Source: Myroides phaeus
GTDB lineage: Bacteria > Bacteroidota > Bacteroidia > Flavobacteriales > Flavobacteriaceae
Direction of reading: 5' to 3'
Assembly (NCBI RefSeq): GCF_009799805.1
Contig: NZ_CP047050.1
Span: 2,060,001 to 2,124,000, forward strand
Length of the DNA stretch: 64,000 bases
In this document: positions 1 to 64,000 of the stretch, in pieces
Layout of the letters: the number at the start of each line of letters is the position of its first letter
Position numbering within the stretch: position 1 is the stretch's first letter
Program-made: the position numbers and the translations under genes
The notes under the pieces: model-generated
The model's input: only the letters and a program-made list of their open reading frames with translations
Database searches by the model: none
What the model was told of the DNA's origin: nothing

Positions 1-83
1 AACTCCTGTAAGCCTTGTGTAATAAGGGATTAAGTGTTTTTTATTTTTTGGAAAAAAGGAGAATTTAGCCCCAGATAAATTAT

Positions 84-1079
84 TTACTTAGGAATATAAA
101 TCTTTTGTAGCAGCTCTTCATATTCTTTTCTAACCTCACTTGATGAGGTGATTCCGCCACCACTTTTATACACGTAGTTATCTTGTTGTTTCTCTATAAA
201 GCGAATCATCACAGCGCTGTCAATAGACTTTCCGTCGTATATACCACAAATACCTGTATAGTAGTTGCGCTCGTATGTTTCAGCCGTTTGTATGATATTA
301 ACCGTACTTTCCTTAGGCGACCCCGTAATAGAACCCGCTGGAAGTAAGCTGTTAAAAATATCGCCAATGCGCTGATGCCAATCACTCGTTAGTTCGCCAC
401 TAATTTCAGAGCTCATTTGTAGAATAGCCCCTTTAGAGGTTTCCAATCGGTCTAAATAACGAAAGCGATTTACCTTTACTTTCTTAGAAACAATGTTGAG
501 GTCGTTGCGTATTAAATCAACAATAGTGTAGTGTTCCGCTGTTTCCTTGTCATCGTTTAACAATTGCTCCGCCGCATTTGGCAAGTCGGCTTTAATCGTT
601 CCCTTCATAGGAAAAGAAAAGATTTTATCAGCTTTAATTTGCACAAATATTTCAGGAGAAAAGCATACAAATTGTTCGTTTACACATAATCTGTATTTTG
701 CTTTTGTACTATAAAATACCTCTTGCAATGTTCCCTTTAGGGCAATTGGAGTCTGAATTGTCAGGTTAGTTAAGTATGAATTACCAATTTGAAGTTGGTC
801 GTGTACATAGTCAAATTGCTCTTTATATGCCTCAAAAGAAAGCGGATTAGCTTCTAATGCCACAGTAGAAGTTGGGGTGTTTATATCGGCATTACTAACC
901 CCGTTAAAGTCAAAAAGCACCTCGTTTGCACTGATGTCCTCCAATGGTTTTACCAAGCCGTGATTACCGTCAAAACTCAGGATAAATAGAAAAGGTTTTC
1001 TATCAGATCCAAGTGTATTCATTTGTGAGATAATCGTATCTTTGAGCGGCATAATAATCAAGTCAAATTTAAAATTCAA
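84..1079 (-). CDS. pabB: Aminodeoxychorismate synthase component I
   Basis: The product converts chorismate plus PabA-derived ammonia to 4-amino-4-deoxychorismate for folate synthesis. The chorismate-binding domain fills the 331 residues. It shows FPMKGT, where Lys occupies the place typical of PabB (TrpE has Ala), then VDLIRNDL and GSITGSPKEST near the C-terminal third. The length matches the short PabB form that lacks most of the N-terminal half. The gene is divergent from pabA with about 16 bp between starts, so the two share a control region. An internal ATG nine codons in (1052) is an alternative start. The family call is firm; the exact start is not. Confidence 0.9.
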   Translation of the reverse strand: MNFKFDLIIMPLKDTIISQMNTLGSDRKPFLFILSFDGNHGLVKPLEDISANEVLFDFNGVSNADINTPTSTVALEANPLSFEAYKEQFDYVHDQLQIGNSYLTNLTIQTPIALKGTLQEVFYSTKAKYRLCVNEQFVCFSPEIFVQIKADKIFSFPMKGTIKADLPNAAEQLLNDDKETAEHYTIVDLIRNDLNIVSKKVKVNRFRYLDRLETSKGAILQMSSEISGELTSDWHQRIGDIFNSLLPAGSITGSPKESTVNIIQTAETYERNYYTGICGIYDGKSIDSAVMIRFIEKQQDNYVYKSGGGITSSSEVRKEYEELLQKIYIPK

Positions 1080-1095
1080 AAGTACAAAATTGTTT

Positions 1096-1701
1096 ATGAG
1101 TCAGCCCAAACAAATTGTAATAATAGACAACCACGATTCGTTTACGTACAATTTATACCAACTATTTGACGAAAATCCTCATTGTCAAATAACTGTTTTA
1201 AAAAATGACGAAGTTACCTTAGAACAGTTAGACACTTTTGACAAGATTGTGCTATCACCAGGACCTGATGTTCCTCGTTCCTATCCCATCTTATTTGACA
1301 TTATTACGCGTTTTAAAGGCGTTAAACCCATACTTGGGGTTTGCCTTGGTCACCAAACTATTGGGGAGTATTTTGGGGCTACTTTAGTTAATCTACCTTT
1401 GGTTTATCACGGAAAACAAAGCAAACTGACTTTGCAAACAGAGGAGGTGTTGTTTCAACAGCTAACATCGCCTATTGTAGTTGGACTATACCATTCTTGG
1501 GCGTTAGACAAAGAGACAATTGCGGATCCGCTTGTGGTAACTGCCTTAAGTGCAGAGGGTGTGGTAATGGGAATTGCACATCGAGAGTATGATATCAAAG
1601 GAATTCAGTTTCACCCTGAGTCGTTTATGACAGAACAAGGGCGAGAAATGATAAATAATTGGATTGAGGAGGTAGATTTACCAAATACTGAAAAAGTATA
1701 G
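1096..1701 (+). CDS. pabA: Aminodeoxychorismate/anthranilate synthase component II (glutamine amidotransferase)
   Basis: This class I glutamine amidotransferase supplies ammonia to PabB. It begins with the typical IIDNHDSFTYNL stretch. The nucleophile Cys lies in GVCLGHQ and the His-Glu pair in GIQFHPES. I chose the ATG at 1096 (about 201 residues, usual family length). A longer reading from 1042 would add 18 residues not seen in the family and would overlap the divergent pabB start. TrpG is an alternative, but adjacency to pabB and the absence of trp genes favour PabA. Confidence 0.9.
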   Translation: MSQPKQIVIIDNHDSFTYNLYQLFDENPHCQITVLKNDEVTLEQLDTFDKIVLSPGPDVPRSYPILFDIITRFKGVKPILGVCLGHQTIGEYFGATLVNLPLVYHGKQSKLTLQTEEVLFQQLTSPIVVGLYHSWALDKETIADPLVVTALSAEGVVMGIAHREYDIKGIQFHPESFMTEQGREMINNWIEEVDLPNTEKV

Positions 1702-1817
1702 ATTTAAAATACATATCTCCGATAAAAGGAAGGTTGTAAAAAGTAATGACATAAATTTTAACACGAAAATACGTCAAGTTGGAAATGGGACTTTTTATCT
1801 GTTTTCTGCGATTGTCT

Positions 1818-1825
1818 TATCTTTG
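1818..1825 (+). promoter_or_regulatory. Candidate -7 element TATCTTTG upstream of the MFS exporter
   Basis: TATCTTTG matches the Bacteroidota -7 consensus TAnnTTTG. A convincing upstream TTG is missing; only a T-run lies at the right distance. Transcription from here would give a leader of about 150 nt before the exporter. That leader includes the inverted repeat GACCT-N8-AGGTC at 1893-1910, which could be a regulator site. Confidence 0.4.
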
Positions 1826-1981
1826 CAATCGAGTGATAAACAAAGGAAAACAGAGGTGTTGTTTACTTTGTACGTTTTTGTTTTTCTGTGTTGACCTGAC
1901 TTAATAGGTCTGTTTATTTGTTGCCTAAACAAGTAGGGTATTACTCGTAAATTGTTATAAACCGGAAAAGAGAATTAAGAT

Positions 1982-3409
1982 ATGGAGGCAGGAGTTATAA
2001 AAGATCCGAGAATACAAAAATATTTACCGTGGTTAGGTGCTTTGGCAATTTTTATGCAAGCATTAGACGGTACAATTCTAAATACAGGACTACCTTCCAT
2101 TGCCAAGAGTTTAGGCGAGTCGCCATTGGAAATGCAGAGTGTTATTGTGTCCTACACGCTTACAGTTGCCTTGCTGATACCGCTGAGTGGTTGGCTGGCA
2201 GATAGGTTTGGAACCAAGCGCATTTTCATTTTAGCCGTAACCTTGTTTACTTTAGGTTCGTTGTTTTGTTCGCTTTCACGCAATTTAGACGAATTGATTA
2301 TGTCGCGAATATTTCAAGCCATAGGCGGTTCGATGATGGTGCCAGTAGCGCGATTAACACTGATATACGCTTATCCGAAAGATCAATTGCTAAAAGTGAT
2401 AAACTTTATTACCATTCCCGCTTTAGTCGGACCGATGTTAGGACCTACAGCAGGGGGATTTTTAGTAGAGAAGTTGTCGTGGCATTGGATTTTCCTTATC
2501 AATTTACCCGTTGGAATTATCGCTGTTATTGTAGCGCGATCAATTATTCCAAACTTCACCAACAAAGTAGGAAAGTTTGATTTGTGGGGATGGGTGATGT
2601 TGAGTGGGGGATTGACTGCATTAACTTTGGTAATTGAAAGATGGAATGCACCAGAGATGTCTGTGGTTAAGTTACTATTCTTATTTGCTTTGGCAATCAG
2701 CTTTATCATCGGTTATATATACCACGCCAGACGTGCAATAGCACCAATTATTGCGTTGAGTTTGTTTAAAATTACCACGTTGAGAGTAGGTTTAGTAGGT
2801 AACTTGATAACGCGTTTTGGAATAGGAGGAATGCCGTTAATGGTGCCACTATTATTACAAGTAGGCTATGGATATTCTGCTTTTTACGCAGGATTAATGA
2901 TGATTCCGCAAGCGTTGTCAAACCTTATCTCCCGTAATTTTGTAGTGCCAATTGTAAAGCGATTTGGCTATAGAAGAACCTTGGTAACCAATACGATTTG
3001 CCTTGGACTATTGATATCGGTGTTTTTCTTTATTACGAAGAACACGCCATTTTGGGTAATCATTATACTAATGGCGTTGAATGGTGCTTTTAACGCCGTT
3101 CAATTTACCTCAATGAACACGATATCACTGGCAGATTTGGACAATGAAACCTCAAGTGAAGGAAATAGCTTGCTATCTGTAACCCAACAATTGGCAATTA
3201 GCTTGGGAATTTCGTTATCTGCTATGTTCTTGATGATATTTCAAAACAGTGGCGTGGGGAATGCAGGAGATGGAATTGCCGTATTTAGATACACGTTTTT
3301 AGTTATGGGATTATTGACAGTATTGTCAAGTTTAATCTTCTTACAACTGAGTAGTACATCAGGAGCGAACTTATCAGGAAAGCGTGAGTATAAAAGAGAT
3401 GAGCAGTAA
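1982..3409 (+). CDS. mdtD: MFS drug exporter, DHA2 (EmrB/QacA, MdtD-like) family
   Basis: This is a proton-coupled multidrug exporter with about 14 predicted membrane segments over 475 residues. It carries the MFS motif A region GWLADRFGTKR after helix 2 and the DHA2 motif C region near GPMLGPTAGG. The N-terminal FMQALDGTILNTGLPSIA and the loop SGWLADRFG closely resemble E. coli MdtD, so I use that symbol as homology only. No MdtABC-type RND genes are adjacent, so a role in a tripartite system is not supported. The gene stands alone and is followed directly by a strong hairpin terminator. The substrate is unknown. Confidence 0.85.
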   Translation: MEAGVIKDPRIQKYLPWLGALAIFMQALDGTILNTGLPSIAKSLGESPLEMQSVIVSYTLTVALLIPLSGWLADRFGTKRIFILAVTLFTLGSLFCSLSRNLDELIMSRIFQAIGGSMMVPVARLTLIYAYPKDQLLKVINFITIPALVGPMLGPTAGGFLVEKLSWHWIFLINLPVGIIAVIVARSIIPNFTNKVGKFDLWGWVMLSGGLTALTLVIERWNAPEMSVVKLLFLFALAISFIIGYIYHARRAIAPIIALSLFKITTLRVGLVGNLITRFGIGGMPLMVPLLLQVGYGYSAFYAGLMMIPQALSNLISRNFVVPIVKRFGYRRTLVTNTICLGLLISVFFFITKNTPFWVIIILMALNGAFNAVQFTSMNTISLADLDNETSSEGNSLLSVTQQLAISLGISLSAMFLMIFQNSGVGNAGDGIAVFRYTFLVMGLLTVLSSLIFLQLSSTSGANLSGKREYKRDEQ

Positions 3410-3431
3410 TTTGCTCCTTGTTATATAAGAC

Positions 3432-3467
3432 AAAGGGAATATGCATTGGTTGTATATTCCCTTTTTT
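3432..3467 (+). terminator. Rho-independent terminator after the MFS exporter
   Basis: An 11-bp perfect stem (AAAGGGAATAT / ATATTCCCTTT) with an 11-nt loop is followed by a T-run. The A-rich 5' arm could also serve the convergent GNAT gene. Confidence 0.85.
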
Positions 3468-3531
3468 AATGCTTGTATTTTTAGCAAGGAAGATACGTAT
3501 TCAACCTGTCCACCTTGGTGTTATTTTGCGA

Positions 3532-4020
3532 TTAAAGTTGTTTCTCAAAGCAATTAAATAGTCCTTTTGAGAAAGTTACCGTACCAGCAAAGCGGTAGTT
3601 TTTCTTTGTGTACACTGCATTTGCCGTTGGATTCTTAGCATACGTATCAAAGCGAATACTATTGTAGTGTTGTTGCTTAGCGTATTGCTCTACAAAAGCG
3701 AGCATTTTAGACGAGATACCCTTTCCTTGTTGCGATGGACACACAAAAAGTCTGTGCATCACTAAGAAAGGAGGGGCGTATTGCCATTGTACATCATCGT
3801 ATTCCGAATCGCATAACTCATTCAAAACCATATAAGCAATAAGCTTATCCTGTTCGAAATACGCAAACGCCTGTTTGTTCAGTATGTCGTTGGCAAGTAT
3901 TTCTGGTGTAGGATATTCTTCATCCCATTGATCAATACCCTGCTCAATCATATGTTTTTTTACCGCTTGAAGTACAGTTACCGCCTGAGGCAAGTCGGCA
4001 GAAGTAAGAAGGCGAATCAT
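3532..4020 (-). CDS. GNAT-family N-acetyltransferase
   Basis: This is a 162-residue single GNAT domain. The acetyl-CoA binding loop appears as CPSQQGKGISSKML near residue 95. The conserved C-terminal strand region NPTANAVYTKKNYRFAG follows. The start MIRLLTSADLPQ is a typical GNAT N-terminus. The substrate cannot be inferred. The gene is convergent with the exporter and is followed upstream by a long AT-rich gap, so it looks monocistronic. Confidence 0.8.
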   Translation of the reverse strand: MIRLLTSADLPQAVTVLQAVKKHMIEQGIDQWDEEYPTPEILANDILNKQAFAYFEQDKLIAYMVLNELCDSEYDDVQWQYAPPFLVMHRLFVCPSQQGKGISSKMLAFVEQYAKQQHYNSIRFDTYAKNPTANAVYTKKNYRFAGTVTFSKGLFNCFEKQL

Positions 4021-4859
4021 ATTATTTACGATTTTAAAATAGTATTACAATAACTTAAAAAATAGGAGAACACACAATGTTTTTTACTCTTTTTGAGCAT
4101 CGAAACAATTGTTGTGTTTTTTATAAGAGAGATTGCTTTTAATAAGGGGGTATTGTTAAAAAAAATATAGATAATATAGAATTTGGCAAATATTTGATTT
4201 TTATAATTGTGTTAAGATAAGAGATAAGACAGTTTTATTATTTTAAAGAAGTTCTTAAGATAAAAAAGTGTTGATAGAAATGTGAAATTAGGCAAAGACA
4301 TTTCGTTTTATTTTTATTATTTGTTGTAACTTATTGGTATGTAAATGAATAGCTTTTATTGTTGGTTATTTATGAGTATTTATAGCGCAATTGTTAGGTA
4401 TAATTTACCGCAATAATGGTGTTATAAGTAGGTATTAGTAGAAAAAAAACTAAAAAGAGGTGAAGCGATATGTTAAATAACTTAGATTAAAAATAAATAG
4501 AGTTTAAAGCATCTTGGAGAGGCATTTTTACTATATAAAAAAAGAGTTTGGCACGATTATTTATTAAATGCTAAATGATAGAATCGATGTGTAGTTATTT
4601 ATATTGGTTCTATAAATTAAAATTGTCCAAAATATTACTTAAAACACGCATTGTTTGTTAAAAATATTTGATAGTTTTATTTATGGAAAGTATTCTATTA
4701 CTCTTTTTCTAATTTTTGGTATTAAAAAGTTAAAAGTGTTGAGTCTTTAAAAGTTGTGATAATTATCATTTTTTTTGACCTTTTTACACTGTACCTTTAT
4801 AACTTCGAATTATAGAAAGATAAAATTAAAGCATTTATTTATTTTAAACAGTTATCAAA
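4021..4859. other. Long AT-rich intergenic region before sdhC
   Basis: About 840 bp without a credible ORF, very rich in A/T with many homopolymer runs. I see no RNA gene fold I recognise. The only structured part is the last 110 bp, which holds a 12-bp palindrome and promoter-like elements for sdhC (listed separately). Confidence 0.6.
4757..4803 (+). promoter_or_regulatory. Candidate sdh promoter with adjacent palindrome
   Basis: The palindrome TGATAATTATCA (4757-4768) sits just upstream of TTGACC (4775). This is followed after 17 bp by TATAAC (4798), and an overlapping TACCTTTA resembles the TAnnTTTG -7 box. The TTG-to-TACCTTTA spacing (14 bp) is short for the Bacteroidota consensus, so which element is used is uncertain. 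The palindrome resembles Fur half-sites but is three bases shorter than a 7-1-7 box. Confidence 0.35.
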
Positions 4860-5510
4860 ATGAACACACTCTCACGTAAGATTGTAATGGCTGCGACAGG
4901 ATTATTTTTGTGTTTTTTCCTACTAATCCATTGTTTAGGGAATACACAATTATTTTTAGAGCCAGAAGAGGCAAGATTAAGCTTCAATGCTTATTCTCAT
5001 TTTTTAACAGGAAATCCATTAGTTAAGGCTGTTTCCTATATTCTTTACTTGTCTATTATTGGACACGCAGTATATGCGTTGATAATAACAATGAAAAATA
5101 AGGCAGCAGGTGGATCGTATAAAAAGGATAATAGAGGTAGAGCAAGTAAATGGTACAGCAGAAGTATGGGTGTACTTGGATCAATTGTTCTTATTTTCCT
5201 TGTAATGCACTTTGCAAACTTTTGGTATGTATACAAATTTGGATCTATCACGCTTGACGCAAACGGAAACAAAGATTTATACGAAGTTGTTAGAGTTGCA
5301 TTCCAACAATTATGGTTGGTTGTACTTTATGTAATCGCAATGATTGCATTGTGCTATCACTTAATTCACGGAATTACAAGTGGAATTAGAACTCTTGGAT
5401 TATTCCACCCTAAGTATGTACGTTGGGTTAACGTATTCGGTATTATTTATTCTATCGTAATATGTGCAGGTTTTGCCTTAATGCCAATTTATATTTATTT
5501 AACTAATTAA
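4860..5510 (+). CDS. sdhC: Succinate dehydrogenase cytochrome b558 subunit
   Basis: This is the membrane anchor and haem-binding subunit of complex II (succinate:quinone oxidoreductase). The 216 residues form about five membrane helices, with several helix-embedded histidines (for example LLIHCLGN near residue 25, GHAVYA near 65, VMHFANFW near 120 and CYHLIHG near 165). These fit di-haem b558 binding. It is the B-type, single-subunit anchor usual in Bacteroidota. The sdhA ATG follows after 12 bp, so the two are co-transcribed. Confidence 0.92.
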   Translation: MNTLSRKIVMAATGLFLCFFLLIHCLGNTQLFLEPEEARLSFNAYSHFLTGNPLVKAVSYILYLSIIGHAVYALIITMKNKAAGGSYKKDNRGRASKWYSRSMGVLGSIVLIFLVMHFANFWYVYKFGSITLDANGNKDLYEVVRVAFQQLWLVVLYVIAMIALCYHLIHGITSGIRTLGLFHPKYVRWVNVFGIIYSIVICAGFALMPIYIYLTN

Positions 5511-5522
5511 TACGTTGTTGTG

Positions 5523-7442
5523 ATGAAATTAGATGCAAAAATACCTCAAGGTCCATTAGAAGATAAATGGGCAAACTATAAAAAAACTGCTCGTTTGGTA
5601 AACCCAGCGAATAGAAAAAAATTAGATGTTATTGTAATTGGAACTGGTTTAGCAGGTAGTTCTGTTGCGGCATCTTTAGGTGAAATGGGATATAATGTTA
5701 AGTCATTCTGTTTCCAAGATACTCCTCGTCGTGCGCACTCTGTTGCAGCTCAAGGTGGGGTGAATGCTGCTAAAAACTACAAAAACGACGGTGATAGTGT
5801 TTACCGTATGTTTATGGATACATTAAAAGGAGGAGATTTTAGAGCTCGTGAAGCAAACGTATATCGTTTAGCAGAGTGTTCTCTAAACTTAATAGACCAA
5901 TCTGTAGCACAAGGGGTTCCTTTTGGTAGAGAATATGGTGGATATTTAAATAATAGATCGTTCGGTGGAGTACAGGTAAGTAGAACGTTCTATGCACGTG
6001 GACAAACGGGACAACAATTACTTTTAGGTACTTATCAAGCGTTAATGCGCCAAGTAAATAAAAAATCAGTAGAGTTATTCACATCTCACGAAATGCTTGA
6101 CTTAGTTGTTATTGACGGAAAAGCAAGAGGAGTTGTAGTACGTAACTTAGAAACTGGTGAAATTGAAAAACACGCAGCGCACGCTGTAGTATTAGCTACT
6201 GGAGGATTTGGTAAAATTTACTACTTATCTACTTTAGCAATGGGATGTAATGGTTCTGCAATCTGGAGAGCACACAAAAAAGGAGCTTTCTTTGCTTCTC
6301 CAAGTTGGACTCAGATTCACCCTACATCACTTCCTCAATCAGGAGATTATCAGTCTAAGTTAACGTTGATGTCTGAGTCATTACGTAATGATGGTCGTAT
6401 TTGGGTTCCTAAAAAACTTGATGAGACAAGAGTTGCTAATGATATTCCAGAAGAAGAAAGAGATTACTACTTAGAGCGTCGTTACCCTGCATTCGGAAAC
6501 TTAGCACCTCGTGATATTTCATCTCGTGCTGCAAAAGAAAGAATTGATGCTGGATACGGAGTAGGTGCTTTGAAAAATGCAGTTTACTTAGATTTCTCTA
6601 AAGCAATTAGAGAACAAGGGCAAGAGAAAATTGCTGAGAAATACGGTAACTTGTTCAGAATGTACGAAAAGATTACAGGTATCAACGCGTACAAAGAACC
6701 AATGATGATTTCTCCAGCTGCCCACTTCTCAATGGGTGGATTATGGGTAGATTATGAATTGATGACTACTATTCCTGGATTATTCGCTTTAGGAGAAGCA
6801 AACTTTGCGGATCACGGAGCAAATAGATTAGGTGCTAACTCTTTATTACAGGCTTCTGTAGATGGATATTTTATTGCTCCTTATACGATTGCTAACTATT
6901 TAGCAGATCAAATTAGAGTAGGAAAAATTTCAACAGATCACCCTGAGTTTGATAAAGTGGTTAAAGAATCACAAGATAAACTGGAAGGTTTATTAAAAAT
7001 TAAAGGTGACAAGTCGGTAGATTACTACCACAAAAAACTTGGAAAATTGTTGTACGATTACTGTGGTTTAGCAAGAACTGCAGAAGGATTAACATTTGCG
7101 ATTGAAGAGATCAAGAAATTAAGAGAGGAATTCTACAAAAATGTAAACGTTCCTGGAGAAAATGATACAATGAATGCTGAGTTAGAGAAAGCAGGAAGAG
7201 TAGCAGATTATCTTGAAATCGGTGTATTGATGTGTTATGATGCTTTAACAAGAAATGAGTCTTGTGGAGCTCACTTTAGAGAAGAGTTTCAAACAGAAGA
7301 TGGAGAGGCAAAACGTAATGATGAAGAGTTCCAGTTTATTTCCGCTTGGGAATGGGCAGGTTCACTTGACAAAGAGCCAATCTTGAACAAAGAAGAATTG
7401 AAATTTGAATTCGTACAACCAACTATCCGTAGTTATAAATAA
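5523..7442 (+). CDS. sdhA: Succinate dehydrogenase/fumarate reductase flavoprotein subunit
   Basis: This is the catalytic FAD subunit of complex II. The dinucleotide fold GTGLAG is at about residues 40-45. The covalent-FAD histidine lies in [14 protein letters not shown] (His72). Substrate-site segments IHPTSLP and [10 protein letters not shown] follow. The C-terminal capping and helical domains are intact, giving the 639 residues usual for the Bacteroidota B-type enzyme. I chose the ATG at 5523; a GTG directly in front (5520) would add only one residue. Confidence 0.95.
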
Positions 7443-7452
7443 TTATTAGTCT

Positions 7453-8205
7453 ATGAAACTGCATCTTAAAATATGGAGACAAGCGGGACGCAAAGCTGAA
7501 GGTAAACTTGTAGATTATACTTTAGATAATGTGAACCCACATATGTCTTTCTTAGAAATGTTAGATACTTTAAACGAAAAGTTAATTGTAAATAAAGAAG
7601 CACCTATCGAATTTGATCACGACTGTCGTGAGGGTATTTGTGGGCAATGTGGTGTTGTAATTAATGGAAACGCACACGGACCATTAGAAAACACAACTAC
7701 TTGTCAATTACATATGCGTGAGTTTAAAGATGGTGAAACTGTAATGATTGAGCCGTTTAGAGCAAATGGATTCCCAGTGAAAAAGGATTTAAAAGTAGAT
7801 AGAAGTGCTTTTGACCGTATTATTTCTGCTGGAGGATACGTTTCTGTAAACACAGGACAAGCTCCTGAAGCAAATACAATTCCAGTATCTCACGCTACTG
7901 CTGAAGCAGCGTTTGACTCTGCGGCTTGTATCGGTTGTGGTGCTTGTGTGGCAACTTGTAAAAATGGTAGTGCGGCGTTATTTACGTCTGCTAAGATTAC
8001 ACAGTTGGCTATTCTACCTCAATCTCAAGAAGAAAGAAAAGAGAGAGCTTTAGGAATGATCGCACAAATGGACGAAGAAGGATTTGGACACTGTTCAAAT
8101 ACGGAAGCTTGTGAGGTTGAATGTCCACAAGGGATCTCAGTTCTTAACATTGCACGTATGAACTACGAGTACAACCGTGCAAGTTTATTAAAGTTTAAGA
8201 AATAA
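7453..8205 (+). CDS. sdhB: Succinate dehydrogenase/fumarate reductase iron-sulfur subunit
   Basis: This subunit carries electrons from FAD to the quinone site. The N-terminal plant-type ferredoxin domain has Cys58, Cys63, Cys66 and Cys84 for the [2Fe-2S] centre (CREGICGQC and TTTC). The C-terminal domain has CIGCGACVATC and CSNTEACEVECPQG for the [4Fe-4S] and [3Fe-4S] centres. At 250 residues it has normal length. It lies 10 bp after sdhA and 10 bp before the porin gene. Confidence 0.95.
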   Translation: MKLHLKIWRQAGRKAEGKLVDYTLDNVNPHMSFLEMLDTLNEKLIVNKEAPIEFDHDCREGICGQCGVVINGNAHGPLENTTTCQLHMREFKDGETVMIEPFRANGFPVKKDLKVDRSAFDRIISAGGYVSVNTGQAPEANTIPVSHATAEAAFDSAACIGCGACVATCKNGSAALFTSAKITQLAILPQSQEERKERALGMIAQMDEEGFGHCSNTEACEVECPQGISVLNIARMNYEYNRASLLKFKK

Positions 8206-8215
8206 AAGATTATAT

Positions 8216-9424
8216 ATGGTAAATCTATATAATACATTAAAACTTAAGGTATTGGTCGGTGCAGCAGTATGCTGTACCGCGGTATCTTTCGCTCAAAAGG
8301 TTGAAACTGATACAGTTGCCGTATTTGAGGAAAAAATTGTTTTGAATCCTGTTGACGAGAAGTTTCCTAAGTTTAAAGTAGGAGGTGTTTTTCAATCTCG
8401 TTTTTCAGCGAATTTTAAGAATAACGTTGATATTGATGGTTTACACCACAGTGATGGAAGTGGAACGCACAATACATTTGACGTTAAGAGAATGAGGGTG
8501 TCAATGGGAGTTAAAGTAACTAAGAATTTAGAGGTTACTGCTTTAGCTAACTTTGCCGACTTCAAACAAAAAGATGTAAGTACTCGTGTATTAGAGAACG
8601 CGTTTGCTAAATATACAGTAAATCGTTATTTACAGATTACAGTTGGACAGTTTAGACCATTATTTGGTATGGAGGAAACAATGCCTGTAGATGTACTTAG
8701 ATCGATTGACTATACAAACTCTTACTATACTTTTGGTAGATTAGGATGGACAAGTTTCCAGGTTGGTGCTGCGATTACAGGTAGTGTTGATTTAGGAGAT
8801 GTACCAATGAGCTACGGTTTCTCTGTAACAAATGGTAATGGTAAGAATAAAACAGATAATGACGACGGTAAAAATTACTCGAGTAGATTATTGTTTAACC
8901 TTGACAAAAAACACAACTTAAATGTTGGTGTTAGTGGAGGTATTGCAGAAGTAAATAAAGAAAAAGCGTATGCGGTAGGAGTTGAAGCAACAGCAAAACT
9001 TCCGATTACTGAGCGTTGGAGTATTGATTTCCAAACAGAAGCTAAACAAGCTACTAACCACGAGCAATATTTTAAAGCTTTAAATGCATCAAAAGTAGAA
9101 GGAGCACCAGCTTTAACTTCAACAATTGATGATTACAAAGTAAAGAGTTTTTACTTTGTGCCAAATATTAGATATGAAATAGGTGCTAAAACGTTTCACG
9201 CAATTGAGTTTGCTTGTCGTTATGAGTACTTAGATGAAAATAGTACATTAAACTCAAATGCAAGACAAACTTGGATTCCAATGCTTACTTTAGAAGTATT
9301 GAAAAACTACGGTGTTAGAATTCAAGCAGGTATGCAAATTGACAATTTCAAACACAACATTGAAAATAGTAAGACATACAATTCAAACCTTGCATTTCTT
9401 CAATTACAATGTAGATTTTTATAA
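8216..9424 (+). CDS. Outer-membrane porin, OprO/OprP-like
   Basis: The 402-residue protein starts with a signal peptide ending near VSFA-Q. Amphipathic beta-strand sequence follows throughout (VGGVFQSRFSANF, FDVKRMRVSMGVKVTKNLEVTALANF, ITVGQFRPLFGMEE), and it ends in Phe-Leu. This pattern matches the phosphate-selective porin O/P family. The name reflects family only: lying between sdhB and a dicarboxylate carrier, it more plausibly passes succinate-like anions. The short spacing (10 bp and 19 bp) places it in the sdh operon. Confidence 0.8.
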   Translation: MVNLYNTLKLKVLVGAAVCCTAVSFAQKVETDTVAVFEEKIVLNPVDEKFPKFKVGGVFQSRFSANFKNNVDIDGLHHSDGSGTHNTFDVKRMRVSMGVKVTKNLEVTALANFADFKQKDVSTRVLENAFAKYTVNRYLQITVGQFRPLFGMEETMPVDVLRSIDYTNSYYTFGRLGWTSFQVGAAITGSVDLGDVPMSYGFSVTNGNGKNKTDNDDGKNYSSRLLFNLDKKHNLNVGVSGGIAEVNKEKAYAVGVEATAKLPITERWSIDFQTEAKQATNHEQYFKALNASKVEGAPALTSTIDDYKVKSFYFVPNIRYEIGAKTFHAIEFACRYEYLDENSTLNSNARQTWIPMLTLEVLKNYGVRIQAGMQIDNFKHNIENSKTYNSNLAFLQLQCRFL

Positions 9425-9443
9425 AAGCTAAATATAATTAGCG

Positions 9444-10874
9444 ATGAAAGAAGTAAACATCAAGAGTTTAGGGATAACGTTAGTAGTGGGAGTGCTACTA
9501 TGGTTTTGTCCAATTCCAGAAGGAGTAACACCAGATGCGTGGCACTTATTTGCCATATTCGTAAGTACGATTTTAGGAATTATATTAAAGGCTGCCCCAA
9601 TGGGAACAATGTGTATGTTGGCAGTCGGTTTAACAGCATTTTTCCAATTGTTAGCGCCAGGTGATCCTGGTAAATCAATCGCTTTAAGTTTAAGTGGTTT
9701 TGGAGATAAAGTAATTTGGTTAATTGGTATATCTTTCTTTATTGCGAGAGGGTTTATTAAAACAGGATTAGGAAATCGTATTGCTTTTATCTTTATCCGT
9801 ATTTTCGGAAAAAGTACATTAGGATTAGCGTACGGATTAGGGTTAGCTGATTTAGTATTAGCACCTGCTATTCCAAGTAACACTGCTCGTGGGGGAGGTA
9901 TTATCTACCCAATTATGAAATCTATGGCTATCAACTTTGGTTCTGATGCAGCTAAACCAGAAACTCATAGAAAATTAGGTTCTTTCTTGACATTAAACTG
10001 TTATTACATGAATTTGATCGCATCTTCAATGTTCTTAACAGGTACTGCAAGTAACCCGATGTGTCAGAAGTTCGCTGCTGATATGGGGGTAAACATTAGT
10101 TGGATGTCGTGGGCAGCTGCTGGTTTTGTACCAGGATTGGTTGCTTTCATCATAACACCAATTGTTTTGTATAAAATATTTCCACCTGAATTAAAGAAAA
10201 CTGCTGATGCTCCTAAAATGGCTGCTCAGAAGTTAAAAGAAATGGGGAAATTATCAGTGTCAGAAATCTTAATGTTAATCACATTCGTTATTCTTTTAGT
10301 TTTATGGATTACAGGTGATTTATTTAAAATTGATGCTACTACAACTGCTTTTATTGGTTTAGCAATTCTATTGTTAACTTCTGTGTTAACTTGGGAAGAT
10401 GTTAAAGCTGAGAAAGGTGCTTGGGATACAATTGTATGGTTTGCCGTATTAGTAATGATGGCAAGTTCATTAAACAAATTAGGATTCATCGGATGGTTTA
10501 GTGATTTAGTAAAAGGTCAGATGGGAGATATGGATTGGCATTATGCTTTCCCAATTCTTGTCATCGTGTACTTCTTTAGTCACTATATCTTTGCGAGTGC
10601 TACTGCTCACGTTGCGGCAATGTATGCAGCTTTGTTAGGTGTAGGTATTTCGTTAGGTGTTCCTCCAGTATTGTTAGCAATGATGTTAGGTTTCATGGGA
10701 TCTATCTACGGTACATTAACTCACTATGGTCACGGTCCGGCTCCAGTATTCTTTGGTAGTGGATATGTTGAATTGAAAACTTGGTGGTTGTACGGATTTA
10801 TTATTGGTGTGTTATTATTAGCTGTTTACTTAGTAGTTGGTACAAGTTGGATGGGCTTAATTGGAGCATACTAA
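9444..10874 (+). CDS. DASS-family anion (2-oxoglutarate/malate/succinate type) transporter
   Basis: This is an inner-membrane divalent anion:sodium symporter or antiporter of 476 residues with about 12 membrane segments. The two signature substrate/cation loops are visible as PSNTARGGG (Ser145-Asn146-Thr147) and ASATAHVA (Ser385-Ala386-Thr387). It resembles CitT/TtdT and the plastid 2-oxoglutarate/malate translocators. Position as the last gene of the sdh-porin unit suggests import of the complex II substrate or exchange of its product. The exact substrate is inferred from context. Confidence 0.85.
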   Translation: MKEVNIKSLGITLVVGVLLWFCPIPEGVTPDAWHLFAIFVSTILGIILKAAPMGTMCMLAVGLTAFFQLLAPGDPGKSIALSLSGFGDKVIWLIGISFFIARGFIKTGLGNRIAFIFIRIFGKSTLGLAYGLGLADLVLAPAIPSNTARGGGIIYPIMKSMAINFGSDAAKPETHRKLGSFLTLNCYYMNLIASSMFLTGTASNPMCQKFAADMGVNISWMSWAAAGFVPGLVAFIITPIVLYKIFPPELKKTADAPKMAAQKLKEMGKLSVSEILMLITFVILLVLWITGDLFKIDATTTAFIGLAILLLTSVLTWEDVKAEKGAWDTIVWFAVLVMMASSLNKLGFIGWFSDLVKGQMGDMDWHYAFPILVIVYFFSHYIFASATAHVAAMYAALLGVGISLGVPPVLLAMMLGFMGSIYGTLTHYGHGPAPVFFGSGYVELKTWWLYGFIIGVLLLAVYLVVGTSWMGLIGAY

Positions 10875-10917
10875 AAAATAGATGTGATTTAGAACACAAC
10901 ATATTTATATAGTTTTT

Positions 10918-10985
10918 AAAAGGATTAGATTTTTCGAGTATCTTTAGGTAATAAAGAGAAAGAAAAGTCTAATCCTTTTTTATTT
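10918..10985 (+). terminator. Strong terminator closing the sdh-porin-transporter operon
   Basis: An 18-bp stem with one G-U wobble begins AAAAGGATTAGA and ends TCTAATCCTTTT, followed by more T residues. The 32-nt loop can fold further. AACACAA/TTGTGTT flanks may extend the helix. Confidence 0.85.
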
Positions 10986-10991
10986 GTGTTG

Positions 10992-10999
10992 TATTTTTG
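10992..10999 (+). promoter_or_regulatory. -7 element TATTTTTG of the photolyase gene
   Basis: A perfect TAnnTTTG match lies 20 bp upstream of the photolyase ATG. No clear TTG at the expected upstream distance was found, so only the -7 half is supported. Confidence 0.45.
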
Positions 11000-11019
11000 A
11001 CTTGTAATAACATAAAACA

Positions 11020-12327
11020 ATGAATCAAAAAGAGAAAGTAGTAGTTTGTTGGTATAGAAGAGATTTGAGATTAAAGGACAATAAAGCTCTGTATTACGCT
11101 GTTCAAAGTGGGTATAAAGTATTGCCTATCTTCATCTTTGACAAGGATATTTTAGAACAGTTTCCTAACAAAGCAGATAGGAGAGTTGACTATATTCACC
11201 AAGTGCTGACAGAACTCAACGCTTTTTTGAAGCAATACAACGCAGGAATAACTTTTTTTCACTCAACTGTAAAGGAGGCTTTTTCTTCCTTGATGGCACA
11301 ATTTGATATTCAGGGTGTTTTTTACAATGAAGACTATGAACCCAAAACAATTGCCCGTGATCGTGAGATTGGTAGTTTGTTAGCTGAGCAACAAATAGCA
11401 TTTAACGGATTTAAAGATCACGTTATTTTTAGAGGGGATGAGATTTTAAAACAAGATGGCTCTCCTTATCAGATCTATACGCCTTATGCTAAGTTGTGGA
11501 GAAGTAAGTTGGGGGAACAAGATTTGTATAATTACACCCCAAAGTTGTCGAGTGAAAACTTATATACAACAGATACAACTATTCCGTCTTTAAATAGTTT
11601 AGGCTATGAAACGACAGGGTATAAGTTTGTCATTCCAACGTTAAACGAAACGTTGATTGATAGTTATCACTTACACCGTGATTATCCAGGGATAGAAGGA
11701 ACGACGCATTTAGGAATAGCCTTGCGCTTTGGAACAATATCAATTCGCAAGTGTGTGATTTTTGCTTTACAACACAACGATGTGTGGTTGTCTGAATTGA
11801 TATGGCGAGATTTCTTTAGTCAGATATTGTTTAACTTTCCTCAGATTGAAAACTTGTGTTTTAAACCCAAATACGAGAATATTCAGTACAGAAATAACGA
11901 GGAGGAGTTTAAGCTATGGTGTGAAGGCCGCACGGGATATCCTATTGTCGATGCAGGGATGCGCGAATTGAATACTACTGGATTTATGCACAATAGAGTG
12001 CGTATGATTGTAGCCAGTTTCTTGACAAAACACTTGTTGATTGATTGGAGATGGGGAGAAGCGTACTTTGCACAGCACTTGTTGGATTACGACTTGTCTG
12101 CTAACAATGGGAATTGGCAATGGGCAGCAGGATGTGGGTGTGATGCCGCTCCTTATTTCAGGATATTTAATCCGAGTGAGCAAACCAAGAAGTTTGACAA
12201 GGAAAATAAGTATATCAACAAATGGTTGCCTGAATTAGCAAATGGCGAGTATTGGGAGGAGATTGTTGACCACAAAGAAGCACGTATTCGTGCCCTTGAA
12301 ACCTATAAACGTGGGTTAGAACAATAA
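11020..12327 (+). CDS. phrB: Deoxyribodipyrimidine photolyase (class I cryptochrome/photolyase family)
   Basis: The product repairs UV-induced pyrimidine dimers using light. The N-terminal Rossmann antenna domain begins CWYRRDLRLKDNKAL. The helical FAD domain carries LIWRDFF, GYPIVDAGMREL, GFMHNRVRMIVASFL and LSANNGNWQWAAGCG. The W-rich C-terminal block and a length of 435 residues fit CPD photolyases. The N-x-D/NWQW region is that of a repair enzyme rather than a sensory cryptochrome, but substrate preference is inferred. Confidence 0.9.
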   Translation: MNQKEKVVVCWYRRDLRLKDNKALYYAVQSGYKVLPIFIFDKDILEQFPNKADRRVDYIHQVLTELNAFLKQYNAGITFFHSTVKEAFSSLMAQFDIQGVFYNEDYEPKTIARDREIGSLLAEQQIAFNGFKDHVIFRGDEILKQDGSPYQIYTPYAKLWRSKLGEQDLYNYTPKLSSENLYTTDTTIPSLNSLGYETTGYKFVIPTLNETLIDSYHLHRDYPGIEGTTHLGIALRFGTISIRKCVIFALQHNDVWLSELIWRDFFSQILFNFPQIENLCFKPKYENIQYRNNEEEFKLWCEGRTGYPIVDAGMRELNTTGFMHNRVRMIVASFLTKHLLIDWRWGEAYFAQHLLDYDLSANNGNWQWAAGCGCDAAPYFRIFNPSEQTKKFDKENKYINKWLPELANGEYWEEIVDHKEARIRALETYKRGLEQ

Positions 12328-12394
12328 TTTTCTTAGAAGTTCGCAAATTGGCTTGAATATTGTAATACTAATCAAAATTCTAAAACGATAAATA

Positions 12395-13450
12395 ATGAAA
12401 AGAATACATAAAACAGTTGCTACAATCTTGATGTGTTGTGGTGCTTTTGTGATGATACCAAAAGCAGAGGCTTGTACCAGAGTAGTGTACAAAGGACCTA
12501 ATAATACGATTCTAACGGCTCGTTCGATGGACTGGAAAGAGGAGATTATGCCTAATATATGGGTGTTTCCAAGAGGTATTGAGCGCCAAGGAGAAGTAGG
12601 TAAAGCGTCTGCAAAGTGGAAAGCAAAATACGGAAGTGTTGTTACTTCTGCTTTTGACTTAGCGACAACAGATGGAATGAATGAGAAAGGATTAGTGTCT
12701 AACATCCTATGGTTGGTAGAGTCACAATACCCTGAGTATAATCCACAAGGTAAAGACAAGGGAATTAGCTTAGCGATGTGGGCACAGTACGCTTTAGATA
12801 ATTACGCAACTGTAGAAGAGGCAGTAATTGATTTACAGAAGAACCCGGTAGTTGTTGTAACAGCTAATACACCAGGAAGAACGTCATTGGCAACAGTGCA
12901 CTTAACTATTTCTGATGCAAAAGGAGACAGTGCAGTATTTGAGTATATCGACGGAAAGTTGAAAGTATATCACGATGCATCGTACACTGTAGTAACGAAC
13001 TCGCCTACATTTGACAAGCAATTAGCAATTAATGATTATATCAGCTATTTACCAGGAAACAAAGTGTTACCAGGAACAGGTAGATCAGAAGATCGTTTTG
13101 CAAGAGCGAAGTATTACGCAACGGCAGTAACACAATCAGATGACATTAAAGTGGCTTTAGGAGCAACGTTTAGTGTGATTAGAAACTGTTCAGTGCCTTA
13201 TGGAGTTCACATTGATGGGGAGCCAAACTTGTCGTCAACAAAATGGAGAACAGTATCTGACCAAAAGAACTTAGTGTATTACTACGAAGATCCATTGTCA
13301 TTAACACCAATGTGGATAGATTTAAAAGCAATTGACTTTAGCGAGAAAGCAAGCGTTAAAAAGTTAGATGTTTCTCAAAGCCAACAATATGCTGGTCTTT
13401 CAAACGATAAGTTAGTAGAGGCTAAAGCATTTAAGTTTTTAGGAATTTAA
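12395..13450 (+). CDS. Secreted linear amide C-N hydrolase (choloylglycine/penicillin V acylase family)
   Basis: This is an Ntn hydrolase that cuts non-peptide amide bonds. A signal peptide ends at KAEA, so the catalytic nucleophile Cys27 (A-CTRVVYKG) becomes the mature N-terminus. Downstream are the ARSMDW segment with its conserved Arg and Asp, NEKGLVSN, and the C-terminal RTVSDQKNLVYYYEDP segment. The 351 residues are full length. Export to the periplasm or outside suggests acylated small molecules as substrates: bile-salt-like, penicillin V-like or acyl-homoserine-lactone-like. Which one cannot be read from the sequence. Confidence 0.85.
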   Translation: MKRIHKTVATILMCCGAFVMIPKAEACTRVVYKGPNNTILTARSMDWKEEIMPNIWVFPRGIERQGEVGKASAKWKAKYGSVVTSAFDLATTDGMNEKGLVSNILWLVESQYPEYNPQGKDKGISLAMWAQYALDNYATVEEAVIDLQKNPVVVVTANTPGRTSLATVHLTISDAKGDSAVFEYIDGKLKVYHDASYTVVTNSPTFDKQLAINDYISYLPGNKVLPGTGRSEDRFARAKYYATAVTQSDDIKVALGATFSVIRNCSVPYGVHIDGEPNLSSTKWRTVSDQKNLVYYYEDPLSLTPMWIDLKAIDFSEKASVKKLDVSQSQQYAGLSNDKLVEAKAFKFLGI

Positions 13451-13520
13451 TCTGCCTATACAATATTATATTAGGTGGTTTAGTATTCGCTTACAAAAGC
13501 TAACCTACTCTCAATAAATT

Positions 13521-13558
13521 AAATACCCCAAGAAGTTTGTGCTTTTTGGGGTATTTTT
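13521..13558 (+). terminator. Bidirectional terminator between the Ntn hydrolase and the WG/Sel1 gene
   Basis: The 11-bp stem AAATACCCCAA / TTGGGGTATTT with a 14-nt loop and T-rich tail lies between convergent genes. The A-rich left flank allows use from the minus strand too. Confidence 0.8.
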
Positions 13559-13588
13559 ATGTTGTGTAACTTTTAAAAAAGGGTAGTG

Positions 13589-16183
13589 TTATTTAAACCA
13601 TTTGCCTAACGTCTTTTTTAGAAAGCTCTTTTCTTTGTATTCTTCCGGTAGTTCAACCTCTTTTTCTTTAGCAAGAGCAATGTAATAGGCTAACTTCTCT
13701 GGGGCTTTGTTTTCCTCGTCTTTAGCGTAGATATCAATTAAATCTAAGATGGCAAGGTTGTACTCTTGTTGTAATGCTTTCTCTAAAAGAGGAATGGCCT
13801 TTTGACCATCTTGTTTTACACCATAACCGTAGCAATGCATTCTACCTAAGAGGAACGAACCAATATTGTCGTTGTTTTTCATATCCTCCTTGATGTACTT
13901 TAGGGCATTTTTATACTCTCCAAGCAAGTAGTAACAATCAGCAAGGTAATTGCAAACCTCGTATTCTTTTGTGTTCACTTGTTTGAAGTAGTGAATAGCC
14001 GTATTGAAGTCATTGTCTAAACCAGCGGCTCCATAATAGTAGATTAGCGCCAAGTTGTTATAACTGGTATTATTGCCAAGTTCAGCACCTTTAGTGTAAT
14101 ATTCAATCGCTTTGTGTATATCTTGTTCAACTCCAAACCCGTGTTCATACATATACCCTAAGTTGGTTACTGAGTACGGGTTATTGTGTGTTGCTGCCAA
14201 TTCAAAAAGGTGTTTAGCCTTGTTGTAATCGATATAGTCGTCTTCCGTTAAATAGCGGTATCCTAACTCTTGAAGTAGTTCGCTATTGTTTACTGCCTCA
14301 GCCATTAATAACAACGCCTCATATTGTTCATCAAAGCTGTGGTCAGCATAATAATCTTTTACAGCATTAAGTTGGTAGGGGTCTAATTGTGCATAGTCAT
14401 CAGCTGTTAAAACCTGTGTTTTCTCATTAAAATACGGATTAAACAATCCGACTTCACCATTAGAGTCGTATCGCAATTTACCCGCTAACAACAGTAGGTG
14501 ATGCGTACTTATTGTTTGTATTTCATCGTTGTTACAAGTAAACACCGCATTGTCTTTGTACAATACAATAGTGTCGATGTCTTGTTCCAAGTTGTGCATT
14601 GTAATAAAGTCGTACTCATAAACAGACTCTTGTTCAGGGAGTGCAATTACGCGCAATGCCCACTTGTCTTTGAGTTTAGTAGCAGCAAAGCCGTTGGTTA
14701 GTATTTTAACCACGTCAATTGTTGTAAACGGTACAATCCATCGTTCTTCAATAGCATCAAAAATCCCTTTCTTCTTGCCAAGAGAAACGTGACATTGTCC
14801 AGCGCCAAGGTTCATCCAATAGTCTATATACGTATCTATTTTACAGTTCATTGGCTCTAAAACATACTTTGCCTTTTTGTGGTTGTAAATCCCCTTTAGC
14901 TTGTCAGTGTACACGATGACGCATTCATTCGTAACATATTGTACGTGTTTGATACTCTCCAAGACCAATTCGCCTTCAAACGTAATCAAGTTGTGTAATT
15001 TCGGATTAACGTCAGACGGGACAAGTAAGTGGTTTTCGATATCGCTATTTCTCACATCTGCATAAGCAAACTTGCCTAAGTAGTGATGAGATCTACTATA
15101 AAAATCGCGCTTATTTCCCATAGAAGTACAGAAATAAGAGTAGTGATATTCAAAAGGAGAGTCGCCTTTAAACGGAATAAGTTGTTCTCCTGCAAAGTTG
15201 TACACTGCGTAGTGACTGCCATTGTACACATTGTAGTAATACGGGTATAAGAACTCAACCAATTCATACGCAAGAGGAATCAAGTAAGTGTGAGAAAGCA
15301 AGTTTAGAAGTCCCCATTTCCCATCTTGACACACTGCCGCCACAGTAAGCGTACGGCTTGTATCTTCGTTGCCTTGCTCGTCAAAGAAGTCTTCAATTTG
15401 AGCAGTTCCCACATCGAAATACAAAGGTTTAACAACCTCTACACCAGTTTTATCTATAAAACCAAACAGTTCATCACGCTGAATAATAGCTAAATTAGGC
15501 TCTGTAAACTCGCCTATATATCCATAAACAGCCTCAGTTATCTTTTTGTTGTCAAAAGTTGTTAGTCCATACAACTCATTCTCTTCATATTGTAAGCAGT
15601 CGTAATCTTTTTCAAACGCTATTTCTAACCAATCCCAACCAAAGTTAGCATTGTCGTTGTTGAGGTATTCCTCAAATGTAGAAAAAGGGAAATAAGACTG
15701 ACCGATAACTCCGCGATTGATGTGTTCACTATCTAATTCAAGGTCTATAATATTAGCCAATTCCTCTGTGTACAAGGCAATTTCAGCTGAGAATGCCTGT
15801 GCTTGTTTTTTATGACTCTCCTCATTCATATTGTACACATCCGTTCCATCTAAGCGAAAGTAGTCATACGGCAAGTTTTGAAAATAGTACAATTGACGCT
15901 CATACGACTGAAGGTACTTTGCTTGATCAGTAGTAGGAATAAGGTCTACTTGCTGTTGAATCCACAGGTGAAATTTTTCAAACAAAGGCAATGCTTCCTT
16001 TACATTAAAGAAAAGGTCTTTAGACGATTTAAAACCGAATTGCTTTAGTTCACTCTTAGTAAGCGGATGTGCAAAAAGAGGTAAGAAGAAAAGAGGAATC
16101 ACATAATTCCATTCCCCCACTAAAGATTCGTCATAAAATTCCTGATCTAAGGAAACATTGTAGATATATAACCGATGTGCCAT
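13589..16183 (-). CDS. Large WG-repeat and Sel1/TPR-repeat protein
   Basis: The 864-residue cytoplasmic protein has no signal peptide. The first ~200 residues are of unrecognised type. Residues ~200-560 hold degenerate WG-type beta repeats (for example LFGFIDKTGVEVVKPLYF, KWGLLNLLSHTYLIPLAY, KKGIFDAIEERWIVPF). Residues ~650-830 hold Sel1-like repeats (YSVTNLGYMYEHGFGVEQD, TSYNNLALIYYYGAAGLDND, IGSFLLGRMHCYGYGVKQD). Such repeats form protein-binding scaffolds; no catalytic motif is visible. It is monocistronic and convergent with the Ntn hydrolase gene. Function unknown. Confidence 0.75.
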   Translation of the reverse strand: MAHRLYIYNVSLDQEFYDESLVGEWNYVIPLFFLPLFAHPLTKSELKQFGFKSSKDLFFNVKEALPLFEKFHLWIQQQVDLIPTTDQAKYLQSYERQLYYFQNLPYDYFRLDGTDVYNMNEESHKKQAQAFSAEIALYTEELANIIDLELDSEHINRGVIGQSYFPFSTFEEYLNNDNANFGWDWLEIAFEKDYDCLQYEENELYGLTTFDNKKITEAVYGYIGEFTEPNLAIIQRDELFGFIDKTGVEVVKPLYFDVGTAQIEDFFDEQGNEDTSRTLTVAAVCQDGKWGLLNLLSHTYLIPLAYELVEFLYPYYYNVYNGSHYAVYNFAGEQLIPFKGDSPFEYHYSYFCTSMGNKRDFYSRSHHYLGKFAYADVRNSDIENHLLVPSDVNPKLHNLITFEGELVLESIKHVQYVTNECVIVYTDKLKGIYNHKKAKYVLEPMNCKIDTYIDYWMNLGAGQCHVSLGKKKGIFDAIEERWIVPFTTIDVVKILTNGFAATKLKDKWALRVIALPEQESVYEYDFITMHNLEQDIDTIVLYKDNAVFTCNNDEIQTISTHHLLLLAGKLRYDSNGEVGLFNPYFNEKTQVLTADDYAQLDPYQLNAVKDYYADHSFDEQYEALLLMAEAVNNSELLQELGYRYLTEDDYIDYNKAKHLFELAATHNNPYSVTNLGYMYEHGFGVEQDIHKAIEYYTKGAELGNNTSYNNLALIYYYGAAGLDNDFNTAIHYFKQVNTKEYEVCNYLADCYYLLGEYKNALKYIKEDMKNNDNIGSFLLGRMHCYGYGVKQDGQKAIPLLEKALQQEYNLAILDLIDIYAKDEENKAPEKLAYYIALAKEKEVELPEEYKEKSFLKKTLGKWFK

Positions 16184-16414
16184 AAGTTGTAATATGAATT
16201 AAATAGAAGTTCACAAAAAGAACGGGGGCGAAAGATATTTAAATAATGTGAAAATGCATATTGTTTTTTTTTGTATCTTAAATAGTTAGATATAAGATGT
16301 AAATAAAGAGTCACCTTTGTTGTTTATAGCGTTGTTTAAAAGGAGGAATTACTCAAATAAGTGATAAGCTATTTCATCTTCGTTTTAAATAACGGCATAG
16401 ATGATAATTAGGTA

Positions 16415-16443
16415 TTGTAGGATGCTATTATCTTATATCTTTG
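16415..16443 (+). promoter_or_regulatory. Promoter of the sensor kinase gene
   Basis: TTG (16415-16417) is followed after 18 bp by TATCTTTG (16436-16443), a good match to the Bacteroidota TTG-N17-23-TAnnTTTG pattern. It lies about 45 bp upstream of the ATG. Confidence 0.65.
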
Positions 16444-16488
16444 CAGAATTTATTACTAAAAAAATATTTTATTAACTGTTAGTGTTCA

Positions 16489-18516
16489 ATGTCTATTCGA
16501 AGTGTTTATCATAGTTTGTTCTTGATATTTTTTGCAGTACTCATAGGGGTTAGCTGTACAAGATCTACATCACTACACGATTGGACAGGTGAAGAACAAG
16601 AGCGTTTTCTTACAGCTTACGACAGTTTTAGTAAAAATAATATGTCTCAACTTCAAAGAGATTCTTTAGATAACTTTATTTTATATTTAAAAAACACACA
16701 AAGTAACAGAGATTTTTTAGCTACCTATATCAAGCAAACTGATGCCGATAAAAAGTATGTTGATTTATATGCAACCTATGCGAGAGTAGCAAGGGATACG
16801 CAAGGAATCGCAAAAAGCTATTACTTATTAGGAGAGTTCTTTGATCGCAATTATTTAATTGATAGTAGCTATTACTATTTTAATCAAGCTAAATATAGTT
16901 ATAGAAAGTTACACGATTCTGTTAATCAGCAAAAAGTGACGTTAATAATAAGTAATATTTTAGCTGATAAAGGAGTTTTTTCTGAGGCAGAACATCAAAT
17001 CCATAAAGTAATTTCTCTAAATAAACATACTGTTTCTAACTATGATTTATTTAATCAAGAATATTTGTATGCTAAAATTGTTTTAGGGTTAGAACAGTAT
17101 ACCGAAGCAATTAATCGGTTTAATAATGCTTTAGATTTAAGTACTTCTAATGAAGTAAAAGAGTATTATTCAGAAAAAGAATTGCGTTTAAAACGTCTTG
17201 ATATTTACAACTATTTATCAATTGCGCATATCAGAAAACACCAATTTACTGAAGCAGAACATTTTTTATCAGTCGCTTTTGATGATTATAAAATGTTAGA
17301 TAAAGAAGATAATATTGAGCTATATTTAAAAATAATACACAATTTTGCGGTTGTTAAATTAGCCAAAGATGAAAATGAATTAGCATTAAAGTACATCAAG
17401 GAAGCGTTAACGTTAAATACAAAATATAACTATATTAAGAACAAAAAGTTAACAGACGTTTTATTAGTTCAGTACTATTTTGAGATCGGAGAGATCTTTA
17501 CAGCCAATACTATTCTTCAAGAATTATTAGAAGATGCTATAAAAATAAATGATTATAAACTTCAAAAGGAAGCACTAACTGTTTTATTGCAATATGATAC
17601 AGAAAACTCAAAGGATAATTTTCAGCGATATTTAGAGTTAGATAATATCATTAATAAAAAGCAAACAATAGTTAGAAATAGATTTGCTCGTTTAAAATAT
17701 GAAGCAGATGATCTACTTCAAGTAAATGATAAATTACACAATCAAAAGGATACTATTGTTATTCTTTCGTTTATGGTAATTTCATTTATTCTTATCGTTG
17801 TAATTGCTTTTTTTATTAAGAACAAAGTAAGAGAAATAGCAACAATTAAAATGTATCAACGCGATACAGAGCGTTATTATAAATCTGTAATTGATCATCA
17901 AAATGCTATTGCTAAAGTCCAAGAAGCTGAAAGGAGGAATATAGCAAGAGAATTACACGATGGCGTATTAAATAAATTATTTGTAACACGTTTTTCTCTG
18001 ATGCAATTGGAGCAGGAGAATATAGAAGAAACAAAAGGTTTACTGGTTAAAGAGGTTCAAGATGTTGAAAAGTTTATACGCGATAGTTCATACGCATTGT
18101 CGAATGAAAAGAAACTGTTTGCCAGTAATTTTAAACAGCTTATTATCGAAATGGTGGTGTTACAAAATCGAAATACAGCTATTCAGTTTGATATATTTAT
18201 AGACCCAAGAATAGAGCTTGAAAGTTTTTCTCATCGCTATAGAATAAGTATTTATCGCATTGTTCAAGAAGCATTGAACAACGTACAGAAGTATTCTAAT
18301 GCTAAGAATTGTTATGTGTCATTTACATATAAAACAGATACTTTAGTAGAAGTAAGTGTTGAAGATAATGGAAGAGGATTTGACGTATATACTACAAGAA
18401 GAGGAAAAGGATTGAATAATATTCAAGATAGGTTAAATGCCTTAAATAGTAAATTAGTATTGACAAGTACAGTTGGGAAAGGAACAACATTACTATTTTT
18501 AGTAAAGATTAAATAA
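16489..18516 (+). CDS. TPR-containing sensor histidine kinase (HisKA_3/NarL-type)
   Basis: The 675-residue protein has an N-terminal signal-like segment with the lipobox-like sequence LIGVSC. A TPR-rich periplasmic region of about 370 residues follows, then a single membrane helix near residues 425-445. The cytoplasmic kinase has phosphoacceptor His490 in RNIARELHDGVLNKLF, an N-box QEALNNVQKYSNA, a G1 box EDNGRGFDV and a G2 box GKGLNNIQDR. This architecture is common in flavobacterial LuxR-linked systems. No response regulator gene is adjacent, so the partner must be elsewhere. The ligand is unknown. Confidence 0.85.
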   Translation: MSIRSVYHSLFLIFFAVLIGVSCTRSTSLHDWTGEEQERFLTAYDSFSKNNMSQLQRDSLDNFILYLKNTQSNRDFLATYIKQTDADKKYVDLYATYARVARDTQGIAKSYYLLGEFFDRNYLIDSSYYYFNQAKYSYRKLHDSVNQQKVTLIISNILADKGVFSEAEHQIHKVISLNKHTVSNYDLFNQEYLYAKIVLGLEQYTEAINRFNNALDLSTSNEVKEYYSEKELRLKRLDIYNYLSIAHIRKHQFTEAEHFLSVAFDDYKMLDKEDNIELYLKIIHNFAVVKLAKDENELALKYIKEALTLNTKYNYIKNKKLTDVLLVQYYFEIGEIFTANTILQELLEDAIKINDYKLQKEALTVLLQYDTENSKDNFQRYLELDNIINKKQTIVRNRFARLKYEADDLLQVNDKLHNQKDTIVILSFMVISFILIVVIAFFIKNKVREIATIKMYQRDTERYYKSVIDHQNAIAKVQEAERRNIARELHDGVLNKLFVTRFSLMQLEQENIEETKGLLVKEVQDVEKFIRDSSYALSNEKKLFASNFKQLIIEMVVLQNRNTAIQFDIFIDPRIELESFSHRYRISIYRIVQEALNNVQKYSNAKNCYVSFTYKTDTLVEVSVEDNGRGFDVYTTRRGKGLNNIQDRLNALNSKLVLTSTVGKGTTLLFLVKIK

Positions 18517-18538
18517 TCGGTAAAAGGTTATAATAAAA

Positions 18539-18570
18539 TAAGGGTACTTTACAATTGTAAAGTACCCTTA
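18539..18570. terminator. Perfect 32-bp palindromic terminator between kinase and catalase genes
   Basis: The arms AAGGGTACTTTACAA and TTGTAAAGTACCCTT pair without mismatch and extend one base each side. It lies between convergent genes. The T-rich tract on the minus-strand side suits the catalase transcript best. Confidence 0.75.
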
Positions 18571-18610
18571 CTCGTTTTAACGCTAATAAAATTAACTTTG
18601 GAAATATATA

Positions 18611-20089
18611 TTATGAATTCATATGTTTACTAACGTCAAAGTTTAATCCTTTTGCAATACCCATTCCAAGTTCCATATCTGCTCTGAACCAGTGGCATAA
18701 TTGACGACCAATGATTTCATCGCGTTTCGGACCATCAATACCACTCATAGCAGCAACAATATTGTTGATTGTATTTTGTTTTGCTTCCGGTGTCATGATG
18801 CGGAATAAATTACCTGGTTGAGAGAAGTGGTCATTTTCACCTTCTGCATTTCTGTCAAAACGATCAGCCATAGTACTTTGTAACTCTCTCGCTGGTTCTT
18901 TATAACTTGGGTCAGCCACAATGTTGTCAAAACTATTAGGGAAATAGTTAGGCTCACTACCACCATTACCATCTACGCGCATGTACCCATCTCTTTGGTA
19001 ATTGTTAGTTGCAAACGGACAACGGTTTACCGGTATCTGCTCATAGTTAGCACCTAATCTGTAACGTTGTGCATCTGGATAAGACAAGATACGCCCTTGT
19101 AACATTTTATCAGGTGAGAATCCAATACCATCTACAATGTGAGTAGGAGCAAAAGCAGCTTGTTCTACATCTTGGAAGTAGTTAGCAGGCATTCTGTTTA
19201 ATTCCATTACCCCAACATCAATAAGAGGGAAGTCTTTATGAGGCCATACTTTAGTAACGTCAAACGGATTTACCTTAGCATTGTTTGCTTCCTCCATTGT
19301 CATTACCTGAATTTTCAAGTTCCATTTAGGGAAGTTACCACTTTCGATATTATCGATTAAGTCGCGTTGTGCATAATCCATATCCGTAGCTCTCATTTGA
19401 TCAGCCTCAGGACCAGTCAAGTTTTTAATACCTTGTGCTGTTTTAAAGTGAAACTTCACATAGACAATCTCGTTGTCTTTGTTGATCATAGAATAGGTGT
19501 GACTACCATACCCATTCATATGTCTATAACCAAACGGAGTACCTCTATCAGACATTAAAATCAACACTTGGTGTAAACTTTCTGGGTTAAGAGACCAGAA
19601 ATCCCAAACCATTGTAGGTGATTTTAAGTTTGTATGTGGGTGTCTTTTTTGTGTGTGGATAAAGTCAGGGAACTTTTTAGCATCCTTGATAAAGAACACA
19701 GGGGTGTTGTTTCCAACCAAATCCCAGTTACCATCTTCTGTATAGAACTTCACAGCAAACCCACGTGGGTCACGCTCAGAGTCAGCAGAACCTTTTTCTC
19801 CACCTACTGTTGAGAAGCGAACAAATAAGTCTGTTTTCTTTCCAACTTCGCTAAATACTTTAGCTTTTGTATATTTTGTAATATCGTTTGTAACTGTAAA
19901 CGTACCAAATGCACCAGCACCTTTTGCGTGTACAATACGCTCTGGAATACGCTCTCTGTTGAAGTGTGCTAACTTCTCGTGTAAAATATAATCTTCTAAT
20001 AATACTGGACCTCTTGCTCCAGCAGTTAATGAATCTTCGTGATCAGTGTACGGTCTTCCAGAAGCTGTTGTCAATTTTTTAGTTTCCAT
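18611..20089 (-). CDS. katA: Haem catalase (small-subunit, clade 3 type)
   Basis: The enzyme dismutates hydrogen peroxide in the cytoplasm. The 492-residue sequence has the distal His54 in [12 protein letters not shown], the distal Asn in [11 protein letters not shown] and the proximal haem-ligand Tyr in [14 protein letters not shown]. Length and sequence fit the NADPH-binding small-subunit catalases. It has its own promoter-like element (20121-20128) and terminator, so it is monocistronic. No OxyR or PerR gene is in the window. Confidence 0.95.
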
Positions 20090-20120
20090 AATTAGTTATT
20101 TTTTGTTTTTTTCTATACCA

Positions 20121-20128
20121 CAAATATA
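20121..20128 (-). promoter_or_regulatory. -7 element TATATTTG of katA
   Basis: Read on the minus strand, this is a perfect TAnnTTTG box 32 bp before the katA ATG. I found no clear upstream TTG, which suggests activator dependence or a weak -33 element. Confidence 0.5.
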
Positions 20129-20309
20129 GGGTGGTAAAGAGTTGATTACCAGTTGTTGTTATATTTTGTATCAATACACGAATAAGTATAATCTATCAGT
20201 AAAAATAAAATGATAGAAAAACCATATATAATGTATAACCCTTGTAGAATATAGGGTTCGCTTACTAAATTACAAATAATTTTTTGAAACTACTTTATTC
20301 TCTAATTAA

Positions 20310-20342
20310 TTGATTTTATTCGATTTAATAGCATTATATTTA
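20310..20342 (+). promoter_or_regulatory. Candidate promoter of the 253-residue GNAT gene
   Basis: TTG (20310-20312) and TATATTTA (20335-20342) are separated by 22 bp, close to the TTG-N17-23-TAnnTTTG pattern with the last base changed. It lies about 40 bp before the ATG. Confidence 0.4.
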
Positions 20343-20382
20343 GTACGTTGAAAATAACATCGCAATTTGCACTGATAATAAT

Positions 20383-21144
20383 ATGGAAAATAATCAACTT
20401 ACTTTCTTTAGATCATTAGAAACTAATTCCCCAGCCTATACTAATTTAGTGGAGCAAGTGAATGAGCAAAGTGTTTGGCCAAAATACATACTACAAGACC
20501 GCAATAATCTAAAATATTGGGATAAACTCTATGAGGTGTTTCCCGTATATCAATTCTTTCTTTTAGAGGGTAATCGCGTAGTAGGTAGTGGCAATTGTGT
20601 TCCCTTATACTTAACCCCAAAAGAAAAAGAGGACTTACCTGATGAAGGGTGGGACTGGGCGATAGCTAAAGCCTTTGCTGATTTTGAACAGGAGTTGAAA
20701 CCAAATACCCTTTGTGCGTTGCAAATTAGTGTTGATCCTGCTTATCAAGGAAAGGGCGTGAGCAAACACTTGATTGATTATATGAAGGGAATTGCTGTTG
20801 AGAGTAACTTCTCTGATTTTATTCTACCAATACGACCTACGTTAAAACACAGGTATCCGTTGCAACAAATGGATAGTTATATGCAGTGGATTAACAATAG
20901 AGGACTTCCTTATGATGCGTGGATACGCAGTCACGTTAGAAATGGGGCAACCATAGTAAAGGTGTGTAACAAAGCAATGGCAGTAGAAGGTACGGTGTTA
21001 GAATGGGAGGCGTGGACCAACTTGACGTTTCAGACATCAGGTGAGTATATTCTTCCGTTTGCATTAAATCCGATTAAAATAGATATGGCATTGAATAAGG
21101 GAACTTATGTAGAGCCTAATGTTTGGATGCGCTATGCATTATAA
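20383..21144 (+). CDS. GNAT-like acetyltransferase domain protein
   Basis: The 253-residue protein has a GNAT core in its middle: the strand QFFLLEGNRVVGSGNCVPLY near residue 55, then LQISVDPAYQGKGVSKHLIDYM near residues 113-135 as the acetyl-CoA loop. The C-terminal ~90 residues form an extra domain (VRNGATIVKVCNKAMAVEG), which many larger GNATs have. The substrate is unknown. It is divergent from katA and monocistronic, with a terminator about 70 bp downstream. Confidence 0.7.
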   Translation: MENNQLTFFRSLETNSPAYTNLVEQVNEQSVWPKYILQDRNNLKYWDKLYEVFPVYQFFLLEGNRVVGSGNCVPLYLTPKEKEDLPDEGWDWAIAKAFADFEQELKPNTLCALQISVDPAYQGKGVSKHLIDYMKGIAVESNFSDFILPIRPTLKHRYPLQQMDSYMQWINNRGLPYDAWIRSHVRNGATIVKVCNKAMAVEGTVLEWEAWTNLTFQTSGEYILPFALNPIKIDMALNKGTYVEPNVWMRYAL

Positions 21145-21213
21145 AGTGTTATTCAACATTAAAATGCTGCATTGGCATACTTAAAAAGCAAAATAATTAC
21201 TGTTATAGTACAC

Positions 21214-21245
21214 AAGCGAGTTAGATTGTAAGCTCGCTTTTTTTA
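21214..21245 (+). terminator. Terminator after the GNAT gene
   Basis: AAGCGAG and CTCGCTT pair, with TTA/TAA extending the helix around a short loop. A run of T residues follows. Confidence 0.75.
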
Positions 21246-21335
21246 TGGCTTATTTAGATTAGAATTCTCTAATAACAAAGCAAATACCGAGCTTTTCCGA
21301 TTAATATCAGTAAATTTGAAGTAAACCACTTAATT

Positions 21336-22388
21336 ATGTTTAGTAATAAATATTTAGTTATAGCAGGAGCATTTCTTGCCTTACAAGGATGTTCTTATAA
21401 AACAACATACCAACCGATTCAATATTCGACGCTTGATAAAGATAATCCTACGATTGTAAAAGATAGAAAAGGTTATATAGCGCATTTTGACAAGGGAGAT
21501 CAAGTGCTTTTAGGAGATTTAGCTGTTGATTTCCATTCAAAGATGCCCGTTCGTTTGCCTGATACACAACGCAAAGTGTACACTGTTGTTCGCCAAGGTG
21601 ATACCTTACAGGTGGCTAATCGATTGGTGAACTTCAAAAACGTGATCAACTTTAGAGATATAGGAGGACTTAAAACGAAGGATGGTAAAATCATTAAGTG
21701 GGGGAAAATATACAGAAGTGGTCACTTAAACAAGCTTAAGAAGTCGGAGTTCATCCAGTTTGAGAATCTTGGATTATCTACGGTGATTGACTTACGTACA
21801 GACAAGGAAATAGGCAAGAAACCAGACCATATTCCCTCTCGTATGAAGTACTTTAACTATCAAGCGTATGACGATTCTGAAGATATGTTTAGCAAAACAC
21901 GTAAAGACGTGATTAAAGGACGTGTATCACCAGAAGTGTCTAATGAGTTAGTTAAGGAGTTTTACGGTTTATACGCAACACACGATGTAGAGAAAGTACG
22001 TACTATTTTGAACACAATTCTCGACAATGACAAATCAACCTTGTTTCACTGTTCAGCCGGAAAAGACAGAACAGGTATGGTAGGTGCTATTTTATTGAGC
22101 ATCTTAAATGTGGACAGAGAGGTGATTATCAATGAGTATTTGTTGTCTAACAATTACAGAGAAAATGATGTAGCTAAACGCATGAAATTAGCAAAGTTTG
22201 GCAAGTTATTCTTCCACAATATCAACTATGAAGTGATTGAGAATTTCTCGTGGATTAAACCAGAGTTTATTCAAGCAATGTTTGATGAGATAGATAAACA
22301 ATACGGCTCAATGGATAATTATATAGAGAAAGGGTTGAAAATCAGTAAAGAACAACGTGAAGCGTATATTGATAAGTTCACTTATTGA
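21336..22388 (+). CDS. Lipoprotein tyrosine/dual-specificity phosphatase family protein
   Basis: The 350-residue protein has a lipoprotein signal (LALQGC, Cys19). The N-terminal ~90 residues are beta-rich. A Y_phosphatase3-type domain follows (VINFRDIGGLKTKDGKIIKWGKIYRSGHL). The catalytic P-loop is HCSAGKDRTG with Cys239, and the Arg completes CX5R. This fits bacterial PTPs that remove phosphate from phosphotyrosine or phosphoinositides. The lipid anchor places it in the periplasm or envelope. A -7 box TAAATTTG lies at 21311-21318. Confidence 0.82.
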   Translation: MFSNKYLVIAGAFLALQGCSYKTTYQPIQYSTLDKDNPTIVKDRKGYIAHFDKGDQVLLGDLAVDFHSKMPVRLPDTQRKVYTVVRQGDTLQVANRLVNFKNVINFRDIGGLKTKDGKIIKWGKIYRSGHLNKLKKSEFIQFENLGLSTVIDLRTDKEIGKKPDHIPSRMKYFNYQAYDDSEDMFSKTRKDVIKGRVSPEVSNELVKEFYGLYATHDVEKVRTILNTILDNDKSTLFHCSAGKDRTGMVGAILLSILNVDREVIINEYLLSNNYRENDVAKRMKLAKFGKLFFHNINYEVIENFSWIKPEFIQAMFDEIDKQYGSMDNYIEKGLKISKEQREAYIDKFTY

Positions 22389-22469
22389 GAATAAAGTCAA
22401 CAGAAATATAGCATTTACTATTGTTAAAAAATACAATTGTATTAATTTAGTCATATAAAAGACGCGAGT

Positions 22470-23081
22470 ATGAAGAAAGTAGTCTTAGCGTTTTGTGCCT
22501 TTTTAAGCTTTGTTAGCAGTCAGGCACAGGAAGCAACATTTGGTCAGAAAATAGGAAAACTAATGGAACTTGCTACGGCAGAACCAGCAGATAACACACA
22601 GATAAGAGGAATATTAAAAACATTAGCTATTGCTCCAAAAGAGATGCAAGAAGCTGCAATGGACTATAGTATTTACGACGATTTTGAAGGAGATACGTTG
22701 TACTACATCCCTTATCGTCAGGCAGATGAACCTCGTTTTTCTGTTGAAAAGCTAAAGCAAAAAGATAAGTTGTTTTACACTATGCAGTTTTTAATTAGCA
22801 GTTCATACACTAAGAATCAAAAAGGAGAAGTAAGCTATACAGATCCTGCTTATTTGTACAATGCTACAGTAGAAGAGTTAATGCCTTATTGTACAACACC
22901 TATGACGTATAAAAACGGAAAAGGAAACAATCCGGAGTCGCCTTTACTAAGTTGCGTTTACACCAATCCAAACAGCAAGAGAAGGCTGATGTATTGGGTG
23001 GTTTGTGATGAACCAATTGGAAAAAAAGAAGGAAATAGAATTAAAGAAATCAAAATCCAGAGTATCGAACTTTGGAGGTAA
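22470..23081 (+). CDS. Exported protein of unknown function
   Basis: The 203-residue protein has a clear signal peptide (MKKVVLAFCAFLSFVSSQAQ). I recognise no catalytic motif. The mature part is soluble, with an acidic early segment and several aromatic-rich strands. It is followed 13 bp later by the DUF4328-like membrane protein gene, with which it probably forms an operon. An envelope role is all that can be inferred. Confidence 0.7.
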   Translation: MKKVVLAFCAFLSFVSSQAQEATFGQKIGKLMELATAEPADNTQIRGILKTLAIAPKEMQEAAMDYSIYDDFEGDTLYYIPYRQADEPRFSVEKLKQKDKLFYTMQFLISSSYTKNQKGEVSYTDPAYLYNATVEELMPYCTTPMTYKNGKGNNPESPLLSCVYTNPNSKRRLMYWVVCDEPIGKKEGNRIKEIKIQSIELWR

Positions 23082-23094
23082 AAAAAGTATACGA

Positions 23095-23778
23095 ATGCTA
23101 TCATCAAATGCAATCAGGGGTAAGGTATTGCACTACGCTATATTAACACAAATCACAACAACATTCGCGGCTCTTAACTGCTATCTTATGCAGTTTTGGG
23201 TGGTTAAACAATTAGATGCAGGCGTACAGTTTGTCAATAGAGAATTACTGCGCTTAGAGAGTATTACAAATATTGTAGTCGCTTTATCTGCTTTGTCAGG
23301 ACTATTTTTATTGGTAGTTTTTGTGTTGTGGTTGTACCGTGCGTATGCCAATATGGAGAAATTAGATAAGAATATAGATGCTCCGAAACTGATGCTAATA
23401 TTCGGATGGATTATTCCGATTTACAATATGATAGTACCTTTCCGCTGGATAGATAAATTGAATTACAGCACGTATTTTCAGTTGAGAAGAATGCAAGTTC
23501 AAGGAGGTAAACTAATTAGTTCTAATTTGTTGTTGTTTGGATGGATTGCAGTGATTATAGCCAGCTTTATTCGCGGTTATATGCAAAAGAGAAGTGTAGA
23601 TATGGAGTATGATACATTGATGCAATTAGGAATAGCTAAAGAGGTTTGTGTATTGACGGGAATCTTGGTGATGAGCTATTTTATAAGTAATTACAGGAAA
23701 TTAGAGCAAAAATTATATACAGCAAGTCTTGAAAAACTACAAGATGAAGACGAGTCTATTGCTGAGGTAATCGAGTAA
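23095..23778 (+). CDS. DUF4328-like membrane protein
   Basis: The protein has about 227 residues and four predicted membrane helices. Between them are conserved-looking WLYRAYANMEKL and FGWIIPIYNMIVPFRWIDKL stretches, characteristic of DUF4328 proteins. I chose the ATG at 23095, which begins 13 bp after the preceding stop. A reading from 23005 would add 30 very Lys-rich residues and overlap the previous gene by 77 bp. Function unknown. The acidic C-terminus is probably cytoplasmic. Confidence 0.7.
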   Translation: MLSSNAIRGKVLHYAILTQITTTFAALNCYLMQFWVVKQLDAGVQFVNRELLRLESITNIVVALSALSGLFLLVVFVLWLYRAYANMEKLDKNIDAPKLMLIFGWIIPIYNMIVPFRWIDKLNYSTYFQLRRMQVQGGKLISSNLLLFGWIAVIIASFIRGYMQKRSVDMEYDTLMQLGIAKEVCVLTGILVMSYFISNYRKLEQKLYTASLEKLQDEDESIAEVIE

Positions 23779-23851
23779 GCTTAGGTGCATTGCTCATTGA
23801 CAAAAAGAGCGTCAATAACGGATTAAAAAGAACTATTTTACTTAGTGCTAC

Positions 23852-24550
23852 ATGGCAGGAAAACAAGCTTTTATTCAAACAATTCACAAAATAGGCGAAC
23901 CCTATCTTGCACAGGGGTATGTCTCAACTCAAAAGGGACAAGTGCTTAAGGGCAACGCTATGTCAGGTACTTTCGAGTATCAGATTAAGTTTCAACCCAT
24001 TGAGAGTGATCCCAAAGAATACATCACTTTATCGTGTACAATTGTCATTCTTTCAGAACAATTGCGCGAGTGGCGTTTTAAGAAATACCGCAGTAAAGAT
24101 ATTGCTACTTCAACCGTGTTTATTGCCAATTTAAAAGAGATTATTCCCGTTCAACCTAAGTTGTTTACGTGGGAAATAAAGGACAAGAAACAAGAGGAGT
24201 TTGCGCTGTCTATCACCACTTTTTTAGAAGAATACGTCAATCCGATTTTTACACTATTTGAAGACACTCAAGATGTTGTCAACCACGTTATAGACAATGG
24301 TTGGCGTTTAAACGAGTATATGTCGTCTGGCGATTTCGTTTTTCCAATCGACTTTATGTGTTGTTTTGCCAGTAAAAGTGACGTACAGCGCGCCTTTAAC
24401 AATTACGTTAAGAGAGAAGGACTATCTTCGCAAGTGAAGCGCGTTTACAAAGAGATGAGTTCCCCTAAATACAAAGGGTTTATCGAGAGTAATTCCGCCA
24501 ACGATAAAGTGTTTCAATTAGCTTATTTAAACGGTATTCAACTCGTTTAG
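23852..24550 (+). CDS. Soluble protein of unknown function
   Basis: The 232-residue protein has no signal peptide. The N-terminal half alternates beta-strands and a helix (MSGTFEYQIKFQPI, TLSCTIVILSEQLREWRFKKYRS). The C-terminal half is helical. The general shape recalls DUF4304-type proteins found among accessory genes, but I cannot assign it. It lies 73 bp after the DUF4328-like gene and 40 bp before the SDR-like gene on the same strand, so it may be co-transcribed with either. Confidence 0.65.
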   Translation: MAGKQAFIQTIHKIGEPYLAQGYVSTQKGQVLKGNAMSGTFEYQIKFQPIESDPKEYITLSCTIVILSEQLREWRFKKYRSKDIATSTVFIANLKEIIPVQPKLFTWEIKDKKQEEFALSITTFLEEYVNPIFTLFEDTQDVVNHVIDNGWRLNEYMSSGDFVFPIDFMCCFASKSDVQRAFNNYVKREGLSSQVKRVYKEMSSPKYKGFIESNSANDKVFQLAYLNGIQLV

Positions 24551-24590
24551 ACAAAGCAACTTGATGCGACTTTTTTAAAACGATCAATCT

Positions 24591-25307
24591 ATGAAAAACA
24601 AGAGTTATTTAATATATGGAGTTAGCAAAGGCTTAGGTCGCGCTATTGCCCACGGCTTGCCAAAAGACAACGACATTGTGTACGGTGTTTCAAGAAGTAA
24701 ACCAGCAGATGCAAAAGACAATTTAGTGTGGGTTCCCGCTGATTTGAGTCAACCCGAAACAGCCGTTAAAGCGGTTGCTGAGGTGTTACAAGAAAAGCAG
24801 TTAGACTACCTTATTTACAATGTAGGAATATGGGAGCAGATGGCATTTACAGCCGAATTTGACGTAGAGCAATGCAGTGATGCGGAGTTAATCAACCTTA
24901 TTCAAACCAACGTAACCTCGTGTATCTTGGCATTGAAAGCCTTTGTCAAGAACCTACGCTTATCGTCAAATGCTAAAATTGTATTGATTGGTTCCACTTG
25001 GGGCTTAGACAATCACAACGGAAAAGAAGTAGCCTTTTCAGCATCTAAGTTTGCTTTGAGGGGAATTGTACATTCGATGCGTGAGACTTTGCGTCAAGAC
25101 AATATTGGTATTACCGTTTTAAACTTAGGGTATTTAGCAACGGAATATGACTATACCGTTGATTCCGATATAATTGTAGAAGAAAACCAAGCGAGTTTAA
25201 TACCTTTAAGCGATGTTTTACAAGCAATAAAGTTTGTTTTGAGTACATCTAAAGCAAGTTGCGTAAAAGAAATCAATATGCCTGCTATGCAGGATATGAA
25301 CGTATAA
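24591..25307 (+). CDS. Short-chain dehydrogenase/reductase-like protein with altered catalytic Tyr
   Basis: The 238-residue Rossmann-fold protein has an NAD(P) motif GVSKGLG (TGxxxGxG variant). It has YNVG in place of NNAG and the active-site Ser region IGSTWG. The YxxxK motif reads FSASK: Phe149 (codon TTT) stands where the catalytic Tyr should be, while Lys153 is kept. Without that Tyr, normal alcohol/ketone chemistry is doubtful. It may be a binding or regulatory SDR, or use an unusual proton donor. A terminator follows immediately. Confidence 0.75.
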   Translation: MKNKSYLIYGVSKGLGRAIAHGLPKDNDIVYGVSRSKPADAKDNLVWVPADLSQPETAVKAVAEVLQEKQLDYLIYNVGIWEQMAFTAEFDVEQCSDAELINLIQTNVTSCILALKAFVKNLRLSSNAKIVLIGSTWGLDNHNGKEVAFSASKFALRGIVHSMRETLRQDNIGITVLNLGYLATEYDYTVDSDIIVEENQASLIPLSDVLQAIKFVLSTSKASCVKEINMPAMQDMNV

Positions 25308-25308
25308 A

Positions 25309-25343
25309 AACAAAGCCTAAATGTTCTTTAGGCTTTGTTCTAT
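25309..25343. terminator. Bidirectional terminator between SDR-like and MocR genes
   Basis: A 12-bp perfect stem (AACAAAGCCTAA / TTAGGCTTTGTT) with a 7-nt loop lies between convergent genes. Confidence 0.8.
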
Positions 25344-25374
25344 TAATCTATTTTTGTTATCTCTGACGAAAGTG

Positions 25375-26856
25375 CTACTCATTCATCACGTGATATAGTA
25401 TATCCAAACTCTGTGCCATTTCTTCCTTCGTTAAATGTCCGAAGCCAAGTCGCATAGCAGTCAATTCGCGATTTTGATACAAGAGTGTTTTTGGAATAAG
25501 CAGGTTGTTTTGCAAGCACTTTTTGCTCAACTGCAATAGATTTAACGGCTTTTTCCATTCTGTCCACACTGCTAATCCCCCAGAGGGAATGTCAAATTGC
25601 ACATCCTCCCCAAAATATTGATGCAATAAGTCGCAAAAAGTGTCACGTCTTTCCTTGTAAATTTTTATAGATTTTTTGAGAGAGCGGAATATTTCCCCTT
25701 CTTCAATCAGTTCTCCCAATACCTGTTCCATTAAAACATCCCCTTGTCGATCTATAAGTCGCAAGTGTTTTTGCATTTCTACCAACACACTTTCTGGGGC
25801 AACAATAAACCCCGTTTGAAAACTTGGAGCCAATGATTTACCAAACGAACCAATATAAACGACCATTCCATTTGTGTCTACACTTGCCAGTGGTAAAACC
25901 GGACTCTTATCATAGTGAAAGTCGTAATCATAGTCGTCTTCTAAGATGATAAAGCCATATTTATTAGCCAATTGCAATAGCTGTACACGTCTTTGGGCAC
26001 TCAAAGTAACCGTAGTAGGGTAATGGTGGTGTGGTGTTAAGTATAACATGCGTATTTTGTGTTTTTTACACATATTTTCCACCGCATTAGCATCAATTCC
26101 CTCTTTATCAATTGGCACTGTCAGTATTTTTGCCCCCGCCTTTTGAAAAGTCATATTGCTTGAAAAGTAGCTCAAATTAGCCACAATAACATTGTCGCCT
26201 TGATTTAAAAGTACCTCACAAGCCACGTAAATACTCATTTCAGTACTTCGCGTAATCAATATATTATCCTTGCTTACGTGTAGTCCACGGGACAAATTCA
26301 AGTAGTTAGCCATACTCTTTTTAAACGCGTCATTACCCTCATAATTAGCGTGTCTCAGCTTTTTTTGGTTGCTTTTTCGCTTTAAATTGGCGCTGTAATA
26401 CGACGATAACTGTTCGATTTGAATAATGCGCGTATCAGGTAACCCATCGTTAAAAAGAAAGTCGCTATGGCTATGTTCATACGGAGTATCCAGTAAATTA
26501 CTCTTGTTAAAATCATAGCCAGGAGAAGAGGGATAAGTTTGTAAATAACTCGCCTCATCATCAGTAAAACGCATCGGTTTGTCTGCTTCTTTTTCAATGA
26601 TAAACGTACCCTTATTCGGCTTCGTTTCTACCCAACCCTGTGCTGTTAGTTCATCGTAAACCGCTACAATAGTATTGCGGTTAACCGATAGTAATTCAGC
26701 CAATAATCTCGAACCAGGAAGTTTAGTTCCCTTTGGCAAAAAATCGCGTTGAATGGCATTGCTAAACTGGTTGGCAATCTGCATATAAATAGGCGTGCTT
26801 GAATTGCGGTCTATTTGAATAAAGCTCTGATAAGGAATTTTAACTGGACTACTCAT
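25375..26856 (-). CDS. MocR/PdxR-type transcriptional regulator (GntR HTH fused to aminotransferase fold)
   Basis: The N-terminal winged helix (residues ~15-80: STPIYMQIANQFSNAIQ, LPGSRLLAELLSVNRNTIVAVYDEL) is joined to a class I aminotransferase-like domain. The PLP-binding Lys lies in YIGSFGKSLAP, and the PLP Asp region is ILEDDYDYDFHY. Members of this family sense PLP or amino-acid-related ligands. I chose the ATG at 26856 (MSSPVKIPY); an ATG six codons upstream is possible. The target is not adjacent in an obvious way; the divergent gene is the Bor-like lipoprotein. Confidence 0.85.
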   Translation of the reverse strand: MSSPVKIPYQSFIQIDRNSSTPIYMQIANQFSNAIQRDFLPKGTKLPGSRLLAELLSVNRNTIVAVYDELTAQGWVETKPNKGTFIIEKEADKPMRFTDDEASYLQTYPSSPGYDFNKSNLLDTPYEHSHSDFLFNDGLPDTRIIQIEQLSSYYSANLKRKSNQKKLRHANYEGNDAFKKSMANYLNLSRGLHVSKDNILITRSTEMSIYVACEVLLNQGDNVIVANLSYFSSNMTFQKAGAKILTVPIDKEGIDANAVENMCKKHKIRMLYLTPHHHYPTTVTLSAQRRVQLLQLANKYGFIILEDDYDYDFHYDKSPVLPLASVDTNGMVVYIGSFGKSLAPSFQTGFIVAPESVLVEMQKHLRLIDRQGDVLMEQVLGELIEEGEIFRSLKKSIKIYKERRDTFCDLLHQYFGEDVQFDIPSGGLAVWTEWKKPLNLLQLSKKCLQNNLLIPKTLLYQNRELTAMRLGFGHLTKEEMAQSLDILYHVMNE

Positions 26857-27063
26857 AGTATAAATTATAAGCAATTAAATATTCCGGCAATTTACACTTT
26901 TTATGCTTTAAACAAGGTTAAGCAAAGTATATTTTTTAGGTAGTTAGTGTTCTTGTTTTAATAGGCTTTTTACTTTGTAAAATCCGAATTTCAAAAGATA
27001 GAGTTGCTTCTTAACTAAAAAAGAGTTTAAATAATATTTATTAGTTTAATGTGATTTTTTTAT

Positions 27064-27071
27064 TATGTTTG
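27064..27071 (+). promoter_or_regulatory. -7 element TATGTTTG of the Bor-like lipoprotein gene
   Basis: A perfect TAnnTTTG match lies 28 bp before the ATG. The -33 TTG is not evident. Confidence 0.45.
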
Positions 27072-27099
27072 CGATTAACAAAATTTAACAAAATATAAA

Positions 27100-27411
27100 A
27101 TGAAAAAAACTACTAAATTTTTAGCCTTAGCTTTATTAGCTGTATCAATGACATCTTGTTATACTGGAAGAGTAGCTGTTGGAAGTACAGATATTAATGA
27201 CCCAGTTTATAAAGTGAACACTGTAAAAAATCATGCTTTAATTGCAGGATTAGTTCCTTTAAATGATGGACATAAAGCTAGTCAATTTGTAAAAGAGAAT
27301 CCTAATTATATTGTTAAACATCAGATGAGCTTTGTTGATGGATTATTAGGTTTCATTACTTTTGGAATTTACACTCCAACTACAACTACATTTTATTTGC
27401 CTGCTAAATAA
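27100..27411 (+). CDS. Bor-family lipoprotein
   Basis: The 103-residue protein has a lipobox SMTSC (Cys20). The C-terminal segment FVDGLLGFITFGIYTPTTTTFY strikingly resembles the Bor (phage lambda)/Iss signature FVNGLLGFITLGIYTP. Bor/Iss proteins are outer-membrane lipoproteins linked to serum resistance in E. coli. In Bacteroidota the role is unknown and may simply be an envelope stress lipoprotein. It is flanked by its own promoter-like box and terminator. Confidence 0.8.
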   Translation: MKKTTKFLALALLAVSMTSCYTGRVAVGSTDINDPVYKVNTVKNHALIAGLVPLNDGHKASQFVKENPNYIVKHQMSFVDGLLGFITFGIYTPTTTTFYLPAK

Positions 27412-27442
27412 TTAATTATTAGCCGAATTTAAAAGTACACTT

Positions 27443-27476
27443 AAGAGTCTTTTCTTTTTGAAAAGGCTCTTTTTTT
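27443..27476 (+). terminator. Terminator after the Bor-like gene
   Basis: A 12-bp stem (AAGAGTCTTTTC / GAAAAGGCTCTT, one G-U) with a 5-nt loop is followed by a T-run. Confidence 0.85.
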
Positions 27477-27534
27477 ATTGAAAGGGTTTACCTTTCCCTC
27501 ACTGGTCCGTTGTTAATCTTAGAACCGGACTATA

Positions 27535-27571
27535 TTGTTCGTTTTGATGCATAGTACTTTTGGCATCAAAA
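27535..27571 (+). promoter_or_regulatory. Biotin-operon promoter embedded in an inverted-repeat operator
   Basis: TTG (27535-27537), 17 bp, then TACTTTTG (27555-27562) form a good Bacteroidota promoter. The inverted repeat TTTTGATGC (27542-27550) - N12 - GCATCAAAA (27563-27571) brackets the -7 box exactly, an arrangement expected of a repressor operator. It does not resemble the TTGTnAACC/GGTTnACAA BirA box. The bound protein is unknown. Confidence 0.6.
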
Positions 27572-27581
27572 TAAACGACAA

Positions 27582-28190
27582 ATGCAAAATATCTTAAACC
27601 AAATATTACAGGAACCTGTGTTACACGGAAAGTGGTTAAACACACTATCTTATTTAGAAAACGTAGGGGCTCGTAAAATCTCTGCTTGTGAAGACAGCAA
27701 TAGCGTGAATCTTATTCAGTTAAAACACGCCGCAGAGGAACACCGCCACGCTTTTTACTTAAAAAAGCAAATTAGCAAAGCGGTAGCAGACGGATTTACA
27801 ACGTATGCAGATGAGTGGTTATTGGCGCCATCACAAACAAGAAGATACCTGAATTTATTGGATTTACACACCTCTCGTTACTTGAGAAACGAACTGCAAT
27901 TAGCGGGTCGTAACCTAATTGATATCGCTTATTTGTACGTTACTTACGCCATTGAAGTAAGAGCAGACTACCTGTATCCGGTTTATCAAGAAGTATTGAC
28001 AAACCACAAAAGCAAGGTGATGGTGAAGTCAATCATCGTAGAAGAAGAAGGACATTTAGAAGAGATGATTGAACAATTAGAAGCTTTTTCTACGGATTGG
28101 GAAGTACACGCTAAGAAGATTTTAGAGATAGAAGATCGACTGTACAATCAGTGGATCAATCAAGTAGCAACAGAAATAAATCGTGGATAG
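27582..28190 (+). CDS. Ferritin-like diiron protein in the biotin operon
   Basis: This is a 202-residue all-helical protein. The spacing of acidic and His residues gives a complete four-helix diiron set: Glu26, Glu53-x-x-His56 (AEEHRHA), Glu125 (YAIEVRA) and Glu155-x-x-His158 (EEEGHLEEM). Its gene overlaps bioF by 8 nt, indicating translational coupling and a linked function. Diiron proteins of this shape act as oxygenases, oxidases or iron stores. A role in making or trimming the pimeloyl precursor is attractive but purely inferred. I do not recognise a named family. Confidence 0.7.
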   Translation: MQNILNQILQEPVLHGKWLNTLSYLENVGARKISACEDSNSVNLIQLKHAAEEHRHAFYLKKQISKAVADGFTTYADEWLLAPSQTRRYLNLLDLHTSRYLRNELQLAGRNLIDIAYLYVTYAIEVRADYLYPVYQEVLTNHKSKVMVKSIIVEEEGHLEEMIEQLEAFSTDWEVHAKKILEIEDRLYNQWINQVATEINRG

Positions 28191-29301
28191 TCCGCTCGCT
28201 ATTCTCTCTTTAGCAGAATTGACCACTCGACGAGAACAAGGTAATCTGCGACAGCTGAAGCAGCGCAAAGAGGGAATAGACTTTTACTCCAACGACTACT
28301 TGGGATTGGCCAGAAATGAAGCGTTTTTACAACAAATACAACAAGCAGTTTTAGCAGAAGGCAACTTGCTAAGTGGCGCAACAGGTTCCCGCTTAATCAG
28401 TGGAAACTCGCCTTGTTTTGTTGCCGTTGAGCACCAATTAGCACAACATCACCAAGTAGAAAGTGCCCTGTTATTTCCCTCTGGTTACAACGCCAACGCA
28501 ACCATATTATCCACTTTTGCCAAAAAAGGAGATACCATTATCGTCGATGAGTTGAGTCATCGGTCTATCATAGACGGTTGTCGATTGAGCTTTGCAGACA
28601 AAAGAAGGTTTAAACACAACGACTTAGCCGACTTAGAAAAGAAGTTACAAATAGGCAGAGGCAATGTGTTTGTCTATGTTGAAAGCCTATATTCAATGGA
28701 TGGCGACTTTGCACCGTTGCAAGAAATATGGGCGTTAACCCAACAATACAAGGCCCATTTAATCGTAGATGAAGCCCATACCTTTGGCGTGTTTGGCTTG
28801 GGATTAGTACATCGTGCTAATTTGCAAAATAAGGTATTTGCCACCGTGGTTACTTACGGCAAGGCCATGGGGCAACACGGTGCTTGTGTGTTAGCTAAAC
28901 AATGGGTGAAGGACTATTTAATCAACTTCAGTTCGTCTTTTATATACAGCACTGGATTACCTGATTTGTTTGCTAAAAGCTTGGCTATTGGGTATGAATT
29001 TATCCTTGAAAACAAGGACTTACAACAAACGTTACAACACAATATCACCTTGTTTAGAAGTGGTGTTCAATCTACTCTATCCGATGCGAGTAGTCCGATA
29101 CAAGTGGTTCTTTTTAGCGATAATCAACAGCTCAAAACCTTTGTGAGTCAATTAGAACAACAAGGTATCAATGCCTTTGCCGTGATGAGTCCGACTGTAG
29201 CCCAAGGAAAAGAGCGCATTCGCCTTTGTATCCACAGTTTTAATACCCCAAGTGACATAGAACAACTTGTGTGTGCATTGCAACAAGTAAATAAAAAATA
29301 G
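28183..29301 (+). CDS. bioF: 8-amino-7-oxononanoate synthase
   Basis: This PLP enzyme joins pimeloyl-ACP (or -CoA) and L-alanine in biotin synthesis. The alpha-oxoamine synthase signatures are present: FYSNDYLGLARN, GSRLISGNS, DEAHTFGVFG and the PLP-Lys region TYGKAMGQHGA. At 372 residues it is full length. It starts with GTG inside the preceding gene (8-nt overlap) and bioD follows after 4 bp. bioA, bioB and bioC are not in this window. Confidence 0.92.
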   Translation: MDSPLAILSLAELTTRREQGNLRQLKQRKEGIDFYSNDYLGLARNEAFLQQIQQAVLAEGNLLSGATGSRLISGNSPCFVAVEHQLAQHHQVESALLFPSGYNANATILSTFAKKGDTIIVDELSHRSIIDGCRLSFADKRRFKHNDLADLEKKLQIGRGNVFVYVESLYSMDGDFAPLQEIWALTQQYKAHLIVDEAHTFGVFGLGLVHRANLQNKVFATVVTYGKAMGQHGACVLAKQWVKDYLINFSSSFIYSTGLPDLFAKSLAIGYEFILENKDLQQTLQHNITLFRSGVQSTLSDASSPIQVVLFSDNQQLKTFVSQLEQQGINAFAVMSPTVAQGKERIRLCIHSFNTPSDIEQLVCALQQVNKK

Positions 29302-29305
29302 AGAA

Positions 29306-29914
29306 ATGAAACAACAATTATTTATAACCGGAATAGGAACAGAAATTGGAAAAACAGTAGTTAGTGCTGCCTTTGTACAGCGATTTCAAGCTGATTATTG
29401 GAAACCCGTACAATCAGGAGATTTACACTTAACTGACACAGAAAAAGTAAGTAAGTTAGTAGATTCGCATTTAGTGGCACATCCGGAGAGTTACCGATTT
29501 GAACTAGCAGCCTCACCCCATAAGTCGGCTCGAAAAGAAGGAGTAACGATAGAAGACAGTAAGATTCAACTCCCTCAAACAGCAAACAACCTAATCGTAG
29601 AAGGAGCAGGAGGATTATATGTTCCAATGGCAAAAGGGTACTATATGATTGACTTGATTCAGCGATTAGCCTTACCAACAGTGCTTGTGGTACGCAATTA
29701 TTTAGGTTGTATCAACCATGCTATTTTGTCGATAGAAGCCTTAAAAGTGCGACATATTCCAATAGCGTATTTGGTGTTAAACGGCGAGTTTGATTCAGAT
29801 ACCTACGATGCGATAGTGGAGAATATAGACAGTACAACCCAAATAGTTCGTTTACCCGAATTAACAGAAGTTAATGCAGCAGAGATAAAAAAAATTAGTC
29901 AGTATATTAAGTAG
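29306..29914 (+). CDS. bioD: Dethiobiotin synthetase
   Basis: The enzyme carboxylates 7,8-diaminopelargonate to dethiobiotin using ATP. The P-loop reads GIGTEIGKTVVSAA near residue 8. The substrate-binding WKPVQSGD follows at ~35, then VEGAGGLYVP near 100. The 202 residues are full length. It is the last gene of the biotin unit; the SMR gene follows after about 80 bp. Confidence 0.92.
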   Translation: MKQQLFITGIGTEIGKTVVSAAFVQRFQADYWKPVQSGDLHLTDTEKVSKLVDSHLVAHPESYRFELAASPHKSARKEGVTIEDSKIQLPQTANNLIVEGAGGLYVPMAKGYYMIDLIQRLALPTVLVVRNYLGCINHAILSIEALKVRHIPIAYLVLNGEFDSDTYDAIVENIDSTTQIVRLPELTEVNAAEIKKISQYIK

Positions 29915-29994
29915 ATAGCAAAAAAAAGTACTTCAAAGTATTCAAAATTGAGATATATTATTCAAATTTGCAGTCTAATTTTTTAAACAATAAA

Positions 29995-30324
29995 ATGAAC
30001 TGGATTATTTTAATCATTGGAGGGCTATGTGAAGTAGCGTTTACTTATTGCTTAGGAAAAGCAAAAGATTCGGTAGGAACAGAAGCATTAGGATGGTATG
30101 CTGGTTTTTTAATTGCGTTAGTTTGTAGTATGGCAGCATTGATTAAGGCAGTACAATCACTTCCGTTAGGAACAGCTTATGCTGTTTGGACAGGGATTGG
30201 AGCAGTTGGAACAGTGTTGGTAGGTATCTTTGTTTTTAAAGATCCAGCTACATTTTGGCGAATGTTTTTTATTGCTACGTTGATTGGTTCAATCATTGGA
30301 TTGAAGTTCGTAGCAGCATCATAA
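29995..30324 (+). CDS. Small multidrug resistance protein, Gdx/SugE type
   Basis: This is a four-helix SMR transporter of 109 residues. The membrane Glu that carries protons lies in GGLCEVAFTY (residue ~13). The GTAYAVWTGIGAVG signature after SLPLG is that of Gdx/SugE guanidinium exporters rather than EmrE (which has IAYAIWSG). I chose the ATG at 29995; an upstream TTG would add nine residues without support. No guanidine riboswitch is recognisable in the 80 bp before it. It ends at a strong terminator. Confidence 0.85.
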   Translation: MNWIILIIGGLCEVAFTYCLGKAKDSVGTEALGWYAGFLIALVCSMAALIKAVQSLPLGTAYAVWTGIGAVGTVLVGIFVFKDPATFWRMFFIATLIGSIIGLKFVAAS

Positions 30325-30377
30325 GTGTTAAAACTTCCCTTTTTTAAGAAAGGTAAACTTATATTAGAAGTATAATT

Positions 30378-30413
30378 AAAGGCATAACGAGGCAACTTGT
30401 TATGCCTTTTTTT
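30378..30413 (+). terminator. Terminator after the SMR gene
   Basis: An 11-bp perfect stem (AAAGGCATAAC / GTTATGCCTTT) with a 10-nt loop is followed by a T-run. Confidence 0.85.
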
Positions 30414-31034
30414 ATACCTGTAAATAAAGTAGTTTCAATGCTTGTAAGAAGTTGTAAATAAGTGTTTTATGGTAATTTGTGTAGAATAGGATAAATAGGA
30501 AGTTCTTTAATTTTAAGTCGCTTTAAGTAAACTTTTAGAATGGTTACATTCGTAAAAAATATAAGCAGATCGTTTTCAAGTTTGCCTATTAGTTATTTGA
30601 TTAGCATACAGTTGTGAGTTGTGTAAGAGGTATTTCACCTATTTGTGTATTTCTTGAAAGCGGTATAAAATAGACGTGTTTTTATAAAGCGATTTATGAT
30701 ATAAATAAGCTGTTTCTATTAATAGAAAGTAAGCTATTAATTGATTAAAAATTGGATAGGTAGACAAATATAAAGGCTGAGTTTTGTTTGATATCAGTTG
30801 TTTTTACGGAGAGTATAGTAAGGAAACTTATTATACTCTTTTTTTGTTGGTAGGGTTTGGTTTTTTAATGTATTGCGAATTTTGTAACTTACAAACTACT
30901 AAAGGTTAGTTAGTTGATTTTTTTGGTCTGGCGTAAAGAATTACTTAACCTATGTTAAGCTGTATTATTAGAAGGATGAGTAACTTTACACTTGTAGAAA
31001 TAAGAGAATCATCAACTTTAAAAACGAAAGCGAT
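30414..31034. other. Intergenic region containing an orphan terminator
   Basis: About 620 bp without a credible ORF. A strong terminator lies at 30810-30846 although the previous gene already ended at its own terminator about 400 bp earlier. The stretch between them may encode a small RNA. No perfect plus-strand TAnnTTTG box was found; CAAGTTTG near 30578 is one mismatch off. A minus-strand TATATTTG is at 30765-30772. Confidence 0.5.
30810..30846 (+). terminator. Orphan rho-independent terminator
   Basis: The 13-bp stem AGAGTATAGTAAG / CTTATTATACTCT (one G-U) with a GAAA loop is followed by seven or more T. No gene precedes it on this strand after the SMR terminator. Confidence 0.75.
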
Positions 31035-31952
31035 ATGTCAAATATAAGTTTAGTGATAGAAGAACGTGCAGCGAGTATTGGAAACTTTTTAGTGGGTAGG
31101 TTATTGCCGTTTAGACAAAAGCGAATGGTAGGACCTTTTGCGTTTATTGACCACATGGGACCAATTGGTGTAGCTGAACACGATAATTTAGACGTTGATC
31201 CACATCCACATATAGGCTTATCTACGCTGACTTACTTGTTTGAAGGAGAGATTATGCACCGCGATAGCATTGGTAGTGTAGAACGCATTACACCCGGTGC
31301 GGTGAATTGGATGACAGCAGGGAAAGGAGTGGTGCACTCTGAGCGTATGCCAGAGGATATAAGAATAAATAAACCAGATACAATATTACACGGATTACAA
31401 ATATGGATTGCGTTGCCTAAGGAATTAGAGCAAACAGACCCTTCTTTTGTACACATAGCAGCAGATAAGTTGCCAAGTTGGGAAGAAAATGGGGTTTCGT
31501 ACAAGCTAATTGCCGGAGAAGCGTTAGGACGCAAATCCGCAGTACCCGTTTATAGTCCGCTTTACTTCATCGAAATCAAGAGTAAAGAGCGTGCGAAAGT
31601 AAATATTGGAGCCGGACTTTTTGGTGAGGCAGCGATGTATATCTTAGAAGGGGGAGTGCATAGTGATACAAATTACTATGAACCAAAGCAGATTTTGGTA
31701 GCACAAGACAGTACACTATGTGAGTTTGAAATGGAAGCCAATACAACAGTGTATATTTTTGGAGGAGAGCCAATGGCAGAAGAAAGGTTCTTGTTGTGGA
31801 ATTTTTTATCACACGATGGAGAGCGTTTACAACAAGCGAAAGAAGATTGGATTAACCAAAACCACGAGGTATTCCCTTTAATTCCTGGAGATGATAAAAG
31901 TTATGTACCGTTTCCGGAACCGATGAAAGGATTAAAAACTAAATTAAAATAA
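31035..31952 (+). CDS. Pirin family protein
   Basis: This is a 305-residue bicupin. The N-terminal cupin has the metal-binding set seen in pirins: FIDHMGP, DPHPHIGLSTLTYLFEGEIMHRDS and a Glu/His-rich APGxxNWMTAG-like block (TPGAVNWMTAGKGVVHSE). The C-terminal cupin is degenerate. Bacterial pirins are variously quercetinases or redox-linked regulators, and the activity cannot be read here. It is followed after 10 bp by osmC-like and small GNAT genes, so the three form an operon that may respond to oxidative stress. Confidence 0.88.
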   Translation: MSNISLVIEERAASIGNFLVGRLLPFRQKRMVGPFAFIDHMGPIGVAEHDNLDVDPHPHIGLSTLTYLFEGEIMHRDSIGSVERITPGAVNWMTAGKGVVHSERMPEDIRINKPDTILHGLQIWIALPKELEQTDPSFVHIAADKLPSWEENGVSYKLIAGEALGRKSAVPVYSPLYFIEIKSKERAKVNIGAGLFGEAAMYILEGGVHSDTNYYEPKQILVAQDSTLCEFEMEANTTVYIFGGEPMAEERFLLWNFLSHDGERLQQAKEDWINQNHEVFPLIPGDDKSYVPFPEPMKGLKTKLK

Positions 31953-31962
31953 TATAAGAACT

Positions 31963-32352
31963 ATGGACGTGAATGTTAAAGCAAGATTAGGTAAAGAATT
32001 GTACTACACAGAAGTTACCGCAGGAAATAATACATTAATTACAGATGAGCCAACAAGTTTAGGAGGAGGAGATAAAGGGTTTAATCCTTTTGAAATATTA
32101 GCTACCTCATTGGCGAGTTGTACTGCGGCTACTTTAAAAATGTATATGGACAGAAAGCAGTGGGTTGTAGATGAGATTGTAGTTGATGTAGAGGTAATTA
32201 GAGAAACAGAGCGCACTGTATTCAATAGAAAAGTATCGTTTGTAGGAGGAAATCTAACAGAAGACGAAAACAAACGCTTGAAAATTATAGCAGATAAATG
32301 TCCTGTTCACAAGGCATTAATGGGAGATGTAGTTGTTAATACAGAATTTTAA
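31963..32352 (+). CDS. OsmC family peroxiredoxin-like protein
   Basis: This is a 129-residue OsmC/Ohr fold. The two redox Cys are in ATSLASCTAATLKMY (~52) and DKCPVHKAL (~117), the standard pair for hydroperoxide reduction. The GGGDKGFNPFEILATSLASC context matches the YhfA/OsmC-like subgroup rather than Ohr proper. It lies 10 bp after pirin and 12 bp before the small GNAT. Confidence 0.88.
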   Translation: MDVNVKARLGKELYYTEVTAGNNTLITDEPTSLGGGDKGFNPFEILATSLASCTAATLKMYMDRKQWVVDEIVVDVEVIRETERTVFNRKVSFVGGNLTEDENKRLKIIADKCPVHKALMGDVVVNTEF

Positions 32353-32364
32353 TAGAACATAATT

Positions 32365-32652
32365 ATGGTGGTAAAACATACAGCACATGGCAGTAAAGGT
32401 GTATTTACGGCTATGAAAGACGGAAAGAAAGCAGGAGAAATGACGTATTCTATGGCAGGAACAGACAAGATGATTGTAGACCATACCGAAGTAGATGAAG
32501 CGTTTAAAGGAATGGGTGTAGGTAAGCAATTGTTAGTAGAAGGGGTGGTAGCTTATGCCCGTGAAAACAAGATTAAAGTATTGCCATTATGTCCGTTTGC
32601 CTCAGCTGCATTTAAAAAGATGAGTGCCGAAATAGGAGATGTGTTAGCTTAA
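32365..32652 (+). CDS. Small GNAT-like (YjdJ/Gcn5-related) N-acetyltransferase
   Basis: The 95-residue minimal GNAT contains MTYSMAGTDKMIVDHTEVDEAFKG and GMGVGKQLLVEGVVAYARE (acetyl-CoA loop), and ends LPLCPFASAAFKK with the Cys-Pro typical of the compact YjdJ-type family. It is the third gene of the pirin-OsmC unit. Possible substrates are unknown. Confidence 0.82.
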   Translation: MVVKHTAHGSKGVFTAMKDGKKAGEMTYSMAGTDKMIVDHTEVDEAFKGMGVGKQLLVEGVVAYARENKIKVLPLCPFASAAFKKMSAEIGDVLA

Positions 32653-32737
32653 GCAATAGATTAGTAAATCGCAGGTTTGTAAAATAGTGTTAATGCTAAA
32701 AAAAGCTGCTTTAAAATAATAATAAACACTTGCGCTA

Positions 32738-32771
32738 TTGCCTGTAAACCATTTTGTTTTTCCTACCTTTG
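32738..32771 (+). promoter_or_regulatory. Promoter of the 353-residue unknown gene
   Basis: TACCTTTG (32764-32771) is a perfect -7 box 26 bp upstream of the ATG. TTG lies 23 bp upstream of it, at the long end of the accepted spacing. Confidence 0.5.
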
Positions 32772-32797
32772 TCGGGAATTAAAACTATTAATTTTAT

Positions 32798-33859
32798 ATG
32801 AACGAGAAAACGCCTTTTGGTTTAATAACCACAATAGAAGTACCTTTCGCTTTAAGTGCAAAAGGAAGCTGTTGGAGTAAAGAAGGATTGTTAGTAGCTA
32901 ATTATGTTTACACAGAAGAAGGGGCTGAAAGTCCGTATGACTTGGTGTACACGATTATTAGTGAGGAAGGAGATTTAAAAGATAGTAAGGAAGATAAAGG
33001 AGTTCTACCAACTTTATTTTTAAGTCCGTCTAATGAAAACTACGCATCAGTAGTATCATTAGAAGATGAAAGTGAGCAGACTATTTCATTCCCTATTTTC
33101 AATAAAGAGAGCAAAGGATTAAAAGGAAGTAAGTCTTTCAATGGTAGATTTGTAGGGTGTACAGCAAATCATTCTCTATTCTATGACGTAGATATTTGGA
33201 GCGATAAACAAGCAGATACAATGATTGTTTTAGCATACGAGAATGACGTTTTAGTATCAGAGAAAAAAGTAGCTATTCCCTTTCCAAAAGACAATAAGAT
33301 ATGTGTTGTTAATGGAGAAATTCACTTGATTACAGAAGTAGAAGAAGGGTGGTTACACCGTCAGATAGATGAAAACGGAGTTGAATTAAGACGCAGAGTG
33401 TTAGAGTTTGACTTTCCATTTGTACACGAGGCATTAAACTTATCGTTTGACAAGAACTCATACTTGTTATGTGAAGAAAACGGGGAGATTGGTATCGTAG
33501 AGATTGACAGCGAAGGAGAAGGTATGTACGGTGATTTGTACAATATCGGTGATGAGTTCTTTGGAACTTGGCATCCACAACGCATCAATGAGAATACAAA
33601 TGCTGTTCAGTTTACAACGGAATTCGGTAACGGATGGTTAGTAATCAAAAATGATGACTTGGTAGAATTGTTCTACAACAAAAACAAAAAAGGGTATCAA
33701 AACCTATTGACTAAAGAGGTATTGACAATTGACAATAACGATTTAGTATTGTCAGGAATCAGTCCGATTGCAGAAGATAAGTTCGGTATTGTGTTTTACC
33801 CACGTAAACAAAGAAAAGAGGCTTATAACAAGTTATTTGTGTTGCAACACCAGATATAA
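32798..33859 (+). CDS. Soluble beta-rich protein of unknown function
   Basis: The 353-residue acidic protein has no signal peptide. It is built of short beta-strands with repeated turn motifs (EDESEQTISFPIFNKESKG, CEENGEIGIVEIDSEGEG, TEFGNGWLVIKNDDLVELF), suggestive of a propeller-like fold. No catalytic residue pattern is recognised. It has its own promoter. Its terminator lies inside the upstream copy of the 64-bp direct repeat. Genes of this sort often sit among accessory immunity-like genes, but that is inference. Confidence 0.7.
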   Translation: MNEKTPFGLITTIEVPFALSAKGSCWSKEGLLVANYVYTEEGAESPYDLVYTIISEEGDLKDSKEDKGVLPTLFLSPSNENYASVVSLEDESEQTISFPIFNKESKGLKGSKSFNGRFVGCTANHSLFYDVDIWSDKQADTMIVLAYENDVLVSEKKVAIPFPKDNKICVVNGEIHLITEVEEGWLHRQIDENGVELRRRVLEFDFPFVHEALNLSFDKNSYLLCEENGEIGIVEIDSEGEGMYGDLYNIGDEFFGTWHPQRINENTNAVQFTTEFGNGWLVIKNDDLVELFYNKNKKGYQNLLTKEVLTIDNNDLVLSGISPIAEDKFGIVFYPRKQRKEAYNKLFVLQHQI

Positions 33860-33869
33860 TTGTAAAAGC

Positions 33870-33934
33870 GATTCAATATTAAAAAGACAGGTTATGTATA
33901 TAGCCTGTCTTTTTTTTATGTCCTTTAGGGAGTA
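33870..33934 (+). repeat. Upstream copy of a ~64-bp direct repeat containing a terminator
   Basis: This copy matches 36322-36385 at all but two substitutions and one T-run length change. It starts GATTCAATAT and ends CTTTAGGGAGTA. It includes the terminator stem AAAAAGACAGG / CCTGTCTTTTT. The pair flanks a ~2.4-kb segment. Confidence 0.9.
33881..33917 (+). terminator. Terminator within the upstream repeat copy
   Basis: The 11-bp stem AAAAAGACAGG / CCTGTCTTTTT with a 12-nt loop and T-run closes the 353-residue unknown gene. Confidence 0.85.
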
Positions 33935-34027
33935 TAATATTAGAATGAATATAACATCTTCATTAATTAAAGAATAGGTTTTAAAGTACTGTTATTATTG
34001 GCTTCTTTGATACTTGTTTCACACAAA

Positions 34028-34097
34028 TACCACACAAGTACCAGACACCTTCGGGAAAAAGGCTATTTTTCCGAGCCTCTATGGTACTTGTGTGGTA
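34028..34097. repeat. 70-bp palindromic element (REP/MITE-like hairpin)
   Basis: The arms TACCACACAAGTACCA and TGGTACTTGTGTGGTA are 16-bp perfect inverted repeats. The 38-nt centre itself contains a CGG(G)AAAAA / TTTTTCCG hairpin. The left arm overlaps a tandem duplication (ACACAAATACC, ACACAAGTACC). The centre AGACA can pair with TGTCT just outside the right arm. No T-run follows, so it is not an ordinary terminator. The rest of 33935-34335 holds nothing else that I recognise. Confidence 0.75.
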
Positions 34098-34335
34098 GAT
34101 GTCTCGAACAAGGTACGTTTAAAACTACACTCTGGTATGTACATTATTGCAATCCCAATTCTATGTCATATATTTTAAATCTTCGCATATTCTGTTTTTG
34201 ATAGAAAGGGGATGTTGGAGCTTCGTTTTTAACTTTTGTTTCTAATCTAAATCCGCTTGTTATTTGACACTTTACAGAAGTATAGACTAAACGGGAGATA
34301 AACTCGTTTATAAATCATAATCAAACACAACAAGT

Positions 34336-35499
34336 ATGAAAAATATGTTCACTTGGTTCATCACAGTATTTCTATATTGTGTGATAGCCAATGCACAAGC
34401 CTTACTCACACCAGAGTTGATAACAAACATTGGTAGTAGAGTTCCTTTAGAAACGAGGGTATTGGCATTAGGAGATCCCACACATCAAGAATCAACAATA
34501 ACAAAACATCGCATCGCTTTAATCAAACAGTTAGTTTTAGAAGAAGGTTATAAGATTATTGCCCTTGAGGGAAATTTATATGAATTATATAGTGCCTATC
34601 AAGCATTTTTAAGTACACAAGATGTTTCCCTTTATGACAGGGCTATGTATTCACAACTTAATGCTACAGAGATGGATGAGTTGTATTATTTTGTACAACA
34701 ACAAAATGAGCAAGGAAATAAAGTAAAGTTAGTAGGATTTGATGGCGCATTATCAGGAACAACACTATCACATTGCATAGAAAGGAAGCTTGTAGAAGTA
34801 AACACTTTGTCTGCGATTGAAAAAGAGAGCTTTGTAAATGCGATTGAAAAAGCGAGTATAAGTAATCTAAGCGTTTTATTTCGCAATAATAAAAAGATAA
34901 AATCAACTATTGTATCATACAGTGAGCAAGTGCTTGAACAGTTTGTTGTACATACAGATGACGATGCTTTTTTTGCTCAAACCCTGGCTAATTTTATAGC
35001 TATGTACAAAGAAGATAGTAGCGATATTTCGAATAGTAGAGATGTGGTGATGGCTTCAAATGTAAAGTTTTTATTTGACCATTATGCTGATGAAAAAATA
35101 GTGTTGTTTGGATCCTCTACCCATTTTATAAAATCACCTAAGAGCATTAAAACTACCTTTTTTCAAAATAATAGGATTACATTAGGGATGTTGTTAGCAC
35201 AATCAATAGGTGATAAATATGCTTTTATAGCCTATAGTGCGTTGTCTGGAGAGAAGTTTTCAATGTTTAAAAAAGCAGTACCATTATCTGATGTTGCTGT
35301 TAATGCAATAGAAGAACAATATTTAGCCATCTCTGATTCGGCTGTTTTTTTATCTAAAAACGAACAAGAGGCAGGAGGATTAATGTATTGTAGAATGTTA
35401 GGACATTCTTTTGTAGAGATGAATTTATGGGAGGTGGTAGATGGACTTGTATTGATTAAAGACGTAAAACCATTTGTAATACGAAAAGGGAAAAAGTAA
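34336..35499 (+). CDS. Secreted erythromycin-esterase-like protein
   Basis: The 387-residue protein has a signal peptide ending IANAQA. The mature part matches the erythromycin esterase/succinoglycan-type fold: LGDPTHQESTITKHRIALIKQLV corresponds to the GExTHG.....R motif, followed by GYKIIALEG, NSRDVVMASNV and the His-containing FGSSTHFIKSP. In the family the first motif reads GExTHG; here the Glu is Asp and the Gly is Gln, so esterase activity is uncertain. Its stop overlaps the ATG of the next gene by 1 nt. Confidence 0.7.
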   Translation: MKNMFTWFITVFLYCVIANAQALLTPELITNIGSRVPLETRVLALGDPTHQESTITKHRIALIKQLVLEEGYKIIALEGNLYELYSAYQAFLSTQDVSLYDRAMYSQLNATEMDELYYFVQQQNEQGNKVKLVGFDGALSGTTLSHCIERKLVEVNTLSAIEKESFVNAIEKASISNLSVLFRNNKKIKSTIVSYSEQVLEQFVVHTDDDAFFAQTLANFIAMYKEDSSDISNSRDVVMASNVKFLFDHYADEKIVLFGSSTHFIKSPKSIKTTFFQNNRITLGMLLAQSIGDKYAFIAYSALSGEKFSMFKKAVPLSDVAVNAIEEQYLAISDSAVFLSKNEQEAGGLMYCRMLGHSFVEMNLWEVVDGLVLIKDVKPFVIRKGKK

Positions 35500-36320
35500 T
35501 GAGTAGATTGTACTTTGTATTTTATATAATGATAAGCACTTTTTTATTAGGGTGTAAAGAAAAGAAAGTACTAAAAACAGTACAAGAAAATCAAGAAGCT
35601 ATTATTCAAAAGCACGCAGTAAAGTGTGCGCATAAAATAAATTATTATGTGCGTATGAAAGACTACCAAGCTTGTTTGGATGCTGGTTTACAAAAAGACA
35701 GTACAATAGCATATTTATGGCAACAAAAAGGAATGCCTTATTTTAAAATAAAGAAATATGAGGTGGGAATGGAATATGTGGATAAAGCAGTATTGTATGA
35801 TAGAAAGCGATATTTGCCTTATAGAGCATTTCTTAAATGTATATTTTCCAAGACATACAAGGATGCAATTGCCGATTTTGAATCTTGTATAAATGAGTTT
35901 GGAGATAATTATGAGATGGATCACTCGTATTCTTTTTATATTGGGTTGTCTTATTTACAATTAGAACAATTTGAAAAAGCACAAGAATACTTTGTTAAAG
36001 CAGAACAAAAGGCATTACATGATTTTGGTGAACTACACCATACTTTGTGGTTTTATAAAGGAGTTGTCGCTATGGAACTACAGGAATATCAAAAGGCAAT
36101 TGAAGCTTATTCTTTTGCTATTGCAGAGTATCCTCAGTTTTCAGATGCTTATTATCATAAAGTATTTTGTATGTTTAAATTAGAAAATGAGTATACAGAG
36201 GAAATGAAAGAACTACTTGAAAAAGCAGCTATCTATAAGAGTCAAGGGTATTCTATTAATGAGGCAAATGCTTTATATGAAGAATATCCCTATCAAGTAA
36301 AAGAGTTTAGGTATCAGTAA
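35499..36320 (+). CDS. TPR lipoprotein
   Basis: The 273-residue protein has a lipobox LLGCKE (Cys ~19). At least three tetratricopeptide-like repeats follow (for example YSFYIGLSYLQLEQFEKAQEY, WFYKGVVAMELQEYQKAIEAY, AYYHKVFCMFKLENEY). The ATG overlaps the upstream stop (TAATG), so it is co-translated with the esterase-like protein, and the two probably act together in the envelope. Both lie inside the segment flanked by direct repeats. Confidence 0.75.
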   Translation: MSRLYFVFYIMISTFLLGCKEKKVLKTVQENQEAIIQKHAVKCAHKINYYVRMKDYQACLDAGLQKDSTIAYLWQQKGMPYFKIKKYEVGMEYVDKAVLYDRKRYLPYRAFLKCIFSKTYKDAIADFESCINEFGDNYEMDHSYSFYIGLSYLQLEQFEKAQEYFVKAEQKALHDFGELHHTLWFYKGVVAMELQEYQKAIEAYSFAIAEYPQFSDAYYHKVFCMFKLENEYTEEMKELLEKAAIYKSQGYSINEANALYEEYPYQVKEFRYQ

Positions 36321-36321
36321 T

Positions 36322-36385
36322 GATTCAATATAAAAAAGACAGGTTATGTATATAGCCTGTCTTTTTTTATGCCCTTTAGGGAGTA
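36322..36385 (+). repeat. Downstream copy of the ~64-bp direct repeat
   Basis: Same orientation as 33870-33934 with two substitutions and one fewer T. It lies directly after the stop of the TPR lipoprotein gene, just as the first copy lies about 10 bp after the previous gene. Confidence 0.9.
36333..36368. terminator. Terminator within the downstream repeat copy
   Basis: AAAAAGACAGG / CCTGTCTTTTT with T-runs on both strands lies between convergent genes, so it probably works in both directions. Confidence 0.8.
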
Positions 36386-36387
36386 GA

Positions 36388-37371
36388 TTATTGTTGATCA
36401 GTAAGTTTGAGCTGTTTTTCTAAAGCAGGTAACTTTTCCTTATACGTTTGTAACGACCATTTGTTGCCAGTAACTAACTCCATATACTCCTCTAAGGTTT
36501 GCTTTAATCCCACAGCTTTACGGCGTTCATTGACTTGGTCAATATCTTCAACCGGCCATAAAACATATTCAGAGCCGTCAATAGACAACGTTTGTGAGCC
36601 ATAGACTTGTTTGCGTTTTTCACGCATAGCAATGCGATCTTCTAACAATGCTAAATCTTGTCCGTTAGCCTTTTTATCTTTTACAGCCTGTGTCATCATA
36701 GGCAGGTATTTTTTCTGTGTGTCCAATTCAGCGTGTTGAATAACTAAAAACAAAGCAGCGTTAGCTTTAATGCCTACATCATCTTTACCTAACCATCCTT
36801 TTTCATCTAATATTTGTTGTACCTGAAACAAGTTTTCTTTATCTGTAAGTACCCATTTTTTGAGAAACTCTTTGTATTCCGTACTTTCTGGGTTATATTT
36901 TTTTTCAATTGCAGTCCATTCATTTCTAATGCCTTGGTCAGCATCATAAAGCGCCTCTAAATGTTCGCGTACAGAGTTATATTCAGTAGGTGTAGTGTAT
37001 ACTTTATTGTTGAAAGTAAGCATAATATTATGCCATTTTTGTGTGTTTCTCAAGTTTTCAAATTCAGGTAAAACATTAAAAACGATGGCTAATTCTGGGT
37101 GTACTGTATCTGAGGTAACGTATTTTTCAAGATAGTCCAATGCTTCTTCATCTCTACTTAGTTTTGCCAATAGCTGTGCACTTTGAAAATAGTAAATAGA
37201 ATGTGGTGCTTCAACCAGTAGTTGCTTGTAAATGTTCAACGTTTCTTCGTATTTCTCATCAGCCATTAGTGATACCACTCTTTCTAAGAGTACTTTTTCA
37301 TTAGCCGTTTGCGCTTGAGCAGTGAAATGAAGCGCTACTAACGCGATTATTGTGTAAAATATTCTTTTCAT
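36388..37371 (-). CDS. Exported TPR-like protein with DUF6624-type C-terminal domain
   Basis: The 327-residue protein has a signal peptide ending HFTAQA. Residues ~25-110 are TPR-like (KYEETLNIYKQLLVEAPHSIYYFQSAQLL). The C-terminal half has GWLGKDDVGIKANAALFLVIQHA, YLPMMTQAVKDKKAN and LLEDRIAMREKRKQVYGSQ, which I recognise as the DUF6624 pattern with its conserved QHA and YGSQ. The function of the domain is unknown. Monocistronic. Confidence 0.75.
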   Translation of the reverse strand: MKRIFYTIIALVALHFTAQAQTANEKVLLERVVSLMADEKYEETLNIYKQLLVEAPHSIYYFQSAQLLAKLSRDEEALDYLEKYVTSDTVHPELAIVFNVLPEFENLRNTQKWHNIMLTFNNKVYTTPTEYNSVREHLEALYDADQGIRNEWTAIEKKYNPESTEYKEFLKKWVLTDKENLFQVQQILDEKGWLGKDDVGIKANAALFLVIQHAELDTQKKYLPMMTQAVKDKKANGQDLALLEDRIAMREKRKQVYGSQTLSIDGSEYVLWPVEDIDQVNERRKAVGLKQTLEEYMELVTGNKWSLQTYKEKLPALEKQLKLTDQQ

Positions 37372-37529
37372 AGTTGAGGTTTAGTTTGGCTAAAATATTG
37401 TTTGTCAGACTGTAATTAAAATAAAGAAGAATGAATTGTAGAAAAACGATACCCAATCGGATATTATAACATTAAATATTGTGTGTAAGAGTTAAAATAG
37501 AATAAATTAGCCCTTTGAAATTTAGGAAA

Positions 37530-38126
37530 ATGACAGAAAGAGAGGCTTTTTTAAAAGCGAGTTACCATAAAATAAAAGAGGCTTTTCAACGTGTTGATAG
37601 TGAGGAACGTCAAGATGTATATGCGTTGTCTTTTTGGTTTTACAACGAAGATGACGATGCCCGTTATCCAATAATAAATGTAAGTTTTAATACAACATCC
37701 CATTTCAAGGAACAAGTAGATTTTGCATCAAGTGAAGCCGAGGCAAAGTGGAATTACGCCTATTGGTTGCAAGATGAGTTGTTAGAAATAGGAGGATGTG
37801 AAGATGAGTCGTTGCGCAGGTGGTTAAGTTCAACTCCTTATTACTTTAGTGATGAAGACGATGCAGCAGCAGCAGATGACGATTTGTTATTTGACCAATT
37901 GTTAGTAAAAGGGAAACACTTAGAAACAGTGTTTATGGAAGGCATTAAAGAGTTGGTTCTTTCATTACACAATGATGGGGTGATAAAAACTTCTTTTGGT
38001 AGGAAAATACCCGTTATACTACACGAATTAGAGTATTATGACAAGCCAATAAGTTGGACAAAAGAAGTAAATGAATCATACTTGATAGAAGAATTTATCA
38101 CTGTTTACAACAATGGAGAGCTTTAA
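37530..38126 (+). CDS. DUF4303-like soluble protein
   Basis: The protein has 198 residues from the ATG at 37530; an upstream TTG adds five residues without support. It begins with helix MTEREAFLKASYHKIKEAFQRV, then DVYALSFWFYNEDDDARYPIINVSFNT, similar to DUF4303 proteins. It is strongly acidic with DEDDAAAADDD. Families of this type are frequent among immunity-like accessory genes, but no toxin is adjacent. Function unknown. Confidence 0.65.
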   Translation: MTEREAFLKASYHKIKEAFQRVDSEERQDVYALSFWFYNEDDDARYPIINVSFNTTSHFKEQVDFASSEAEAKWNYAYWLQDELLEIGGCEDESLRRWLSSTPYYFSDEDDAAAADDDLLFDQLLVKGKHLETVFMEGIKELVLSLHNDGVIKTSFGRKIPVILHELEYYDKPISWTKEVNESYLIEEFITVYNNGEL

Positions 38127-38240
38127 TCTCAGTGAAGAAGAGTGTACATTGAATAAATTTAATACCTGCGAAAATAAAATTGACAGATGTTAACAATAAT
38201 TTTAGGAATTCCGGGTTATATAGCTATACAACAATATAAT

Positions 38241-38741
38241 ATGAAAAATAGAATGTTATTATTTGCTTTGATTTTAAGTAGTTTACTAATCGGATGTGAT
38301 ACTACAAAAAAGAAATCGGATAAGCAAAAAGAAGATACAATAGCAATTGAGGCGTTAGATAGTGTTAGGGATATTTCATATAAAATAGCAAATAGGTATT
38401 TTGTAAATAATACAATTGATAATAAACAAGTAGAATATTTAAAGATTACGTGTCAAAAGGATTTTGATAAGTACTTTGGACCATCGCCTGTAATGGGGAA
38501 GAATGGAGAGCCAACGAAGATAGACTTTAAAAGTTCATTTGTATTAGCAATTATTGGGCAAGTAACAGATAAGGAAACTACTTTTGAAGTGAAATCATTG
38601 CAAGAGAAACCAAATTCGATAGAGTTGAAATATCGCATCAAACAAGATGTAAACGAAAGAGATTATACAGTTCATCCTTTCGAGATGATTATTGTAGATA
38701 ATATTTATAATAAGGATACTCACTTTATTATAGAGGACTAA
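38241..38741 (+). CDS. Small lipoprotein of unknown function
   Basis: I chose the ATG at 38241 (MKNRMLLFALILSSLLIGCDT), which gives a proper lipoprotein signal with Cys19. A start at 38187 would place the signal internally. The mature ~148 residues include a Lys-rich linker and a mixed alpha/beta domain (DKYFGPSPVMGKNG, FKSSFVLAIIGQVT). No family recognised. A terminator follows. Confidence 0.7.
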   Translation: MKNRMLLFALILSSLLIGCDTTKKKSDKQKEDTIAIEALDSVRDISYKIANRYFVNNTIDNKQVEYLKITCQKDFDKYFGPSPVMGKNGEPTKIDFKSSFVLAIIGQVTDKETTFEVKSLQEKPNSIELKYRIKQDVNERDYTVHPFEMIIVDNIYNKDTHFIIED

Positions 38742-38765
38742 ACAAAGTGTTAGTTGTTAATTCTT

Positions 38766-38800
38766 AGGCCTTTAAAGCAATTGTTTTAAAGGCCTTTATT
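38766..38800 (+). terminator. Terminator after the small lipoprotein gene
   Basis: An 11-bp perfect stem (AGGCCTTTAAA / TTTAAAGGCCT) with an 8-nt loop is followed by TTATTTG. The T-run is weak. Confidence 0.65.
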
Positions 38801-38813
38801 TGTAAAAATAGAT

Positions 38814-39362
38814 ATGAAAATAAGAGTTTTAAAAAAGGATAATATAACACCAAGTGTTTGGTCAGGGGGGAAAACGTATGAATATTGTATTTATCCTTCT
38901 GAGGGGAGTTATAGTGAAAAACGTTTTAAGCTTCGCATAAGTAGCGCAACAATAGAAGATGTACCTTCTACTTTTACAAAGTTTGACGGTTTTCGCCGTT
39001 ATTTAGTAATGCTTGACAATACACTGCAGATAACTCAAAATATGGAGGATAAAGAATACAAGCAAAATACGGTGTTTTCTTTTGATTCAGCAGATGATAT
39101 TATCTCTTTTTCAAAGGGAGTGGATTTCAACTTGATGTTGCATAAAGATGTCAAAGATGAGGTAGTAGAATTGAGAGCATTTCCTTTTATTACCCAATGT
39201 AATTTTGTGTTTGTTTTTGCCTTGAAAGCGATGGATATCCGTGTAAATAAAGAGGTTTTAAAGGTAGAGGAAGGAGATTGTATCTTAGTAGAGAACCCTA
39301 AAAAAGCATTGTTAGATATTGAAATGGGAAGCCACTCAATTATAGGGTATTTGAATTTATAA
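38814..39362 (+). CDS. HutD/Ves family cupin-like protein
   Basis: The 182-residue protein is recognised as HutD-type: SVWSGGKTYEYCIYPSEGSY, FKLRISSATIEDVPSTFTKFDGFRRYLVMLDNTLQI and a late VKVEEGD-like turn. HutD proteins accompany histidine utilisation in proteobacteria. In this locus no hut genes are present, so the role is open. The gene is alone between terminators. Confidence 0.8.
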   Translation: MKIRVLKKDNITPSVWSGGKTYEYCIYPSEGSYSEKRFKLRISSATIEDVPSTFTKFDGFRRYLVMLDNTLQITQNMEDKEYKQNTVFSFDSADDIISFSKGVDFNLMLHKDVKDEVVELRAFPFITQCNFVFVFALKAMDIRVNKEVLKVEEGDCILVENPKKALLDIEMGSHSIIGYLNL

Positions 39363-39475
39363 TGTGTTAGGTACTTAACACAAAGATAATCTATAGGAAA
39401 TAGTTTAGTAAAGTAAAAAAGAGTGTATTAAGCTTTAGTTTGCGTATTTTGGTGTATATGTAAAAACGTCAATTT

Positions 39476-39904
39476 ATGGAAGTGTCTTATCTTATTGTGC
39501 CCTTAGTAAAAGGTGGTGAAAATATATTTGATCAAGAGTTAGCCAAGTTATTTCCCTTTGGAAAGATGAAGGTTTTAAAGATACACGATCAGTTGCTCTT
39601 GACACTTTATTTTGATATTGATAATTTGTTAGATTTAGGTGTTTGCAATGAAGAGCAATTGCTTCAAACAGAAGAAATAGTCCACAGTTTTAGTCGAAAG
39701 CATCCTTATTTAAAGCTGTTGTACTTACATATTACAGGAGGTAGTGTTTGTTTTTATGAAGGCTATTTGTTGAAAAATAGAAATAAGCTGATGGAGAAGA
39801 GTGGTTTAGATGATTCATATTTACCCTTGATACAAGCGTTAGTTCCTACTTATGAGGAACGAACTTTTGAGCCTTTTTTGAGTGTTTTTCTCAGTGAAAT
39901 TTAA
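39476..39904 (+). CDS. Small soluble protein of unknown function
   Basis: The 142-residue protein has no signal peptide. Alternating strands and helices (SYLIVPLVKGG, MKVLKIHDQLLLTLYFDIDNLL, KLLYLHITGGSVCFYEGYLL) suggest a compact alpha/beta fold. No motif recognised. It is terminated by a hairpin 15 bp downstream, and is one of a run of short unknown genes in this region. Confidence 0.6.
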   Translation: MEVSYLIVPLVKGGENIFDQELAKLFPFGKMKVLKIHDQLLLTLYFDIDNLLDLGVCNEEQLLQTEEIVHSFSRKHPYLKLLYLHITGGSVCFYEGYLLKNRNKLMEKSGLDDSYLPLIQALVPTYEERTFEPFLSVFLSEI

Positions 39905-39918
39905 GATTGTGATATATA

Positions 39919-39953
39919 AGTAGAAATTACTCGATGTAGTTTCTGCTTTTTTT
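39919..39953 (+). terminator. Terminator after the 142-residue gene
   Basis: The 11-bp stem AGTAGAAATTA / TAGTTTCTGCT (two G-U pairs) with a 7-nt loop is followed by a T-run. Confidence 0.7.
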
Positions 39954-40103
39954 ATGACTATAATTGTCGCTTTAACGCCTTTGCTTAAGGGGAGTATAGC
40001 ATTAACATAAATGTTTTTAATTAGTGTTTTTTAGCATTAGAATTATTTTTTATTCTGCTTATTTGTTTTTTTATCTATTTTTATAAAAAATAATAAACAA
40101 AAG

Positions 40104-40553
40104 ATGAATAAATACGATGATTATGCTTGGCATTATGAGGGAGATTTTCCAGTAGATTTGGCACACGAGCAAGGGGCTACGCATATAGGTTTTTTCTTTT
40201 CGTGGTGTTTGTCAAAGGATCTTGTAGATCCGTCTGTTATCAATGAGTTTGCGGAAGATATAAATGCCGTTAAGAAAAAGAGGTATTCGGGAACTGAGTT
40301 TTTGTTAGACCACTATCAAGGAAGGTTGTTATCAACGCAATTAACAGAAGAAGGAAATGCTTTTGTGAAAGATTACTACGATGAAGATAGTCGATTTTCA
40401 AAAGAAGTAGCCAATTATTTTGACGATTATATTCAAGCTCATCACATAGGGCATCCTGATCAATTCTATCACGTAGAAGATACGTGGGAGAATTATTACG
40501 AAATAAAAGAGATCATAAATCACCGTTATGAGCAATGGAAGAGTTTTGTGTGA
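40104..40553 (+). CDS. DUF7832-like protein (KYDD...WHYxGDFP family)
   Basis: The 149-residue protein opens NKYDDYAWHYEGDFPVDLAHEQGATHIGFFFSWCL. This is a widespread family signature with an invariant-looking HxxGDFP and ATHIG. The family usually sits near genes of unknown or defence/immunity type. No catalytic role is established to my knowledge. It lies 18 bp before the rhomboid gene and is probably co-transcribed with it. Confidence 0.65.
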   Translation: MNKYDDYAWHYEGDFPVDLAHEQGATHIGFFFSWCLSKDLVDPSVINEFAEDINAVKKKRYSGTEFLLDHYQGRLLSTQLTEEGNAFVKDYYDEDSRFSKEVANYFDDYIQAHHIGHPDQFYHVEDTWENYYEIKEIINHRYEQWKSFV

Positions 40554-40571
40554 TGTTAATCTTTAATAATA

Positions 40572-41174
40572 ATGGAAACGAAAAGACATATAAATAAACA
40601 GGCTATTGTGGTTCCACTTGTGTTAGTTGGGGTGATGTGGCTTGTCTTTATATTACAACAAATAGGTGTGTTTCAACAATGTTATGGGGTAATTCCTTGG
40701 AAACTGCAAGGATTAAAGGGGATTGTCTTATCACCTTTATTTCACGGAAGCTGGGATCACTTGATTAGCAATACGGTTCCCTTTCTTTTTTTGAGTTTCT
40801 TAGCCATACAGTTTTACAATAAAATAGCCTATAAAGTGTTTATCATAGGTTGGCTAATGGCAGGCTTGGGTGTGTGGTTATTTCCAGACATCGACAGTTT
40901 AAGTACAGGAGTTCGCTCGTGTCATATAGGAGCCAGTGGTGTTATTTATATGTTGCTGTGTTTTCTATTTATAAGTGGCATATTAAGCAAGAAGTTTTTA
41001 TTGTTATTGTTGTCTGTAGGGATAGGAGTGCTGTATTGGGGATTGATATACGGTGTTTTTCCAAACGAACAATTAGGCAGTAATGTTTCTTGGCAAGGGC
41101 ACTTAATGGGGAGTTTAGCAGGAGGATACTTAGCTTGGCAATTTAACAAACACAATTTTAGACAAGCGAGATAA
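40572..41174 (+). CDS. Rhomboid family intramembrane serine protease
   Basis: The 200-residue protein has six membrane helices. The catalytic Ser is in CHIGASGVIY (GASG) and the catalytic His in SWQGHLMGSLAGG. The helix-2 HxxxN motif is visible as SWDHLISN. It would cleave membrane proteins within the inner membrane; the target is unknown. It follows the DUF7832-like gene closely. Confidence 0.88.
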   Translation: METKRHINKQAIVVPLVLVGVMWLVFILQQIGVFQQCYGVIPWKLQGLKGIVLSPLFHGSWDHLISNTVPFLFLSFLAIQFYNKIAYKVFIIGWLMAGLGVWLFPDIDSLSTGVRSCHIGASGVIYMLLCFLFISGILSKKFLLLLLSVGIGVLYWGLIYGVFPNEQLGSNVSWQGHLMGSLAGGYLAWQFNKHNFRQAR

Positions 41175-41247
41175 ATTACAAAGAAGTTCGCTGCTGTTAG
41201 GATTGGTAACTTACAATTTTTAGATTTGTAATCTTAATATAAAGATA

Positions 41248-42003
41248 ATGGGAGAAAATAAAATTTATTTCGCAGAAGGAGATCATCCAAAAATGGTTGA
41301 AGCTTATAAAAAAGCACAAGAAACATTCAAATATTTTTGGAGAGAGTTGTCTTGGGAATATAGAAGAGTAGTTCCAGGTTTAGACATGGCAAGCGTTAAA
41401 GTAGCATTCACACAAGAAGTGGAAGGACAAGATGAGCCAGTTGTAGAACATATGTGGATAGGTAATCTTGACTTTGATGGAAAGGTTATTTACGGGGAAT
41501 TATTAAACGAACCAAATGAGATTACTGAGTTAGTAGAAGGTGATCAAGTAGGGGTAACTTTAGATCAAATTAGCGATTGGATGTTTATTTCTCAAGGGAA
41601 ATCTTATGGAGGTTTCACTGTTCAAGCGTTGCGTTCAGAAATGACTGACGAAGAGCGCGCTGAGCACGATGCTGCTTGGGGACTTGACTTTGGTGATTTT
41701 AATGAAGTTACAATTGTAATTGATCAACAAGAAAGTCCTGAGAACTTAGTAGAGCACCCAATGAGTAAGAATATGAAAGAAAACTTAGGAGACTTTTTAA
41801 CTAAGAATCCTGAAGAAGTTAGTCGTCTTGACGAAGCTGGTTTTACTTTCTTACAAAAAGAGGTGATTGCTGGAAACTTGACAAGTGTTGAGGTTCTTTT
41901 AGCACACGGAGCTGATAAGAATGCAGTAAATAACGAAGGAAAAACAGCGTTAGATTATGCTAAAGAAATGAACTGGGAACACATTATTCCTGTTTTAGCT
42001 TAA
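41248..42003 (+). CDS. DUF2314 protein with C-terminal ankyrin repeats
   Basis: The 251-residue protein has a DUF2314 domain at the N-terminus (MVEAYKKAQETFKYFWRELSW ... VKVAFTQEVEG ... EHMWIGNLDFDGKVIYGELLNEP). A linker and about two ankyrin repeats follow (DEAGFTFLQKEVIAGNLTSVEVLLAHGADKN, NEGKTALDYAKEMNWEHIIPVL). A -7 box TAGATTTG at 41221-41228 with TTG 15 bp upstream is its likely promoter. Such fusions are often seen in accessory loci. Function unknown. Confidence 0.8.
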   Translation: MGENKIYFAEGDHPKMVEAYKKAQETFKYFWRELSWEYRRVVPGLDMASVKVAFTQEVEGQDEPVVEHMWIGNLDFDGKVIYGELLNEPNEITELVEGDQVGVTLDQISDWMFISQGKSYGGFTVQALRSEMTDEERAEHDAAWGLDFGDFNEVTIVIDQQESPENLVEHPMSKNMKENLGDFLTKNPEEVSRLDEAGFTFLQKEVIAGNLTSVEVLLAHGADKNAVNNEGKTALDYAKEMNWEHIIPVLA

Positions 42004-42023
42004 TTAATTGCTTAGACAATATG

Positions 42024-42063
42024 AAAGCGTCTTTGAGTATGATACTCAAAGACGCTTTTTTTG
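42024..42063 (+). terminator. Terminator after the DUF2314-ankyrin gene
   Basis: A 17-bp perfect stem (AAAGCGTCTTTGAGTAT and its complement) around a tiny loop is followed by a T-run. Confidence 0.9.
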
Positions 42064-42188
42064 TTATTAATAGTAATTTGATGTTTATAATAAGTAAAGA
42101 AAGCAATACATTTACTTAAAATTAAATTTATATCAGTAAATGATGTGAGTTTGATGTAGAAGTGTATTTGTAAATTAACAAACATAAG

Positions 42189-43055
42189 ATGAATATTGTT
42201 TATTTAGTTTTTGGAGAAAGTATTGTAAATTATCAACAGGTGTGTTTTTCTATTTACACAACATTAAATAAAAAGAGTAATAATGATAAAGTAATTATTA
42301 TTACAGAAGACACTACGTTTTTTGAACATTTAGGAGATAAAGTTGAGGTTATACTTGTTTCAAAACAAACATTTAAGGAATGGGCATCGGCATACGATTG
42401 TTATTTTCGTATTAAGATAAAAGCTTTGCAGTTATTGGCTCAAAAATATCCAACTGATCATATATTGTTTATGGATGGAGATACTTTTGTTTACAATGAT
42501 TTTTCTTCTATTAAAACAGGAATGGACAATGGAGAAAATTTTATGCATTTGAATGAAGGGAGATTAAGTGAACTGCCGACTAAAACTGAAAAAAAAATGT
42601 GGTCTTCTTTGCAAGGTAAAACTTTTGAAGGAGTTGTAATTGATAAGGAGACTTGTATGTGGAATTCTGGTTTAATTGGGATTTCTTCTAAGAACTTGGG
42701 GTATATTGATGTTTGTTTGGAGGTAAATGACAGAATGTGTGAAACAGATGTAATTAGGAAACTTGTGGAGCAGTTGGCATTTAGCGTTGCCTTAAGTAAA
42801 CAAGGAGCTATAAAGCCAGGAGATCATATAGTAGGACATTATTGGGGAAATAAAGAGGAATGGAGTGCTATTATTAGTGATTTTATGATGAGAGCATTTA
42901 TGAAAAAATGGACGATAGATCAAGTATTGGATGCAGTAAAAGAAATGAAAATAAAGGATTTTCCTATTTGGGTAAGACGTTCTAATACGCAACGAAAACT
43001 GAAGAATGTAATAGATAATTTTTACAAAGATAAGAGAGCTGTTTTTGTAAAGTAA
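42189..43055 (+). CDS. Glycosyltransferase-like (GT-A fold) protein
   Basis: The 288-residue cytoplasmic protein has an N-terminal nucleotide-sugar-like fold (MNIVYLVFGESIVNYQQVCFSIYTT, DKVIIITED) and a metal-binding DxD motif in ILFMDGDTFVYND near residue 97. Later WNSGLIGIS resembles the acceptor-side loop of GT8/GT32-like enzymes. It has a basic C-terminus. Substrate and product are unknown, and no polysaccharide cluster is adjacent. Confidence 0.65.
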   Translation: MNIVYLVFGESIVNYQQVCFSIYTTLNKKSNNDKVIIITEDTTFFEHLGDKVEVILVSKQTFKEWASAYDCYFRIKIKALQLLAQKYPTDHILFMDGDTFVYNDFSSIKTGMDNGENFMHLNEGRLSELPTKTEKKMWSSLQGKTFEGVVIDKETCMWNSGLIGISSKNLGYIDVCLEVNDRMCETDVIRKLVEQLAFSVALSKQGAIKPGDHIVGHYWGNKEEWSAIISDFMMRAFMKKWTIDQVLDAVKEMKIKDFPIWVRRSNTQRKLKNVIDNFYKDKRAVFVK

Positions 43056-43065
43056 TATATAAAAC

Positions 43066-43099
43066 CCCTCTATAGACAACTGTTTGTAGAGGGATTTTT
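43066..43099 (+). terminator. Terminator after the glycosyltransferase-like gene
   Basis: CCCTCTA / TAGAGGG, with ACAA/TTGT extending the helix inside, is followed by ATTTTTG. Confidence 0.75.
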
Positions 43100-43172
43100 G
43101 TTTAAAAGTGTTTTCTGATAAGTATAGTAAGGTTAGTTTTATCTATTTTTACAACAGTTAAATAGTATAAAT

Positions 43173-43718
43173 ATGACAACAGAAGCATTGTATAAAGCTG
43201 TATTAGAGACAACTGTACACGTGGCAAGTCGCGAGCGTACTTTGCTTATAATAGGCAATTCAAAAGAGGTTGTTTCTTTTTTGATAGACTATAGTTTTCA
43301 AGTCGATGACCCTATACATATTAATGCTTGTTTGTTGTTACAAGAAATTGTGTCCGTTGATATCGTAAAAATACTTCCCCACTTAACTTACTTTTTAGAT
43401 CACTTAGACAAGGTAACTAATGAGTCCAGTAAGCGATTACTCAGCAGGCTAAGTTATCTATTAGTAAAGAGTAAAAAAGTAGGATTGACAGATTTACAAG
43501 AGAAGCGTTTGGTAGATATAGCACTGCTGTGGTTGGTCTCTAATTCAAAAGTAGCTACAGAATCGTTTGCTATGGACATCTTGTTGTTGCTTAGCACCAA
43601 ATACAAGGAGGAGGTTCACTTGGCGTCTGAAATAATTGAAGGAAACTACTCAATGAAATCTGTAGCGTATCAAAACAAGGCTAAGAAGTTTTTAAAACAC
43701 GCAATGACACTTGCTTAA
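43173..43718 (+). CDS. Helical (HEAT-like) protein of unknown function
   Basis: The 181-residue protein appears all-helical. Leucine-rich amphipathic helices are spaced like HEAT repeats (NACLLLQEIVSVDIVKILP, SSKRLLSRLSYLLVKSKK, ESFAMDILLLLSTKY). No catalytic motif. It lies 31 bp before a GNAT gene on the same strand and may be paired with it. Confidence 0.65.
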   Translation: MTTEALYKAVLETTVHVASRERTLLIIGNSKEVVSFLIDYSFQVDDPIHINACLLLQEIVSVDIVKILPHLTYFLDHLDKVTNESSKRLLSRLSYLLVKSKKVGLTDLQEKRLVDIALLWLVSNSKVATESFAMDILLLLSTKYKEEVHLASEIIEGNYSMKSVAYQNKAKKFLKHAMTLA

Positions 43719-43749
43719 CCACATTATGTATCATAGTAAAAAATAGAGT

Positions 43750-44238
43750 ATGATTGGAGAATATATGACATCAGTAAATTCAGATTATTGTTTGCGCTTG
43801 ATTGAGGAGGGAGAAGCCTATCCGTTTAATTTGCTATTGTTAGCAGATGAAACGATGGATGCAATTAATCAATACGTTGATGATTCAGATGTTTTCATTT
43901 TAGAAGAAGGAGAAGCACAATTAGCGGTGTTTTGTTTATATGCGATTGATGCAAGTACACTTGAACTTAAAAATATTGCTGTAGCCGAATCTTTTCAAGG
44001 AAAAGGTCTTGGTGGATTATTAATACAGGAAATTGTGGCTATTAGCAAGAAAAGAGGGTATTCTCGTTTAATTGTTGGTACGGCTGATTGTGGTATAGAT
44101 CAAATACGCTTTTATGAACGCAATGGTTTTAAGAAATATGGTGTAAAAGAGAACTTCTTTCTTGACAATTATGCCGCCCCAATTATTGAAAATGGCGTAC
44201 AATTGAAAGATATGGTTATGTTAGAGCAACTGCTGTAA
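43750..44238 (+). CDS. GNAT-family N-acetyltransferase
   Basis: This is a 162-residue single GNAT domain: LELKNIAVAESFQGKGLGGLLIQEIV (acetyl-CoA loop near residue 95) and RFYERNGFKKYGV near the C-terminus. An ATG five codons downstream (43765) has a GGAGA four bases before it and is an alternative start. Substrate unknown. A bidirectional terminator shared with tRNA-Arg follows. Confidence 0.82.
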   Translation: MIGEYMTSVNSDYCLRLIEEGEAYPFNLLLLADETMDAINQYVDDSDVFILEEGEAQLAVFCLYAIDASTLELKNIAVAESFQGKGLGGLLIQEIVAISKKRGYSRLIVGTADCGIDQIRFYERNGFKKYGVKENFFLDNYAAPIIENGVQLKDMVMLEQLL

Positions 44239-44270
44239 TTACGATATAAAATAGGAAAGTATTAGAAACA

Positions 44271-44303
44271 AAAAAGCCCTTGAAATAATCAAGGGCTTTT
44301 TTT
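44271..44303. terminator. Bidirectional terminator between GNAT and tRNA-Arg genes
   Basis: A 13-bp perfect stem (AAAAAGCCCTTGA / TCAAGGGCTTTTT) with a 5-nt loop has T-runs on both strands. Confidence 0.9.
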
Positions 44304-44304
44304 G

Positions 44305-44378
44305 TGATCCAATCAGGATTCGAACCTGAGACCTACTGCTTAGAAGGCAGTTGCTCTATCCAGCTGAGCTATTGGACC
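44305..44378 (-). tRNA. tRNA-Arg (anticodon TCT)
   Basis: Read on the minus strand, GGTCCAA pairs with TTGGATC (one G-U) as acceptor stem with discriminator A. The anticodon loop CTTCTAA gives TCT, reading AGA/AGG. The T-loop GGTTCGAATCC is normal. CCA is not encoded. It has its own promoter (44452-44483) and terminator. Confidence 0.93.
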
Positions 44379-44451
44379 GTCCTTAAATCTCGAGGATTTA
44401 ATTGTTTTGTCTTGTAATGTTGAGCACTATTGTTCTCTCATTTTGACAGTG

Positions 44452-44483
44452 CAAATATAGGTCTTTTTATTTATTCCTCGCAA
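44452..44483 (-). promoter_or_regulatory. Promoter of tRNA-Arg
   Basis: On the minus strand, TTG (44481-44483) is followed after 21 bp by TATATTTG (44452-44459), a perfect -7 box, about 75 bp upstream of the tRNA. Confidence 0.55.
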
Positions 44484-45026
44484 GAAAAAAGTAATGTTTT
44501 TTTAATAAAAAAAACAAGTGTTTGATAGGTAGTTCTTTAGGTAAGTAAATTTTTACTGATTAAAATGTAAACTACCCTTGAGATAGCGATATTATTAGGA
44601 AAATGGGAGATGTGACAATTGAGATGAGTGTAAAAAAGTTGTAAAAAAAGACATATTGCCTTTCTCTTTTTAGTCATTTGCTGTTCAAGTTTGCTATTTT
44701 TTATTGGAAGAGGGTATGTTTTTAGAGATAAATTCTTCTTACAAGCATAAATTTGATGAGTAAATTCTTCTGTTTTTAGAGATGGAGTGTTGAGATTAAT
44801 TAGGAGGGAAGCATATATTAGTTGATTGTGTAGCTAAAAGAGATAATTAAATTTAATAGGATATCACGCTGTTTATGGCATCGTAAAGAAAGTAATTCAA
44901 TGAATAGAGGGAACGAATAAATGAAGTGTTTAGTTTGTTCTTTTTTTTGAATATGTAAGTAAGTGTAGTTGAATGAAGTAAAAGGAGACTGGTTTTAAAA
45001 ATCACTATTTGTGAAGAATTGAGTTG
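44484..45026. other. Intergenic region without recognisable genes
   Basis: About 540 bp of AT-rich sequence. Short repeated words occur (TAAATTCTTCT and TTTTTAGAGAT each appear twice within 100 bp near 44730-44780). No ORF, RNA fold or terminator is convincing. Confidence 0.5.
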
Positions 45027-45055
45027 TTGAAATTCAATTATACCAATTATATTTA
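45027..45055 (+). promoter_or_regulatory. Candidate promoter of the esterase gene
   Basis: TTG (45027-45029) and TATATTTA (45048-45055) are separated by 18 bp, close to the Bacteroidota consensus, 14 bp before the ATG. Confidence 0.45.
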
Positions 45056-45069
45056 CCTTTAAAAAAGGT

Positions 45070-45744
45070 ATGAAATTTATTATTGCATTCATATGTCTGT
45101 TATCAATGACAGCATTTGCTCAACCCAAAGCTGTTGTAGACAAGACAGCGTATCAGTTTTGGTTAAACGAACCAAGAGAGGTTCAAGAAAAGAATCCACT
45201 AATCATTTCTTTACACGGTAGAAGTTTGTCGGGCACAAACATTGAAAGAGTAAAACGATATGGTGCGTTAAAGGGCATTGAAAAAGGACTTGATATTCCG
45301 GCTTATTTAGTTGCGCCACAATTGCCATCAGGACCGTGGAATGCAGATAAGATTGATGAGATTGTAAGCTATATGATTGCAAATTATAATATAGATGAAA
45401 GTCGCATTTACGTTACAGGAATGAGTTTGGGAGGATATGGAACAATGAAGTATGCGAGTAAATACCCTAATCGTATTGCAGCGGCTATTGCTATTTGTGG
45501 AGGAGGGGAAGAAAGAGAAGCTTGTGCTTTAACATCAATTCCGATTAAATTGATTCATGGAGATAAAGATTTCATTGTACCATTGAGAGAGTCAAAGAAA
45601 ATAATGGCAGCAATTCAAAATTGCGATAAAGCAGCACCAGTAGAGTTGCAAGTTGTCAAAGGAGGAACACACGGAAGTGTAGAGGATTTATATCGACACA
45701 TAGATTTATATAATTGGTTGCTACAACATAGCAAAGGAGAGTAA
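45070..45744 (+). CDS. Secreted alpha/beta-hydrolase (esterase/PHB-depolymerase-like)
   Basis: The 224-residue protein has a signal peptide ending MTAFA-Q. The alpha/beta-hydrolase triad is visible: nucleophile Ser in TGMSLGGYG, Asp in IHGDKDFIVP and His in KGGTHGSVED. The oxyanion region is LIISLHGRSLSG. The family includes feruloyl esterases and PHB depolymerase-like proteins; the substrate cannot be told. A strong terminator follows directly. Confidence 0.85.
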   Translation: MKFIIAFICLLSMTAFAQPKAVVDKTAYQFWLNEPREVQEKNPLIISLHGRSLSGTNIERVKRYGALKGIEKGLDIPAYLVAPQLPSGPWNADKIDEIVSYMIANYNIDESRIYVTGMSLGGYGTMKYASKYPNRIAAAIAICGGGEEREACALTSIPIKLIHGDKDFIVPLRESKKIMAAIQNCDKAAPVELQVVKGGTHGSVEDLYRHIDLYNWLLQHSKGE

Positions 45745-45747
45745 ACG

Positions 45748-45778
45748 AAAAGAGTTAGCAGTTGCTAACTCTTTTTTT
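45748..45778. terminator. Terminator between esterase gene and convergent membrane-protein gene
   Basis: A 13-bp perfect stem (AAAAGAGTTAGCA / TGCTAACTCTTTT) around a very short loop has a T-run on the plus strand. Confidence 0.88.
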
Positions 45779-45783
45779 ATGCT

Positions 45784-46200
45784 TTAAAATATTTTGTTGT
45801 ATACTATAATTAAGGAAGTAATGATACCAAAGTAGGCAAATATACCAATGATGCTATAGTATATGATGTAATTGTTGGTTGGTTTTTGGGTAACTTCAAC
45901 AGAAGAAAAGAAGTTGTTTAAACGACTGAAATATTTCTTTTTTGCAATGACATAGGCTGTGTAGGTAAGAGTTAGTAATGTTATCTTGCCAACAACATTT
46001 TTTGTGTTATAGTTTATGCCAATAGCTTTTAAAATAAAAATAAGTAGAATTAGTGTAGTAACACTTAAAGTGATGAACAAGAGGTTGAAGATAATTTCAG
46101 TAGATGCTTTTCTCGCTTGTACTTCATCTTCTTGATAAGAAGAGTAGAAGTAATAGTTTAAGTATTGACTATACAGCTTTTGTAATAATTGCTTACTCAT
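45784..46200 (-). CDS. Small membrane protein of unknown function
   Basis: The 138-residue protein has an N-terminal Tyr-rich soluble helix (YSQYLNYYFYSSYQEDE), then about three hydrophobic segments (near residues 36-60, 70-85 and 110-132). No motif recognised. Base composition is as AT-rich as the surrounding non-coding DNA, so I am only moderately sure it is expressed. The signal-like membrane pattern and clean start support it. Confidence 0.55.
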   Translation of the reverse strand: MSKQLLQKLYSQYLNYYFYSSYQEDEVQARKASTEIIFNLLFITLSVTTLILLIFILKAIGINYNTKNVVGKITLLTLTYTAYVIAKKKYFSRLNNFFSSVEVTQKPTNNYIIYYSIIGIFAYFGIITSLIIVYNKIF

Positions 46201-46217
46201 TTAGTTTATGGGTATAA

Positions 46218-46249
46218 AAAAAGGAACCACTAAATAGTGATTCCTTTTT
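46218..46249 (-). terminator. Terminator of the tRNA-Ser/Pro/Pro transcript
   Basis: AAAAAGGAA-c-CACTA and TAGTG-a-TTCCTTTTT form a stem of 14 pairs around one mismatch, with a 2-base centre. The minus-strand T-run lies at its lower-coordinate side, fitting termination of the tRNA operon. Confidence 0.75.
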
Positions 46250-46250
46250 G

Positions 46251-46325
46251 TCGGGGTGGCAGGATTCGAACCTGCGACCTCCTGGTCCCAAACCAGGCGC
46301 GATGACCGGGCTACGCTACACCCCG
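46251..46325 (-). tRNA. tRNA-Pro (anticodon TGG), copy 1
   Basis: On the minus strand, CGGGGTG pairs with CACCCCG, discriminator A. Anticodon loop TTTGGGA gives TGG. T-loop GGTTCGAATCC. The sequence appears identical to the copy at 46368-46442, a tandem duplication. CCA not encoded. Confidence 0.94.
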
Positions 46326-46367
46326 ATTGGGTCATCTTTAGTATATTTTATTGTCTAAGTTATTTCG

Positions 46368-46442
46368 TCGGGGTGGCAGGATTCGAACCTGCGACCTCCT
46401 GGTCCCAAACCAGGCGCGATGACCGGGCTACGCTACACCCCG
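46368..46442 (-). tRNA. tRNA-Pro (anticodon TGG), copy 2
   Basis: Same 75-base sequence as the neighbouring copy, separated by 42 bp. It lies 10 bp downstream of tRNA-Ser in transcript order, so the three are one transcript. Confidence 0.94.
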
Positions 46443-46452
46443 AAAAACTTAG

Positions 46453-46536
46453 CGGAGAGACAGGGACTCGAACCCTGGCATCGGTTACCCGATGACAGAT
46501 TAGCAATCTGCTCCGTTACCACTCCGGCACCTCTCC
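46453..46536 (-). tRNA. tRNA-Ser (anticodon GCT)
   Basis: This is an 84-base class II tRNA read on the minus strand. Acceptor GGAGAGG pairs with TCTCTCC (one G-U), discriminator G. Anticodon loop TTGCTAA gives GCT for AGC/AGT. The long variable arm CATCGGGTAACCGATG supports serine identity. It is first in the tRNA operon. Confidence 0.93.
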
Positions 46537-46574
46537 GTTGCAAAAGCATATATACTACTGCTTATTTGCGATTG

Positions 46575-46605
46575 CAAACATACTACGAGTTTTTTGTTTC
46601 TGCAA
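46575..46605 (-). promoter_or_regulatory. Promoter of the tRNA-Ser-Pro-Pro operon
   Basis: On the minus strand, TTG (46603-46605), 20 bp, then TATGTTTG (46575-46582), a perfect -7 box about 40 bp before tRNA-Ser. Confidence 0.6.
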
Positions 46606-46821
46606 GTTTTACGGGGACTAAAAAATAGAATAATCGCAATTTCTCCTATATAATTTTATATCTACTTATAAATGAGATAGATATTTTTTAAAGAAATAGT
46701 ATGATTTTTTTTTAAAAAATTAGGAACACATAAGAAATAGTTGTTTTTACTGAGTTTGAATAGGTGTTTTACATAGAATAAGACGTCGAAGGAACTTGAT
46801 AAATTATTATATTTGTTAATG

Positions 46822-46954
46822 TACAGGTTAAAAATTATGCTTCTAAAGGGAAATAGCACGTCTATTTTCCTCTTAAAAAGTAAAAGAAAATAACTATACA
46901 CTAACTAATTCAAATCAATCATTAAGCTACAAGACTTGTCTTGTGGCTTTTTTT
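46822..46954 (+). ncRNA. Candidate small RNA with own -7 box and terminator
   Basis: TATATTTG at 46808-46815 is a perfect -7 element, but a correctly spaced TTG is missing. A 12-bp stem terminator (AAGCTACAAGAC / GTCTTGTGGCTT, one G-U, then T-run) ends the unit at 46954. Between them is a second hairpin (GGGAAATAG / CTATTTTCC). There is also a possible 18-codon ORF at 46837-46893. No gene precedes the terminator on this strand. The rest of 46606-46807 holds nothing I recognise. Confidence 0.35.
46924..46954 (+). terminator. Orphan terminator upstream of the methyltransferase gene
   Basis: The stem-loop with a T-run is described under the candidate small RNA. The methyltransferase has its own -7 box TACTTTTG at 46989-46996 downstream of it. 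Confidence 0.75.
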
Positions 46955-47020
46955 GTTTTAAATAGCACCATTGTTGTCGTGGTTTTGTTACTTTTGCTTT
47001 TCAGATAAAAACAATGCGGT

Positions 47021-47638
47021 ATGACAAGTAATGAAAAAGCACATTGGGAAGAAGTTTATAAGTCGAAAACACCAGAACAGGTAAGTTGGACACAAACAAA
47101 ACCAGTGCATTCACTACAATTTATTGAAAACAGTAAACTTCCGAAAGATGCTAAGATTATAGACATTGGAGGAGGTGATAGTAATTTAGTTGACTTTCTT
47201 TTAGAGCAAGGGTACACAGATATTACGGTAATGGACATCTCTAAAAATGCCTTACTACGTGCACAAGTTCGTTTAGGTGAACGTGCTAAGCAAGTAAAGT
47301 GGATTGAAAGTAATGTTGTTGATTTTAAACCAACTGAGAAGTATGCGCTATGGCACGATAGAGCAGTGTTTCACTTTTTGACAACCCCACAAGATATCGC
47401 TGCTTATCAGGCAATTGTAAACGATGCAGTTACTGATGCGTTAGTTGTGGCTACTTTTTCAAAGAACGGACCATTGCGTTGTAGTGGATTAGATATTCAA
47501 CAATATAATAGTGAGGATTTAACAGCTGTGTTTGCAGAGGAATTTACTTTGAACAATAGTTTGTACGATGATCACATCACACCATTTGACACAAAACAGA
47601 ACTTTGTGTATTGCCAGTTTAATAAAAATAAAAAATAA
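47021..47638 (+). CDS. Class I SAM-dependent methyltransferase
   Basis: The 205-residue protein opens KAHWEEVYKSKTPEQVSWTQ, a start common in thiol/tellurite-type small-molecule methyltransferases. Motif I is IIDIGGGDSNLVDFLL and a later acidic strand reads ITVMDISK. The LWHDRAVFHFL segment matches motif IV of this subgroup. The substrate is unknown. The GNAT gene follows after 5 bp, so they form an operon. Confidence 0.85.
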   Translation: MTSNEKAHWEEVYKSKTPEQVSWTQTKPVHSLQFIENSKLPKDAKIIDIGGGDSNLVDFLLEQGYTDITVMDISKNALLRAQVRLGERAKQVKWIESNVVDFKPTEKYALWHDRAVFHFLTTPQDIAAYQAIVNDAVTDALVVATFSKNGPLRCSGLDIQQYNSEDLTAVFAEEFTLNNSLYDDHITPFDTKQNFVYCQFNKNKK

Positions 47639-47643
47639 TATAT

Positions 47644-48177
47644 ATGGGATTTAGTAAAGACATTCAGTTCACTACAGAAAGATTATCTTTTGAAGTAGTT
47701 AAAGACGCTTTTAAAGAAGATATCTTTCGCGAATTGACCCCTACAGTAGCTAAGTTTCTTCCGTTTATACCAACTGGAAAAATTGAAGATACACAAGGAT
47801 TTATCGATTACAGTTTAGACGTATTAGAGAAAGGAACAGATATTACCTTAGTGGCAACTGATAAAAACACTAAAGAATTCATCGGATGTTGTGGTATTCA
47901 CGATGTAAATGACGAGTCTATTTCATTGGGAATCTGGTTAAAAGAGTCTGCTTTTGGAAAAGGATACGGAAGTGAGTTAATCAATGGTTTAGAGAGTTAT
48001 GTAAACGAAAACTTAGACGTTGATTACTTAATTTACAACGTAGAGAAAAACAACCACGGTAGTATTAAAATCGCTGAGAAGTTAGGGTATGTTTATCACA
48101 ACGACTTCGTGCGTAATATTAGCGAGGAGAAAATATTAAATATGCTTCAGTACCGCAAGGACAACGTGAAGAAGTAA
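47644..48177 (+). CDS. GNAT-family (RimJ/RimL-like) N-acetyltransferase
   Basis: The 177-residue protein has TERLSFEVVKDAFKEDIFREL at the N-terminus and SLGIWLKESAFGKGYGSELINGL as acetyl-CoA loop. The C-terminal segment NHGSIKIAEKLGYVY is typical of the RimJ/RimL branch. Its sequence is clearly related to the C-terminal domain of the protein encoded at 48241-49368, pointing to a local duplication. Substrate unknown. Confidence 0.85.
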   Translation: MGFSKDIQFTTERLSFEVVKDAFKEDIFRELTPTVAKFLPFIPTGKIEDTQGFIDYSLDVLEKGTDITLVATDKNTKEFIGCCGIHDVNDESISLGIWLKESAFGKGYGSELINGLESYVNENLDVDYLIYNVEKNNHGSIKIAEKLGYVYHNDFVRNISEEKILNMLQYRKDNVKK

Positions 48178-48189
48178 TAAATAATTTAG

Positions 48190-48222
48190 AGTTCAAAAGG
48201 CAGTAGCTTTTTGAACTTTTTT
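48190..48222 (+). terminator. Terminator after the methyltransferase-GNAT operon
   Basis: A 9-bp stem (AGTTCAAAA / TTTTGAACT) with a 10-nt loop is followed by a T-run. Confidence 0.8.
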
Positions 48223-48240
48223 ATAATAGGTTGATTGAAT

Positions 48241-49368
48241 ATGTTTACGATAGAGGCATTAGAACAGATAGATTTTAATTCTATTCAATGGGATAGATTA
48301 GTACATTGGAACGGTAGAACGGATGATTTACCAGTGTTTATTGAGCAGTTGCAAGAGTTAAATCCTGCTACGAGTAGAATGGCGTTGTTTAACTTAGCAA
48401 ATAATGTTGAACACCAAGGAGGAGTGGTATTAGTTACTCCTGCTGTGTTAATCAAGCTGTTTCAAGTATTAAAAACAGGCTATCACAACCAAGATTTAAT
48501 GCTTCGCGTAATTATGAAGATCGCCAAGGCTGTTGGTTTTCAGTGGGAAACGTTTAGAGATGGCAATGAGTTTGAGAACGCTCCAGACTTTTTTGGTACG
48601 CTACAAGCCGATTCGCCTTTTCTATGGCCAGAGTTTGTAGATGCAGATACGGATAAACTGTATTGGACAACAACTGATATGGGTAATATGTTTGACTTGT
48701 CTTGGTATTACACGAAAGAGGTGTTGTGTGCTTATCAACCGGTTTTAGAACAGGTAGTTGCCAATGATGAGATTGAACAAGGTATTTTGTACGATTTGCT
48801 GACTATCGTTAAAATGGTAAAAGACCAAGAGCGCAAACCGTTTGACTTAAATAAAACGTGGCAAACAGACCGTTTAGAGTTGGTTGTAATTAACGACAAT
48901 CACTTAGACGATTTAATGGCAAGCTTAACACCTGCGGTGGCTAAATACCTAAGTTTTGACCCAACAGGTAGCCGTGAGTTTATGCAGGAATATATCCGTC
49001 GTTCTCGCATCGAAGTAACGTACGGGACAGCACTTGTATTAGCTATTTTAGACAAGCAAACAAAGGAGTTTATTGGTAGTTGTGCACTAAATGATATCAA
49101 TAACGAATCTGTGGAAATAGGCTTGTGGTTAAAGGAGTCTGCTCAAAATAAGCGATTTGGTACTGAGGTTGTTGAGGCAATGGTTAACCTGATTAAAGAG
49201 GAGGTAATCACACAAGAGATTATCTATTGTGTTGAACGAGAAAATGAAGTAAGTATTTCAATTCCTTTGAAATTTGGTTTCACACATACATACGACTTTG
49301 TATTAGAGCCAACACCTTTGAAAAACAGAATGCGTGAAATGGCACAGTATGTCTTGTCTTTAAAATAA
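48241..49368 (+). CDS. Two-domain protein: helical N-terminal domain fused to GNAT acetyltransferase
   Basis: The protein has 375 residues from the ATG at 48241. Residues 1-205 form a helical domain of unknown type (VFIEQLQELNPATSRMALFNLANN ...). Residues ~210-370 are a RimJ/RimL-like GNAT (DRLELVVINDNHLDDLMASLTPAVAKYLSFDPTGS, EIGLWLKESAQNKRFGTEVVEAM, ENEVSISIPLKFGFTH). In place of QGKGxG it has QNKRFG, so acetyl-CoA binding may be altered. The GNAT half resembles the preceding single-domain GNAT. Confidence 0.75.
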   Translation: MFTIEALEQIDFNSIQWDRLVHWNGRTDDLPVFIEQLQELNPATSRMALFNLANNVEHQGGVVLVTPAVLIKLFQVLKTGYHNQDLMLRVIMKIAKAVGFQWETFRDGNEFENAPDFFGTLQADSPFLWPEFVDADTDKLYWTTTDMGNMFDLSWYYTKEVLCAYQPVLEQVVANDEIEQGILYDLLTIVKMVKDQERKPFDLNKTWQTDRLELVVINDNHLDDLMASLTPAVAKYLSFDPTGSREFMQEYIRRSRIEVTYGTALVLAILDKQTKEFIGSCALNDINNESVEIGLWLKESAQNKRFGTEVVEAMVNLIKEEVITQEIIYCVERENEVSISIPLKFGFTHTYDFVLEPTPLKNRMREMAQYVLSLK

Positions 49369-49372
49369 CCCT

Positions 49373-49912
49373 ATGAATATCACTCCAATTAGAATAGCAA
49401 TCAAAAAAGGTAGGTTGTTCCTGTATTTAATAGGAACACTACTCTTAGTGGCAGCAGGTGTATTAATTTTAGCTGTATCCTCTGAATCACCTGATAACTG
49501 GATATTAGATTCGTATGTGTTTACAATTGCCATCGCCTTATTGTGTATTGTTTTTTTTGGTTACGGTTCATACCTATTTGCAATAAAATTGGTGGATAAA
49601 AGACCGGGGTTAATTATCGATAATCAAGGGATTACAGATAATGCAACATCAGTTGTCAATGGGTTAATTCCTTGGGAAGATGTGTTTTCATTTGTCGAAT
49701 GTCAAGTAAAGAGCAATAAGTTTATTATGGTTTATGTTCTTAATCCCCAAGAATACATCGACAAACAGACAAGTTTTATCAAGCGCAAGTCAATGGAAGC
49801 TAATCTAAAAACGTACGGAACATCTGTGTTTATTAATACGACGTTTTTAGCTATTTCACAACAAGACTTACTTGATAAATTAAACCAGCGTTTAGACCAA
49901 TATCGCAGTTAA
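49373..49912 (+). CDS. STM3941-family membrane protein
   Basis: The 179-residue protein has two close N-terminal membrane helices (FLYLIGTLLLVAAGVLILAV and a second near residues 50-72). A PH-like cytoplasmic domain follows with GLIIDNQGITDN and LIPWEDVFSF. This is the layout of the STM3941 family of unknown function. It starts 4 bp after the previous gene and is followed after 12 bp by the ClbS/DfsB-like gene, forming one operon. Confidence 0.75.
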   Translation: MNITPIRIAIKKGRLFLYLIGTLLLVAAGVLILAVSSESPDNWILDSYVFTIAIALLCIVFFGYGSYLFAIKLVDKRPGLIIDNQGITDNATSVVNGLIPWEDVFSFVECQVKSNKFIMVYVLNPQEYIDKQTSFIKRKSMEANLKTYGTSVFINTTFLAISQQDLLDKLNQRLDQYRS

Positions 49913-49924
49913 GATACTTCAAAA

Positions 49925-50419
49925 ATGAGCAGACCAATTACGAAAGACGAATTGTTACATTTAGCTGAAAAGAACTTTTCTCAGCTAATGTTGCTGGTTG
50001 TAAACTTATCAGAAGAGGCATTACAACAAGAGTTTGAAATACCTTCTTTAAACAGAAATAGAAGAGACGTGTTGATGCACTTACACCATTGGCACTTGTT
50101 GTTTGAACAGTGGTACACAGTTGGAATGCAAGGCGATAAACCTATAATGCCTGCTGAGGGGTACACTTGGAAAACTACTCCTCAATTAAATATAGCTATT
50201 CATCAGATGTACCAACATACTTCAGGTATATCGGCTATTGAACTACTTCAAAGTTCGCATCAATCATTGATTGACATCATAGGTAAACATAGTAATGAAC
50301 AATTGTTTCAGAAGAAATTTTATAAGTGGACAGGTAGTACGTCTTTAGGATCTTATATCATTTCAGCTACGTCAAGTCATTACGATTGGGCGATTAAGTT
50401 TCTTAAAAAGCGTAACTAA
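49925..50419 (+). CDS. ClbS/DfsB family four-helix protein
   Basis: The 164-residue protein belongs to the DinB-like four-helix fold. The features MSRPITKDELLHLAEKNF, RDVLMHLHHWHLLFEQWY and GSYIISATSSHYDWAIKFL match ClbS/DfsB. ClbS protects producers from colibactin by opening its cyclopropane. No toxin cluster is near, so here it is a homolog of unknown target. It ends the small operon starting at 48241. Confidence 0.82.
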   Translation: MSRPITKDELLHLAEKNFSQLMLLVVNLSEEALQQEFEIPSLNRNRRDVLMHLHHWHLLFEQWYTVGMQGDKPIMPAEGYTWKTTPQLNIAIHQMYQHTSGISAIELLQSSHQSLIDIIGKHSNEQLFQKKFYKWTGSTSLGSYIISATSSHYDWAIKFLKKRN

Positions 50420-50500
50420 GATAAATTAGCGCTAATTATTCGCATTATTTCTTGCTTGAATTTCTTCTTTTGTACTTAAACTTGTAACAAAAGAGGTTAT

Positions 50501-51112
50501 ATGGATTTGTTTAGCAATTTTTCTGACGAACCAGTTAATATACTTCCCTTTGATGGGGAGGTGAATTATTATGGTGTAGTGATAAATAGAGGTGAAAGTG
50601 ATGACTACTTTCAGCATTTGATGAATGGGATTGTTTGGAAAAATGACGAGGCAATTATTATGGGTAAAAAGGTAGTTACCAAGCACAAAGTAGCGTGGTA
50701 TGGAGATGTACCTTTTTCATATACCTATTCACAAATCACTAAAACAGCCTTGCCTTGGACAGAGGGTTTATTGGCATTAAAGAAAATAGTGGAGGAAAAG
50801 ACGGGAGAAACATATAATTCGTGTTTGCTAAATTTATATCACAATGGAGAAGAGGGGATGGCATGGCATAGTGATGGAGAAAAAGATATGAAAAAGAATG
50901 GGGCAATTGCTTCTTTGAGTTTTGGTGCTATTCGCAAGTTTGCATTCAAGCATAAAGAAACTAAAAATAAGATTGAAGTTATTTTAGAGCACGGTAGCTT
51001 ATTAGTGATGAAAGGGACAACACAAACTAATTGGTTACATCGTTTACCTCCGACTAAAATGGTTAAAACTCCCCGTATAAATTTGACTTTCAGAACGATT
51101 GAACAGTTTTAA
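50501..51112 (+). CDS. alkB: AlkB-like 2-oxoglutarate/Fe(II) DNA-repair dioxygenase
   Basis: The 203-residue protein repairs alkylated bases by oxidative demethylation. The iron ligands are in MAWHSDGE (HxD) and a distal His in WLHRLPPTKM. The 2-oxoglutarate Arg region TPRINLTFR follows. SLSFGAIRKFAFKHK and the early KVAWYGD resemble the ABH2/AlkB2-type enzymes. Monocistronic. Confidence 0.88.
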   Translation: MDLFSNFSDEPVNILPFDGEVNYYGVVINRGESDDYFQHLMNGIVWKNDEAIIMGKKVVTKHKVAWYGDVPFSYTYSQITKTALPWTEGLLALKKIVEEKTGETYNSCLLNLYHNGEEGMAWHSDGEKDMKKNGAIASLSFGAIRKFAFKHKETKNKIEVILEHGSLLVMKGTTQTNWLHRLPPTKMVKTPRINLTFRTIEQF

Positions 51113-51419
51113 TAGTTCACTATTTGTTTGTCATTATTATTCAGTTATACGCATTTTTTATTGATGATTAATCGTGGTTTATGAAATTATTTTCTAAAAT
51201 AGCTGTTATACTTTTTTAGAATAATGATTTAGTCATCTGATTAATAGAATATTACGTTTTGTAATAATGTATTTAAAAAAAACATACTAAAAAGGACTAA
51301 TTGTGTGTTTTTATGTTTAAATTTAGTAAAATATGATATAGTGTTAATTGTTTGGTACAAGAAGTAGATAACTATATTATTAAGTGAAGTTTATTATTTA
51401 ACTCGTAAACGATGTCACA
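51113..51419. other. AT-rich intergenic region
   Basis: 307 bp with no ORF, terminator or complete promoter that I can support. Confidence 0.5.
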
Positions 51420-51944
51420 ATGATTAGAGATTACTTAAATAAATTAGTCGGTATTGGCCTGAAAGGTAGAGGAAAGCAAATCATCATAGGTATTGTATTG
51501 GCCTATAATGAAGAATGGCTTTTGATTAAGTCTAATCCTGTAGATTATATCATAGATGGTTATCAGCTAATAAGAATTGATAAAATTACAACAGTTGAAC
51601 GTGATGAGAATATTCTATTTATAGAAGAAGTATTAAAAGCGAAACTCGTTGACTTTTACAGTAAACCGATTAATTTAAAAGAAAATATTTTTGATACATT
51701 GGAGGATATTGATAGGAAATATGGTGCTTTTGGAATCGAGTTTAAAGATGTAAATGATTGTTATATTGGAAAATTTATGGAAAGTGAAGATCTTGAATAC
51801 TTTGCTTTTGAAGAGTTAGCAGACAATGGAGAGTGGCAAGAGGAGATCGAAGAGTTTAATATTTTAAATGTGTATAGTATCGACTTTGATGGGGATTATA
51901 TACAGTCATTACTGCTTTATGCAAGTAAAAAATTAAGTAAGTAA
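51420..51944 (+). CDS. Soluble protein of unknown function
   Basis: The 174-residue acidic protein has no signal peptide. The N-terminal ~50 residues form strands (IIIGIVLAYNEEWLLIKSNPVDYIIDGYQLI) reminiscent of small beta-barrel domains. The rest is mixed. No family recognised. A terminator lies about 80 bp downstream. Confidence 0.6.
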   Translation: MIRDYLNKLVGIGLKGRGKQIIIGIVLAYNEEWLLIKSNPVDYIIDGYQLIRIDKITTVERDENILFIEEVLKAKLVDFYSKPINLKENIFDTLEDIDRKYGAFGIEFKDVNDCYIGKFMESEDLEYFAFEELADNGEWQEEIEEFNILNVYSIDFDGDYIQSLLLYASKKLSK

Positions 51945-52024
51945 ATACTGTTTACAGTATAGAAATTGGATAGGTATATTACCTATATTCTTTTGGATTT
52001 TTGTATTTATATATTTGTGTTGAG

Positions 52025-52055
52025 AAAGTTGGTGAGTAATCATCAACTTTTTTTT
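52025..52055 (+). terminator. Terminator after the 174-residue gene
   Basis: The 11-bp stem AAAGTTGGTGA / TCATCAACTTT (one G-U) with a 4-nt loop is followed by eight T. Confidence 0.82.
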
Positions 52056-52185
52056 ATGCTTGTAAATTAGGTGTTGAAAGAGAGGCTTCGTTATTTTATT
52101 TTTTAAAATAAATCACTTTTTTTGAGGTAAAAGATAAAAAGTGCACAGTTTTTGTAAATTGAAATTAAAACTAACAAACTAAATT

Positions 52186-52899
52186 ATGAAGAAAGTACTC
52201 ACTCTGTTATCTGCTATTTTATTACTTGTTGTAAGTGGTAGTTGTAGTAATGATGATGATTATAATGGATATCCAATCGAATATGCTGCTGCATTTACAA
52301 TGGTTAATGCGTATGAAGGGAATAACCAAGTGCGTTATATCGTTGACAATCGAAGTATTCAAACACCATATCAACCTTTGATATACCGTACGTTTGGCTA
52401 TGCAAACTTGTGGAGCGGCAATCGTGCTTTAACAATTATTGATAACGCAAACCCTAAACCACTGGTTAATGAAGTTATTCAAGTTGAAAGCGGAAAAGCT
52501 TATACTTCTTTTATAGCTGGTACTTCATCAGAAACGGTGAGTCACTTTATTACTTCAGATGAGGGAATGCCTCAAGAAGAAGGTGTTGAAAACCCAAATG
52601 CAGGTGTACGCTTTTTTAACTTGAGTTCAGATAATGTAGAAGTTTCCGTGCAGTTTGACGGCAAGGTTGCGGCAGATGTATTTGCAAACAGAATACAAGA
52701 TAGTAAGCTTACTGCAAGTAAAAGTCAGATATTTAATGGGGTTGAACCCAATGCCTATAAGGTTTCTATAGTTGACAAAAGTGGCAATGTATTAGCTACC
52801 AGAGAGAACGTTAAGTTTGAAAAAGGTAAATATTACACCCTAACTTTTGTGGGAGCTAAAGACAACAAAGAAAAATCATATTATATCGGAGTTATTTGA
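52186..52899 (+). CDS. DUF4397-like lipoprotein
   Basis: The 237-residue protein has a lipobox GSCSNDDD (Cys20), the acidic +2 region typical of Bacteroidota surface lipoproteins. The mature protein is beta-rich with two related halves. Each has an AxxxxVNA/VRFFNLS start, and NVEVSVQFDGKVAAD and YKVSIVDKSGNVLATRENVKFEKGKYYTLTFVG match the DUF4397 pattern. It is probably surface-exposed. Monocistronic. Confidence 0.75.
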   Translation: MKKVLTLLSAILLLVVSGSCSNDDDYNGYPIEYAAAFTMVNAYEGNNQVRYIVDNRSIQTPYQPLIYRTFGYANLWSGNRALTIIDNANPKPLVNEVIQVESGKAYTSFIAGTSSETVSHFITSDEGMPQEEGVENPNAGVRFFNLSSDNVEVSVQFDGKVAADVFANRIQDSKLTASKSQIFNGVEPNAYKVSIVDKSGNVLATRENVKFEKGKYYTLTFVGAKDNKEKSYYIGVI

Positions 52900-52950
52900 C
52901 AGTCCGCTATGTAAGATTATTTTAGCTATTTATTTTTTTATTGATTAAGA

Positions 52951-52995
52951 ATCCCTTTTTGTATGTAGATATGATACTTAAAGGGATTTTTTGTG
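52951..52995 (+). terminator. Terminator after the DUF4397-like gene
   Basis: AATCCCTTT / AAAGGGATT with a 21-nt loop (inner GTAT/ATAC pairing) is followed by TTTTT. Confidence 0.7.
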
Positions 52996-53161
52996 TGCAT
53001 ACGTCAACTAATTTTATTGGCTTTTCTTGTTTACTTTTTTACAGTAAGAGCTTTGGTTTTAAGTGCCATAAGCAAGATATCATCAGGCTAATGCCCTTTT
53101 TTCTTTACAACAAAAGAATAATCCTATATCTTTAACAACAAAACACAAGAATATCAAGGCT

Positions 53162-54166
53162 ATGAACGATACCTTTTCTAATAATCAAATAAATGTCAAC
53201 GGATTACCTAATCTTGACGCAATCAAGTTTACTCCCCTAAATTCAAGATATGGCAACGTAATTCTTATCCGTTTGACGATAATAGTACTTGTTTTAACTG
53301 CTATAGGATGTACACCCATATTTGCTCACGATTTTATTCCAGAACTACAAGTGCCAATGGGACTACAAGTTGCAGCAATTGCTTTTACGAGTATATTGTC
53401 GTTGCTAATTGTAGTCGTTAACTTATTGGGGTTTAAGAAGAAAGGATACGCAATTAGAGAAAGAGATATTATTTATAAAAGTGGACTAATCAATCGTACT
53501 GAAACGGTTATTCCATTTAATAGAGTGCAACACGTAGGTATATATGAAGGTGCGTTATTGCGCGTGTTTGACCTGTGTACAGTGGAGTTTTTTACAGCTG
53601 GTGGTGCTATGGGCGACCTAAAGATTCCGGGGTTGTCTAAAGAAGAAGGGGACCGATTAAAAGCGTATGTTATCCAGAATATCAACCAAGAGAATAAGAC
53701 TGAGAAATCAAGAGAACACGGGACTTCAGAACATACTTGTTGCAAAGAGGGAGCACACGATGCTTGTGAACACAACACAGCAGAGCACACTTGTTGTAAA
53801 GAGGGAGCACACGATGCTTGTGATCACAACACAACAGCGCATACTTGTTGTAAAGAGGGAGCACACGATGCTTGTGAACACAACACAGTAGAGCATACTT
53901 GTTGTAAAGAGGGAGCACACGATGTTTGTGAGCACAACACAACAGAGTGTACTTGTTGCAAAGAGGGAGCACACGATGCTTGTGATCACAACGCAGTAGA
54001 GCATACTTGTTGTAAAGAGGGAGCACACGATGCTTGTGATCACAACACAACAGCCCATACTTGTTGTAAAGAGGGAGCACACGATGCTTGTGAGCACAAC
54101 GCAGCAGAGCATACTTGTTGTACTGAAGAACCATTGTCTCACAAGAATACCTCACACAATGCATAA
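53162..54166 (+). CDS. YdbS-like PH-domain membrane protein with Cys/His-rich repeat tail
   Basis: The 334-residue protein has three parts. Residues ~32-90 hold two membrane helices. Residues ~95-170 form a bacterial PH (bPH2) domain (YAIRERDIIYKSGLINRTETVIPFNRVQHVGIYEG, FFTAGGAMGDLKIPGLSKEE). From residue 190 to ~325 there are seven tandem 18-residue units plus a partial eighth, each close to HTCCKEGAHDACEHN. Ordinary YdbS proteins end near residue 160-180, so the tail is an added module. About three Cys and three His per unit suggest metal binding. The ydbT-like gene overlaps its stop by 8 nt. Confidence 0.85.
   Translation: MNDTFSNNQINVNGLPNLDAIKFTPLNSRYGNVILIRLTIIVLVLTAIGCTPIFAHDFIPELQVPMGLQVAAIAFTSILSLLIVVVNLLGFKKKGYAIRERDIIYKSGLINRTETVIPFNRVQHVGIYEGALLRVFDLCTVEFFTAGGAMGDLKIPGLSKEEGDRLKAYVIQNINQENKTEKSREHGTSEHTCCKEGAHDACEHNTAEHTCCKEGAHDACDHNTTAHTCCKEGAHDACEHNTVEHTCCKEGAHDVCEHNTTECTCCKEGAHDACDHNAVEHTCCKEGAHDACDHNTTAHTCCKEGAHDACEHNAAEHTCCTEEPLSHKNTSHNA
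53729..54133 (+). repeat. 54-bp in-frame tandem repeat array (7 full units plus a partial)
   Basis: Units of exactly 54 bp start with GAACATACTTGTTG or close variants and differ from one another by only a few bases. The near-identity at DNA level shows recent expansion and predicts length variation between strains. Since 54 is divisible by 3, reading frame is kept in every unit. Confidence 0.93.
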
Positions 54167-55655
54167 CAACTTTTACCAACCAACAAGACAAGCGGCAATT
54201 GGTATAGTTGCCAATTTCCTAAACACGTTACAACGTTTAGGTAGGGCATTTGCACCCTTAATTGTGATTTACTTCATTAAAGGCAGTATTTCATTTAGTT
54301 TCTCAATAGGTGGGGCAGTAGCGTTAATCGTTGTACTAATGCTTGTATTTTCTTATTTCAGTTACCGCAAGTTCACGTTTTACATCGATGAAAAGATAGA
54401 CGCATTTGTCATTGAAAAAGGAGTGTTCAACAAGTCTAAAATCACCATCCAATTAGATAAAATTCAGCAAGTAAACCTCAATCAGAGTTTCATCAATCGC
54501 ATTGTAAATGTTTACGCCGTTGAGATTGACTCAGCAGGTAGTAAAGACAAAGAAGCTGTAATTCCGTCAATGGCGTGGGCTGATGCAAATAACTTAAAAA
54601 AGATATTGTTAGAATATCAAAAGGAACAACAGGCAACGAATATTGATGAAGGTGCAACTGTTTCTACAGCTCAAAACACAAAAGAAATAGGCGTTGGAAC
54701 CCTTTTAAAAGTGGGGTTAACAACTAACTATCTATATACGGCGGGACTTATCTTCGTATTTGTCAATATGTTTTTAGACTCTTTTGTTGGCAAGAAAGTA
54801 TATGAAGAATACTTAGATGAAGAAAGTGTGAATGAGTATGTAAGCAATGGTTTTTCCGCTGTTTACGGACTGTATATTGTTGCGTTTATCATTCTGTTGG
54901 TATTGGTTGTTAATGTGTTTAGAACCTTGATGAAGTTTTGGGATTTCAAGATTACAACAACTAATAATACGTTGGTTTTATCACACGGATTGGTGTCAAC
55001 AAGAAATACGATTATTCGTCCTAATCGCGTTCAAAAGGTTGTTTTAGTACAGAATTACTTCCAAAAACTGTGGGATATCACCAGTTTAAAGATTATTCAG
55101 GTTGCCGGAGTAGAAGGAGAAAACAACAAAACAGGATTAGAAATACCAGGTTGTTCTGCTGTAGAGAAAGCAGCGTTTTTTGATATTATTTACAACAAAC
55201 AGGCAGAGAAAAGTACATTCTCATTGAAATACAACTACCGTTTCTTAGGCTTTAGAGCGTTTATGTTTATAGGTTTACCCTTGGCTATTTTCGCGTTTAT
55301 GTATTACGGACAATTACCTTTCCAAAAGTTTATTAGCCTTGCATTAGGGTACAGTATCGTTGTTTTTGCTATACTATTTCGAATGTACAAGGTAGGGCGA
55401 CTATTTGTTAATGACAGTTTTATTGTTTTGCGAACAGGCGTTTGGGACATCAAACACACGTACTTAGAACCCCATAAAATACAGAAAATAACCCTATCTC
55501 AATTGTGGTGGCAACAATCAGCTAATGTTGGTAGTTTAACCTTACACACAGCTGGAGGACCCTTGCGGTTCAGTACTTCAAAGTACAATGAATTGAAAAA
55601 ACTACGCGATCTAATGCTATATAAAGTAGAAACAGCAGAGAAGAGTTGGATGTGA
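54159..55655 (+). CDS. YdbT-like multi-PH-domain membrane protein
   Basis: The protein has 498 residues from the ATG at 54159 (MHNNFYQPTRQAAIGIV). Longer readings from 54030 run through the repeat array of the previous gene out of its frame and are artefacts. It has pairs of membrane helices alternating with three bPH2 domains (FYIDEKIDAFVIEKGVFNKSKITIQL, NNTLVLSHGLVSTRNTIIRPNRVQ, NDSFIVLRTGVWDIKHTYLEPHKIQ). This is the YdbT layout; in Bacillus the YdbS/YdbT pair gives resistance to a cyclic bacteriocin. Confidence 0.85.
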   Translation: MHNNFYQPTRQAAIGIVANFLNTLQRLGRAFAPLIVIYFIKGSISFSFSIGGAVALIVVLMLVFSYFSYRKFTFYIDEKIDAFVIEKGVFNKSKITIQLDKIQQVNLNQSFINRIVNVYAVEIDSAGSKDKEAVIPSMAWADANNLKKILLEYQKEQQATNIDEGATVSTAQNTKEIGVGTLLKVGLTTNYLYTAGLIFVFVNMFLDSFVGKKVYEEYLDEESVNEYVSNGFSAVYGLYIVAFIILLVLVVNVFRTLMKFWDFKITTTNNTLVLSHGLVSTRNTIIRPNRVQKVVLVQNYFQKLWDITSLKIIQVAGVEGENNKTGLEIPGCSAVEKAAFFDIIYNKQAEKSTFSLKYNYRFLGFRAFMFIGLPLAIFAFMYYGQLPFQKFISLALGYSIVVFAILFRMYKVGRLFVNDSFIVLRTGVWDIKHTYLEPHKIQKITLSQLWWQQSANVGSLTLHTAGGPLRFSTSKYNELKKLRDLMLYKVETAEKSWM

Positions 55656-55722
55656 TATAATAGAGGCGATTTTTAGGGTAATGTGTTGTTTTTGGATTTC
55701 TAATTGATGCGTTGATAGTGTA

Positions 55723-56280
55723 TTATAAATCAGATAGAGTAGATAAGTTGAAAAACATCTGTCTTGTGTCATTATTAACGTCTCTATCTGTTAAAAACTC
55801 AAAGCCTAAGGAAGTGTAAAAGTTTAAGGATTGCGTATAGGCATCAACTGTAATTAATTTGCAAGCTTGTTTGTTGTTTAGTTCTAATGCTTCATTAATT
55901 ATGTTATGAACTAACATTTTACCAATTCCTTTCCCTTTAAACGTATTGTCAATTCCTAATCGACCAATTTTTAAAGCAGGAAAAGACTTTAAGTGTCTTT
56001 TAGGGTGCGTTACTAAATCTTTTAAGAAACGTTTAAATGCACTTTTTGAAGCAAAGCCTTGCTCTTCGAAGTTCAGGCTATCATTAAAAATACTATAGTA
56101 AGCAATTGTCCTTGTAGGGCTTTCTATAATAAAAGTAGTTGCAAGATATTCCTGTTTATATTTTTTTGCTTTTTGAAAAAGAAATTCATTCAAATCATCG
56201 TCTCCACAATCAAAAGGTTTTAATATATGATTGATGTCTAATAGTTTAAAGGATAATTGGTTGAATTCTATAGGAGTCAC
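55723..56280 (-). CDS. GNAT toxin-like acetyltransferase (TacT/AtaT type)
   Basis: The 185-residue GNAT begins KLLDINHILKPFDCGDDDLNEFLFQKAKKY, the FDCGxxxLNxFL signature of tRNA-acetylating toxins. It has the acetyl-CoA loop LGIDNTFKGKGIGKMLV and the catalytic-Tyr region LNFYTSLGFEFL. A small gene ends 5 bp upstream on the same strand, as expected for a toxin-antitoxin pair. Toxicity is inferred from family and context. Confidence 0.8.
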   Translation of the reverse strand: MTPIEFNQLSFKLLDINHILKPFDCGDDDLNEFLFQKAKKYKQEYLATTFIIESPTRTIAYYSIFNDSLNFEEQGFASKSAFKRFLKDLVTHPKRHLKSFPALKIGRLGIDNTFKGKGIGKMLVHNIINEALELNNKQACKLITVDAYTQSLNFYTSLGFEFLTDRDVNNDTRQMFFNLSTLSDL

Positions 56281-56285
56281 AATAT

Positions 56286-56444
56286 TTATTTTTTAAATAT
56301 TGATTTTAACGCATTTGAATCTTCACGAATAGCTTTAAGCTTCGATTTTGATGAAGTTGAGTGCTTTATATCATTTACTTTATTTAAAAAAACAATAGCA
56401 TCTTTACCTCTAAGTACGGGTGTAATTTTAATAGGTTTAGCCAT
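56286..56444 (-). CDS. Candidate short antitoxin of the GNAT module
   Basis: The protein has 52 residues from the ATG at 56444 (MAKPIKITPVLRGKDAIVFL). It is Lys-rich with a C-terminal helical, Ser/Lys-rich part. It precedes the GNAT toxin by 5 bp. TacT-type toxins usually pair with ~90-residue DUF1778 ribbon-helix-helix antitoxins, and this one is shorter and does not obviously match. A longer start at 56486 is less likely because it would include the promoter box. Confidence 0.6.
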   Translation of the reverse strand: MAKPIKITPVLRGKDAIVFLNKVNDIKHSTSSKSKLKAIREDSNALKSIFKK

Positions 56445-56463
56445 CTTTAGAATTTTTATAATA

Positions 56464-56471
56464 CAAAAATA
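56464..56471 (-). promoter_or_regulatory. -7 element TATTTTTG of the toxin-antitoxin pair
   Basis: A perfect TAnnTTTG on the minus strand 20 bp before the antitoxin ATG. No TTG at the expected distance. Confidence 0.45.
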
Positions 56472-56794
56472 AATATATTTTTTCATATATCAGTAAAATA
56501 AATGCATTGCTATTCATTGAATTAGAGCTTTTTATACAATGGTATGCCTGTATTTGACGCATAGTTTATAGGGATTACAGATCAACAACAAAAGTTTTAA
56601 TATGTATTAATGTAATACGCTACTTTATTTACAAATAAATAGCAATGGACTACCACATAGGTTTTGTCCGTGCCCGTGTGATGTATTGATCTATTGAAAA
56701 GATAATGTCAATCGATAACCGAGGTAGGGGCCTTTAGATTTGCTTAATAAAAAAATGATAAATTTATATATACGAGAGAAGTAGAATAAATAAA

Positions 56795-56935
56795 CAACCA
56801 AACCAACAAAGTGTACCATCGTAGGGGCAAAGCATCAAGGCTTATAATTCGATTAGGACTTTGTTGGTTATACTAAGAAGTATCAAATTAGTAATTAAGA
56901 CGTTCGGGTCTAGTATCAAGGTTTAGATAATACTT
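56795..56935 (+). ncRNA. Predicted IS110 bridge RNA
   Basis: The region directly upstream of the transposase folds well. AACCAACAAAGT (56801-56812) pairs perfectly with ACTTTGTTGGTT (56858-56869), enclosing a 45-nt loop. A second domain is closed by AAGTAT / ATACTT (56879-56934) with an AGAC / GTCT inner hairpin. Both loops contain nearly the same word, ATCAAGGCTTA (56834) and ATCAAGGTTTA (56915). This fits the paired target- and donor-binding loops of a bridge RNA. Ends are not determined. Confidence 0.5.
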
Positions 56936-56966
56936 TAGTAAGTGGTTGTTATAAATAATTTTTATT

Positions 56967-57962
56967 ATGAACAAATTTAAGCATTTTATTGGAATAGATA
57001 TTTCAAAAGAGTATTTCGATGCAACGATTTTAGGTGAATCAAAACAATCTTCACACAATCAATTTAGTAATACAAAAAAGGGAATTACTCAGTTTTTGAA
57101 ATGGGTAAGGCAAGAAAAATGTTCTATGGATGTTACTCTAATTTGTATGGAATATACTGGTATTTATAATAAGATAATACTAGATATTTTGATAAATAAA
57201 TCGTTTTATGTCTGGGTTGAGATGTCATATCGTATTATTCGTAGTAGTGGAATTCAACGAGGAAAAAATGATAAAATTGATTCTGAGAGAATAGCTCTTT
57301 ATGCCAAGAAAAATCAAGAAGATGCAAAAATATTTAAAGCATCGGATAAGGTTTTAGATAAAATACAAGGGTTATTAGGGCAACGAGAAATGATTTTATC
57401 TCATAAAACGGCTTTACAAGTTAGAACAAATGAATTGAAAGTGTATGATATAGAAGTTTATAATGTATTATCAAAGAATATTAAAGCAATCATAAGATCA
57501 GAAGAGGTAGCTTTAAAAGCTATTGAAAATCAGATAGATGATTTAATTAAAGAGAATCAAGAACTTCAGGTATTATATAATCATATCACTTCTGTTCCTG
57601 GAGTTGGAAGAGTAACGGCTTTGTTTTTAATCTGTTTTACAAATGCTTGTACAACCTATGAAAACCCAAGACAATTAGCCTCTTATTGTGGTGTAGTTCC
57701 TTTTGAATATACATCAGGTAAAAGTGTTCGTGGTAGAGCAAAGGTTCATTTTATGGCAAATAAAAAGCTTAAAAAACTATTGCATTTATGTGCTCTATCT
57801 AGTTCTAAAAATGATATTGAGATGAAACAATATTATGATAAGAAAGTAGCTGAAGGTAAAAGTAAAATGCTTGTATTGAACAATGTTAGAAATAAACTTA
57901 TACATCGTATTTGTGCTTGTGTAAAAAATAATAGACCTTATGAAATTAGATTAATAGCATAA
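56967..57962 (+). CDS. IS110-family transposase (DEDD recombinase)
   Basis: The 331-residue protein has an N-terminal RuvC-like domain with the DEDD tetrad Asp11 (FIGIDIS), Glu62 (CMEYTGIY), Asp102 and Asp105 (RGKNDKIDSERIALYA). A coiled linker follows, then the Transposase_20 domain (SVPGVGRVTALFLICF, ASYCGVVPFEYTSGKSVRGRAK) with its serine. All catalytic residues are intact and the ORF is unbroken, so the element may be active. It is co-directional with the his operon 340 bp downstream. Confidence 0.92.
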   Translation: MNKFKHFIGIDISKEYFDATILGESKQSSHNQFSNTKKGITQFLKWVRQEKCSMDVTLICMEYTGIYNKIILDILINKSFYVWVEMSYRIIRSSGIQRGKNDKIDSERIALYAKKNQEDAKIFKASDKVLDKIQGLLGQREMILSHKTALQVRTNELKVYDIEVYNVLSKNIKAIIRSEEVALKAIENQIDDLIKENQELQVLYNHITSVPGVGRVTALFLICFTNACTTYENPRQLASYCGVVPFEYTSGKSVRGRAKVHFMANKKLKKLLHLCALSSSKNDIEMKQYYDKKVAEGKSKMLVLNNVRNKLIHRICACVKNNRPYEIRLIA

Positions 57963-58251
57963 TTTAATTTTACATATAATATAAAAACAAGGATAACCAC
58001 AAGTTACCCTTAGGGATTTGTATGCTTTGTTTTATTAAAATATTCTCAAAAAACAACAATAATTATTTCTAATTTTTAATTGGTTTTGTCATAGTAATCG
58101 AATTATTATTCGCCCGCACGGCATACGACACAATGTAAATCACATATCACATCTAACCTCTAACCCTTGTATAATGGTCTGTATATCCTTGCTTTTCATT
58201 ACGTTGCATTGAATAAAAAACACCTTTTTTTCAAAAAAAACATAAAAAAAG

Positions 58252-58281
58252 TTTGTGTAATTAAAAAAAACACTACTTTTG
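58252..58281 (+). promoter_or_regulatory. his operon promoter
   Basis: TTTG (58252-58255), 18 bp, then TACTTTTG (58274-58281): an almost ideal Bacteroidota promoter. The start of transcription would be near 58288, 14 bp before the leader peptide ATG. Confidence 0.75.
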
Positions 58282-58301
58282 AATCATACAAAACAGAAAA
58301 A

Positions 58302-58361
58302 ATGTTTACAAATAAATTACATCATCATCATCATTTAACTTGCACTCACGCGAGCAGATAA
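58302..58361 (+). CDS. hisL: Histidine operon leader peptide
   Basis: The 19-residue ORF MFTNKLHHHHHLTCTHASR has five consecutive CAT codons and one CAC codon. It lies between the his promoter and an attenuator. Low charged tRNA-His should stall ribosomes on the CAT run. The symbol hisL reflects analogy to enterobacterial leaders; the sequences are not related beyond the His run. Confidence 0.85.
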   Translation: MFTNKLHHHHHLTCTHASR

Positions 58362-58400
58362 TGTTATGATGTAAATTTAAACAACAATATATCTAATTAT

Positions 58401-58429
58401 CCCGTTTGAGTAAGTCAAACGGGATTTTT
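58401..58429 (+). terminator. his attenuator terminator
   Basis: A 9-bp perfect stem (CCCGTTTGA / TCAAACGGG) with a 5-nt loop is followed by ATTTTTG. It stands 40 nt after the leader stop and 60 nt before hisG. Upstream ACATCAT (58319-58325, overlapping the first CAT codons) can pair with ATGATGT (58366-58372). TTTAAAC (58376-58382) can pair weakly with GTTTGAG in the terminator as an antiterminator. Confidence 0.8.
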
Positions 58430-58488
58430 GTTTTTATAAGCATTCTATACACCTGCATTGGTTTACTCAGACATCTAAAATTGAAACT

Positions 58489-59346
58489 ATGAGTAAATTA
58501 AAAATTGCAATCCAAAAAAGCGGTCGTTTAAGCGAAAAGTCCTTAGAACTTATCAAAGAATGCGGAATTAAGATTCCAAACGGAGGAGGAAAACTAATCT
58601 CCGAAAGTACAAACTTCCCAATCGAAATCTTGTTTTTACGCGATGATGATATCGCCAAATACGTTGAACAAAACGTGGCAGATATCGGAATTGTAGGTGA
58701 GAATGCCTACTTAGAGGCTAACCAAAACGTAGATATTGTAGAATACCTTGGTTTTGCTTCTTGCAGATTGAGCTTAGCTGTATCTAAAAACACAGCATAC
58801 AACGATATCTCCTTCTTCCAAAATAAAAAGATAGCAACGTCATATCCGATTATCCTTCAAAAATACTTGGAAAGCAAGAACGTACAAGCCAACATCGAGT
58901 TTATCTCAGGTAGTGTTGAAATTGCCCCAAGCATCGGATTAGCAGACGGTATTTGTGATATCGTAAGTAGTGGGTCAACCCTAATGTCAAACGGACTAAA
59001 AGAAGTAGAGAAAGTAATGGATAGTCAGGCTATTCTTATTGCAAGTCCGGGGTTAGCAGATGAGAAACAAGCCATACTACAAAAACTGTTGTTCCGCATA
59101 AAAGCCGTCTTGAGAGCCAAAGAAAACAAGTATATCCTGCTAAACGCACCTAATGAAAAGTTAGATGAAATCGTCAGAATCTTACCAGGAATGAAAAGTC
59201 CAACCATACTTCCCTTAGCAGATGAAGGGTGGAGTAGCCTTCACTCTGTAATCCAAGAAGACAAGTTTTGGGATATCATAGACGAACTCAAAAAAGCAGG
59301 AGCAGAAAGTATCCTTGTCGCTCCAATTGAAAAGATGATTTTTTAA
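58489..59346 (+). CDS. hisG: ATP phosphoribosyltransferase (long form)
   Basis: This is the first and feedback-regulated step of histidine synthesis. The 285 residues comprise the catalytic domains (KIAIQKSGRLSEKSLEL, DIGIVGENAYLE, DGICDIVSSGSTLMSNGL) and the C-terminal ACT-like regulatory domain (PTILPLADEGWSSLHSVI). It is therefore the long HisG form that needs no HisZ. It is the first structural gene after the attenuator; hisD follows after 20 bp. Confidence 0.95.
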   Translation: MSKLKIAIQKSGRLSEKSLELIKECGIKIPNGGGKLISESTNFPIEILFLRDDDIAKYVEQNVADIGIVGENAYLEANQNVDIVEYLGFASCRLSLAVSKNTAYNDISFFQNKKIATSYPIILQKYLESKNVQANIEFISGSVEIAPSIGLADGICDIVSSGSTLMSNGLKEVEKVMDSQAILIASPGLADEKQAILQKLLFRIKAVLRAKENKYILLNAPNEKLDEIVRILPGMKSPTILPLADEGWSSLHSVIQEDKFWDIIDELKKAGAESILVAPIEKMIF

Positions 59347-59366
59347 GCCAACCAACAGAATTACAA

Positions 59367-60659
59367 ATGAAAACAGTACAATTTCCCCCACGTGAACAAT
59401 GGACAACGCTTTGTAAACGACCAAGCATTCAAGCAGAAAACCTAACGGATAAGGTAGCCGATATATTACAACAAGTACGCACACAAGGCGATAAGGCAGT
59501 TTACCAATTAATAGAGAAGTACGACAAGGCAAGTCTTGACAACCTAAAAGTGAGCAATCAAGAGTTGTGTAACGCTATCGGTCAGGTAGATGAACAGTTG
59601 AAAGCAGCGATAAAAGTAGCCTATACCAATATCAAGAAGTTTCACGAATCACAACAAACACAAGAAGCAGTAGTAGAAACGAGTCCCGGGGTAAGCTGTT
59701 GGAGAAAGAGCAAACCGATAGAAAAAGTGGGATTATACATTCCTGGAGGAACGGCTCCTTTGTTTTCAACCTTACTGATGTTGGGAATCCCCGCGCAAAT
59801 AGCAGGTTGCAAGCAAATTGTGTTGTGTACACCGTGTAACGCAGACGGCGTAGTCAATCCAGTTATTCTATACACCGCATCGTTCTTAGGCATTACCGAA
59901 ATATACAAAATAGGAGGAGCACAAGCTATCGCCGCTTTAGCTTACGGAACAGAAACCGTACCTAAGGTGTATAAGATTTTTGGACCGGGTAATCAATTTG
60001 TAACCAAAGCAAAAGAGTTGGTGTCAAGTCAAGGAACGGCAATCGATATGCCGGCTGGTCCAAGTGAGGTGTTAGTCATTGCCGACAAAAATGCTGATGC
60101 CGATTTCGTAGCAGCAGACTTGTTATCTCAAGCAGAACACGGTACGGATAGTCAAGTTGTTTTAGTCAGTGATAACGAAGCAATATTAAACAAAGTACAA
60201 CAAGCAATTGTGGCGCAAACAAAGGAATTGCCAAGACGTGATTTAGTAGAGCAAACCCTGAGCAATAGCCTGGTAATTCAGTTAAACAACATAGATGAGT
60301 GTATCGAACTGAGCAATGTCTATGCGCCTGAGCACTTGATATTGGCAGTGGACAACTTCGAACAATACACTGATGCGATTGTCAATGCAGGCTCTGTATT
60401 CTTAGGGAAATACGCTTGTGAGAGTGCCGGAGATTACGCCAGTGGTACCAATCACACCTTGCCAACAAACGGGTATGCAACAAGTTACAGTGGTGTGTCT
60501 TTAGATAGTTTTGTCAAGAAAATTACTTTTCAAACCATCACCGCAGCCGGAATCCAACAACTCGGACCAACTATTGAAATTATGGCAGCAGCAGAGCAGT
60601 TGGTCGCTCACAAAAATGCCGTTACCATTCGCTTAAAAAAGTTGAACAATGAACAGTAA
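59367..60659 (+). CDS. hisD: Histidinol dehydrogenase
   Basis: The enzyme oxidises histidinol to histidine in two NAD-dependent steps. The 430-residue sequence has KVGLYIPGGTAPLFSTLLM, FGPGNQFVTKAKELV, DMPAGPSEVLVIAD and the zinc/catalytic segment ESAGDYASGTNHTLPT. Full length. hisC starts inside its last codons (11-nt overlap). Confidence 0.95.
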   Translation: MKTVQFPPREQWTTLCKRPSIQAENLTDKVADILQQVRTQGDKAVYQLIEKYDKASLDNLKVSNQELCNAIGQVDEQLKAAIKVAYTNIKKFHESQQTQEAVVETSPGVSCWRKSKPIEKVGLYIPGGTAPLFSTLLMLGIPAQIAGCKQIVLCTPCNADGVVNPVILYTASFLGITEIYKIGGAQAIAALAYGTETVPKVYKIFGPGNQFVTKAKELVSSQGTAIDMPAGPSEVLVIADKNADADFVAADLLSQAEHGTDSQVVLVSDNEAILNKVQQAIVAQTKELPRRDLVEQTLSNSLVIQLNNIDECIELSNVYAPEHLILAVDNFEQYTDAIVNAGSVFLGKYACESAGDYASGTNHTLPTNGYATSYSGVSLDSFVKKITFQTITAAGIQQLGPTIEIMAAAEQLVAHKNAVTIRLKKLNNEQ

Positions 60660-61704
60660 TATCACCGCTTTAGTGCGACAAAATATACAGAGTTTAGTGC
60701 CTTATACAAGTGCGCGAGATGAATATAAGGGGAATGAGGGTGTCTTTTTAGACGCTAATGAAAATCCTTTCGGTTTGACCAACCGATACCCAGACCCGTA
60801 TCAAAAGGAGTTGAAACAGGTAATTGCTGATATTAAAAACATAGACGCGGCCAACTTGTTTTTGGGAAATGGAAGTGATGAGGCGATTGACTTGGCTTAC
60901 CGCATTTTTTGTGAACCGAAACAAGACAAGGCATTGGCATTTACGCCTACATACGGAATGTATGAGGTCTATGCCAATATCAACAATGTGGACTTATATA
61001 CCTTGCCGTTGAACGATTTGTTTCAGATTGACAAGGCAAGTCTAACCCCGTATTTGAAAGACAACAGCATCAAGCTAATGTTTATCTGTTCGCCTAACAA
61101 TCCAACCGGAAATGTAATTGCAACGGAAACAATCGAGTGGATATTGGCTAATTTCAAAGGGATAGTTATTGTTGATGAGGCGTATATCGACTTCAGCAAT
61201 AGCGTATCGTGGACACAGCGTTTGGGTGATTATCCTAACTTAATCATTCTACAAACCTTGTCAAAAGGATGGGGAATGGCTGGTTTGCGAATTGGTATGG
61301 CGGTGATGAATCAAGAGGTATTGCAGTATTTCAACAAGGTGAAGTCGCCTTATAACATCAGCCAAATCAACCAACTGGAAGCGATTAAGGTGTTGAGCGA
61401 TACCGTAGCTTTTGACAAACGCATTGCTTTGTTGAACCAAGAAAAGGCAAGGGTCATTGAGGAACTTAACGCAATGGCAATGACCAAGCGCATTTATCCC
61501 TCAGATGCCAACTTTATTTTAGTGGAGGTAACCAATGCCAACGCGGTGTACAGCCAATTGATAGACAAGCAAATTATTGTGCGCAATCGCCATAGTGTCG
61601 TGCCTAATACACTGCGTATATCAATCGGTACACCAACGGAAAACACCCAATTAATCAACACTTTAAAACAAATAGACAATGAAAAAGAAAGTATTATTTA
61701 TTGA
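60649..61704 (+). CDS. hisC: Histidinol-phosphate aminotransferase
   Basis: This PLP enzyme converts imidazole-acetol phosphate to histidinol phosphate. The 351 residues include [43 protein letters not shown] and the PLP-Lys region [16 protein letters not shown]. Its start overlaps hisD by 11 nt and its end overlaps hisB by 26 nt, so translation is tightly coupled. Confidence 0.95.
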
Positions 61705-62770
61705 TAGAGATGGAACAATCATCAACGAACCAGCTGACTTTCAAATCGACAGCTTAGAGAAGTTGGAGTTCCTACCTCAGGTAATCACCAATTTAGCGCG
61801 CATCGCCAAGGAATTAGACTACGAATTGGTAATGGTGAGTAATCAAGACGGACTGGGTACAGCGTCGTTTCCAACAGAAACCTTTTGGCCTGCTCAAAAC
61901 AAGATGTTGGCGGTATTGCAAGGAGAGGGAATCAACTTTGTGGATATCTACATTGATGAGTCGTTTGAACAAGAGAACAAACCAACGCGTAAACCTGGTA
62001 TTGGTATGTTGGGCAAGTACGTGTATGGCAACTACGACTTGGCAAATTCCTTCGTTATTGGCGATAGGCTAACAGATGTTCAACTGGCTAAAAACCTTGG
62101 GGCACAGGCTATTTTGATTCAGGAGGACAACAATACAGAAGCAGCGTTAACAACGATGAGTTGGAACGACATCTACCAGTTTTTAAAAGCTAAACCACGC
62201 ACAGCAACGGTGGTTCGTACTACCAAAGAAACCGATATTAAAGTGCAGGTGAACCTGGATAGTAATAAGGAATCACAGTTTGACACAGGCTTACCGTTTT
62301 TTGATCATATGTTAGAACAAATCAGCAAACACGGGGAAGTAGGGTTACAGGTGAAGGTGAAAGGCGATTTGCAAATTGATGAACACCACACAATGGAGGA
62401 CACGGCATTGGCGTTGGGAGAGGCGTTCAAACAAGCCTTGGGCAATAAAAAGGGAATTGAGAGATATGGCTTTTTACTACCGATGGACGATTGCTTAGCA
62501 CAGGTGGCTATTGACTTTGGAGGGCGACCTTGGATCGTGTGGGACGTGGCGTTTACCCGTGAGAAAATAGGGGATGTACCAACAGAAATGTTTTACCACT
62601 TTTTCAAATCGTTTAGTGATGCCGCACAGTGTAACCTAAACATCAAATGTGAGGGAACGAATGAGCACCACAAGATAGAGGCGGTGTTTAAAGCCTTTGC
62701 AAAAGCGATAAAACAAGCGGTATCACGCACGAATAATTACGAAATACCAAGTACAAAAGGAATCTTATGA
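61679..62770 (+). CDS. hisB: Bifunctional histidinol-phosphatase / imidazoleglycerol-phosphate dehydratase
   Basis: This is a 363-residue fusion. The N-terminal HAD phosphatase ([31 protein letters not shown]) occupies residues 1-165. The C-terminal IGPD ([49 protein letters not shown]) occupies ~175-363. This fused form is known from enterobacteria and Bacteroidota. It ends in an ATGA overlap with hisH. Confidence 0.95.
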
Positions 62771-63345
62771 TAGCGATTTTAAAGTATAATGCGGGAAATA
62801 TACAGTCGGTTGAGAATGCCGTACAGCGGTTGGGATATCAGACTATTGTTACGGATGATATCAATGAATTAAACGCTGCTGATAAAGTTATTTTTCCCGG
62901 TGTAGGTGAGGCGTCATCGGCGATGGCGTATTTAAAAGAACGCCAGTTAGACGAGGTGATTAAGCAGTTGAAACAACCCGTTTTAGGTATTTGCTTAGGA
63001 ATGCAGTTGTTGTGCCAATTTACAGAGGAAGGCAATACGCAGGGCATTGGTGTTTTTGACAACAAGGTGCGTTTGTTTCCAAGTACAGATATTGTGCCAC
63101 ATATGGGTTGGAACGATTGCAATACCCTACAAGGCCAGTTGTTTCAAGGCATACAAGAGGGAGCCGATTTTTACTTTGTACACAGTTATTGTGCTGAGGT
63201 GAATGAAAATACTGTAGCTACAACAAACTATATTCTGCCTTTTTCAGCGGCTTTGCAAAAAGACAACTTTTACGCTGTGCAGTTTCACCCTGAGAAATCG
63301 GCAACTATTGGAAACCAATTATTAAAAAACTTTTTAGAATTATGA
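62767..63345 (+). CDS. hisH: Imidazole glycerol phosphate synthase, glutaminase subunit
   Basis: The 192-residue class I amidotransferase has its nucleophile Cys in [11 protein letters not shown] and His-Glu in AVQFHPEKS. It supplies ammonia to HisF, which is not in the window and should lie just beyond hisA. It starts in an ATGA overlap with hisB and ends in a 4-nt overlap with hisA. Confidence 0.94.
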
Positions 63346-64000
63346 GAATTATACCAGCAATAGACGTAATAGACGGAAAATGTGTTCGCTTGAGCAAAGG
63401 AGATTACGACACTAAAAAAATATATGCAGACGACCCTGTTGAAATGGCGAAACGCTTTGAAGATAATGGTATTCAATACTTACACTTGGTGGACCTAAAT
63501 GGGGCTAAGTCAAACAAAGTACAGATAGCGGGATTAATAGAGGCGATTGCTACACAAACTAAGTTGATTGTGGACTTTGGAGGGGGAATCAAAACTGAAG
63601 ATGATGTGAAGATTGCCTTTGAATCAGGGGCTAATCAGATAACTGTGGGTAGTGTAGCCTTAAATAATCCGCTGATGTTTTACAGCTGGTTGAAAGAATA
63701 CGGCAGCGACAAAATTATCTTAGGAGCCGATTGTAAAGATCGACAAATTATGACTCAAGGTTGGCTTAAAGGCAGTAAGGTTGATGTGGTGGATTTCATT
63801 AGCGAGTACATGGAACAAGGCGTGAGTACGACCATCGTAACCGATATTGACAAAGACGGAATGCTGAGTGGGCCTGCTTTTGAACTATACAATGAGATTA
63901 TGAGTAAAACAGGTGTTGATTTAATTGCGAGTGGTGGTATCACAACCATAGCCGATGTGTTGAGGTTGAGAGAAATGGGGTGTGAGGGCGCTATTATTGG
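63342..64000 (+). CDS. hisA: ProFAR isomerase (partial, runs off the window)
   Basis: The ATG at 63342 overlaps the hisH stop by 4 nt. The open frame continues to the window edge, giving about 219 of the usual ~240 residues. The (beta-alpha)8 barrel signatures [46 protein letters not shown] and LIASGGIT identify HisA. The second TDxxxDGxxxGP half-barrel motif distinguishes it from HisF. Confidence 0.93.
   Translation, partial: MRIIPAIDVIDGKCVRLSKGDYDTKKIYADDPVEMAKRFEDNGIQYLHLVDLNGAKSNKVQIAGLIEAIATQTKLIVDFGGGIKTEDDVKIAFESGANQITVGSVALNNPLMFYSWLKEYGSDKIILGADCKDRQIMTQGWLKGSKVDVVDFISEYMEQGVSTTIVTDIDKDGMLSGPAFELYNEIMSKTGVDLIASGGITTIADVLRLREMGCEGAII

Follow-up and report, generated by a model that had tools for sequence, protein, structure and literature searches.

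A YdbS-like membrane protein encoded in the window, the 64,000-nucleotide stretch of Myroides phaeus DNA analysed here, ends in a repeat tail of seven full 18-residue units and a terminal partial one, rich in cysteine and histidine and spaced exactly 54 bases apart (Table 1). We estimate the probability at roughly one half that this array, with its predicted cytoplasmic location, binds several metal ions and thereby buffers or senses metal at a presumed YdbS-YdbT complex, a reading that draws on analogy with a measured metal-binding tail in plants.

Table 1. The ydbS-ydbT locus and the parts of the repeat tail, with positions in the window.
Feature	Position	Strand	Basis
YdbS-like membrane protein of 334 amino acids, repeat tail at its C-terminus	53162..54166	+	ORF; bPH_2
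First hydrophobic segment, predicted membrane helix, about residues 34-52	53261..53317	+	Kyte-Doolittle 19-residue mean up to 2.51
Second hydrophobic segment, predicted membrane helix, about residues 70-90, then FKKKGYAIRER	53369..53431	+	Kyte-Doolittle mean up to 2.52
bPH_2 domain, residues 94-169	53441..53668	+	Pfam PF03703, E 3.5e-17
Seven full 54-bp units, (E/A)(H/C)TCCKEGAHD(A/V)C(E/D)HNxx	53729..54106	+	Tandem Repeats Finder, unit reading
Terminal partial unit and end, EHTCCTEEPLSHKNTSHNA	54107..54163	+	Counterpart end in M. phaeus DSM 23313, EHSCCTEKPLSHTNISNNA
8-base overlap of ydbS stop and ydbT start (ATGCATAA)	54159..54166	+	Sequence; offset of -8 also in M. phaeus DSM 23313
YdbT-like partner, 498 amino acids, three bPH_2 stretches	54159..55655	+	PF03703, E 1.1e-34

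The array was delimited by Tandem Repeats Finder at positions 53727-54122 (period 54, 7.3 copies, 89% matches, 0 indels), and the sequence shifted by 54 bases matched itself at 0.894, as compared to at most 0.338 in 2000 shuffles. This bears out the seven near-identical units and the partial one described in an earlier note on this DNA. The units in the window are not identical, with 1-8 base differences per pair (mean 4.9). The count of about three cysteines and three histidines per unit given in that note holds for six of the seven full units, but not for unit 5, in which the first histidine is replaced by a cysteine, giving four cysteines and two histidines. From residue 183 to the end (152 residues), the protein contains 24 cysteines and 24 histidines. 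Counted per 145 residues, cysteine and histidine together reach 47 in the tail and 13 at most in any stretch of the 56 other open reading frames in the window, in which cysteine accounts for 1.0% and histidine for 1.9% of the residues. These 56 frames are what is left of the 62 frames of at least 130 amino acids when the ydbS-like frame itself, the two frames that run antisense across the array and three frames on the minus strand (84-1079, 9428-9883 and 12316-12759) are set aside. The position of the array within a single contig of 3,107,673 bases argues against an assembly break. A search for a second copy elsewhere in the genome found none, the sole other match (E 1.66) being antisense within the same array. 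Two antisense frames of 169 and 138 amino acids are open across the array (53682-54191) and are likely a by-product of the 54-base unit.

The protein has the features of YdbS in the YdbS/YdbT pair (COG3402/COG3428; bPH_2, formerly DUF304), namely two hydrophobic segments, predicted to be membrane helices, ahead of a single bPH_2 domain (62.9 bits against PF03703, with a cut-off of 22), and its gene adjoins and overlaps that of a YdbT with three bPH_2 domains. The earlier assignment to this pair, with two helices and one PH domain, is therefore upheld. Gene order and domains correspond to those described for YdbS-YdbT in PMC8657885, where B. subtilis YdbS is given as a protein of 159 amino acids with two transmembrane segments and one PHb2 domain. 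Unlike the tail-less YdbS-like relatives read, which end soon after the PH domain, the window protein continues for 159 residues past residue 175; the short end is a usual trait of YdbS, not an excluding one. Residues 91-110 contain six lysines and arginines, as compared to none in the loop of residues 53-69, which has two acids, and because of this positive-inside pattern a cytoplasmic position is predicted for both the PH domain and the repeat tail, the side to which the earlier note had also assigned the tail. Structure modelling of the protein gave a pLDDT of 36.7 and no usable structure. Directly upstream of the ydbS-ydbT pair is a gene for a DUF4397 protein with a lipoprotein-like start (52186-52899).

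YdbS/YdbT pairs are widespread, and a natural YdbS with a ligand-rich tail offers a way to approach the signal that such pairs respond to. In PMC8144471, protection against amylocyclicin is listed for B. subtilis YdbST, and PMC8657885 reports that DdE/DdF take part in transporting the bacteriocin EntDD14. The latter source also states that the label of YdbT from B. subtilis as a resistance protein had no experiment behind it.

We compared the protein to its relatives in several genome samples. In the genus sample, 202 of 398 genomes matched the protein, and among the matches listed the open frame extends beyond residue 215 only in the window and genome G216, while the matches in G262 and G110 reach that far through stop codons. 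In the phylum sample, with matches in 121 of 395 genomes, only the window passes residue 215 among the matches listed. A tail of the same fixed length in distant relatives, which would have refuted the reading of the earlier note, was not found among the matches listed in these two samples. Searches with the tail alone recovered only the window and G216 from two apparently nested genus samples of 330 and 282 genomes, and only G216 at E < 0.01 from 60 genomes around it, a set to which the window genome does not belong. A scan of 84,980 species genomes, a collection from which the window genome's own record may be absent, yielded 48 matches to the pattern, with a single place confirmed, in Myroides phaeus DSM 23313, which we take to be the same genome as G216. 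Four weak tail matches (G203, G206, G147 and G035; E 0.014-0.41) were rejected, as no such repeat was present among the cysteine-rich ORFs of their loci. The tail had no match on plasmids in a DNA search and none on viral contigs. A protein search of plasmids gave three matches, two of which begin at the PH domain; the third, from Vibrio (28%, E 3e-6), was discarded as an unrelated CCPTGPTDS-type repeat antisense to an annotated gene. This Vibrio repeat occupies positions 3001-3360 of L099, a plasmid of Vibrio sp. MAO6, and is open opposite the annotated gene. No account of such a YdbS tail was found in the open-licence literature among the matches listed.

The ends of the relatives were read from 97 loci, of which 92 gave a match at E <= 1e-6 over at least 120 residues. 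Seventy-eight of these were distinct, and 77 of them, the window included, were counted as YdbS-like, with L092 left out as a YdbT. L092 had been considered as a YdbS-YdbT fusion, which was rejected on finding a separate 501-residue YdbT in a genome with a 191-residue YdbS. Also outside the count are L063 and L095-L097 (weak tail matches), L091 (YdbS match of fewer than 120 residues) and L060. Cysteine is absent after the PH domain in 75 of the 77 distinct proteins, all 75 of which stop 1 to 42 residues past the point equivalent to residue 175, and a cysteine tail is present only in the window and in M. phaeus DSM 23313. Judged by these relatives, the tail is not a trait of the YdbS family, in agreement with the earlier statement that the family normally lacks it. 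In a tree of 22 body segments, the window groups with M. phaeus DSM 23313 (100/98), and three relatives without the cysteine tail adjoin this pair (98/96), a placement consistent with one gain of the tail within a small lineage.

The array in M. phaeus DSM 23313 consists of three full units, one unit from which 15 bases are missing and a terminal end that matches, a unit count that may be collapsed since the assembly is a draft of about 60 contigs and two of the units are identical. The protein is 275 amino acids long, as compared to 334 in the window, a gap of three units plus five residues, and its tail of 93 residues contains 17 cysteines and 8 histidines. The comparison of repeat number across genomes suggested in the earlier note thus yields a difference in the sole relative with the tail, and the array is length-variable, as had been supposed. 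Since the change is in frame, it alters the length of the tail and does not act as an off-switch of the protein. The two bodies are identical at 173 of 182 residues, with nucleotide identities of 93.4% for the body and 95.9% for ydbT, and both are strongly constrained (for the body Ka 0.022 and Ks 0.256, for ydbT Ka 0.011 and Ks 0.172). The units, in contrast, are near neutral between the genomes (pN 0.174, pS 0.191), which makes the tail the fast-changing part of the protein. The three full units of M. phaeus DSM 23313 differ from one another at 0-5 bases, while the difference between the genomes averages 9.6 bases, and units closer to their neighbours than to their counterparts indicate an array that changes length and is homogenised in each lineage. 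As both genomes carry the tail, its origin probably predates their split, and the present units were likely homogenised after it. The array had been called recent, which fits the present units but probably not the tail as such. The two genomes show clearly how a cysteine-rich repeat was acquired, extended and homogenised within one lineage.

The main competitor to metal binding, and one to be taken seriously, is neutral expansion of the repeat. By this account replication slippage copied a short sequence at the C-terminus, and the copies are tolerated because they follow the folded domain, without having any use under selection, which we consider possible, if somewhat doubtful. The finding of the tail in only two closely related genomes, the near-equal pN and pS of the units and the 15-base deletion that took part of one M. 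phaeus DSM 23313 unit are what such drift would leave behind, and homogenisation alone can make units appear conserved. Prokaryotic low-complexity regions are strongly depleted of cysteine, a residue judged to be poorly tolerated there (PMC6821194); for this reason, 24 kept cysteines would be unexpected without a use. The preservation of the frame through the length change likewise speaks against neutrality, as do the Cys-Cys dyads, which are intact in all 13 copies (eight in the window, five in M. phaeus DSM 23313) despite silent TGC/TGT variation at the second cysteine. Unit position 10 is histidine in all 11 non-terminal units, position 13 is cysteine in 10 of the 11, and position 2 is histidine or cysteine, either of which could serve as a metal ligand, in 13 of 13 copies. 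At position 2, histidine is found in six of the seven full window units and cysteine in the remaining one as well as in all three full units of M. phaeus DSM 23313, an exchange that takes two base changes (CAT/CAC to TGT). Position 15 is less stable, with histidine in all seven window units and asparagine in two of the three full M. phaeus DSM 23313 units. Within the window, pair counts, for which the pairs are not independent, gave pN 0.036 and pS 0.381 for the ligand codons, and pN 0.107 and pS 0.073 for the other codons; between the genomes, pN was 0.149 and 0.189, respectively. Tested by column, replacements vary in 2 of 6 ligand columns and in 8 of 12 other columns, a difference that is not significant (Fisher p 0.32) even with the His-Cys exchange counted as kept (p 0.13), which again is compatible with neutral expansion. 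The kept pattern of cysteine and histidine is in keeping with a role as metal ligands, but it is no proof of selection.

The nearest measured analogue known to us is the C-terminal extension of plant HMA4, in which the dyads are not known to form an exact tandem repeat. In both cases a membrane protein ends in a tail rich in Cys-Cys dyads and histidine, and the window protein has eight dyads in a C-terminal tail predicted to be on the cytoplasmic side. HMA4, a P-type ATPase, shares no homology with YdbS, and zinc binding, which has been measured for HMA4, is carried over to the window tail by analogy; with this likeness, binding of metal by the tail appears likely. The HMA4 extension was reported to bind about 7 zinc ions with a KD below 1 nM and about another 4 in the range of 1-10 nM, of which about 2 and about 2 were left when the cysteine pairs were changed to alanine (PMC6255694). 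According to PMC10654040, HMA4 contains 13 dyads, as compared to 8 in the window tail, and its histidine stretch contributes little to high-affinity binding. By the same analogy, the eight dyads and nearby histidines of the window tail would bind several ions of zinc or a similar thiol-seeking metal, and beside YdbT, on the cytoplasmic surface of the membrane, the tail would buffer or sense metal. Gain or loss of whole units would change the number of sites, and thus the capacity, with the frame untouched, and the arrays of the window and M. phaeus DSM 23313 make it possible to ask if the capacity for metal is tuned by the number of units. The weakest step is that metal loading would alter the action of YdbS-YdbT at the membrane. 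The full scenario, in which a PH-domain protein of the bacteriocin-resistance type became a metal sensor and slippage tunes its capacity by one 54-bp unit at a time in an unbroken frame, seems unlikely to us as a whole.

Prokaryotic metallothioneins (PF02069, SmtA type) are dense in cysteine and histidine, as is the window tail, but the window protein is predicted to be membrane-anchored and is built of repeats, rather than being a small folded protein. PF02069 had no match in the protein (E up to 1) or in the genome (E up to 0.001); in a control search it matched 1 of 14 known genomes, Synechococcus elongatus. Two observations speak against a metal role. No metal-transport or metal-resistance families were identified by a Pfam scan among ten neighbouring proteins, two of which matched nothing, and in B. 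subtilis, ydbST was reported to go down, not up, under Hg(II), along with much of the sigma-W regulon (PMC12563154). The literature searched gave no link of the YdbS/YdbT family to metals.

The dyads might instead cycle disulfides or take up electrophiles, so that the tail reports oxidative or thiol stress at the membrane. Their retention in 13 of 13 copies would fit this, and the predicted cytoplasmic location would hold them reduced at rest, but disulfides between adjacent cysteines are strained and rare, and the many histidines and the His-Cys exchange at position 2 agree better with metal, which makes a redox role improbable. Still further from our expectation is a role in translation, whereby the run of cysteine and histidine codons would slow ribosomes in shortage of these amino acids and lower YdbT through the 8-base overlap. 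The codon run does end directly at the overlapping ydbT start, and the overlap is identical in M. phaeus DSM 23313; however, ydbS overlaps ydbT in eight of the nine tail-less relatives examined (by 8 bases in L033 and by 1 to 29 bases in seven, with none in L048, each gene being taken to begin at the earliest start codon of its open frame), so that coupling of the two genes needs no tail, and the RNA structure in the array is not beyond chance (z-score 0.06). Both of these readings are thus the less likely ones. All seven full window units bear GAGGGAG and an ATG that is in frame with ydbT, but alternative ydbT starts within the array were rejected because two stops break the frame and the full units of M. 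phaeus DSM 23313 have ATA.

Downstream of ydbT, the window contains about 2.5 kb (about 55660-58177) where M. phaeus DSM 23313 has about 160 bases, and this stretch holds a GNAT gene (55723-56280, minus strand) and a transposase of the IS110 family (56967-57962). Elsewhere in the window, two tandem tRNA-Pro(TGG) genes are located beside a tRNA-Ser gene at 46250-46536, all on the minus strand.
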